Shown: piece by piece, positions 1 through 38,801 of the stretch
How the letters are laid out: each line of letters starts with the position of its first letter
How positions within the stretch are numbered: the stretch's first letter is position 1
NCBI GenBank assembly: GCA_022824205.1
Contig: JAJEAI010000016.1
Span: 1 to 38,801 of the forward strand
DNA from: Candidatus Binatia bacterium
GTDB lineage: Bacteria > Desulfobacterota > Binatia > UBA9968 > JAJDTQ01
Direction of reading: 5' to 3'
DNA length: 38,801 nt
The notes under the pieces: generated by a model
The model's input: only the letters and a program-made list of their open reading frames with translations
What the model was told of the DNA's origin: nothing
Databases searched by the model: none
Position numbers and translations under genes: made by a program

Positions 1-72
1 CCCGGGGTGACGTAACGCAGCCGACGGCGAAAAAGACCAGCAGATTATGCCACTTATTTGCGGGACGCGACA

Positions 73-1329
73 CTAGATCACCCCATCGTTCTCCAGCCGC
101 GCCAACTCCCCTGCATCCAGCCCGAGTTCCTCGTAGACCTCGCCATTGTGCTCGCCGATGAGCGGCGCCCGCCGGTTGATCCGGCACGGAAATTCCGAAA
201 AACGGGCGAACCCGCCGGGATACGTGATGGAGCGTTTCAGCTCGGGATGCTCCACCTCCTGCCAGAACTCACGGGCCGCGAGCTGCGGGTCCCCCAGCAG
301 CTCCTGGGCGGTGGACACGGGGTAGCCCAGCATGCCGCGGCCGGTGACGGCCTCGAAGAACTCCCGTTTGGTGACCCCGGTGAAGAACTCGGCAATGGGG
401 GCTTCCATGACGTCGATCTCTTCCTGGGTCACGCGCTCGATGTTGAACGTGCGCCAGTCCCTTTCCAGCAGGAAAGCGGGCGCCTCCCCTTTCTCGGCCA
501 TCCAGTCCACCAGTGCCTGGTTGGTCTTGCGGCCGGCCTCGCCGCCGTAAATGATGAAGTTCAGGTAGCCGTCCTTGCACGGCCAGAAGACCCGCATCTT
601 GGCGCCGGTGATGGTGCGGCCGGTCATGAACGAGCCTGCGCGCTTCTCCACGGAGCGGTTGAGGTCCCAGAAGGTGTGGGCATGGGAGAAGCCCCAGAGC
701 ATGCACGCCTGGGCGGACACGTCCACGTGCTCGCCGCGACCGGTACGCCTCCGCTGGGTGTGGGCCACCAGCGCCGCCATGGCGGCGTAGGAGCCGGTCC
801 ACTGGTAGGACTGGGGAAAGGTCACCCGGAGCGGCGGCTTGCCGGGATCGCCGGTGAGCGACATACAGCCGCTCATGGCCATGATCTCGATGTCCGTGGC
901 GCGGTAGCGGCTGTAGGGACCCGTCTGGCCGAATGGGGTGATGGAGACCTGGACCAGCCTGGAGTTGACGGACCGGAGGACGTCGTGGGCGAGACCGATG
1001 TCTTCCAGGTAGCCCGGCCGGAACGTCTCCAGAACGAAGTCCGCCTTCTCCACGAGACGCTGGAACAGCTCCCGGCCCTCGGTCGCCTCCAGGTTCAGCG
1101 TGACCCCGCGCTTGTTGTTGTTGAAGGCGAACCAGTAGAGGCTCTTCTCGGGGTCGCGCTCGCCGTCGAGGTACGGCCCGATGCGCCGGGCCGCGTCGCC
1201 GCCCGGACGCTCCACCTTGATCACGTCCGCGCCGAGATCGCCCAGGGTCTTGCCGCAGAGGAAGCCGAGTTCGTCCGTCAAATCCAGGATACGGTAAGGG
1301 GCCAGGGGGCCTTGTTCACTCAGAGTCAT
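73..1329 (-). CDS. CaiB/BaiF family (class III) CoA-transferase
   Basis: Predicted 418-aa cytoplasmic enzyme that moves CoA between acyl-CoA and a free carboxylic acid. The sequence shows the family pattern: an N-terminal Rossmann-type stretch (GADVIKVERPGGD, residues 33-45), the NNKRG segment at 70-74 that contacts CoA in this family, a candidate catalytic aspartate D146 in the ATDIE motif, and the GDPGKPP loop at 160-166. Full length is normal for the family (about 400 aa). It is the last gene of the minus-strand group, separated from the lipoprotein gene by a palindromic repeat, so it may have its own transcript. The Shine-Dalgarno before ATG 1329 is weak. The substrate cannot be read from the sequence; no pathway partner is adjacent. 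Confidence 0.9.
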   Translation of the reverse strand: MTLSEQGPLAPYRILDLTDELGFLCGKTLGDLGADVIKVERPGGDAARRIGPYLDGERDPEKSLYWFAFNNNKRGVTLNLEATEGRELFQRLVEKADFVLETFRPGYLEDIGLAHDVLRSVNSRLVQVSITPFGQTGPYSRYRATDIEIMAMSGCMSLTGDPGKPPLRVTFPQSYQWTGSYAAMAALVAHTQRRRTGRGEHVDVSAQACMLWGFSHAHTFWDLNRSVEKRAGSFMTGRTITGAKMRVFWPCKDGYLNFIIYGGEAGRKTNQALVDWMAEKGEAPAFLLERDWRTFNIERVTQEEIDVMEAPIAEFFTGVTKREFFEAVTGRGMLGYPVSTAQELLGDPQLAAREFWQEVEHPELKRSITYPGGFARFSEFPCRINRRAPLIGEHNGEVYEELGLDAGELARLENDGVI

Positions 1330-1365
1330 AGATCAACCACGGTCCTGTGTCCGCTTCACCTCCAC

Positions 1366-1483
1366 GTCATTCCCGCGGAAGCATGCCCTCGACGCCGATC
1401 GGGGGCGGGAATCCAGGGGTGGAGCGGGTGTACGCCTCGATCGCCCCGCCCTACCCCTGGATTCCCGCTTCCGCGGGAATGAC
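1366..1483. repeat. Palindromic intergenic repeat containing an ATTCCC-N8-GGGAAT core
   Basis: The outer arms 1366-1382 and 1467-1483 are a perfect 17-bp inverted repeat. Nested inside, 1405-1420 and 1453-1468 form a perfect 16-bp inverted repeat, so the whole element can fold into a long hairpin. The right end (1461-1480) has the exact form ATTCCC-N8-GGGAAT, the consensus I know from the neisserial dRS3 repeat. The left end carries the same motif interrupted by about 22 extra bases. Another copy starts at 38736 and a decayed half-copy lies near 6452. The element sits between two minus-strand genes and could also act as a transcription barrier. Confidence 0.85.
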
Positions 1484-1501
1484 GGAGAAAGCACGGGAAA
1501 G

Positions 1502-1897
1502 TCAGTATTCCATGTAGTTCGACACGCGCCAACCCTCATCCTCCCGGCGCACGCGGATCATGAGCTTGCGCGTGAACTCGCCGCCTCCGTCGGGGCGGAT
1601 CGTGAGCTCGTAGACGAAGGCCGTGCGTCCGCCGGACTCGCGCTGTTGCAACAGCTTGTAGTAGATCCGGGGCTTCCGCGTGCTCATGTCGATGGCCTGA
1701 CCCGACGTGAGCCGAAGCTCTTCGTCGATCTTGCTCCGCGCCAGGCCGGCCGTGAACTCCCTGGCCCTGGCGAGGTCGATCTGGACGTAGTGCGAGTCCA
1801 GGAACGCCTCGGCGGCGCCCTGGGGCGTGGTGTCGCCCTCCCCCTGGCAGCCCGCCAGCGCCAGCAACACCAGGCACAAAACGCCGCGCCGGTTCAC
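1502..1897 (-). CDS. Small lipoprotein with NTF2-like (DUF4878-like) domain, internal GTG start
   Basis: Read from GTG 1897 this is a 131-aa protein with a clear lipoprotein signal: NRR, a hydrophobic stretch, then lipobox LAGC with C17 as the lipidated residue. The remainder (TPQGAAEAFLDSHY at the start, then beta-rich repeats ending in GWRVSNYMEY) resembles small NTF2-like DUF4878 lipoproteins; that family call is tentative. As sequenced it has no separate upstream stop: the alpha/beta hydrolase frame runs straight into it. A run of G residues lies just upstream of the GTG and could serve as ribosome-binding site. If one G of the seven at 1907-1913 is surplus, the hydrolase ends at a TGA overlapping this GTG (GTGA), the usual translational-coupling arrangement. 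An internal lipobox makes little sense inside a cytosolic enzyme, which favours a separate protein. Confidence 0.7.
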   Translation of the reverse strand: MNRRGVLCLVLLALAGCQGEGDTTPQGAAEAFLDSHYVQIDLARAREFTAGLARSKIDEELRLTSGQAIDMSTRKPRIYYKLLQQRESGGRTAFVYELTIRPDGGGEFTRKLMIRVRREDEGWRVSNYMEY

Positions 1898-2656
1898 CTC
1901 GCGGGGCCCCCCCAAGTGGCGCAGGACCCACGCCTCGGTCCGGCGCAGGGCTTCGTCGCGCCCTTCAAGCCCGGTGAAGCGGTGGTCGGCGCCGGGAAGG
2001 ATGCACAGCTCCTTCTCCACGGACAGCGCCGCGTGGAGCGCATGCGCGTGCGCCACCGGGACGGTGGCGTCGGCGTCGCCGTGGATCACCAGCGCGGGAC
2101 ACGTGATCCGCGCCACGGCCGCGGCCACGTCGATGGTCAGCGCCTCTTCCAGAAAACTCGCGTTGAGCCGGCGGCCGTCGAACTCGATGAAGCCTCGGGC
2201 GCGCCAGCGCGTGCAGGCTTCCGGCGTATAGTCCCGCTCGATGAGCTCCCGTGGATCGAACGGCGCGGCCAGGGTCACGAGCGCCGCCACGCCATCCGCC
2301 GCCCCGGCGTACATCAGCGCCGTGGTGCCGCCCATGCTGGACCCGACGAGGGCGACCCACCCCACCCCGCGGTCCTTCAGCAACCCATGGGCGGCGGCGA
2401 GATCGTCCACCTGCCGGGTGCAGGTGATGGACTCGAAGTCTCCGGTGGACGCGCCCGCTCCGGTGAAGTCGAAGCGCAGCACCGCGTAGCCGGCCCGGCT
2501 CAGGGTCTCACTCAGATGAACCAGTTTGAGGCTTTCCTTGCTGGACTCCATGCCGTGGCACAGCAGCACGCCGCCGCCGGCCTTCCCGGCCGGACGATGG
2601 AGCACCCCCGCCAACCGCTCTCCCTTGCCGTTCGTGAACGTGAGGTGTTCTTCCAT
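1502..2656 (-). CDS. Alpha/beta hydrolase, in-frame with the downstream lipoprotein as sequenced
   Basis: From ATG 2656 about 252 residues form a serine alpha/beta hydrolase: oxyanion-region HG at 34-35, nucleophile elbow GSSMG with S107, acidic residue D196 in GDADATVP, and catalytic H225 in GADHRF. This is the usual family length. The reading frame then continues without a stop through HLGGPRE into the lipoprotein sequence, giving 384 aa in total. A +/-1 error or slippage at the G7 tract (1907-1913) would end the hydrolase at ...GGPAR followed by TGA. The likely product is an esterase or acyl-hydrolase of unknown substrate. It lies 155 bp downstream of lspA on the same strand. The hydrolase call is firm; the fused C-terminus is doubtful. 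Confidence 0.8.
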   Translation of the reverse strand: MEEHLTFTNGKGERLAGVLHRPAGKAGGGVLLCHGMESSKESLKLVHLSETLSRAGYAVLRFDFTGAGASTGDFESITCTRQVDDLAAAHGLLKDRGVGWVALVGSSMGGTTALMYAGAADGVAALVTLAAPFDPRELIERDYTPEACTRWRARGFIEFDGRRLNASFLEEALTIDVAAAVARITCPALVIHGDADATVPVAHAHALHAALSVEKELCILPGADHRFTGLEGRDEALRRTEAWVLRHLGGPREVNRRGVLCLVLLALAGCQGEGDTTPQGAAEAFLDSHYVQIDLARAREFTAGLARSKIDEELRLTSGQAIDMSTRKPRIYYKLLQQRESGGRTAFVYELTIRPDGGGEFTRKLMIRVRREDEGWRVSNYMEY

Positions 2657-2811
2657 GAGCCAGTCCGCGCCTCTTCCCAACCTTTCGCGATACCGCGTCC
2701 TTCGACTTCGTGCCGCTTGCGCTCCACTCGTCTCGCGTCCCGCGATTCCCGACATGGGTTGCGCTGGGTTCTTCCGCCAGGAAATGACCGGACGCGAAAA
2801 CCGCTTCAGAG

Positions 2812-3327
2812 TCACGTGCCCTGACGCGGCGCGAACGGATCCCGGCCCTTGGTTCGCATGAGGCACCACAGGCACAGCACCGCGCCCACGGTGATGAAGC
2901 TGTCCGCGACATTGAACGCGGGCCAGTGGTAGCCGTTCCAATACACGTCCAGGAAGTCGATCACCTCGCCATGGAAGACGCGGTCGATGAGGTTGCCCAG
3001 CGCCCCCGCCAGGATGAACGTGAGCGACAGGATGAGCCCGGTGTCGGTATCCGCGAGCCTGCGCAGCAAATGAACGATGAAGCCGACGGCCGCCAGCGAG
3101 AACACGATCAGGACGTAGGAGCCCACTGCCCGACGCTCGCCCGCCAGCAACCCGAACGCGGCGCCCGTATTGCGCGCATGGGTCAGGTCGAACCAGCCCT
3201 CGATGACCGGCATGGAACGATGCAGCGGAATCGCGCGGTCCACGATCAGCTTGGTGCCCTGGTCGAGCAGGAGGATGGCGGCCAGCAGCAGGATTACGCG
3301 TGCGCGTTTTCGGCCCGCAGTAAAGAT
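2812..3327 (-). CDS. lspA: Lipoprotein signal peptidase (signal peptidase II)
   Basis: Inner-membrane aspartyl protease that removes the signal peptide of prolipoproteins after lipidation. Read from ATC 3327 it has 171 aa, normal for LspA. Family motifs are all present: LDQGTK near residues 21-26, ARNTGAAFG at 51-59, GNLIDR with catalytic D115, and FNVADS with catalytic D142. Four hydrophobic segments fit the known topology. It overlaps the end of ileS by 34 bp, a classic proteobacterial gene order. No ATG, GTG or TTG lies near the expected start. A perfect GGAGGT (3339-3334) sits 6 nt before an ATC. The nearest canonical in-frame start is GTG 3414, which would add 29 Arg-rich residues inside ileS. 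CTG 3291 is a third option without a good ribosome site. Confidence 0.93.
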
Positions 3328-6206
3328 CGCAACACCTCCGCGCAGCGCGGACAGACGCCCGGATGGGCCGCGTTGTCGCCCACGCCCACATGATATTTCC
3401 AGCAGCGCTCGCACTTGGCCCCGTCCGCGGGGTACACCGCGATGGCCCCGCCCAGGAGCGCGCTCGCATAACCCGTGCCCTGCTCCGCCGCCGGCAGCCC
3501 GTCTCCGTTGCCGGCCTCCGCGCCGGGCTCGGCCTTGGGGTCCGGGTAGGCGAGGTCCGCTGGCGCGCCGCTCGGCAGCACCGAGACCTGCGATACGATG
3601 AAGACGTCCTCCCAGGGCATGACCGCGCTGCCGCGCAACAGTTCCTGGATGCCCGGCGCCTTCTCGTAGGCGTCCGGGTAGAGCGCCACCCGCGCGTCCA
3701 GGGAATGGCCGATGGCGCCGCACTGGCGCGCCACCTCCAGGGCCTTCAGCACCTCGCCCCGCAGGTCCAGCCGCAGCTCCCACTCCGCCGCCACCGCCGC
3801 GTCCCGCAACCCCTCGTCGGGTTCCGGGATGGGCGAGAGCAGCACGCTGTCGGGGCTCGCCGCGGTGCGCGGCGCATGTTCCCAGATCTCCTCCGCGGTG
3901 AACGACAGCACCGGCGCCATCAAGTGCACCAGGGTCTGCAGGATGCCGTGGAGAGCGGTCTGGGCCGACCGGCGGGCGGCGGAGTCGCGCCCCTCGCAGT
4001 AGAGCCGGTCCTTGACGATGTCGAGGTAGAGCGCGCTCAGGTCCACGCTGCAGTAGTTGTTGAGCGCGTGGTAGACGAAGTGGAACTCGTACTTGTCGAA
4101 GGCGTCCAGGCACCGTCCCAGCAAGCGCCGGTTGCGGTCGAGAATCCAGCGGTCCAAGGGCTCCAGGGCGTCCGCGCTCACGGCGTCGCGCGCGGGATCG
4201 AAGTCGTGGAGGTTGCCGATGAGGAACCGGGCGGTGTTGCGCAGCCGCCGGTACGATTCCACCAGACGGTTCAGGATCTCGTTGGAGATGCGCACGTCGT
4301 CGCGGTAGTCCTCGGCCGCCACCCACAGCCGGATGATGTCGGCGCCGAACTTCTTGATGATCTCCTGGGGCGCGGTGACGTTGCCCATGGACTTGGACAT
4401 CTTGTGGCCCTTGCCGTCGAGCACGAAGCCGTGGGTCAGGACGCCCTCGTAGGGCGCCCGGCCGCGGGTCCCCACCGAGGTCAAAAGCGAGGTGTGGAAC
4501 CAGCCCCGGTGCTGGTCGCTGCCTTCGAGGTAAAGGTCGGCGCGGCCGCCCAGCTCCGGGTGGCGTTCCACCACCGCGGCGTGGCTCACGCCCGAGTCGA
4601 ACCATACATCCAGGATGTCCTCTTCCTTCGAGAACCGGGTGGAGCCGCAGGCCTGGCACGAAGTGTCCGCGGGCACCAGCTCTTCCAGCGGACGCGCGAA
4701 CCAGGCGTCGGACCCTTCCTCCTCGAACAGTCGCGCCACGTGCTCGCACAGCGCCTCGCTCAGGTACATTTCGCCGCAGTCCTTGCAGTAGAGCACGGGG
4801 ATGGGGACGCCCCAGGAGCGCTGGCGCGAGATGCACCAGTCGGGACGGTTGGCCATCATGCCGGTGATACGGTCCTGTCCCCAGGGCGGGATCCATTGCA
4901 CCTGCTCGATGGCGTCCAGGGAACCTTGCCGCAGACCCGTATGCGCCATGGAGATGAACCACTGCTCGGTGGCGCGGAACAGCACCGGCTGCTTGCAGCG
5001 CCAGCAGTGGGGGTAGCTGTGGCTGAAGTCCCGGGCCTTGAGCAGCTTGCCCGCCTCGCTCAGCCTGTCAACGATGGCGGGGTTGGCGTCGAAGACCATC
5101 CGGCCCGCGAACTCCTCCGCGTCCGCGGTGAAGCGCCCGGCGCCGTCCACCGGCGCGTAGGCGTCGAGGCCGTAGCGCTGGCCGGCCTCGAAGTCCTCGT
5201 GCCCGTGACCCGGCGCCACGTGGACGCAGCCGGTGCCCTGATCCGCGGTGACGAAGTCGCCGAGGATCACCGCCACGTCCCGGTCGAGCCACGCGTGCGC
5301 GCACACGACGCCCTCCAACTCGGCCCCGGACCAGGACCCCTCCAGCGTCTCGAACTCGCCGGCACCGTAGCCGAAGACCTCCATCAGCGGGGACAACAGC
5401 TCCTCCGCCACCACCAGAACGCCCGCGGGCGTGCGCACGCGCCGGTAACGCATCTCCGGGTGCAGCGCGATGGCCTGGTTGGCCGGCAGCGTCCACGGCG
5501 TGGTGGTCCAGATGACGAAGGCGCAGTCTTCATCCGGGAGCTTGCCCTTGGCGTCCTTCACCGGGAACTTCACGTACACCGAGGGGGTCACCTGGTCCTG
5601 GTACTCGACCTCGGCTTCGGCCAGGGCGGTGGCGCAGGATGCGCACCAGTACACGGGCTTCTTGCTCCGGTACATGGCGCCGCTGGCCATGAACTTGCCC
5701 AGCTCGCGCACCTCGGTGGCCTCGTAGGAATGGTCGATGGTGCGGTAGGGCTCGGCCCAGCGGCCCAGCACTCCCAGGCGCTTGAACTCTTCCCGCTGCA
5801 CGCCGATGAACTTCTCCGCGTGTTCCCGGCACAGCCTGCGCACCTCCACCTTGCTGAGGGCGTTCTTCTTGGCGCGCCCCAGGTTCTTCTCCACTTGCAG
5901 CTCGATGGGAAGGCCGTGACAGTCCCAGCCCGGGATGTAGGGCGCGCAGAAGCCGCGCATGCTCTTGTACTTGACGATGATGTCCTTCAGGACCTTGTTG
6001 AGCGCGTGTCCGATGTGAATGCGCTCGTTGGCGTACGGCGGACCGTCATGGAGGATGAACCGGGGGCGGCCGCGATTGGCCTCCACCATCTTCTCGTGGA
6101 TGGCTCCACGCTCCCACTGCTCCACCCGCGCGGGCTCCTTCTGGGGCAGGTTGCCGCGCATGGGAAACGCGGTCTTGGGGAGGTTGAGCGTTTCTTTGTA
6201 GTCCAT
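3294..6206 (-). CDS. ileS: Isoleucyl-tRNA synthetase
   Basis: Class Ia aminoacyl-tRNA synthetase charging tRNA-Ile, cytoplasmic. The 970-aa length is close to bacterial IleS (about 940). The HIGH signature is at residues 64-67, KMSKS at 602-606, and a C-terminal zinc finger has C932, C935, C952 and C955, the bacterial-type arrangement. The editing (CP1) domain occupies the middle, with the [11 protein letters not shown] motif. ATG 6206 has a GAGG three bases upstream and gives the usual [20 protein letters not shown] start. It is the first gene of the minus-strand ileS-lspA unit. No T-box leader was recognised in the 346-bp upstream gap. Confidence 0.98.
3334..3339 (-). promoter_or_regulatory. 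Perfect Shine-Dalgarno GGAGGT for lspA inside ileS
   Basis: The minus strand reads GGAGGT here, followed by six bases and then ATC (3327-3325) in the lspA frame. It is the only strong ribosome-binding site near the expected LspA N-terminus and is the reason for choosing the unusual ATC start. Confidence 0.6.
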
Positions 6207-6552
6207 GAACCTCGTCCCTCACTTGCCGGCAAGCGACTTCCGGAACGTCGAGTTGACCATGCGGGGAAATTCGGGCCTCTAATCGGGAGCCGCCCGTGAG
6301 CCGTCGACTCGAGCCTCGGATCGGGCCGAGCAGGTTGGAGAGACTTGTAACACAAAGCCACTTCGTATGGTACAGGCGGACCCGTGCCGGCTGGATTCAC
6401 GCGCGGCCTTGTGCTATGAAACCGGCAATCCCGATGGGCTTTCCGCTCGTTGTCATTCCCGCTGAAAAAAGCGTTCCGCCTTACCGTTCAGCCGTGTGAT
6501 CGACAAATCCCGCGACGGGGGCAGGTTCGGCATTTCGAGGAGGCACATCTCC
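6207..6552. other. Divergent intergenic region between ileS and the aldolase gene
   Basis: This 346-bp gap separates the minus-strand ileS from a plus-strand operon and should hold promoters for both. I found no convincing sigma70 pair on either strand and no T-box consensus. It contains a degenerate half-copy of the palindromic repeat near 6452-6478. The plus-strand end carries GAGGAGG at 6537-6543, the ribosome site of the next gene. A longer aldolase start at 6496 is possible but has no comparable ribosome site. Confidence 0.6.
6452..6478. repeat. Decayed half-copy of the ATTCCC palindromic repeat
   Basis: The bases starting GTCATTCCCGC at 6452 match the first 11 bases of the outer arm of the element at 1366-1483. 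They are followed by a short A-rich stretch and an imperfect GCG-TTCC return arm instead of GGGAAT. It looks like a degenerate or partial copy. Confidence 0.4.
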
Positions 6553-7317
6553 ATGGCCAAGAAGCAGCCAGGCAAGGCAAGCACGCGCCAGATCGGACAA
6601 CTCAAGAAAACGGTGGCGCTGGCCACGCGCATCCTCTTCCACCAGGGACTCGCCGACTACCACGGCCACGTGAGCGCGCGCATTCCCGGCACCGACCGGC
6701 TGCTCATCAAGCCGGTGCTCGCACCCCTGGGGTCGATCCGCGCCAAGGACATCATGGAAGTGGACATCGACGACTACATGGAGAACTGCGAGGCCAACTG
6801 GGCCAGGGCCGGCAACCAGAAGGCGGTCATCGATCTCAAGATCCCGCCCCGGGAAACCATGATCCACGCGGCCATCCTGAAAGCGCGGCCGGACGTCAAC
6901 TCGGTGGTGCACACGCACCAGCCCCTGGCCACGGCCTTCGCCATCGCCGGCGTGCCCATCCGACCCATCTACAACCAGGCCTCGGCGTTCGCCCCGGAAA
7001 CGCCCATCTTCCACAGCCCCCGGCTCATCTACACGCTCCAGGACGGCGCCGAGCTGGTGGCCACGCTGGACGACCGCATGGCCGTGCTCATGCAGGGTCA
7101 CGGCATGACCACGGTGGGCGACTGCGTGGAAGAGGCCACGAGCCACGCCGTCTACCTGGAGCGCACCGCCTACATGCAGTGGGTGGCCAGCAGCATCGGC
7201 GAGGCTCCCTCCATGCCCGGAAGGAACATCGCCATCATGGGCGCCACCAATCGCGGGCGCGCGCATCACGCCTTTGCCTATTTCTCCGGCCTGCTGCCGG
7301 ACGACATGAAGGATTAG
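6553..7317 (+). CDS. Class II aldolase/adducin family protein
   Basis: 254-aa cytoplasmic metal-dependent aldolase-like enzyme (fuculose-1-phosphate aldolase / ribulose-phosphate epimerase superfamily). The family pattern is visible: YHGHVSAR at 36-43, the acidic E101 in PPRETMIHAA, zinc ligands H120 and H122 in HTHQP, and a third histidine H183 in QGHGMTTVG. ATG 6553 was preferred because GAGGAGG lies 9 nt upstream. The gene ends 41 bp before the UbiD-like gene on the same strand, so the two are probably co-transcribed. Such pairs are often annotated in aromatic or hydroxy-acid catabolism, where the class II aldolase member can act as a decarboxylase or dehydratase. The actual substrate is unknown. 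Confidence 0.88.
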   Translation: MAKKQPGKASTRQIGQLKKTVALATRILFHQGLADYHGHVSARIPGTDRLLIKPVLAPLGSIRAKDIMEVDIDDYMENCEANWARAGNQKAVIDLKIPPRETMIHAAILKARPDVNSVVHTHQPLATAFAIAGVPIRPIYNQASAFAPETPIFHSPRLIYTLQDGAELVATLDDRMAVLMQGHGMTTVGDCVEEATSHAVYLERTAYMQWVASSIGEAPSMPGRNIAIMGATNRGRAHHAFAYFSGLLPDDMKD

Positions 7318-7358
7318 CGGAAACAACCCCGAACACCCCACGACAAGGAAGGTGAAGC

Positions 7359-8930
7359 ATGGCCGAAGCCGACAGCGCCGGGTCCACCGGGACCGGCGGC
7401 CCGATTCAAGACATCCGTGAATGGCTCGATCGCGCCGAAGGGATCAACGAACTGATCCAGATCGACAAGCCCGTGGACCGCGACGAGGAGATGAGCGCCA
7501 TCACCTACCTGGTGGCCAAGCAGAAGCCCTCGCCCGCCATCCTGTTCGAAAACCCCAAGGGGTTCGAGGACAGTCCCATCGGCGCGCGCATGCTGTGGAA
7601 CATCCTGGGGCCGAGCCCCAAGCGCATCGCCCTCACCATCGAGGAGCCGCCCGAGACGCCGACGCTGGAGCTGATCCGCCGGTTGAAGGAAAAGATGAAG
7701 GACCGCATCCCGCCGCGAGAGGTGCCGGCGGCCCAGGCACCGGTGTTCGAGAACACCCTCGCCGGCGACGACATCGACCTGGAGCAGCTCCCCATCCCGC
7801 GCCACTGGCCGCTCGACGGCGGTCGCTACGCGGGCACGGCGGACGCGGTGTTCACGCGCGACCCGGACTCCGGCTACCTGAACATCGGCACCTACAGGAT
7901 GATGCTCCAGGGCAAGAACGAGGTGGGGCTGTACCTGTCGCCGGGCAAGGACGCGCGGCTGCACATCACCCGATCCTGGGAGAAGGGCGAGCCCGTGGCC
8001 GTGGCCGCCGCCTGGGGCATCGACCCGCTGTTCATGCTGGTGGGCTCCCAGACGTTCCCCAAGAACGTGTCCGAGTACGAGTTCGCCGGCGGCATCAAGG
8101 GCCAGGCCATCCCGGTGGTGCGCGCCGAGACCAGCGACCTCTTGCTGCCGGCCAACGCCGAACTGGTGATCGAGGGCGTCATCCGCCCCAATTCCGTGAG
8201 AACCGAGGGGCCGTTCGGCGAGTTTCCGGGCTACTACGGCCGGCCGGAGGCGGGTTGCCCGCTGGTGGAGGTGACGCGCGTCCACCATCGCACCCACCCG
8301 GTACTCACCAACGCCATCATGGCGGACTACCCGTCGTGCGAACAGAGCGGCTTCTTCGCCGTCATCCGCTCGGCGCGCATCTGGGACGACCTCGACAAGC
8401 TCGGGATCCCGGGCGTGCAGGGCGTCTACGCCCACCCGGCAGGCGCCGGCGGCTTCGGCATGACGGTCATCAGCCTGGAGCAGCGCTACGCCGGCCACGC
8501 GGCCCAGTGCCTCGCGCTGGCGGCGCAGGTGCCCGGCGGGGCCTACTACACGAAGTGGATCATCGCCGTGGACGAGGACATCGACCCCACGGACATGGAC
8601 CAGGTGATCTGGGCCATGAGCAGCCGCTGCAATCCCATCGAGGACATCGACGTGCTGCGCAACACCTGGAGCACGTGGCTGGACCCGACCCAGAACCCGC
8701 CGGAGGAGCGGCCCTACGGCTCCAAGGCGCTCATCAACGCGTGCAAGGAACACCGCTACCTGCCGGTCTTCTCCAAGCGCACGACCCTGCGCCGGGAGAT
8801 GTACGACCAGGTGGCGGAGCGCTGGAAGGAACTGGGCCTGCGGGGCACCATTCCCACGGTGCGCGCCTTCGAGGAAGAAAAGAAGGTGGTGTACCACGAG
8901 CAGGGCGGATTCGAGCCGGGAAAGAAGTAG
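7359..8930 (+). CDS. UbiD family (prenylated-FMN dependent) decarboxylase
   Basis: 523-aa member of the UbiD family, which reversibly decarboxylates aromatic or alpha,beta-unsaturated acids using prenylated FMN. The catalytic Arg-Glu-Glu set appears intact: R180 in GTYRMM, and E283 and E288 in the EGPFGEFPGYYG block that is diagnostic for the family. Length is normal. ATG 7359 follows AAGGAAGGTG. It lies 41 bp after the class II aldolase gene, suggesting one transcription unit for degradation of an (aryl) carboxylic acid. No UbiX flavin prenyltransferase, needed to make the cofactor, is in the window. Substrate unknown; the true ubiquinone-pathway UbiD role is not implied. Confidence 0.92.
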   Translation: MAEADSAGSTGTGGPIQDIREWLDRAEGINELIQIDKPVDRDEEMSAITYLVAKQKPSPAILFENPKGFEDSPIGARMLWNILGPSPKRIALTIEEPPETPTLELIRRLKEKMKDRIPPREVPAAQAPVFENTLAGDDIDLEQLPIPRHWPLDGGRYAGTADAVFTRDPDSGYLNIGTYRMMLQGKNEVGLYLSPGKDARLHITRSWEKGEPVAVAAAWGIDPLFMLVGSQTFPKNVSEYEFAGGIKGQAIPVVRAETSDLLLPANAELVIEGVIRPNSVRTEGPFGEFPGYYGRPEAGCPLVEVTRVHHRTHPVLTNAIMADYPSCEQSGFFAVIRSARIWDDLDKLGIPGVQGVYAHPAGAGGFGMTVISLEQRYAGHAAQCLALAAQVPGGAYYTKWIIAVDEDIDPTDMDQVIWAMSSRCNPIEDIDVLRNTWSTWLDPTQNPPEERPYGSKALINACKEHRYLPVFSKRTTLRREMYDQVAERWKELGLRGTIPTVRAFEEEKKVVYHEQGGFEPGKK

Positions 8931-8957
8931 CGGCCGCGCGGCTGTACGGCAACACGA

Positions 8958-8984
8958 CCCGGCAACGGGAGCTTGTTGCTCGGG
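8958..8984 (+). terminator. Possible terminator hairpin after the UbiD-like gene
   Basis: CCCGGCAAC (8958-8966) can pair with GTTGCTCGGG (8975-8984) with one bulged base and an 8-nt loop. It lies 28 bp after the stop codon. There is no U-tract, so intrinsic termination is uncertain. Confidence 0.3.
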
Positions 8985-9100
8985 GCACGGTGCTGTGATA
9001 TTGTGTGCTCGAATTTTGATTTTAGCCGATCAGTTGACAGCGGCAATCACGTCGCCAGGGTGCAAGGAACAGGGTCATCGGACCCACGAATAGGTGTCGG

Positions 9101-9433
9101 ATGGACATTCAAGAGGAAACCAGCGGATCGACGGTCGTGGTGGCGCCGAGCGGGCGCATTGACGGGTTTACCAGCCCCGAGTTGGAGAAACGCATTTCGG
9201 AGATCATCGAGCGCGGCGATCATCGCGTGCTGTTGGACTGCGCCAACATGGACTACATCAGCAGCGCCGGCCTGCGCGTGGTCCTCGTGAGCGCGAAGAA
9301 GTGCCAGCAGCAAGGCGGAAAGCTGTCCGTGTGCGCGCTCCAGCCTTCCTGCAAGTCGGTCATGGAGGTCAGCGGTTTTCTCAACATGCTCGAATACCAC
9401 GAGACCCGCGATGCCGCCCTCGCGGCAGGATAA
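9101..9433 (+). CDS. STAS-domain anti-sigma factor antagonist-like protein
   Basis: 110-aa single-domain STAS protein of the SpoIIAA/RsbV type. In that family a serine is phosphorylated by an anti-sigma kinase and the unphosphorylated form sequesters the kinase. The hallmark DYISSAGLRVVL is at residues 51-62, with S54/S55 covering the phosphorylatable position. The N-terminal strand pattern (STVVVAPSGRIDG) is typical. No anti-sigma kinase (HATPase), phosphatase or sigma factor is nearby. The next gene, a GPP34-like protein, starts only 12 bp downstream, so the two are probably co-transcribed. STAS domains also serve in lipid-transport and stressosome complexes, so the sigma-factor role is an inference. 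Confidence 0.88.
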   Translation: MDIQEETSGSTVVVAPSGRIDGFTSPELEKRISEIIERGDHRVLLDCANMDYISSAGLRVVLVSAKKCQQQGGKLSVCALQPSCKSVMEVSGFLNMLEYHETRDAALAAG

Positions 9434-9445
9434 GCCAGGGACGCC

Positions 9446-10099
9446 ATGCTGACATTCACCGAAGAAATCACGCTCTTGATGCTGGATGACGACGGCCTGT
9501 TCCTGCCCATCCGAGGCGGGGCCGTGGAGCACATCCTGATCGGCGCGGTGCTGATGGACCTGGCCTTCGCCAACCGCGTCGACACCGACCCCCAGCAACT
9601 CGTGGTCATCGACGCCACGCCCACCGGCAATCCCTTGCTGGACGGCGCGCTGGCGCGCATCGCCAACGCCGGCGAGAACCTCGACACCAAGGGCTGGGTG
9701 GAATTGCTGGCGCGGGAGCAGGCCGCCGCCATTCGCCAGCAAGTCATGGACAATCTCGTCGAACGCGGCATCATCGAGGCCAAGGACGAGCGCTTCCTGT
9801 GGGTGTTCCAGTCGCGCCGCTATCCCACCATCGACGGGCGCGTGGAACGCGGCGTCAAGCTGCGCATGGAGGACGTGCTGCTTTCCGACGACATGCCCGA
9901 TCCTCGGGACATCGCGCTGGTCTGCCTCGTCGACGCCTGCGACATCCTCGGCGACCTCTTCTCGGAGCGGGAGATGGAGCGGGTGCGCCCGCGCATCGAG
10001 CAACTGCGAAAGATGGACCTCATCGGCCGCGAGGTCGGCGCCGTCATCGCCGACATCGAGGAGTCCATCACCATGGCCATGGCCCAGGTGGCGCACTAG
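9446..10099 (+). CDS. GPP34 (GOLPH3/Vps74-like) family protein
   Basis: 217-aa predicted phosphoinositide-type membrane-surface protein. The alpha-helical fold starts with MLTFTEEITLLMLDDD, matching the bacterial GPP34 opening, followed by the repeated LIGAVLMDLAF helix and a later hairpin region RRYPTIDGR at 124-132. Eukaryotic relatives bind PI4P at the Golgi; the bacterial function is not established. No signal peptide or membrane segment is present. It lies 12 bp behind the STAS gene with a moderate CAGGGA ribosome site, so a shared transcript and possibly a functional link are likely. Confidence 0.8.
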   Translation: MLTFTEEITLLMLDDDGLFLPIRGGAVEHILIGAVLMDLAFANRVDTDPQQLVVIDATPTGNPLLDGALARIANAGENLDTKGWVELLAREQAAAIRQQVMDNLVERGIIEAKDERFLWVFQSRRYPTIDGRVERGVKLRMEDVLLSDDMPDPRDIALVCLVDACDILGDLFSEREMERVRPRIEQLRKMDLIGREVGAVIADIEESITMAMAQVAH

Positions 10100-10315
10100 C
10101 GCCCTGCCCCGGGCCGCTCAGCCAGCCCCAACCGACACCAGCCCATCGGACGTCGAGTCCGAGCACCCCGCGCGCCGCGTCCGCGAACTCGGACGAAGGC
10201 GCGCGCGTGCCTTTTCTCGTTCCCCGCGAGTTTTCTCCACCCGAGCATTAAAGTTCGATCCTCCGCCGTCGATTCGTGTTTGTGAGGGCCACGGAGTCAG
10301 GCCCAACAATCCAAC

Positions 10316-10321
10316 AGGAGG
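10316..10321 (+). promoter_or_regulatory. Strong Shine-Dalgarno AGGAGG for the cysteine-rich peptide
   Basis: A perfect AGGAGG lies 9 nt upstream of ATG 10331. It is one of the best ribosome sites in the window. It is the main evidence that this low-complexity reading frame, rather than its shadow frames, is translated. Confidence 0.8.
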
Positions 10322-10330
10322 ACACAACGG

Positions 10331-10576
10331 ATGCAACTCATCGATAGCCCCGTTGGTGAACGGAACCCCATCGCCATCCCATGGCGGCTCGACCCCCGGG
10401 AGGACGAGTTGGACGTGGAAATCCACGGCTGTGGTTGCGGGTGTGGGTCCAATTGCGCGTGCGCGTGTGACTGCGCGTGTGCGTGCGCGTGTAGCTGCGA
10501 CTGTCAATGTGGCGCCTGTGCGTGTTCGAGCTGCGATAGCGGCGCCGAAGCGGATACCGGGAACAGTCTGTCCTGA
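10331..10576 (+). CDS. Cysteine-rich CxCxC peptide, candidate RiPP precursor or metal-binding peptide
   Basis: 81-aa protein in two parts. Residues 1-33 form a cysteine-free, acidic leader-like segment (ending DELDVEIHG). Residues 34-68 hold 16 cysteines at 34, 36, 38, 42, 44, 46, 48, 50, 52, 54, 56, 58, 60, 63, 65 and 68. Between C42 and C60 every second residue is Cys, spaced by Ala, Asp, Ser or Gln. The tail (69-81) is Cys-free. There is no Sec signal and no GG cleavage motif. Genes for a HlyD adaptor and a 2-oxoglutarate oxygenase follow on the same strand, fitting a ribosomally made peptide that is modified and exported. A metallothionein-like metal binder is the main alternative. I know of no named family with this exact pattern. 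Confidence 0.75.
   Translation: MQLIDSPVGERNPIAIPWRLDPREDELDVEIHGCGCGCGSNCACACDCACACACSCDCQCGACACSSCDSGAEADTGNSLS
10430..10534 (+). repeat. Low-complexity TGY-GCG repeat coding the CxCxC core
   Basis: The codons for C34 to C68 alternate TGC/TGT with mostly GCG, giving a near-tandem array of GCGTGC and GCGTGT hexamers. Such arrays are prone to slipped-strand expansion or contraction in multiples of two codons. Core length could therefore vary between strains, and assembly errors are possible. Confidence 0.7.
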
Positions 10577-10597
10577 TCCCGGGACCGCGGTCAGGAC

Positions 10598-10633
10598 GGA
10601 CGGGCAAGTGAACGTGTCGTTTCTTGCCCGTCC
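10598..10633 (+). terminator. Hairpin between the Cys-rich peptide and HlyD genes (possible attenuator)
   Basis: The 11-bp arms 10598-10608 and 10623-10633 pair perfectly (GGACGGGCAAG with CTTGCCCGTCC) around a 14-nt loop. A smaller 7-bp hairpin (10570-10576 with 10591-10597) lies just upstream over the peptide stop codon. There is no U-tract. The position suggests partial termination or an mRNA-stabilising element that would keep the peptide message above that of the downstream genes. Confidence 0.45.
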
Positions 10634-10699
10634 CTTCCGCGACCGGCCTCCGCCATCGCGTACCGCCGCCGAAGGACGACTCTTCCCGGGGACCCGTCG

Positions 10700-12043
10700 A
10701 TGAACAAGACGCATCATACCGACATGCTCCTGCTCGTGGCGTTGTGTGTCTTTCTCGTGGGCACGCTCACGTGGGCCTCGGTGGCGGAGGTGGAGCTGGC
10801 GGCGGTGGCGCCGGGACGCATCGTTCCCACCGGTCAGGTCAAGGTGATCCGCTCCTTCGAGGTTGGGAAGATCCGGCGCATCGCCGTGGAGGAAGGAAGC
10901 CCGGTCCGGCACGACGACGTCCTCATCGAGTTCGACACGACGCTGGTGGACGCCGAAATCTCCAAGCGCACGGCCGAGCTCCAGACCCGGTCGGTGGAGG
11001 CTGCGCGGCTGGAGGCGCTCGTGGCCTGGCGCGAGAACCGGACCTTCCGTCCGCCCAGCGGCGCTCCGCCGGAGATCGTCTCCATCAACGAAGCGCTCCT
11101 GGCGGATCAGATTGCGTCTCACCGCGCGCACCTGCGGGAGCTCGACAACCGCATGGCCGAGCGGCGGGCGCAGATCCGGACCCTGGAGGCCGCCCTGGCC
11201 AAGCATCGCAGGCTGCTGCCCTTCCTGCGTGAGCGAAGCGCCATGCGCGAAACCCTGTACCGCAAGAACCACGGTTCGCGGCTCGCCTTCATCGACGAAC
11301 AGGAACGCCTGGTGGAGATGGAGGGAAACATGGCGTTGCGCCAGCGGGAACTGGACGAGGCCAGGGCGGGGTTGGCGGCGATCCGGTCGCAAAGGCAGAG
11401 GACGGTCTCGGAGTTCTACCGCGAGCGCCGCGCGGCCCTGGCAATGCTACGCGAAAGGATCCTGGTGCTGCGGGAAGACATTCGCCAGGCCCGCGAACTT
11501 CGCGCGCGCCACACCCTGCGCGCTCCGGTGGACGGGGTGGTTCAGGACCTCGCGGTGCATACGGAGGACGGCATGGTGGAGCCCGGCGCCCGGCTCATGG
11601 TGATCGTGCCCCGCGACGCCGGCATCCAGGTGGAGGCCTTCATCGCCAACGCCGACATCGGCTTCGTCAAGCCCGGCCAACGGGTCACGCTCAAGGTGGC
11701 GACCTTCGACTTCCGCCGCTACGGCGCCATCGAGGGGACGGTGCGCCACATCGGCAAGGACGCCGTGAACGCGGGCGCCCAGGACGGAAACTCGGGGTTC
11801 CCGAGCGCGGCGGGCGGCCCGGCGGCCACGTCGGCAGCCGCGACCGGAGCCGCCCAGGGAGGCCCCGCGTTCAAGGCCCTCATCGACCTCGACCAGACCT
11901 ACATGGAAGTGGAGGGCCGGAAGATCGGTCTGTTGCCCGGCATGTCTTCGGAGGCCGCGGTCATACTGGGCAAACAGCGCCTCATCGAATACTTCCTGCA
12001 GCCCCTTCGGGGCTACCGGCAGGACGCATTCCGGGAGAAGTGA
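10700..12043 (+). CDS. HlyD-family periplasmic adaptor (membrane fusion protein)
   Basis: 447-aa adaptor of type I secretion or HlyD-like export systems, linking an inner-membrane transporter to an outer-membrane channel. One N-terminal membrane segment (about 8-27) is followed by a biotinyl-lipoyl half (about 32-72, APGRIVPTGQVKVI...), a long alpha-helical coiled-coil region (roughly 75-275), and the second lipoyl half plus beta-barrel beginning APVDGVVQDL. An Ala/Gly/Ser-rich low-complexity insert lies near 355-390, unusual for the family. It starts 123 bp after the Cys-rich peptide gene and ends 2 bp before the preferred oxygenase start. No ABC transporter or TolC-like protein is in the window, so the transporter partner must be elsewhere. 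Confidence 0.9.
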   Translation: MNKTHHTDMLLLVALCVFLVGTLTWASVAEVELAAVAPGRIVPTGQVKVIRSFEVGKIRRIAVEEGSPVRHDDVLIEFDTTLVDAEISKRTAELQTRSVEAARLEALVAWRENRTFRPPSGAPPEIVSINEALLADQIASHRAHLRELDNRMAERRAQIRTLEAALAKHRRLLPFLRERSAMRETLYRKNHGSRLAFIDEQERLVEMEGNMALRQRELDEARAGLAAIRSQRQRTVSEFYRERRAALAMLRERILVLREDIRQARELRARHTLRAPVDGVVQDLAVHTEDGMVEPGARLMVIVPRDAGIQVEAFIANADIGFVKPGQRVTLKVATFDFRRYGAIEGTVRHIGKDAVNAGAQDGNSGFPSAAGGPAATSAAATGAAQGGPAFKALIDLDQTYMEVEGRKIGLLPGMSSEAAVILGKQRLIEYFLQPLRGYRQDAFREK

Positions 12044-12045
12044 GA

Positions 12046-13038
12046 ATGCTCCACGATACGATTGCCTTTTCCACCGATTCAAGCACGCGAGAGTTCCCGC
12101 GGGCATCCGACCCCGCGGCCTGGACGCCGGCCGACCTCGGACGGTCGCCCGGGTGGTTGCATGATTTCACGCCGAACGAACTGACGGAGTTGTCGGCGCT
12201 GTCCCGGGCCGCCCGTCGAGGCGAATCCGCCTCGGTGCCGGATGGTTCCTTCCTGGCCTGGCAGATGGCGCGCACCGGGCGGGAGCTGCGATCGGGCGTG
12301 GGTGTCCGGATCCTGCGCGGGCTGCCGGTTGAGGCGACGACGCCACGGGAGGCGGGCATGGCGTTCATGGCTCTGAGCCGGCGTCTGGGCGAGCCCATGG
12401 AACAGTCCAGAGGGGTCACCCTCGCACACGTGCGCGCGGACGAGGAAAACAATCCGCAGGGTCTGGGGTTCCGTGCGGCCGGGACCCTTCCCTTCCACGC
12501 CGACCTCGAAGACGTGATCGGGTTTCTGTGCCTGCGCGCCGCCCGTTGCGGCGGCACGCGGCGGTTCGCCAGCGCGGCCACGGTCTACAACATCCTGGCG
12601 ACCGACCATCCGGATCAACTGCGCGTTCTCACCCGCCCCTTCCACGTGGCGCTGCAGCAGCCTCATCCGGACCACGGGCATTCCTGGACCCGGCTGCCGT
12701 TCGTCAGCGTCCGCGACGGCGTCTTCAACGCCTGCGCCTATCCGGTACACATCAAGCGCGCGCAGAGACTCACCGGGGTCCCCGCGTTGACCGCGGCGCA
12801 GAGTCGGGCACTGGAGGTCTTCAACCAGGTGGCGGACCGAGTGGCGGTTTCACTGGAGCTTCGGCCCGGGGACTTCGAGTACTTCAACAACCACGTGGTG
12901 CTGCATTCGCGCACGCGGTTCACCGGCGACGGCTCCCAGCGCCATCTCCTGAGAGTCTGGCTCTCCATGGCGGACTTCAGGCCCCTCGACCCGGAACATC
13001 CGATACGTCTCCGGCGCCGTCCTTCCGTCAGTCGTTGA
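12046..13038 (+). CDS. TauD/TfdA-like Fe(II)/2-oxoglutarate-dependent oxygenase
   Basis: 330-aa member of the clavaminate synthase/TauD fold. The iron-binding facial triad is visible: H151 and D153 in PFHADLEDV, and distal H287 in NNHVVLHSRTRF; R303 in LLRVWLS fits the 2-oxoglutarate-binding arginine. Such enzymes hydroxylate, desaturate or halogenate small molecules and amino-acid side chains. ATG 12046 has GGGAG 8 nt upstream. GTG 12040 would overlap the HlyD stop as GTGA but has poor spacing. Tight coupling to the HlyD gene and nearness to the Cys-rich peptide suggest it may tailor that peptide; this is inference. Its 3' end overlaps the convergent eutA by 11 bp. Confidence 0.87.
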   Translation: MLHDTIAFSTDSSTREFPRASDPAAWTPADLGRSPGWLHDFTPNELTELSALSRAARRGESASVPDGSFLAWQMARTGRELRSGVGVRILRGLPVEATTPREAGMAFMALSRRLGEPMEQSRGVTLAHVRADEENNPQGLGFRAAGTLPFHADLEDVIGFLCLRAARCGGTRRFASAATVYNILATDHPDQLRVLTRPFHVALQQPHPDHGHSWTRLPFVSVRDGVFNACAYPVHIKRAQRLTGVPALTAAQSRALEVFNQVADRVAVSLELRPGDFEYFNNHVVLHSRTRFTGDGSQRHLLRVWLSMADFRPLDPEHPIRLRRRPSVSR

Positions 13039-14611
13039 CCAGAAGCTGGCCCCGGCCCCATTCCTCGTGGCGGAAGATGAGGGACTTGATCACCACCGGC
13101 ACCGCCTTGGCGTCCGGCAACTCCTCGCCGATGTCGACGAAGTCGAAGTCCTTGAGGTCGATGCCGTCGATGGAGATGACTCCGGCTCCGGGGAGTATCT
13201 CCTTGTCGATGATGTTGCCCACGAGCTTGGCGATGTCCGCATCGAACACCAGCACGAGGTGCTGTCCCCGGCGCAGGTGCTCGCGCATGCCCTCCACCAC
13301 TCCGGTGGCCAGGGTCTTGATGAGGGGATAGGAGGGGCCCAGGTCCCAGTGGAGCGCCAGCGCCGCGCCGCGGTCGCCGTCGGTCATGTCGAAGCGCTGG
13401 AGCGCGCTCTCGATGGAACCGCGCACGTCCTCCGTCGTGAGCGGCTCGGTCTGGCGGAAATGCGGCGTGATCACCTGCAGGTTCCGCAGCGGCAGGACCG
13501 AATCGTCGGAAAGGAAGATGGTGTTGCCGCTCACCTGCACGGTGTACTGCGACGCGCCGATGACCGTGGCGCGGATGCGCACGTCGGGCTCCTTGAACCG
13601 CCACGACTCACGGGTGGACAAGTCCACCGCGCCCGCGCGGATCTTCCGCCCCACGTGGTTGCCCAGGTCCCCCTTGTCCTCGGTCTCGTAGCCGTAGATG
13701 TACTCCGATACGCCGCCGGAGAACTGGAGGGTGTGGATCGGCCCCCGGTAGGACAACGCCGGCGTGAGCATCAGCTCCTGGGTCAGGGGTGACAGCGGTC
13801 CGCGTCCCAGCACCTCCAGCAGACAACCGCTCAAAGTGCCGGCCATGCGCTCCTTGTCGGCGTCCGCCAACGTTTGGCCCAAGGCCAGCGAAAGGCCGCC
13901 GGCCGCGCCGATGCGCGCGCCCGCGTCCTCCAGCCGGTTGATCCGCTGCCCGGCGTCCAGCGCCACCAGCCGCGCGCCCACCTCGAGCGCCGCGGTGTCC
14001 ACCACCCGTCCGCCGCGGGTGACGGCGATCTTGCTGGTGCCGCCGCCCACGTCCACGTTCATGCACGCGACGTCCTCGTTCCGGTTGGACAACTCCACCG
14101 CGCCGGAGCCGTAGGCGGCCAGGATCGCCTCGAGGTTGTGCCCGGCGGTGGCGCACACGAACTTGCCCGCCTCCTCCGAGAACAGGGCCGCGATGGCTTC
14201 CGCGTTCTTCTTCTTGGCCGCCTCGCCGGTGACGATCAGGGCGCCGGTGTCTATGTCCCGCGGCGTAAGGCCCGCGAGCGCGTAGGCGTCATGGATGAAG
14301 TCGTTGAGCTTCTCCGTATCGATGGTGAGCTTGTCCACGTACGGGGTCAGCAGGATCGGCGACTCGTAGACGATATCGCGGCTCACCACCACGAAGCGGC
14401 TCGACAGGGAGATGCCCTGGCGGCGCAGCAGCAGCCTGGAGAAGATGAGATGGGACGTGGACGAGCCGATGTCGATGCCGACCGAGGTCAGCGAGATGCG
14501 CTCGGACCGCCACATGGGGTGGTCTTCATCGGGCAGCGGCGCGTCGTCGTGATCGTGGTCTTCATGTCCTTCGTGACAGAGGCGAGGCAACTCGGCGGAA
14601 TCGCGATCCAT
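13028..14611 (-). CDS. eutA: EutA-like ethanolamine ammonia-lyase reactivating factor
   Basis: 527-aa ASKHA-fold chaperone-type ATPase. EutA frees inactivated cobalamin from ethanolamine ammonia-lyase so that fresh adenosylcobalamin can bind. Family motifs present: phosphate-1 VGIDIGSSTS at 44-53, VTGEAAKKKNAEA, phosphate-2 VDVGGGTSK, and the adenosine-side FSGGVSEYIYG. Residues 1-35 form an extension not needed for the fold, rich in His and Asp (H13, H16, H19, H21, H31), which could bind metal. ATG 14611 has AAAGGA upstream. No eutB, eutC, microcompartment or cobalamin gene lies in the window, so the client enzyme is elsewhere or different. It is transcribed divergently from the DUF4175 gene. 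Confidence 0.85.
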   Translation of the reverse strand: MDRDSAELPRLCHEGHEDHDHDDAPLPDEDHPMWRSERISLTSVGIDIGSSTSHLIFSRLLLRRQGISLSSRFVVVSRDIVYESPILLTPYVDKLTIDTEKLNDFIHDAYALAGLTPRDIDTGALIVTGEAAKKKNAEAIAALFSEEAGKFVCATAGHNLEAILAAYGSGAVELSNRNEDVACMNVDVGGGTSKIAVTRGGRVVDTAALEVGARLVALDAGQRINRLEDAGARIGAAGGLSLALGQTLADADKERMAGTLSGCLLEVLGRGPLSPLTQELMLTPALSYRGPIHTLQFSGGVSEYIYGYETEDKGDLGNHVGRKIRAGAVDLSTRESWRFKEPDVRIRATVIGASQYTVQVSGNTIFLSDDSVLPLRNLQVITPHFRQTEPLTTEDVRGSIESALQRFDMTDGDRGAALALHWDLGPSYPLIKTLATGVVEGMREHLRRGQHLVLVFDADIAKLVGNIIDKEILPGAGVISIDGIDLKDFDFVDIGEELPDAKAVPVVIKSLIFRHEEWGRGQLLVND

Positions 14612-14744
14612 TCTAGAGGGTTCCTTTCGGGGAATGCGGCAAAACATGGGTACTACCACAAGCCCCGGCGGCTCGCCAGTTGAAGCGGGCACGGCGTGTG
14701 CGTCAACGAGACCGCGAGCGTGCCGGGACGGGGGGCGGAATCGC

Positions 14745-14772
14745 TTGTCAAACCGGGAAAAAACTCTACAAT
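14745..14772 (+). promoter_or_regulatory. Sigma70-type promoter for the DUF4175-MoxR unit
   Basis: A -35 box TTGTCA (14745-14750) and a -10 box TACAAT (14767-14772) are separated by 16 bp; each matches the consensus at five of six positions. Transcription would start near 14779, about 16 bp before the TTG start of the DUF4175 gene. The following CACGG/CCGTG bases can form a small hairpin. Confidence 0.65.
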
Positions 14773-14794
14773 GATTCCCACGGCCGGACCGTGA

Positions 14795-17700
14795 TTGGCG
14801 CGCGTGGAATCAAGCACCGCCCTCAAGGTCGACGACATCTTCGAGTCGCGCCGGGAAGGGGAACCTCCGTTGTACGAAGAAGAATACCGTCCGATAGACG
14901 ATTTCCTGCGGAGGTTCGTGGCCCGGTTCAGAAACGTCGAGGGCCTGGAGGCGCTTTGCCTGACCGCCACCGCCCTGGCGGTGCTGGCCGCCCTGGGCGT
15001 CGGCGTCGACCTTTTGAAGGAGCGGCTGCCCTACGCACCCTTGGTCTTCAGCGTTCTGTCCATCGTGACGCTGCTGTGCCTGGCGGGCTTCACGCTGTAT
15101 TCGTTCCTGCGCGATCACAGCCTGGCGTGGGCGGCGCGCGCCATCGAACGGCAACGTCCGGAACTGCGCAACAACCTGATCAACTCGCTCCAGCTCTACC
15201 CGCAAGTCGCGGATCCGGGAAGAGCCACGGGGGTCTCGACCCCGATGATCCTCGCGCTCATCCGTCAGACCCGCGGACAGATCGGTTCCCTGGAGCCGAC
15301 GGAACTGGTGGATGTCCGGCCGCTCCGGGCCAAGGCGCGCCTGCTGGCGCTGGCGGCGGTTCCGGTCATCGCGCTGGCACTGTGGCATCCGGGGTTCCCC
15401 GCGCGCACCCTGGCGCTGGTGGCGCACCCCCTGGAGCATCTGCCTCCCGCGGACATCTTCATCCAGGTCGTAACCCGTGACCTGCGCGTGATCCGCGGCA
15501 CCGCGGTTTCGGTGGAGGCCGTTACCTCGGGCGCCCAGCCGGAGGTCGTGGAACTGGTCTTCAAGCGCGTGCCCGCCACGGCGGGGAACGAAGACGCGGC
15601 GGCCCAAGCCGTTGCCATGAACGCCGGCGAAGCCAACCGCTACGCGGCTGTGCTACCCGAGGTCACGGAGGACCTGGACTACCGCGTGGTGACCGGGCCC
15701 TTCGCTTCGCCCTGGTACCGGATCACGGCGGTGGACCGTCCGGCCGTCACCGGCCTCAAGGTCACCCTCTATCCCCCCCACTACACCGGCCTGCCCGACC
15801 AGACCTTCACGGGTGGCAACGTGCGCGGCATCAAGGGCTCCACGCTGAGCTTCTCCGCCACCGCCAACAAGGCCATGGCCGGCGCCGTGGTGGCCCTGGA
15901 CGACGGCCGGGAGGTGCCGCTCGATGTCACCGGCAACCTGGCCCAGGGAAGCCTCGTGCTGTTCCGCTCGCAGCGATACCGCATCCGCATCGAGGACGCC
16001 TTCGGCTTCGGGAATTTGCCGATTCCCTACGCGATGCACGCAATGCCCGACGGCTTTCCCGTGGTGGAACTGCTGAAGCCCACGGAAGACCTGGAGGTGA
16101 ACGGCGACGAACGGATCGCCCTGGAATACCGCGCGAACGATGACTACGGCCTCCAGGAGGTCACGCTGGTGGCCACCATCGGCGAGCGCGAGGAGCGCAT
16201 CCCGGTGTGGCGTGCCGAACTGACCCGGGAACTCCAGGAGACCTTCATCTGGGACCTCGACGGCATGGGCCTGGATGAGGGCGACGTAGTGGTCTACCAC
16301 GTCGAGGTGCTGGACAACGACACCATCTCGGGTCCCAAGCTGGGCAAGTCGCGGCCGCTGAGCCTGCGCCTCAAGAACCTCAAGGCGGAGCACCGTCAGG
16401 TCGCCGAGATGATCCGCGACATCTCGGACAAGATGGTGGATCTTTTGGGCGACCACCTGGAGGCGCCGCCGGACCAACCGCCCGCCGGCGAGCAGGCGGC
16501 CGAACAGCCGATGGAGGCGCCGGTGGAGCGGCTCGCCGAAGGTCTCGACCGGATGATGCAACGCGTGGACGAGGCGATGCGGCGCACGCGCGAGGACCGC
16601 ATCAGCGACTTCGCCACATGGTCCGACCTGGAGACCCTGAAGCGCAACCTCCAGCATGCGCGCGAAGACCTGGTGGACCGGATGCGCCAGGCAGCGTCGC
16701 CCGACGAGCGCGAGCGCGCCCATGACGACATGGCCACCGAGCTGGAACGGCTCTCCATGCTGAGCGAGGACGTGAGCCGGCGGCTGACGGGCCAGGACAT
16801 GGCCGCCACCGCGCGCGACATGGTCAAGAACCAGGAGAGATTCCTCGACTCGCTGGAGAAGCTGCGGAGCGGCAACAAGGAGCTCGACAAAGTACTTGAG
16901 GAGTTGTCCAAGCTGGCGCAGCAGATGCAGGAGCTTCAGGCCTCCCTGGCACAGTTCGCCCGCCAGATGCCCAACGAGTTCGTCAACCCGTCGTCCATGC
17001 GCAACATGCCGTTCTCCGACATGCGCTCCATGATGGAGCAGATCCGCCAGAAGCTGCAGGAAGGCGACATCCAGGGCGCGCTGCAGTTGGCACGGGAGAT
17101 GTTCAACCAGATGGCGCAGTTGGCGGCCATGCTGCGCAGCGGACAGCAACAGGCCCAGGGCAACATGATGTCGCGCATGCAGGGGGCCATGAGTCAGTCC
17201 GGCAACGAGCTGATGGAGATCCTTCAGGAACAGCAGGACATCCTTCTGGGAACCGAGCGCACCCACAAGGAGATCGCCGGCAAGATCGAGGAGATCCGCG
17301 AACGGGCGACCCAGGCGCTGGCGGAGGGTGCACGGACCGACCTGGCGGTGCTGGAGCATCTGCTGGCCGCCCCCGACCTGGAAAGCGACCGGCAACGCAC
17401 CCCGGCCGAACGGGAGCGCAACGAGGCCATCCGCGGGCTGCTGACGGGACTGCGCGACATGCTGAAGAACCGCGACTTCGACACGCTCTCCAAACGGCTC
17501 GGACCGACCGCCGAAGAGCTGGCGGGCATGGGCGAGCTGGACGAGGCCCAGGGGGCCGCCCTGGCCATGATGACGGAAATCGCGCGTGCCTACGACGCCA
17601 TCGCCGGCCTCCCCGAGCCCGACCTCACTCCGGAGCAGAAGGAAGCCACGCGGTCGCTGGCCACCCGCGAGGACGTGCTGGAACGCCGCACCCAGGACCT

Positions 17701-18193
17701 CGTCGACCGGCTCCGGTACCTGTTCCAGCTTTTCCCGTCGCTGGACCCGACGATCGTCAACAGCATCGCCGAAGCGCGCGAGTTCATGGGCGAGGCCCGG
17801 CACGAGCTGGGCTCCTTGCGCCCCGGACAGGCCATTCCGCCCGAGCAGCAGGCCATCGACCTCCTGTCCCAATCGAGCCAACAGATGCAGCAGGCCATGC
17901 AGCGGCTGGCGCAGCGCGGGCGCTTCGGGCGCGTGCCGCTGGTGCACGTGTTCCGCCGGGGCCGGTTCCTGCCCACCGGCGAGTTCCTGCCGCCCACCGG
18001 CGCGCCCCGGTTCCCCGAGCATGACATCGCCGAGAACGTCACCGGGTTGGACACCGAGGAGTTCAAGCTGCCCGGCAAGGACGACTACCGGCCCGACCGG
18101 TTTCGCGAGGAGGTCCTGGAGTCGCTCAAGGAAGGCGTACCCGAGCGGTACAGGGAAGAGATCGAGCGCTATTTCAGGGAATTGTCCCAGTAG
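14795..18193 (+). CDS. DUF4175 family large membrane-anchored protein
   Basis: 1132-aa protein (TTG 14795; GTG 14804 is an alternative). Two membrane segments lie near residues 45-70 and 80-105. A beta-rich Ig-like part follows (ITAVDRPAVTGLKVTLYPPHYTGLP), then a very long helical, Gln/Met/Glu-rich coiled-coil region (about 530-1050), and a charged tail. This architecture matches DUF4175 (TIGR02302-like) proteins, which sit next to moxR, DUF58, DUF4159 and vWA genes in many proteobacteria and are thought to take part in cell-envelope assembly or stress. It leads the plus-strand group and has the best promoter in the window. Precise function is unknown. Confidence 0.85.
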   Translation: MARVESSTALKVDDIFESRREGEPPLYEEEYRPIDDFLRRFVARFRNVEGLEALCLTATALAVLAALGVGVDLLKERLPYAPLVFSVLSIVTLLCLAGFTLYSFLRDHSLAWAARAIERQRPELRNNLINSLQLYPQVADPGRATGVSTPMILALIRQTRGQIGSLEPTELVDVRPLRAKARLLALAAVPVIALALWHPGFPARTLALVAHPLEHLPPADIFIQVVTRDLRVIRGTAVSVEAVTSGAQPEVVELVFKRVPATAGNEDAAAQAVAMNAGEANRYAAVLPEVTEDLDYRVVTGPFASPWYRITAVDRPAVTGLKVTLYPPHYTGLPDQTFTGGNVRGIKGSTLSFSATANKAMAGAVVALDDGREVPLDVTGNLAQGSLVLFRSQRYRIRIEDAFGFGNLPIPYAMHAMPDGFPVVELLKPTEDLEVNGDERIALEYRANDDYGLQEVTLVATIGEREERIPVWRAELTRELQETFIWDLDGMGLDEGDVVVYHVEVLDNDTISGPKLGKSRPLSLRLKNLKAEHRQVAEMIRDISDKMVDLLGDHLEAPPDQPPAGEQAAEQPMEAPVERLAEGLDRMMQRVDEAMRRTREDRISDFATWSDLETLKRNLQHAREDLVDRMRQAASPDERERAHDDMATELERLSMLSEDVSRRLTGQDMAATARDMVKNQERFLDSLEKLRSGNKELDKVLEELSKLAQQMQELQASLAQFARQMPNEFVNPSSMRNMPFSDMRSMMEQIRQKLQEGDIQGALQLAREMFNQMAQLAAMLRSGQQQAQGNMMSRMQGAMSQSGNELMEILQEQQDILLGTERTHKEIAGKIEEIRERATQALAEGARTDLAVLEHLLAAPDLESDRQRTPAERERNEAIRGLLTGLRDMLKNRDFDTLSKRLGPTAEELAGMGELDEAQGAALAMMTEIARAYDAIAGLPEPDLTPEQKEATRSLATREDVLERRTQDLVDRLRYLFQLFPSLDPTIVNSIAEAREFMGEARHELGSLRPGQAIPPEQQAIDLLSQSSQQMQQAMQRLAQRGRFGRVPLVHVFRRGRFLPTGEFLPPTGAPRFPEHDIAENVTGLDTEEFKLPGKDDYRPDRFREEVLESLKEGVPERYREEIERYFRELSQ

Positions 18194-18257
18194 CGGAGGG
18201 TGGCGCGCGGGCGGCCCCTGAGACGCGACGCGGCCCCCTCCGGCAGCACTCAAGTCC

Positions 18258-19862
18258 ATGATGGAACGGGTGAAGATCAAATCGGCGTTTCGTGTGCTTT
18301 GGCTGTCGGCCGTGCTCGCCCTGGGCGGCTCGTTCGCGGCACACGCCACGGACGAGGTCGCGGGGACCACCGAGGTGGAGAAGGCGCGGGAGTGGATCGG
18401 CGCCTGGGCGGTGGACGAGGCCCGCCCGGTGGTCGACCGTCTCCTGGCGGCGGACCCCGAATCGCTGGACGCCCTGGATCTCGCGGCGCTCCTGGCCTAC
18501 TACGAAGGCGACTACGACGGGGCCCTCAAGACCGTGGAGAAGGCGCTGGCCGTCGAAGCCGAGGACGAGCAGCGGCAAGCCCTCCGGTTGCTGCTGCAAC
18601 AGACCCACGACGTCACCGGGCAGTTCAAGCGCTACGAGAGCGACCACTTCGTGCTGCACCTCCACGAGGAAAGCGACGGCATCCTCGCGGAACCTGCCCT
18701 GGCGGCGCTGGAACAGGCGCACCAGGAGGTGGGGCGTGCCTTGGGCTACTGGCCGCGCCGCAAGGCGCGCATCGAGATCGCGCCCGACTCGCGCTCCTTC
18801 ATGGCCATCACCACGTTCACCCTGCGGGACATCGAGGAAACCGGGGCCATCGGCCTGTGCAAGTTCAACAAGGTGATGATCATCTCGCCGCGGGTCATGG
18901 CCCGGGGCTATCGCTGGCTGGACTCGCTGGTGCACGAGTACATCCACCTGGCCATCGTTCACCTGACCCGCAACAAGGCGCCCATCTGGCTTCACGAAGG
19001 CATCGCGCGCTACTACGAGACCGTATGGCGCAATCCGACGCAGGGCGAGCGTCCCGACTACCTTACGCCGGCCAACGAGACCCTGCTGGCCACGGCCGTC
19101 GCGCAACAGGAGTTCGTCAGCTTCAAGGACATGGAGCCGTCCCTGATCCGCCTGGACACGCCGCGGCAGGTCCAGCTCGCCTACGCGGAGGTGGCCTCGG
19201 CGGTGGACTACATCACGCGGGTCAAGGGACCCGCGGGCATCCGGGAGGTGCTGTCCCTGGTGAACCGGCTCTCCACCGCGGAAGCCATCGAAGCGGTCAT
19301 GAGCGTGCCGCTGGACGGCTTCGAGGCGGATTGGCGCAACTTCGTGGAGGGCCAGGGGCTGACGGTGGTCCAGGGCAGCCGTATCCGCACGTACAAGCTG
19401 GCGGAGGAAGGCGGCGAGCCCCCGGCCGTGGAGCTGGACGAAATCCAGTCCGAAATCGCCCGCAACCGCACGCATCTGGGCGACCGACTGCGCCAGCGCG
19501 GCCGGCTGCGGGCGGCCAGCGCCGAGTACCGCCGGGCGCTCCGCGCCGGGCCCAACTCCACGATCATCCTCAACCGGCTGGGCGAGACCCTGATTCAATC
19601 GCGGCGCTATGACGAGGCCCGGCCGCACCTGGACAGGGCCGGCTACCTCGACCCCGACGCGGTGCACACCTTCTATCTCAAGGGTCAGCTCCACCACGAG
19701 ATGGGCGAACACACCCGCGCGCGCAACGCCCTTCGGGAAGCGCTGCAGATCAACCCGTTCCACCCCGGCGTCTACCGAGTGCTCGGCCAGGTCTACGAGG
19801 CCATCGGCGACGACGCCGGCGTGCGCAAGACGCGCGAGGTCATGAGGAAGCTGCGCGGATAG
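18258..19862 (+). CDS. Exported TPR protein with gluzincin-type metallopeptidase domain
   Basis: 534-aa protein. Residues 1-30 are a Sec signal peptide with an AHA cleavage site. An N-terminal TPR-like region (about 38-115) precedes a peptidase MA-like domain: zinc motif HEYIH at 226-230 and the downstream glutamate E247 in WLHEGIARYYE. C-terminal TPR repeats follow (about 435-530). It should act in the periplasm as a zinc peptidase or as a scaffold recognising envelope proteins. It lies 64 bp after the DUF4175 gene and 79 bp before moxR, in one apparent operon. All metal-site residues are intact, so activity is plausible. ATG 18258 and ATG 18261 are equivalent start choices. Confidence 0.87.
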   Translation: MMERVKIKSAFRVLWLSAVLALGGSFAAHATDEVAGTTEVEKAREWIGAWAVDEARPVVDRLLAADPESLDALDLAALLAYYEGDYDGALKTVEKALAVEAEDEQRQALRLLLQQTHDVTGQFKRYESDHFVLHLHEESDGILAEPALAALEQAHQEVGRALGYWPRRKARIEIAPDSRSFMAITTFTLRDIEETGAIGLCKFNKVMIISPRVMARGYRWLDSLVHEYIHLAIVHLTRNKAPIWLHEGIARYYETVWRNPTQGERPDYLTPANETLLATAVAQQEFVSFKDMEPSLIRLDTPRQVQLAYAEVASAVDYITRVKGPAGIREVLSLVNRLSTAEAIEAVMSVPLDGFEADWRNFVEGQGLTVVQGSRIRTYKLAEEGGEPPAVELDEIQSEIARNRTHLGDRLRQRGRLRAASAEYRRALRAGPNSTIILNRLGETLIQSRRYDEARPHLDRAGYLDPDAVHTFYLKGQLHHEMGEHTRARNALREALQINPFHPGVYRVLGQVYEAIGDDAGVRKTREVMRKLRG

Positions 19863-19941
19863 AGGTGCGTTCGGACCCATCGCGTCCGCATGACGCGGAC
19901 GAGCGACAACGGTTCCCACAACGGGAAGGAATCTTACCACC

Positions 19942-20997
<1,056 letters not shown>

Positions 20998-21089
20998 GGC
21001 GCGGTGTCCGACACGGAGTCCTCCGCCGCGTCGCCGCAAGCGCCTCGGGCCGCGGGCCGTACACGCCGCCGCGGTTCCGGCCGATCCCC

Positions 21090-21719
21090 ATGCTGCTCCA
21101 CTTCGACTACGACGGCGTTCTCGTCGATTCCTTCGACCAGCTCCTGGAAGCCTTCCAGCGCACCGCGGCGGTTACCGGACTGGGCCGGCCGCCGACCCGG
21201 AACGACTTCGAGACCATCGAGGACCTGCATGCCGCGGGCCTCGCCGCGCTCCTGGGAGTGCCGGAATCCGACATCGACCGCTACACCCGGCGAACCCACG
21301 CCCTGCTGGAAGCGGACGGCTACGAGCCGGCCATGTTCCCGGGCATTGCCGAAATGCTCGGGACCCTGTCGGAGCACCACACCATCGTCATCGTGACCTC
21401 CAACTACGAGCACCTGGTAAGGCAGGGCTTGGCCCGCAACGGCGTGGACGGGTGCGTGTCCCTGGTGCTCGACGCACGGCTGCCCGGGACCAAGGGCGAG
21501 AAGATCGGCCACGCCCTCAAGAGCTTCCGCGTCCCTTCGCACCAAGCGTTCATGATCGGCGACACCCGCGGCGACATCCGTCACGGCAAGGCCGCCGGGG
21601 TGCGCACCGCGGGCGTCACCTGGGGCTACCAGAGCCGGGCCACGCTCGCGAAGGAAGCCCCCGACTACATCGTGGATTCACCCGATGAGCTGCTCCGGTT
21701 GCTCGCCAGGGCCCGGTGA
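21090..21719 (+). CDS. HAD-superfamily hydrolase (phosphoglycolate phosphatase-like)
   Basis: 209-aa HAD phosphatase with a small cap. Motif I is DYDGVLVDS with nucleophile D6 and acid/base D8. Motif II is T103-S104 in IVTSN, motif III a lysine at K135/K138 in GTKGEK, and motif IV D158/D162 in IGDTRGDI. All catalytic residues are present. The start at ATG 21090 gives the motif I at the very N-terminus, as expected. It follows moxR by 92 bp on the same strand and closes that gene group; no functional link is evident. The substrate cannot be inferred beyond a small phosphorylated metabolite. Confidence 0.88.
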   Translation: MLLHFDYDGVLVDSFDQLLEAFQRTAAVTGLGRPPTRNDFETIEDLHAAGLAALLGVPESDIDRYTRRTHALLEADGYEPAMFPGIAEMLGTLSEHHTIVIVTSNYEHLVRQGLARNGVDGCVSLVLDARLPGTKGEKIGHALKSFRVPSHQAFMIGDTRGDIRHGKAAGVRTAGVTWGYQSRATLAKEAPDYIVDSPDELLRLLARAR

Positions 21720-21761
21720 CTCGCCAAGCGCGGGCGATCCGGGGCGAGGGAATGAGGACGA

Positions 21762-22760
21762 ATGAGGATGAGCGACAAATCCCACGACCACCGTGACGCA
21801 CGAATTGTAATGCACCCGAAGCTGGTCACTCACGCCGACTGGAGCAAGAACCCGAAGAAGCGTTGGTGTGCGTTTGCCGTCCTGCGCTCCGACGGTCTCT
21901 ACCAAGTCGATGCTCCGAAGCCGGTGGGGGACCTCACCACGTATTTCGGTCGACTGCTCGAACGTGCCGGCGCGGACGCCGCGGTGCTCAGCGGCTTCGA
22001 CTTTCCGATTGGGCTGCCGGCACGCTATGCCGACCAGGCTGGGTTATCGGACTTCCGGAACGCATTGTCCTCCCTTGGCCATGGACGCTGGCAAGACTTC
22101 TATAAGCCAGCACCGTCGCAATCGGACATCTCCGTCGCGAGACCGTTCTACCCGCGGAGACCGGGTGGTGCGAAGCGACAGAACCTCGTCGACGCGTTGG
22201 GCGTGCCGAGCCTCAACGAGCTGTACCGGCGATGTGATAGAAGCGCGGGACGCAACCCTGCCGAAGTGGTCTTCTGGCTCGTTGGCGCAAAACAGGTGGG
22301 TAAGGCAGCGATCACGGGTTGGAAAGACCTGCTCGCCCCGGCCATGGCAAGCAGTTCGCCGCCCAAGATCTGGCCGTTCGACGGCCGCTTGAGTGAACTT
22401 CTGGGACGCCCCGGCATGGTCGTCGCGGAAACCTACCCCGCTGAAGTCTATCGGCACCTGGATCTCGCAATCCGCGGCGGCGGAAAGTCGAAGCGCCGTC
22501 AGTCGGACCGCGCTGCTGACGCGAACTCCCTGCAGGCATGGGCGTGTGTCAACCCTGTGCGTCTGACATGTCGACTCCGGGCTGAGATCGTGGATGGCTT
22601 CGGTGCGGGTAAAGACGGCGAAGACCGATTCGACGCGGTAGTCGGCTTGCTCGGTATGCTCGACGTCGTCCTGGGCAACCGGCCGTCTGGAGAGCCCGAG
22701 GACGACACGACGCAAATCGAGGGCTGGATCCTTGGTCAACACTCGACGACCCGTACATGA
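21762..22760 (+). CDS. DUF429-like protein (RNase H-like fold)
   Basis: 332-aa protein of unknown function. It shows the DUF429 landmarks: GFDFPIGLPARYA (D80), VVAETYPAEVYRHL (E223) and a late GEDRFDAVVGLLGML (D288/D291), consistent with the acidic residues of an RNase H-like site. It is longer than most DUF429 proteins (about 240 aa). Base and codon use look less GC-biased than the neighbours, and it adjoins a toxin-antitoxin pair, suggesting acquired DNA. Its last 25 bp overlap the convergent PIN toxin gene. Start ATG 21762 or 21768 is uncertain. DUF429 members are sometimes found with defence genes, but nothing here proves such a role. Confidence 0.7.
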   Translation: MRMSDKSHDHRDARIVMHPKLVTHADWSKNPKKRWCAFAVLRSDGLYQVDAPKPVGDLTTYFGRLLERAGADAAVLSGFDFPIGLPARYADQAGLSDFRNALSSLGHGRWQDFYKPAPSQSDISVARPFYPRRPGGAKRQNLVDALGVPSLNELYRRCDRSAGRNPAEVVFWLVGAKQVGKAAITGWKDLLAPAMASSSPPKIWPFDGRLSELLGRPGMVVAETYPAEVYRHLDLAIRGGGKSKRRQSDRAADANSLQAWACVNPVRLTCRLRAEIVDGFGAGKDGEDRFDAVVGLLGMLDVVLGNRPSGEPEDDTTQIEGWILGQHSTTRT

Positions 22761-23149
22761 CCCTGACCGGCGTATTCCAGAATCTCGGCGTCACGCGTCG
22801 CGAGCACGTAGCCGAAGGCACGGGCCGTCGCGATGATGATGCGATCCGCCGGGTCGTGCGGCGGCGTACCCGGCAGAGTGGTCGATGCGACCAGCACGGA
22901 TACCGGCATCGCGGCCAGCGTGACCGAAGGCAGCGTGCAGAAACGCTCGAACCAGAGGCCAGTGTCGAGTGCCAGCGCGATCTTCCCCTTCGCGACGAGC
23001 ATCGCGATCTCCCAAGCCGTGATGGGGGACACGAACAGCCGCCCCCCGCGCCGGTACGCTTCCTGCAATTCACTCGCCGCCGGCTCGCGCAAGGGGTCGT
23101 TGTGTGCGGTCCAGATGACGGCGCACGTATCGAGCAGGTAGTCGGCCAT
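22736..23149 (-). CDS. PIN-domain (VapC-like) toxin ribonuclease
   Basis: 137-aa single PIN domain, a Mg-dependent RNase typical of VapC toxins. The acidic active-site set is complete: D7 in LLDTCAVIW, E47 in AWEIAM, D102 in DPADRIIIATA and D120 in ATRDAEIL. The gene begins 7 bp after the antitoxin stop and lacks its own ribosome site, so translation is probably coupled to the antitoxin. Likely role: translation arrest by cleaving RNA (often tRNA or rRNA) when antitoxin is lost. Its end overlaps the convergent DUF429-like gene by 25 bp. Confidence 0.9.
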   Translation of the reverse strand: MADYLLDTCAVIWTAHNDPLREPAASELQEAYRRGGRLFVSPITAWEIAMLVAKGKIALALDTGLWFERFCTLPSVTLAAMPVSVLVASTTLPGTPPHDPADRIIIATARAFGYVLATRDAEILEYAGQGHVRVVEC

Positions 23150-23156
23150 GTCGCGG

Positions 23157-23561
23157 TTACCGCGCGGCGTTCCAGTCTTCGCCGATGGGGTCCGTCAGAT
23201 TGGTGCCGGGAGATATCGTCACGGTGTCCTTCAGCGCGCCGAAGATGTCCGCGAACGAACCGCTGCGTTCGAACCCGGACGAGTCGCCACCGCCATCCGG
23301 GGCCGGCGCATCCGCCACGGCCTTCCGAAAGACGAGTTTGCGCTTATCCATGTCGACCTTCTCGGTCTCGTATCCCGCCGCGAGCCAAGCCTTCGTCATG
23401 ACCCAGTTGCCGGGGTTGTTGGACCACAATGCACGGTGCTTGAAGGCCGCCGGCGGTAGCCGTATACCGACCACGCGCTCGATCTCGCTGAACGTCATGG
23501 GCACGTGTGCGCGGCCCGAATCCCGCAGGTGCGATTCGAGCGGGGCGTATTTGCTGCTCAC
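23157..23561 (-). CDS. Antitoxin of the PIN pair, DUF7662-like domain plus Phd/VapB-type tail
   Basis: 134-aa protein read from GTG 23561, with GAGGAG 9 nt upstream. Residues 1-80 (YAPLESHLRDSG, FSEIERVVGIRLPPAA, WSNNPGN, AWLAAGYETEKVD) resemble the small DUF7662 domain. A flexible acidic/Gly linker follows (about 85-100). The C-terminal tail (IFGALKDTVTISPGTNLTDPIGEDWNAAR region) looks like the toxin-binding end of Phd/VapB antitoxins. It precedes the PIN toxin by 7 bp, as antitoxins normally do. It should neutralise the toxin and may repress the operon. No AbrB, RHH or Phd DNA-binding domain is seen; DUF7662 would have to supply that function. Confidence 0.75.
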   Translation of the reverse strand: MSSKYAPLESHLRDSGRAHVPMTFSEIERVVGIRLPPAAFKHRALWSNNPGNWVMTKAWLAAGYETEKVDMDKRKLVFRKAVADAPAPDGGGDSSGFERSGSFADIFGALKDTVTISPGTNLTDPIGEDWNAAR

Positions 23562-23992
23562 GATAAAGTGCTCCTCATCTCGATGTGGCCTGGGTCGCCT
23601 GCCTAGTGTGGTGTTCCGCTAAAAGGTTGACGAATCTGCTTGTCCTTTTTGCCGTCGGCTGCGTTGTCTTCCTCGCGTGGTACCCGCCACTGGGGCGACC
23701 GCGGGTCGCCCCTACGGGTCATCGCGCCTTGCCGACGACAAAAAATTCGCACGCATCTTCGTCAACGTTTTCGCGAAACGCAACACTAGGACGATCAGGA
23801 ACCATGTTATGCTCCCGTGGAGCGAACTGCTTCGTGGCACCCGATCCCACTTAGATACCTACGTAGCCTAAGTGTTGTGTATTTAGTTGTCAAGTCTTTC
23901 CCAGGACGCTCCGCGATCCGCCGGAATCCGGTTTACAGATGGTCTCCGAAAGGCCTACGATATCGCAAACCATTTCCCGAAGGGAGCTTTCC
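23562..23992. other. 431-bp noncoding region with inverted repeats, relatively AT-rich
   Basis: It lies between the antitoxin start (minus) and the aminotransferase start (plus) and must contain promoters for both, although no clear -35/-10 pair was found. It is less GC-rich than its surroundings. It contains the inverted repeat 23682-23719 and a perfect CGTTT-TCGCG-AAACG palindrome around 23766-23780. Short ORFs here have no ribosome sites or protein-like composition. It may be the edge of inserted DNA. Confidence 0.6.
23682..23719. repeat. Inverted repeat with GGGGCGACC / GGTCGCCCC stem
   Basis: The inner arms 23692-23700 and 23704-23712 pair perfectly around a 3-nt loop. Outer bases ACCCG (23682-23686) and CGGGT (23715-23719) extend the stem imperfectly. 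It resembles short mobile palindromes that occur many times in high-GC genomes, but only one copy is in this window. Confidence 0.6.
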
Positions 23993-24919
23993 ATGGCAGA
24001 ACGCACGGCATACGTCAACGGCGAGTTCTTGCCCGAGAGTCGGGCGAGCGTTTCCATCTACGACCGGGGTTTCCTGTCCGGCTTGGGCGTGTTCGAGCGG
24101 ACGCGGACCTTCGGCGGCGAGATCTTTCAACTGGACCGGCACATCGCGCGCCTGTACCGCTCGCTCAAGGCGGTGCGGCTGGATGCCGGCCTCACCGCGG
24201 ACGAGATGCACGAGACCACCGTGGAGTTGGTGAAGCAGAACAAGGGGCTGCTGGGAGCGGACGAGGACTACTTCGTGGGCCACTACGTCACCCGCGGGCC
24301 GGACAAGGCGGGCCGGGCGACCGTGGTGATCCTGTGCGAACCCATCGGTTTCGACAAGTTCGCCCACCACTACATCTACGGCGGCCACGTCATCACCACG
24401 CACATCCGCGCCATCCCCACCCAGGTGTGGGACCCGAAGATCAAGAGCACCAGCCGGATGCACCTGTGGCTGGCGGAGCAACAGGCCCAGTTGGTGGACC
24501 CCGAGGCCTATGCCCTGCTGCTGACCCTCGACGGCAACGTCACCGAGCTCACCGCGGCCAACTTCTGGATCGTGCGCAACGGCACGCTGGTCACCGCGCC
24601 GGTCCAGACCATCCTGTCGGGGGTCACGCGGGGCGCGGTACTGGAGATCGCCCGGCACCTCGACATCCCGGTGGACGAGACCAACTTCCAGTTGTACGAC
24701 ATCATGAACGCCGACGAAGCGTTCATGACCACCACCTCACGCTGCGTGCTGCCGCTCACCCGCATTAACGGCAACGCCATCGGCGACGGCAAGCCCGGCC
24801 CCATGGTGGGCAGGCTGCAAAAAGGCTGGACCGAGGTGTTCGGACAGGACTTCGTCGTCCAGGCGCTCAAGCACATCGACAAGGACAAGGTGCCGGAGGG
24901 CGAGGCGGTACCCCTGTAG
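23993..24919 (+). CDS. Class IV (fold-type IV) PLP-dependent aminotransferase, branched-chain type
   Basis: 308-aa PLP enzyme related to branched-chain amino-acid aminotransferase, 4-amino-4-deoxychorismate lyase and D-amino-acid transaminase. The opening YVNGEFLPESRASVSIYDRGFLSG is typical. Catalytic K151 lies in DPKIKSTSRMHLWLAE, and E185 in TELTAANFW matches the cofactor-ring-contacting glutamate. ATG 23993 was chosen because AGGGAG lies 6 nt upstream; the in-frame ATG at 23939 has none. It stands alone between the antitoxin region and a convergent LLM gene. The three fold-type IV activities cannot be told apart safely from sequence; branched-chain transaminase is the default. Confidence 0.87.
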   Translation: MAERTAYVNGEFLPESRASVSIYDRGFLSGLGVFERTRTFGGEIFQLDRHIARLYRSLKAVRLDAGLTADEMHETTVELVKQNKGLLGADEDYFVGHYVTRGPDKAGRATVVILCEPIGFDKFAHHYIYGGHVITTHIRAIPTQVWDPKIKSTSRMHLWLAEQQAQLVDPEAYALLLTLDGNVTELTAANFWIVRNGTLVTAPVQTILSGVTRGAVLEIARHLDIPVDETNFQLYDIMNADEAFMTTTSRCVLPLTRINGNAIGDGKPGPMVGRLQKGWTEVFGQDFVVQALKHIDKDKVPEGEAVPL

Positions 24920-24982
24920 CGGAGCATCGGCGGAAACGCGATCCGCGGCAGCATCCTTCGGGCGGGTGCGCCGCGCGGCCGC

Positions 24983-25003
24983 GGGCGGGACTGGACCCCG
25001 CCC
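24983..25003. terminator. GC hairpin between convergent genes
   Basis: GGGCGGG (24983-24989) and CCCGCCC (24997-25003) form a perfect 7-bp stem with a 7-nt loop. It lies between the ends of two convergent genes and could stop transcription from either side. No U-tract is present. Confidence 0.35.
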
Positions 25004-25026
25004 CTGGAGCAGGTCCGGAAGCGGTT

Positions 25027-26034
25027 TCAGCGAGCCGCCGCGCGGCCCAACGTCCGCAGCGCGGATTCCCTGTCCGCGCCGTAGACGTTGACGATGAGCT
25101 GGCTGAGGCCTTCGACGGCTTCCAGCTCCGCGATCTTCCGGGCACAGTCGCCGGGCGTGCCCACGAGAGTCATCTCCCGAAAGAGATCGTCGCCCAGCGC
25201 CGACCGGAGGGCGCACGCCAAGTCATACTCGTGGTCCTGGCGCGTGGCCTCCTCGCGCACGTGCGCGCCCATCTCGGGTGACAGCAAGGGCTCCCGCGCC
25301 CCGAGCACCTCGTGGGGAATCCGCAGCGCGGCCTTGAACAGGGTGCGGCCGACCTCGGGCGCCAGGGCGTCCATGGCCTGCTCCGTGGTCTCGGCCACGA
25401 CGCAGTGGGTCCAGGCGCAAATGCAGAGCGCATCCGGATCGCGTCCGGCCCGCGCCGCTCCCTCGCGGATTTTCCCGATGGCGTAGCGCAGGAAGCGCGG
25501 GGACCCGCCCGGGCTGATGATGGCGCCGTCCGCGGCCTCGCCGGCGAACGCGAACGTGCGCGGCCTTTCCGCCGCCAGCAGGAGCGGCGGCTTGGTCTCG
25601 GGCACCGCGGGAAGCCGCAGCCGGCGGCCGTTGTAGGGCACGCTCTCGCCCCGGAGGAGACCCTGCACGAGTTTCACGCTCTCCCTGAACGCATCGAACC
25701 GAGACGGCTTCCGCCCAAGGAACTTCACGGCGCTGTCGCCGAGCCCGAGACCGAACTTGACCCGGCCTCCGGTGAGGATGGCGAGGGTGGCGAAGCTGTT
25801 GGCCACCACCGTGGGGTCGCGGGTCTGCAGATTGGTGACCGCCAACCCCACCATCGCGCGTGAAGTGGCCATGGCGCAGTACGGCATGGACACGTACGGC
25901 TCGGCGCAGCGCGGCGAATCGTACAGCCAGACGTGGTTGAAACCGGCGTCCTCCGCCTGGCGCGAATGCGCCGCCAGCATGGACGGATGGCGCGCGCGCA
26001 GGCCCAAGCCGAGATCCAGACCTCCGTTTCCCAT
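25027..26034 (-). CDS. LLM-class flavin-dependent oxidoreductase
   Basis: 335-aa luciferase-like TIM-barrel enzyme using FMN or F420. Typical blocks are visible: the N-terminal LDLGLGLRARHP, the HSRQAEDAGFNHVWLYD helix-strand, LAILTGGRVKFGLGLGDS, and the PPLLLAAERPRTFAFAGEAADG segment common to the methylene-tetrahydromethanopterin-reductase-like branch. ATG 26034 has GGGGAGGGG 3 nt upstream; the in-frame ATG 26079 adds 15 unlikely residues. It is downstream of the sulfatase gene on the same strand (135-bp gap). Substrate and flavin type cannot be decided here. Confidence 0.9.
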   Translation of the reverse strand: MGNGGLDLGLGLRARHPSMLAAHSRQAEDAGFNHVWLYDSPRCAEPYVSMPYCAMATSRAMVGLAVTNLQTRDPTVVANSFATLAILTGGRVKFGLGLGDSAVKFLGRKPSRFDAFRESVKLVQGLLRGESVPYNGRRLRLPAVPETKPPLLLAAERPRTFAFAGEAADGAIISPGGSPRFLRYAIGKIREGAARAGRDPDALCICAWTHCVVAETTEQAMDALAPEVGRTLFKAALRIPHEVLGAREPLLSPEMGAHVREEATRQDHEYDLACALRSALGDDLFREMTLVGTPGDCARKIAELEAVEGLSQLIVNVYGADRESALRTLGRAAAR

Positions 26035-26169
26035 GATCCCCTCCCCGTCGAGCCCTGGCCGCGAGCCCGTGCCGGGCAAGGCCCGGAAGGTTCCTCCCCC
26101 GGTCCCGGCGTGGTGTCTCGCAAAACACGCGAATCAAATGACGCGAATCAGCCGGACACCACACCAGGA

Positions 26170-27765
26170 CTACGGTCCGTGGTGCGTGGCCAGGGGACTC
26201 GTGTCCGTGAGGGCCATCATCCTGCGGGCGAGCGCCTCCAACAACTCGGCCCGTTGGGCGCCGGGCTCGTCCCAGAGGTTGCGCATCTCGTCCGGGTCGT
26301 TGTCGAGGTCGTAGATCTCGCCCCAGCCGGCGCCTTCGTAGAGGGTCAGCCGGCGGTCCGGCGTGATCAGGGTGCGCGCGCGGAAGTTGTTGGGCAGGCC
26401 CATGTAGCCGCGGCGCTGGTGCTCCTCGATGAGCAGCGAGTCATAGCCCGTGGCGCCGCCGTCCATGGCGGGCAGGAGGCCCACCCCCTGCATGCCGTTG
26501 TGCCCCTCCAATCCCGCCCGGTCCAGGATGGTGCTGGGCAGGTCCAGTGTTCCGCACAGCCCTGGATTCACCACCCCCATCGTCGCGGTCGCCGGATCCA
26601 TCCAGATGAACGGCACGCGCACGAGGCCGCGGTAATGAAGCGCGCCCTTGAGCAGAAGCTGGTGGTCGCCCATGAAGTCGCCGTGATCGCTGGTGAAAAT
26701 GATCACCGTGTCCTCGGCGAGCCCCAGTTCCTCGAGCCGCGCCCGGATGCGCCCGATGGCATCGTCGATCATGGTGATCATGCCGTAGGTGAGGGCGATG
26801 GCTTCGCGCACCTCCCTGGCGGTAACGGCGAAGGTGCGCTGCCCGTCGCGCGCGGCCTTGCCTTGGTCGCGCTCCTCGTAGAGCGCGGCCAGATGCGGCA
26901 GCACCGGCTGCTCGCCGTGGTGAAACGAACCCGGCAGGGCGATCTCCTCGGGGTGGTACATGTCCCAGTACCGCCCCGGCGGCGTGAACGCGTGATGCGG
27001 GTCCGGGAACGAGCACTGGAGAAAGAACGGCCGGTCCCGGCCGGAGCGCGTATGTTCCTCCAGGAACGCCATGGTGCGCTCGGCCACGTAGCTCGTGGGA
27101 TAGAGCTCTTCGGGCACGCGCGTGCGCCACGCTTGCGGCGCCTCGCGACCGTCGCCGGGAAGCGCGTGGCTGCGTCCGCGCAGGGAGTCGGGGTCGGGGT
27201 GACGCGCGCGCAGCCAGCGGTCGTAGTGTCCCACCACCTGGTCGGCGTGCTTGATGCACAGTTCCACGTGCTGGAACCCGTAATAGGGAAACACGGGTTC
27301 GAACTCCGGGTCCCGGGCCCAGGTGGAAGGCAGTTCCTGGTCGTAACGCCCGCCGACGTCCTTCCGCGCCTCGCGCAGGTGTTGCGGCGGCCGCGCGCGG
27401 CTCGGGTCCGGCTCCGGCATGCCCACCACCGGGAGGTCGTCCTTGATGCTCTGGAGGTGGCACTTGCCGATGAGCGCCGTGTGGTAGCCGGCGGAGGACA
27501 TGACGTCCGTGAACGTCGTCGCCTCCAGGGAGAGCGGAATGCCGTTGTGCCGCACGCCGTGAAGCGACGGCATGCGCCCGGTCATGAGCGTCGCCCGGTT
27601 GGGCATGCAGATGGGCGTGGCCGTGTAGAACCGCTCGAAGCGGGTGCCGGCCGCCGCGAGGGCGTCGATGTGAGGCGTCCGCACCACCGAATTGCCGTAG
27701 CACCCCAGATGGTCCGCCCGGTGCTGATCCGTGATGATGAAAAGGAAATTGGGTCTGTCGCTCAT
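26170..27765 (-). CDS. Type I sulfatase (alkaline-phosphatase superfamily)
   Basis: 531-aa sulfatase hydrolysing a sulfate ester. The signature C-x-P-x-R is present as CMPNR starting at C53, followed by ATLMTGR, so the cysteine would be converted to formylglycine. Metal ligands are seen at D13/Q14 in FIITDQH and at D360/H361 in TSDHGDFMGDH. There is no signal peptide, so it appears cytoplasmic. GGAG lies just before ATG 27765. It begins 17 bp after the carboxymuconolactone-decarboxylase-like gene, probably in one operon. No formylglycine-generating enzyme or anaerobic maturase is in the window. Phosphonate monoester hydrolases share this fold, so the substrate class is not certain. Confidence 0.92.
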   Translation of the reverse strand: MSDRPNFLFIITDQHRADHLGCYGNSVVRTPHIDALAAAGTRFERFYTATPICMPNRATLMTGRMPSLHGVRHNGIPLSLEATTFTDVMSSAGYHTALIGKCHLQSIKDDLPVVGMPEPDPSRARPPQHLREARKDVGGRYDQELPSTWARDPEFEPVFPYYGFQHVELCIKHADQVVGHYDRWLRARHPDPDSLRGRSHALPGDGREAPQAWRTRVPEELYPTSYVAERTMAFLEEHTRSGRDRPFFLQCSFPDPHHAFTPPGRYWDMYHPEEIALPGSFHHGEQPVLPHLAALYEERDQGKAARDGQRTFAVTAREVREAIALTYGMITMIDDAIGRIRARLEELGLAEDTVIIFTSDHGDFMGDHQLLLKGALHYRGLVRVPFIWMDPATATMGVVNPGLCGTLDLPSTILDRAGLEGHNGMQGVGLLPAMDGGATGYDSLLIEEHQRRGYMGLPNNFRARTLITPDRRLTLYEGAGWGEIYDLDNDPDEMRNLWDEPGAQRAELLEALARRMMALTDTSPLATHHGP

Positions 27766-27782
27766 TTCGCTCCGTCCGTGTA

Positions 27783-28334
27783 TCACGATGGATCCAGTTC
27801 CGCGCCGCCCGCGGCCGGTTCCACCTCCATGGAATTGAGGACGCAGGCCAGCAGGACGTAGTAGCCCACGAGCGCGGACAGTTCCACGCACCCACGGGCT
27901 CCGAAGTTCTTCTCCACCGCCGCGAACGCCGCGTCGCTGACGCGGTGGGAGCGCAGCAGCTCCCGTGCGTAGCGGCGGACGCCGGCTTCCTCCGCGGTGA
28001 GCCCGGACGGCTCCACGCGCGCGCGAATGGACTCGATGCACTCGTCGGAAATGCCCGCGGCGCGTGCGTGCCCGGCGTGCACCGACCACTCGAACCCGCA
28101 GTCCAGCTCCCGCGCCACGGTGAGGATCACGAGTTCCTTGAGTTTCTGCGAGAGTCCCATCTCGAAGCGCACGTGGGCGCCGAGATGGGCCACGCGGCCG
28201 GCCAGCTCCGGGTTGTGCAGCAGCATGGGAAACGGCCCCTGCACCTGGCCGCGGCTTTCGGCGATGGCGTCGAACACCCCGTGGTGCTCCGGGCTCAGGT
28301 CTTCCTTCTTTTCGATCTTCGCGATGCGCGCCAT
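27783..28334 (-). CDS. Carboxymuconolactone decarboxylase (AhpD-like) family protein
   Basis: 183-aa helical CMD-domain protein. The hallmark stretch ELVILTVARELDCGFEWSVHAGHARAAG spans about 67-94, with C79, E82 and H86. The usual AhpD CxxC is reduced to a single cysteine, so a thiol peroxidase role is unlikely; the class is often of unknown function. GGGGGA precedes ATG 28334. It is the first gene of a minus-strand unit with the sulfatase and perhaps the LLM gene, and is divergent from the ThDP enzyme gene. It may serve a peripheral catabolic step. Confidence 0.85.
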   Translation of the reverse strand: MARIAKIEKKEDLSPEHHGVFDAIAESRGQVQGPFPMLLHNPELAGRVAHLGAHVRFEMGLSQKLKELVILTVARELDCGFEWSVHAGHARAAGISDECIESIRARVEPSGLTAEEAGVRRYARELLRSHRVSDAAFAAVEKNFGARGCVELSALVGYYVLLACVLNSMEVEPAAGGAELDPS

Positions 28335-28500
28335 GTAGTCTTCCCCCTTGGCTTCGTTGCGTCGTTACGCCCATCTCCCGATGGCAAAACAACGCGTTCT
28401 TCGCTAACAACCTCGACAGCGAGTGTAGGCCCATGAGAATCGTCGATGCAAGGAGCACGTCCGGCGTCGCCGCGATCCTGCGCGGGTCCGGGAGAATTTC

Positions 28501-30195
28501 ATGGTGAAAGCACACACCAAGATTTGCGAGGTTCTCGCCGAGGCGCGGGTGGATTTCGTCTTCGGCATACCCGGCGGCAGCGCCATGCGCGTATTCGATT
28601 CGCTGTCCCGGTACGCGGATCGGGTGCGTCCGATCCTGGTGCGGCACGAGCAGGCGGCGTCGGTCATGGCCGACATGTACGGCCGCCTGACGGGCAGGCC
28701 GGGAGTGGTTCTCGGGCAGGGGGCGTTCATCGGCACCAACGCGATTTTCGGAACCCTGGAGGCCCACCTGGCGGGCTCGCCCATGGTGGTGCTGGCGGAC
28801 ACCACCGAGGGTGGCGACTTCTCGCTGAATCCCAGGAACGCCAGCGGCTGGGGGCACTATGGTGCGTTCGACCTGAGGGGCCTTTTCTCCGGCATCACCA
28901 AGTTCTCCGTCCTGGCCGCTACCCCCAAGGAAGCCGTGCTGGGCCTCCAGATGGCCATCAAGCACGCCACCACGGGCCGTCACGGACCCACCGCGGTGAT
29001 CATGCGCCAGGCCGCCATCGCGGGCGAGCTGGATCCGGACAAGCCGCCGCGGGTTCACTCCACCGAGCACTGGCTCCAGGGGGACTCGACCATGCCGGCG
29101 GTGGCGGAGCTGATTTCGGCCATCGAGCTGCTGAAGGCGGCCGAGCGGCCCGTCATCATCGCCGGCAACGGCGTCCACGCGGCGAAGGCCTACGATGAGC
29201 TGGCGGCCATGGCCGAGCTGCTGGGAAGCCCGGTGGCCACGACGTACAACGGCAAGAGCGCATTCCCGGAGGACCACCCGCTGGCCCTGGGGATGATGGG
29301 CCGGTACGGCCAGCCGGTGGCCAACAGCGTGATTCAGGAAGCGGACACGATTCTGGTGGTGGGCTCCCGGCTGGCCCCCAACGACACCAACAGCGAGCTG
29401 CTCATCGACAGCGACCGGCAGACGCTGATCCAGATCGACATCGAACCCAGGAACGCCGGCTGGTCCTATCCCGTGGCGGTCTCGCTCATCGGCGACGCCA
29501 AGGCCGTGTTGAAGCAACTGCTGCAGACGGGCGGAGAGGGCCTTCAGCGAAACGACCGCCAAGCGGCGGCGCGGCTGGAGGAACGCAAGCGCGCGGAAAA
29601 CTACTTCGAGAACGCCGCGCTTCACTCCAGCGCCGTGCCCATCATGCCCCAGCGGCTGGTCAAGGACCTCAACGAAGCGTTGGACCCCGAGACCATCGTC
29701 ACTCTCGACGCCGGCAGCAACCGGGTGTGGATGGCCCATTACTACCGGACCCGGGCGCCGGGGACCCTGTTCGTGCCCGGCGGGCTCGCCGGCATGGGCT
29801 GGGGCGCTCCCGCCGCGGTGGGGGCCAAGCTCGTGCACCCGGACCGGCCGGTGGTGAGCGTGAGCGGCGACGGCGGGTTCTCCATGTCGGTGCACGTCAT
29901 CGCCACCGCGGTACAGTACGACCTGCCGGTGGTCTTCGTGGTCATGAACAACTCGGCGCTGAGCATGATCGCCACCGGAGACCTGGGCGGCGATTCCCCC
30001 GCCGCCTTCAACGACACGGACTTCGCCGCGGTGGCCCGGGGCTTCGGCGCCGAGGGCCTGCGGGTGGAGAACCCCGCCGAGATTCAGGATGCCGTAAGGG
30101 AAGCCGTGAAAAAGGGAAGGCCCACGGTGGTGGACGTGATCACGGACGGCGCCGAAGGTCTCCACAGCATCAGCAGCGGCGCCACCGTGGGCTGA
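28501..30195 (+). CDS. Thiamine-diphosphate-dependent enzyme, acetolactate synthase-like
   Basis: 564-aa three-domain ThDP enzyme. The N-terminal PYR domain has catalytic E50 in RHEQAASVMAD. A central domain follows (EHWLQG to about 350). The PP domain carries the ThDP/Mg motif from GDG (456-458) to NN (483-484). Length fits acetolactate synthase, benzoylformate decarboxylase, oxalyl-CoA decarboxylase and relatives. No regulatory small subunit (ilvH-like) is adjacent, so a true branched-chain acetolactate synthase role is not supported. GGGAG lies 6 nt before ATG 28501. It is convergent with the phosphopantetheinyl transferase gene. Substrate unresolved. Confidence 0.9.
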   Translation: MVKAHTKICEVLAEARVDFVFGIPGGSAMRVFDSLSRYADRVRPILVRHEQAASVMADMYGRLTGRPGVVLGQGAFIGTNAIFGTLEAHLAGSPMVVLADTTEGGDFSLNPRNASGWGHYGAFDLRGLFSGITKFSVLAATPKEAVLGLQMAIKHATTGRHGPTAVIMRQAAIAGELDPDKPPRVHSTEHWLQGDSTMPAVAELISAIELLKAAERPVIIAGNGVHAAKAYDELAAMAELLGSPVATTYNGKSAFPEDHPLALGMMGRYGQPVANSVIQEADTILVVGSRLAPNDTNSELLIDSDRQTLIQIDIEPRNAGWSYPVAVSLIGDAKAVLKQLLQTGGEGLQRNDRQAAARLEERKRAENYFENAALHSSAVPIMPQRLVKDLNEALDPETIVTLDAGSNRVWMAHYYRTRAPGTLFVPGGLAGMGWGAPAAVGAKLVHPDRPVVSVSGDGGFSMSVHVIATAVQYDLPVVFVVMNNSALSMIATGDLGGDSPAAFNDTDFAAVARGFGAEGLRVENPAEIQDAVREAVKKGRPTVVDVITDGAEGLHSISSGATVG

Positions 30196-30234
30196 TGCCG
30201 GCGGCGAGTGCCGCCCGCCCGGGTGCCCAAGCGA

Positions 30235-31014
30235 TCACGATCCCTGTGGACCATACCGCGCGGGAAACATGACCTCGTCAGAGGTATATTCCCAACACCG
30301 GAGACTCCACCCCCCGCCTTCCACCGCCAGCGCGGCCTTGTAACCGTCGCCCGCGTCCAGCGCGCACAGGGCCCACCGCGCCGCTTCGGTGGCGTCATCG
30401 TCGAAACGCAACAGCGCCGCCGGCTCGCCCGGACGCAACGTCACGTCGAACCGGCTCAGCCCCAGCGCGATGCCCTCGCCGTGGGCCTTGATGAAGGCCT
30501 CCTTGCGGGTCCAGCAGTTGAAGAAGGCCTCGCGCCGTTGTCCCGCCGGGAGACTCGTCAGGGCTTCCACCTCCGCGGGCGAAAACGAGTGCCGCGCCAC
30601 GCCCGCCACGTCGATGTTCGGACGGATGCGCTCGACGTCGACACCGACCTCCCGACCCACGGCGAAGGCGTGCAGCGCCAGCCCGTAGGAATGGGACAGG
30701 TTGAAACGCACGTCGCGGCCGCCGGGGGTTTCCGTAAGCGCCGGCTTGCCATGGGCGCCGTACCGAAACCGCAGGGACGCGGGCTCCACGTCGAGGTAAC
30801 GCCCGAGGAGGGTCCGCAGCACACCGCGGGCCACGGTGTAGCGCCGCCGGTCGTCCTCGTAGAGGAACCGCGCCGCCCGCGCACGCTCGTCAGGGGCCAG
30901 GACGTCGCGAAACGGATCCAGACGGGTCGGGGAGACCTCGGTGGCCGTACGCCACACGTGGACCGCGTCGCGCGAGAGCTCCACGTTTCGTACCGGAGGC
31001 ATCCAGGAAGTCAT
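30235..31014 (-). CDS. 4'-phosphopantetheinyl transferase (Sfp-type)
   Basis: 259-aa Sfp/AcpT-like enzyme that transfers phosphopantetheine from CoA to carrier proteins. Motifs are intact: FNLSHS at 104-109, GVDVERI with Mg ligands D126 and E128, and the CWTRKEAFIKAHGEG block with E172 and K176. Length suits the Sfp type rather than the short AcpS type. No polyketide synthase, peptide synthetase or acyl carrier protein gene is in the window, so its clients lie elsewhere. It lies 70 bp downstream of the MFS gene on the same strand and may be co-transcribed. Confidence 0.93.
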   Translation of the reverse strand: MTSWMPPVRNVELSRDAVHVWRTATEVSPTRLDPFRDVLAPDERARAARFLYEDDRRRYTVARGVLRTLLGRYLDVEPASLRFRYGAHGKPALTETPGGRDVRFNLSHSYGLALHAFAVGREVGVDVERIRPNIDVAGVARHSFSPAEVEALTSLPAGQRREAFFNCWTRKEAFIKAHGEGIALGLSRFDVTLRPGEPAALLRFDDDATEAARWALCALDAGDGYKAALAVEGGGWSLRCWEYTSDEVMFPARYGPQGS

Positions 31015-31084
31015 GACTCGTTCCTGTCACCGTTCGTCCCGGTCCCGCCGGCGGGCTCGGAACACGCGCGCGGGAGCAGCCGGA

Positions 31085-32362
31085 TCACCGCCCCCAGCCC
31101 CGGTAAAGCCCTAGCGGCGCGATCACCACCGCGGCCGACAGCAGCAGGGCGCCGCACAGGTAGAACACCGAGCCCATGCCGTAATGCTGGACCAGGTAGC
31201 CGCCGATCACCGGTCCGGGCAGGGTGAACATGCTGTTGGACAGGAACGTGATCCCCAGCGAGGTGGCCTGAATGCGCGAGCCGGCCACGTCCACGACGGC
31301 GGCGGCGGTGACGTTGGTGAGGGTGTAGAAGAACAGGCCGATGAGAGTCACAACGATTCCCAGGGGGATCCCCGGACCCACCAGCGGCACCAGCGTGTAG
31401 AGGACCGCCAGCATCAGGAACGCCGGCACCAGCACCCTTTTCCGGCCCAGGCGGTCCGAGAGATACCCGAGGAACGGCTGGGACACCGTCCCCATGGCGT
31501 GCAGCAACGCGTAGTAGTTGCCCAGTCCGGAGTACGAGTAACCGAGGGTTTCAATGACGTAGAGCGGGAAGAAGGTCATCACCAGCACGCGGCCGGTGTT
31601 CATCAAGCCGTTGGCCAAGGCCATGCCCAGAAACGCCGGGTTGCGCAGGAATTCGCCCAAGGCCGCCGCCTGCCCTCCCCCGCCCCCGGACACGGCGGCG
31701 TGCGTACGAAAGACCCCGCGCAAGCCCAACCACAGGGGCACGCCCACCAGCACCGCTACACCGAGTTGCAGCGCCATGACGGGACGCCAGGGATACAGCA
31801 CGAACAGGAGCCCCACCACAGCCGGCGTCAGGGTGTCGCCGACGGTGGCCCCCATGCCATGCACGGCGAAGGCCGTGGCTCGATGCTCCGGGAAGCGGCT
31901 GGAAAGGGACGCCATGGCCGTGGGGTGCCAAAGGGCGATGCCCGCCCCCACGAACCCGGCCGCGACCAGCGCGTAGATATAGCCGGAGGCGAAGCCGAAG
32001 ATGCAGTAGGCCAACCCCATGGCGACGAGAGCCGAGGACAGGATCGCGGCGCGATGGCGCGCCAGGCGGTCGCCCAGCAGCCCCGCGGGCAGGTTCACGA
32101 GCCCGGTGGTGAGCTCGCGCATGGTGGTGAGCGCCCCGACCTGGACGTAGCTCAGGCGCAGCGCCACTTTCAGGGGTTCCAGGATCAGCGGAAAGAGCTG
32201 TCCGAACCAGTGCACGGCGAAGTGCCCGCCGGTGACGTACCCCAGCAGCACCAGCCGGTCCCTGCCGATGGCGCGAAGTCCTCTGTTTCGTTCATCCACT
32301 GCGTTGTCCCATCCGACCGCCGATTTTCGGGATGTCCCCTCACGTGAGGTGCTCTCCCGCAT
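31085..32362 (-). CDS. Major facilitator superfamily transporter
   Basis: 425-aa polytopic inner-membrane transporter with about twelve hydrophobic segments. The MFS loop motif appears as GLLGDRLARHR after the second segment and as GYLSDRLGRKR in the second half. The first 30 or so residues are polar and may not be translated; ATG 32362 has only a weak ribosome site. It belongs to the drug/organic-anion exporter-like group by general appearance, but specificity cannot be read. It is the likely first gene of a unit with the phosphopantetheinyl transferase, and is divergent from the DUF58 gene. Confidence 0.88.
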   Translation of the reverse strand: MRESTSREGTSRKSAVGWDNAVDERNRGLRAIGRDRLVLLGYVTGGHFAVHWFGQLFPLILEPLKVALRLSYVQVGALTTMRELTTGLVNLPAGLLGDRLARHRAAILSSALVAMGLAYCIFGFASGYIYALVAAGFVGAGIALWHPTAMASLSSRFPEHRATAFAVHGMGATVGDTLTPAVVGLLFVLYPWRPVMALQLGVAVLVGVPLWLGLRGVFRTHAAVSGGGGGQAAALGEFLRNPAFLGMALANGLMNTGRVLVMTFFPLYVIETLGYSYSGLGNYYALLHAMGTVSQPFLGYLSDRLGRKRVLVPAFLMLAVLYTLVPLVGPGIPLGIVVTLIGLFFYTLTNVTAAAVVDVAGSRIQATSLGITFLSNSMFTLPGPVIGGYLVQHYGMGSVFYLCGALLLSAAVVIAPLGLYRGWGR

Positions 32363-32615
32363 TCGTCATCAGGCCCAAGCGTAACCCATCAACACCGCAC
32401 AATCCAAAGCGCGGGCACCGCGGGCATGGTTAAGTCGGTCCCGGAAGGTCGGAAAGGTTGCCAGGGTGTATGTTAACCGAGAGAGACATCGCGGGCCGTC
32501 CGCGCCCCAACGGGAGGGCTTCTTCCCGGCCGTGCCGCGGGACTTGAGCGGGGTAGAACGCGAACGTCCCGCCTTGAGCTTGCCGCCATTTAATGGTTAG
32601 CTGCCGTTGTCGGTC

Positions 32616-33506
32616 ATGGCCACCACCGAACAAAGCTACTTCGACCCCGCGGTGCTGGCGCGGCTGTCGAACCTGCACCTCAAGGCGCGCTGGGTCGTGG
32701 AAGGCGTCATGGCGGGGCTCCATCGGAGCCGGGCGAAGGGGTTCAGCGTCGAGTTCGAGCAACACCGCGAGTACGCCCCGGGCGACGAGATCCGGCGCAT
32801 CGACTGGAAGGCGCTGGGCAAGCTGGACCGCTACTTCATCAAGGAATACGAGGACGAGAGCAACCTCAAGACGCACCTGCTGCTGGACGTGAGCGGCTCC
32901 ATGGACTACGCCTCCGGCGCCCTCACCAAGTTCCAGTACGGCTGCATCCTCGTCGCCTCGCTGGCCTACCTGATCCTGCGGCAGCAGGACGCCGCCGGCC
33001 TCACCACCTTCTCCGACCGCATCGACGCGCAGCTTCCGCCCAAGGCCACACGCGGCTACATGGTGGAACTGCTGCAGCGGCTGGAGGCCGAGACCACCCG
33101 GGGCGACACCGACGTGGGCAAGGTGCTGCTGGAGGTGGCCGGCGGCATCCGCCGGCGGGGGCTCGTGGTGCTGGTGTCGGACCTGCTGGACGACGCCGAG
33201 TCGGTGCTCCAGGGGCTGCGCCTGTTCCGCTTCAAGGGCAACGACGTACTGGTCTTCCACGTCATGGACGAGACCGAGCTGACCCTGCCCTTCTCCGGCA
33301 ACACCCGGTTCGAGGACATCGAGGACCCGGGGCTCCGGGTCACCGCCGACCCCAAGGCCATCCAGGCGGAATACCGCCGGGTCGTGACGAACCACATCGA
33401 CACGCTGCGATCGGGCTGTCACCAGTACGCCATCGACTACCAACTGGTGTCCACCGCCACGCCGCTGGACCAGGCTCTGGTGAGCTACCTGAGCTGGAGG
33501 AAGTAA
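32616..33506 (+). CDS. DUF58 protein with vWA-like domain (MoxR partner)
   Basis: 296-aa protein. The DUF58 landmark EYAPGDEIRRIDWKALGKLDRYFIKEYEDE lies near residues 47-77. A vWA-like metal-dependent site follows: D91-V-S93-G-S95 in LLDVSGSM. DUF58 proteins normally sit beside MoxR and help load or assemble envelope complexes. ATG 32616 was chosen over TTG 32607; neither has a strong ribosome site. The BatA-like gene starts 1 bp after its stop codon. Its MoxR partner is 11.6 kb upstream. Confidence 0.92.
   Translation: MATTEQSYFDPAVLARLSNLHLKARWVVEGVMAGLHRSRAKGFSVEFEQHREYAPGDEIRRIDWKALGKLDRYFIKEYEDESNLKTHLLLDVSGSMDYASGALTKFQYGCILVASLAYLILRQQDAAGLTTFSDRIDAQLPPKATRGYMVELLQRLEAETTRGDTDVGKVLLEVAGGIRRRGLVVLVSDLLDDAESVLQGLRLFRFKGNDVLVFHVMDETELTLPFSGNTRFEDIEDPGLRVTADPKAIQAEYRRVVTNHIDTLRSGCHQYAIDYQLVSTATPLDQALVSYLSWRK
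33496..33500 (+). promoter_or_regulatory. Shine-Dalgarno GGAGG supporting a CTG start
   Basis: GGAGG lies 7 nt before CTG 33508, inside the end of the DUF58 gene. The first canonical in-frame codon, GTG 33535, has no ribosome site and would cut into the conserved N-terminal BatA membrane segment. This favours CTG as the real start. Confidence 0.6.
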
Positions 33507-33507
33507 C

Positions 33508-35607
33508 CTGGCGTTTCTCTACCCGCTCTACCTCGTGGCCCTGGCGGCGGGGGTGATCCCGCTGGTGATCCACCTGCTCAACCGCCGGCAGCAGAAGCGC
33601 CTGCGCTTCCCGGCGGTACGGTTCGTGCTCATCTCGCAACGGCGCGTGGCGCGCACCTACAACCTGCGCAACTGGCTCCTGCTGGCGGTGCGCACGCTGG
33701 CGGTGCTCTTGCTGGCGCTGCTGCTGGCCCATCCCCTGTGGGAGACCGGGGTCGGTCTCGCCGCCCGCGGCGCGCCCCTCACCGCCGTTCTCATCGTGGA
33801 CAACTCGCTGAGCATGCAGGTACGCCAGGACGGCAACCCGTTCGACGAAGCCAAGGAAGCCGCGGGGCGCATCCTGGAGGCGCTGGACGACGGCGACCGC
33901 GCGGCGGTCATCGCCACCAATCCGCTGGCATCCGTCGCGCCGGGTCTCAAGTCCCCCGAGGAAGCGGCCCTCAAGGATCTCGGGCCCCTGGCCGTCACCG
34001 CCGGCACCGCGGACCTTACGGGCGCGCTGCGCACCGCCTACAGGCTCCTGCGCGGCGCGGGCGGGCAGAAGGCGCTGTGGGTGGTCACGGACCTCGGCGT
34101 GTCGGGCTGGGACCGGCTGTCCTTGCCGGCCGTAGGCGAGTACGACCCTACCGTGCCGGTCAAGATCGTCACGGTGGGGCCGGCGGAGACGCCGCCCAGC
34201 GCCACCGTCAAGACGCTGGAGTCGCGCACCGCGGACGTGGCCCCGGGACTCGACCTCGAGCTCGCCGCCACGGTGGTGAACTTCACCGCGGGGGAGATCC
34301 CGGGAGTCACCGCGCGGCTGACCATCGACGAAAAGGTGCGCGACGAGAAGCAGGTGACGCTGCCGCCGGGGGCGGAGTCCACGATCGGCTTCCGTTTCAA
34401 GCTGGAACGGCCCGGCAGCCATTCCGGCTACGTCTCGCTCCATGGCGACGGGTTCTCGGGCAACCGGCGCCACTACTTCACGCTCCATACCCGGGACCGC
34501 CTGAACCTCTTGCTGGTGGACGGCGACCCGCAGCGTGCCTTGGTGGCCAGCGAGACGTTCTTCCTGAGCCGGGCGCTCAATCCTTCGGGTGACCTTGCGA
34601 ACTCCGTGCTCCTGCCGGAGGTCATCCTGGCCGGCGCCTTGGGACAAGTGAACCCCGAGGGCTACCAGGTCGTCACCCTGGCCAACGTACCGGATCTGCC
34701 CGAGGCCTTCGTGGCGCGGCTCGCGGCCTTCGTGGAAGGAGGCGGCGGCTTGCTGCTGTCCCTGGGCGACCGGGTGAACGCCGCGGAGTACAACCGGCTC
34801 CTGTGGCGCGGCCCCGTGCCGCTCCTGCCCGGTCCCTTGGGGGAACGGCGGCGGGTGCCCCTGGACCAGAACGTCGGCGTGGACGAGGTGGACACGGGTC
34901 ACCCGGCGCTGGCGGCCTTCGGCGACAAGCGCCTGCTGGACTCCCTGCGCGCCGCCAAGGTTTCCACCTACTTCGAGGCGACGCCCACCGGCGGACGTGT
35001 CCTCATGCATCTCGGCAACGGGCAACCGCTGCTGGTGGAGAAGGAGGTGGGCAAGGGCCGCGTTCTGCTGTTCACCACCAGCGCCGACAGCGCCTGGAAC
35101 AACCTGCCGCTCAAGGCCGGCTACGTGCCGCTGATGCAGTCCCTGGTGACCTACATGGCGGGCGGCAGCCGCGGTACCGTGGACACGGGCATCACTGCCG
35201 GCACCGCCAAACGGTGGTCTACCGCGGCGAGCCACGCGGGCACGCAACTGCGGGTGGTCGATCCCAGACGGTCGGAGAAGGCGGTGACGCTGACGGCCGT
35301 CGGCGGCGAGGCATCCGGGGCCTTCAACGGCAATCACTTCGCCGGCATCTACCGGGTGGTGCCCCCTTCGGCCGACGTGGACGTGGCCGGGCTGTACGCG
35401 GTGAACCCGCCGGTGCTCGAATCGCGCCTCAAGCGCATGGGCGCCGAGGAACTGGAACGGAAGCTCGGCCCGGTCAGCCACGAGGTCATGGCGGCCGGCG
35501 CCCTGTCCGCGGGCGGCAGCCGCACCGATCTCGCGCTGGCCCTGGTGGTGTTGCTGATGGCGACGCTGCTGTTCGAGGGCTGGCTGGGGCAACGCAACTA
35601 TGAATAG
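33508..35607 (+). CDS. BatA-like membrane protein with vWA domain
   Basis: 699-aa inner-membrane protein. Residues 1-25 (LAFLYPLYLVALAAGVIPLVIHLL pattern) match the BatA/Aerotolerance-regulator N-terminus, and the next segment NRRQQKRLRFPAVRF is also typical. A second membrane segment spans about 55-75. A vWA domain follows with D98-x-S100-x-S102. The large middle/C-terminal part has an amidotransferase-like fold, and a last membrane helix lies near the C-terminus. The start codon appears to be CTG 33508. The gene begins 1 bp after DUF58 and overlaps the DUF4159 gene by 8 bp. Confidence 0.88.
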   Translation: MAFLYPLYLVALAAGVIPLVIHLLNRRQQKRLRFPAVRFVLISQRRVARTYNLRNWLLLAVRTLAVLLLALLLAHPLWETGVGLAARGAPLTAVLIVDNSLSMQVRQDGNPFDEAKEAAGRILEALDDGDRAAVIATNPLASVAPGLKSPEEAALKDLGPLAVTAGTADLTGALRTAYRLLRGAGGQKALWVVTDLGVSGWDRLSLPAVGEYDPTVPVKIVTVGPAETPPSATVKTLESRTADVAPGLDLELAATVVNFTAGEIPGVTARLTIDEKVRDEKQVTLPPGAESTIGFRFKLERPGSHSGYVSLHGDGFSGNRRHYFTLHTRDRLNLLLVDGDPQRALVASETFFLSRALNPSGDLANSVLLPEVILAGALGQVNPEGYQVVTLANVPDLPEAFVARLAAFVEGGGGLLLSLGDRVNAAEYNRLLWRGPVPLLPGPLGERRRVPLDQNVGVDEVDTGHPALAAFGDKRLLDSLRAAKVSTYFEATPTGGRVLMHLGNGQPLLVEKEVGKGRVLLFTTSADSAWNNLPLKAGYVPLMQSLVTYMAGGSRGTVDTGITAGTAKRWSTAASHAGTQLRVVDPRRSEKAVTLTAVGGEASGAFNGNHFAGIYRVVPPSADVDVAGLYAVNPPVLESRLKRMGAEELERKLGPVSHEVMAAGALSAGGSRTDLALALVVLLMATLLFEGWLGQRNYE

Positions 35608-36385
35608 GCGAAGGTTCCTTCAAGGCATCGTGGGAACGGCGGCCGGAGCCGCCTGGGGCCTGCGGGCAATGCCCGCGTCGGCGCAATCGGCCGTGGCGGC
35701 CCAGGCCGGCCGTCGCATCCAGTTCGTCTTCGCGCAGGTACGTTACCGCGGCGGCGACTGGGACCCGCGACCCCGAGCCACCACTCCGATGATGGAAGAG
35801 TTGATGCGCCGCACCAGCGTGGAAGCGGAGCGGGAGCGGCGCGTGGTCGGGCTCACGGATCCCGAGCTGTTCTCGTACCCGTTCCTCTACATGGCGGGGA
35901 AGTACGACTTCCAGCCCTTCTCCGAGGCGGAGGTGGACAATATGCGGCGCTTCCTCAGCTTTGGCGGCTTCCTGCTCGCCGACAACACCCTCGGACAACT
36001 GGGGTACGGCTTCGACCGGCGCTTCCGCGCGGAGATGAAGCGGGTGTTCCCGGAGCAGGAGATGCAGAAGGTGCCCCTGACCCACGCGCTCTTGCGGAGC
36101 TACTACCTGATACGCAGGATCGGCGGCCGCGTCGCCACAAGCTCCTTTCTGGAGGGAATCCACCTCGGGGAGACCACGCCGGTGGTGTATTGCCACAACG
36201 ACCTGGGCGGGGCCTGGGAACGCGACGGACTGGGGCGCTGGAGCCACCCCTGCGTTCCCAACGGCGAGGAGCAGCGGCGCGACGCCTTCCATCTCGGTGT
36301 CAACATCATCCTGTACTCGATGACCGGCAACTACAAGCAGGACCTGATCCACGTGCCGTTCATACGGCGGCGATTGACGCAGTAG
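35600..36385 (+). CDS. DUF4159 protein with Tat signal peptide
   Basis: 261-aa exported protein. The N-terminus MNRRRFLQGIVGTAAGAAWG carries a twin-arginine motif (RRRFLQ) and an ASAQ cleavage region near residue 29, so it should be exported folded. The mature part is a DUF4159 domain (QVRYRGGDWDPRPRA, FLSFGGFLLADN, YHLR-type arrangement). In many genomes DUF4159 is fused to the BatA N-terminus; here it is a separate Tat substrate. It overlaps the BatA-like gene by 8 bp and is followed 6 bp later by a vWA membrane protein. Function unknown, probably part of the MoxR-dependent envelope system. Confidence 0.88.
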   Translation: MNRRRFLQGIVGTAAGAAWGLRAMPASAQSAVAAQAGRRIQFVFAQVRYRGGDWDPRPRATTPMMEELMRRTSVEAERERRVVGLTDPELFSYPFLYMAGKYDFQPFSEAEVDNMRRFLSFGGFLLADNTLGQLGYGFDRRFRAEMKRVFPEQEMQKVPLTHALLRSYYLIRRIGGRVATSSFLEGIHLGETTPVVYCHNDLGGAWERDGLGRWSHPCVPNGEEQRRDAFHLGVNIILYSMTGNYKQDLIHVPFIRRRLTQ

Positions 36386-36391
36386 CGCGGT

Positions 36392-38629
36392 ATGGCGGGA
36401 ATTTCGGACATCGTTCTGGGCGGCGGGCTTCCGTGGTGGCTGACGGCCGGGCTGGCGCTGGCGGCGGCGGGCTTCCTGGTACATCAGTTCCGGTTCCTGC
36501 ACCGCAGCCTGGGGCTCGGCAAGGCGTCGCTGCTGACGCTCCTGCGGAGTCTGGTCTACGCGCTGCTGCTGTTGTTTCTCCTGGGGCCGGCGCGCACGGT
36601 GGAGGACCCCACCTCGCTGCGGCGCCCGCTGGTGGTGCTGCTGGATTCCTCCGAGAGCATGAAGCTCGAGTCGGGCGAGGGGGGCGCCACCCGGCTCGAC
36701 GCGGCCAAGGAGGCCCTTGGAGCGTCCGGGCTCACTCGCGGACTGGCCGGAAACTACGACCTCAAGTTCTACGCCTACGACCGCGAGACCGCGGCCCTGG
36801 AGCCGGACGCGGTCGCCGGAGTGAGCGCCGCGGGCGGGGCCAGCCGCTTGTTCCACGCCCTGCGGCACGTGAGTGAAAACGAACCTGACGCCGCCGGGGT
36901 CGTGGTCGTGTCCGACGGCATCGTCAACCCGCCCGACGCCCTCGACGGGTTCACCGGCCATCCGCGGCCCGTCATGACCATCGGCGTGGGCGCGACCGAG
37001 GGCTTCAGGGACCTGCGCATCACCGGACTGCGCACGCCGGAGATGGCCTTCCGCGGGCGTGCCACCGCCATCGAGTTCACCATCCAGGCCTTCGGCATGG
37101 CCGGGGTCCAGGTGCCGCTCTACTTCAACCTGGGCCGGAACCTCATCTCTACGCACCCCATCGCCATCGACCGCGACGCCTACGAAAACCGCGTCACGCT
37201 GAACTACACGCCGCGGGAGCTGGGAGCCCACGGCTTCACGCTCACGCTGCCCGAACAGGCAGGCGAGAGCATCGCCCGCAACAACCGCAAGGCGTTTCGC
37301 ATGGAGGTGCGGCGCGACAAGCTCCGGGTGCTGACGCTGTCGGGGTCGCCCTCGTGGAACTACCGTTTCCTGCGCTTCGCGCTGAAGCAGGATCCGTTCC
37401 TGGAGCTGGTGTCGTTCGTTTTCCTGCGCACGCCCAGCGACATGGTGGACGTGCGCGAGAACGAGATGAGCCTGATCCCGTTTCCCATCGACGAGATCTT
37501 CCTCGAGGAGCTGAAGAACTTCGACGTGCTGATTCTCGATGACTTCTCGCACCGCACCTACTTCAACCCGCTCTACTTCGAGAACATCCGGGACTTCGTG
37601 CACGGCGGCGGCGGCATCGCCATGCTCGGCGGCCCGCGCGCGTTCGATCGCGGCGGTTACCACCGGACCGCGCTCCATGCCGTATTGCCGGTGAAACTCG
37701 ACGGGGGCGGAGCGTTCCACACCGGCGTGGCCGCGCGCGCCGGGCTCACCCCGGCCGGCAAGGCGCACCCGCTGACGCGGGTGTTCGCGGACCCCGAGAC
37801 CAACGAGGAAGCCTGGAGCGCGCTGCCGCCCCTGACCACCCTCAACGAGGTGGCACAGGCCGACGGCGAGGTGCTGCTCTCGGCGCAGGTGCGCGGGCGG
37901 CAGATGCCGCTGCTGACCGTGAACCGCTACCAGGAGGGGCGCTCGCTGGCCTTCACCAGCGACGATCTGTGGCGCTGGAACTTCGACGCGGTGGGGCGCA
38001 ACCAGAATCCCCAGCTCCACCTGAAGCTGATCCGCAACAGCGTTCGCTGGCTCGCGCACGAGCCAGCCTTCAACCAGGTGCGCATCCTCGCGGTAGGCGG
38101 TTCGCGGCAGCCCGGGGACAAGCACGAGTTCCGCATCCGGGTGTTGCGCGACGACCACACCCCGGCCCAGGACCCGGTGCTCCAGGTGATGGTGACGGGG
38201 CCGGAGGGCCAACAGTCGCCGCTGGAAAGCGCGCCCACCGACCAGGCCGGCGAATATCGTGCCGAGTTCACGCCGCGCGTGGAGGGCTCCCACCGCATCG
38301 AGGCGCGCGCCGCGGCCGGGGGAAAGCCGTTGGGAAGCGCCGCCCACAACTTCCTCGTGGCGCTGCCGTCGGAGGAGAACGACGATGGCCGGCCGCGGCC
38401 GGAGCTGCTGCAAGCCGTGGCCGCGCGCAGCCAGGGGTTGTTCGTCCCCGCCGCCTCCTTGACCGACGCCCACTGGTCGGAGTTCGAACGGTTGATGGAG
38501 CGGGCCGCGCCGTCCCGCATCGTGGCGCGAAGCCGCGTGGCCTTGTGGAACGAGCCGTTGCTGTTTGCCTTGGCGGTGCTGTTGCTGGGCGCCGAATGGT
38601 GGCTGCGGCGCACCTGGGGGCTCGTGTGA
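36392..38629 (+). CDS. vWA/amidotransferase-like membrane protein of the MoxR cluster
   Basis: 745-aa protein. Two N-terminal membrane segments (about 14-32 and 47-68) precede a vWA-type site D85-S-S87-E-S89 in LLDSSESM. A central class-I glutamine-amidotransferase-like part follows (VLTLSGSPSWNYRFLR, LILDDFSHR, GGGGIAMLGGPRAF), then a beta-rich Ig-like segment and a last membrane helix near 717-735. The catalytic cysteine of true amidotransferases is not evident. It is the last gene of the DUF58-BatA-DUF4159 unit, 6 bp after DUF4159. Its likely job is in the same MoxR-linked envelope complex. Confidence 0.87.
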   Translation: MAGISDIVLGGGLPWWLTAGLALAAAGFLVHQFRFLHRSLGLGKASLLTLLRSLVYALLLLFLLGPARTVEDPTSLRRPLVVLLDSSESMKLESGEGGATRLDAAKEALGASGLTRGLAGNYDLKFYAYDRETAALEPDAVAGVSAAGGASRLFHALRHVSENEPDAAGVVVVSDGIVNPPDALDGFTGHPRPVMTIGVGATEGFRDLRITGLRTPEMAFRGRATAIEFTIQAFGMAGVQVPLYFNLGRNLISTHPIAIDRDAYENRVTLNYTPRELGAHGFTLTLPEQAGESIARNNRKAFRMEVRRDKLRVLTLSGSPSWNYRFLRFALKQDPFLELVSFVFLRTPSDMVDVRENEMSLIPFPIDEIFLEELKNFDVLILDDFSHRTYFNPLYFENIRDFVHGGGGIAMLGGPRAFDRGGYHRTALHAVLPVKLDGGGAFHTGVAARAGLTPAGKAHPLTRVFADPETNEEAWSALPPLTTLNEVAQADGEVLLSAQVRGRQMPLLTVNRYQEGRSLAFTSDDLWRWNFDAVGRNQNPQLHLKLIRNSVRWLAHEPAFNQVRILAVGGSRQPGDKHEFRIRVLRDDHTPAQDPVLQVMVTGPEGQQSPLESAPTDQAGEYRAEFTPRVEGSHRIEARAAAGGKPLGSAAHNFLVALPSEENDDGRPRPELLQAVAARSQGLFVPAASLTDAHWSEFERLMERAAPSRIVARSRVALWNEPLLFALAVLLLGAEWWLRRTWGLV

Positions 38630-38735
38630 GCCAACGAGAAACGACACCCATGACCCAGAACGTCATTGATATGAAAATAAGATCTTGTTCAATGATTTCC
38701 GATAGTTACGGAATCCCGCTACACCCCGACGAATC

Positions 38736-38801
38736 ATTCCCGCGGAAGCGGGAATCCAGGCGGGGTGGGGCCGGGCAATGAGGCCGCCATACCCCCCCAC
38801 C
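38736..38801. repeat. Second copy of the ATTCCC-N8-GGGAAT palindrome, cut by the window end
   Basis: ATTCCC (38736-38741), eight bases, then GGGAAT (38750-38755) give the exact core seen at 1461-1480. The following CCAGG and GC-rich stretch match the left half of the element at 1366-1483. The matching right arm would lie beyond the window. Confidence 0.75.

Follow-up and report, generated by a model that had tools for sequence, protein, structure and literature searches.

MNIO enzymes constitute a large and chemically diverse RiPP family, in which the signal-peptide-less branches have been little explored. Several described systems come close to the locus analyzed here. Bufferins and Buf_EGKCG-oxazolins (captophorins; BufA-BufB(MNIO)-BufC(DUF2063)) share with it a Cys-rich precursor, an MNIO for which BufB/HvfB are nearest and a DUF2063-type partner; according to a survey of the MNIO landscape, bufferin-type precursors not linked to an MNIO gene also occur (PMC12452194). 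Pearlins (TglA-TglH-TglI) and PME-type 2 MNIO systems are similar in having a signal-peptide-less precursor, an MNIO and a partner that scores under the DUF2063 cut-off. Methanobactin (MbnA-MbnB-MbnC) resembles it in that an MNIO acts on Cys of a leader-core peptide and the product is an exported copper chelator, and type I secretion (HlyB/HlyD) in combining an HlyD-type adaptor with an HlyB-like ABC exporter. Methanobactins, bufferins, oxazolin and fontiphorin are described as Cys-modifying MNIO products that bind copper (PMC12452194, PMC13097082), with up to four Cu bound by fontiphorin (PMC13097082).

Here, we have analyzed a window (the whole stretch of 38,801 nucleotides) from a genome (G000) of an uncultured Binatota genus, together with the other genomes of the same genus (G001-G008). 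We consider it about 75% probable that the window carries the precursor, adaptor and 2-oxoglutarate oxygenase part of a two-locus MNIO RiPP pathway. The precursor gene (10331-10576, forward strand, as are the other window features below) follows a Shine-Dalgarno sequence AGGAGG (10316-10321), starts with ATG and encodes 81 aa. Residues 1-33 (10331-10429) make up an acidic leader without Cys (net charge -5; motif PWxLD...DELDVEIHG). The core, residues 34-68 (10430-10534), consists mostly of C-x repeats and holds 16 Cys, at positions 34, 36, 38, 42, 44, 46, 48, 50, 52, 54, 56, 58, 60, 63, 65 and 68, ten of which (C42-C60) strictly alternate. All of these features of the peptide that had been given in the preliminary description were reproduced from the sequence, and so was the arrangement of precursor, HlyD and TauD-type oxygenase in line on one strand (TIGR01843 and PF02668 for the latter two). 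The precursor had no match in Pfam or NCBIfam. Its N-terminus is acidic and non-hydrophobic, so that no Sec signal peptide could be recognized by inspection. The Cys codons of the core (10430-10534) were mixed (9 TGT and 7 TGC), compared with 113 TGT and 807 TGC in the other predicted genes of the studied loci (Fisher p 4e-5); such mixing may guard against repeat slippage.

A hairpin lies between the precursor gene and hlyD (10598-10633), with an 11-bp GGACGGGCAAG/CTTGCCCGTCC stem extended via a small bulge. It is conserved in three species (window, G003 and G006; z from -2.3 to -3.3), an A-U pair being replaced by G-C in G006. The hairpin is a possible attenuator or mRNA processing site and may set a high precursor-to-enzyme ratio. 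The HlyD-type periplasmic adaptor (10700-12043) scored 336 bits against the cut-off of 209 for TIGR01843 (type_I_hlyD) and is the only close HlyD of its type in G000. The TauD-type Fe(II)/2-oxoglutarate oxygenase ends at 13038. Its ATG at 12046 is indeed 2 bp past the HlyD stop, as had been reported, but comparison of homologs (including L021) suggests a start at GTG 12040, which overlaps that stop. The protein has the TauD domain (PF02668, E 9.5e-31) and a putative HxD...H triad of Fe(II)/2-oxoglutarate oxygenases (H151, D153 and H287, which together with R303 were invariant; numbering from ATG 12046, triad assigned by inspection). The nearest solved structures by sequence, 7N7V and FrbJ (5EQN), reveal no substrate, and an AlphaFold model built from two sequences (pLDDT 32) was left unused.

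To what extent the precursor forms a family could be seen from tblastn and profile searches, which yielded 19 intact genes, one to three per genome, in all nine genomes of the genus. G000 has two further copies in tandem on contig C115. Additional members are incomplete: G002 keeps a tail remnant and G004 a truncated leader (L096, G004:C1:1007252-1007332), a leader-only precursor cut off before the HGC junction. The family leader is near-invariant (PWxLD...DLDLE[IV]HG), and W18, L20, L27, E30, H32, G33, C34 and G35 were invariant across 14 aligned precursors. The core is a (Cys-x)n chain of variable length, in which x is mostly G, A or S, also D or Q, and Cys is retained (10-19 Cys per precursor); the C-terminal tail is optional, being either absent or acidic/Ala-rich. 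Thus, the 14-sequence alignment displays the conserved leader and variable core of a RiPP precursor, in agreement with the selection data. The window precursor differed from that of G006 by a dN of 0.19 and a dS of 0.75, and dN/dS was ∼0.25 in comparison with both the G006 and G003 orthologs, which argues for a coding gene under purifying selection. Together with the occurrence of homologs throughout the genus, this indicates that the 81-aa frame is no chance ORF. Two side observations concern the surroundings of other family members. In L004 (7860-10026), two MFS genes precede a tandem pair of precursors whose acidic tails are long, and the next gene product shows Sel1-like repeats (by eye); precursors occupy comparable positions in several other genomes. 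A small hydrophobic protein of ∼150 aa adjoins a precursor in G001 (L023 6524-6970; no Pfam match for this copy) and G004 (L033 8483-8944).

No precursor homolog was detected in 88 relatives outside the genus, in 394 further genomes sampled from the phylum, or among the viral contigs and plasmids searched. A scan of genome contigs beyond this sample, using one pattern that detects close relatives only, returned a sole true relative, in a Candidatus Binatia MAG (L035). A Rhodospirillales match (L036) was rejected as a family member, the resemblance within the leader being due to chance. TauD orthologs (E<=1e-60) were likewise absent from the 88 relatives, and homologs of the DUF2063-like partner described below from the 394 phylum genomes outside the genus.

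The preliminary description had treated HlyD and TauD as an enzyme pair; both proved to be real, but they are a fragment of a larger set whose other members, an MNIO, the partner, an HlyB-like ABC exporter and an SDR, are encoded on another contig. This MNIO operon was found in eight of nine genomes, one in each and two in G004, and was absent from G007, whose assembly is 76% complete. In G000 it is located on contig C107 (MNIO 24023-24820, ABC exporter 25825-27609) and has no adaptor gene. In G004, assembled as a single contig, all parts stand in one operon (L030) in the order precursor-MNIO-partner-ABC-HlyD-TauD-SDR; a second operon of this genome (L059) encodes the same enzymes but has no precursor beside it. 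The seven other genomes with the operon have MNIO-partner-ABC-SDR as one unit without HlyD+TauD. HlyD+TauD of the window type occurs once per genome outside G004, always between GPP34 and EutA, whereas each of the two G004 copies is placed within an MNIO operon, directly after the ABC gene (TauD orthologs thus number two in G004 and one in each other genome). The copies of HlyD+TauD and MNIO correspond in number, 1:1 in general and 2:2 in G004. The two loci are 62 kb apart in G001 (an assembly of 4 contigs) and ∼75 kb apart on one contig of G002. It should be noted that the complete G004 cluster (L030 8560-14977) adjoins a phage-type terminase large subunit, a DNA methyltransferase and a transposase and may therefore be mobile. 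Immediately upstream of its MNIO operon, L056 (5537-7727) encodes a sulfur-transport protein (PF04143) as well as a DUF6282 protein, both of which recur in most genomes. The MNIO of G011 and G017, members of the same order, was set aside as a counterpart; it is a different MNIO (∼30% identity), and its neighborhood lacks any related precursor, partner or exporter.

With regard to the precursors, only one of the 19 adjoins an MNIO gene. Linkage to a modifying enzyme is given by this L030 case and by genus-wide co-occurrence, the MNIO of the window precursor being on another contig. The earlier proposal was to be judged by whether HlyD+TauD homologs have a Cys-rich neighbor, and the outcome was divided: an intact precursor adjoins them in G000, G001, G003, G006 and G007, all at the GPP34-EutA locus, but not in G005, G008 and G002. 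No precursor is present at this locus in G005 and G008, which retain one elsewhere in the genome, and only the C-terminal tail remnant is left in G002, where HlyD appears frameshifted beside it (L077 8340-11259). The GPP34-EutA locus of G004 contains a precursor without HlyD+TauD. Since there is generally one HlyD+TauD per genome for up to three precursors, and no adjacent intact precursor in the three genomes above, HlyD+TauD is not specific to a particular precursor.

The G000 MNIO, a member of the MbnB/TglH/BufB superfamily, was identified by PF05114 (247 bits compared with a curated cut-off of 25; E 2e-73) and retains the motifs of 3BWW and TglH; its PDB matches were 3BWW, TglH (8HCI) and MbnB. 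The best NCBIfam models, BufB (201 of 310 bits) and HvfB (186 of 360 bits), were both under the equivalog cut-off. Its identity to bufferin-type MNIOs from the same class is ∼32%, compared with ∼64% among those MNIOs themselves. Because of this low identity and the score under the BufB cut-off, its chemistry may differ from the bufferin type. The partner encoded after the MNIO gene matched the DUF2063 HMM weakly (E 0.002-0.04, under the Pfam cut-off) and no PDB sequence, and its DUF2063-like nature was recognized by hhalign against DUF2063 proteins from the same class (local probability 93%, global 95%). These properties are consistent with a kinship to the PME-type 2 proteins that accompany signal-peptide-less precursors according to PMC12452194. 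The ABC exporter on C107 is closest to the HlyB type (532 bits; HlyB subfamily cut-off 726). Of the N-terminal C39-like region, only a part is kept in G001, G008 and the L030 copy of G004, and the remaining copies have lost it; an intact C39 domain was not found (no C39 match in Pfam), which makes cleavage of the leader by the exporter unlikely.

Taken together, these data are in line with the earlier suggestion of a RiPP leader-core precursor with export and oxidative tailoring, now linked to an MNIO, its partner and an ABC exporter. Assignment of the system to the MNIO RiPPs has good support, and from it we infer the chemistry and function as follows. The ribosomal precursor, with its conserved acidic leader and (Cys-x)n core, would be bound at the leader by the DUF2063-like partner, which would present its core to the MNIO, an iron enzyme; C107 encodes both proteins. 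The MNIO would then oxidize several Cys of the core, the most plausible outcome being 5-thiooxazoles like those of bufferins/captophorins. FonB favors a small residue after Cys (PMC13097082), a preference that CG, CA and CS of the present cores satisfy, but the MNIO clade is different. TauD from the window and then SDR from C107 could oxidize the peptide a second time, perhaps by hydroxylation and subsequent oxidation of the alcohol. The product, which lacks a Sec signal, would then be exported by the HlyB-like exporter of C107 and the window HlyD, and would probably bind soft metal ions such as Cu(I). Metal binding is the likeliest function by analogy, because several characterized Cys-modifying MNIO products bind copper, and the earlier idea of a metal chelator fits this literature.

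Several features favor the two-locus pathway: precursor, partner and TauD all appear restricted to the genus among the sampled relatives, and the near-invariant leader before a variable Cys core, the purifying selection and the conserved precursor-hlyD hairpin point in the same direction. Against it stand the weak HMM match of the partner, the divergence of the MNIO, the location of 18 of 19 precursors away from an MNIO gene and the three genomes whose HlyD+TauD lacks an adjacent intact precursor. The dispersed location of most precursors, together with the CxC runs that metallothioneins also have, could instead speak for an unmodified metallothionein-like peptide that holds metal by free thiols while MNIO, HlyD and TauD serve something else. 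We regard this as unlikely, as the Cys-free leader is invariant at W18, L20, L27, E30, H32 and G33 while the core varies. An invariant leader with a variable core is typical of enzyme recognition and is not known as a metallothionein trait. In addition, a precursor heads the complete MNIO-partner-ABC-HlyD-TauD-SDR operon of G004, and precursor, partner and TauD share one genus-limited distribution.

The absence of a neighboring precursor in G005 and G008 also raises the question of whether the precursor is an MNIO substrate but the window HlyD+TauD carry another cargo as chance neighbors. Both genomes still have a precursor elsewhere, however, and this explanation appears quite improbable given that HlyD+TauD directly follows the ABC gene in both G004 MNIO operons, that its copies match those of MNIO in number and that the C107 exporter lacks an adaptor. 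Even less probable, in our view, is that the Cys are cyclized otherwise (disulfides, thioethers or azoles) by unrecognized enzymes with a minor role for the MNIO; MNIOs are described as chemically diverse (PMC12452194, PMC13097082) and the present clade is divergent, but the Pfam-tested genes at the precursor and MNIO loci included no YcaO, LanM/LanC or radical SAM enzyme, and MNIO was the only recognized RiPP enzyme there. YcaO, lanthipeptide and radical-SAM routes were set aside on this basis.

If the two-locus pathway holds, it would join an MNIO with a 2-oxoglutarate oxygenase, an SDR, an HlyB/HlyD-type exporter and poly-(Cys-x) cores of up to 19 Cys. We tentatively suggest, at somewhat short of even odds, that it represents a new class of MNIO RiPPs from Binatota, in which one trans-acting set (MNIO, DUF2063-like partner, TauD and SDR) serves several dispersed precursors to give exported products with consecutive Cys-derived heterocycles and a 2-oxoglutarate-dependent modification. 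Cluster-based mining would miss most of the precursors because the genes are split over two or more loci, and since the leader is compact and near-invariant, the proposal lends itself to a direct test by co-expression.

Comparison with the known systems shows where the present one departs from them. Relative to bufferins, the precursor has a (Cys-x)n core rather than EGKCG or DUF2282, the partner is divergent, a dedicated ABC/HlyD exporter, TauD and SDR are added, and no DoxX was seen; membership among bufferins/captophorins is not indicated, either by the MNIO, which is under the BufB/HvfB equivalog cut-offs, or by the precursor, which has no Sec signal peptide by inspection. Unlike the present precursor, TglA of the pearlins is described as a scaffold bearing one appended Cys (PMC9016710). 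Adjamnio-I, a PME-type 2 MNIO group with 8-21 Cys in 122-293 aa (PMC12452194), could overlap with the present precursors. Similarity to MbnB is low (33 bits), MbnC had no match, and the core and accessory genes differ from those of methanobactin. With respect to type I secretion, the ABC protein is under the HlyB subfamily cut-off, its C39-like region is partial or lost and the substrate is apparently a small RiPP. In its main text, the survey of the MNIO landscape (PMC12452194) contains no words beginning with TauD, HlyD, Binatota or CxC, and a full-text search of open-licence papers revealed no matching system. Thus, with a gene combination that had no match in the literature searched, the system appears from its sequences to belong among the known MNIO RiPPs as a variant.
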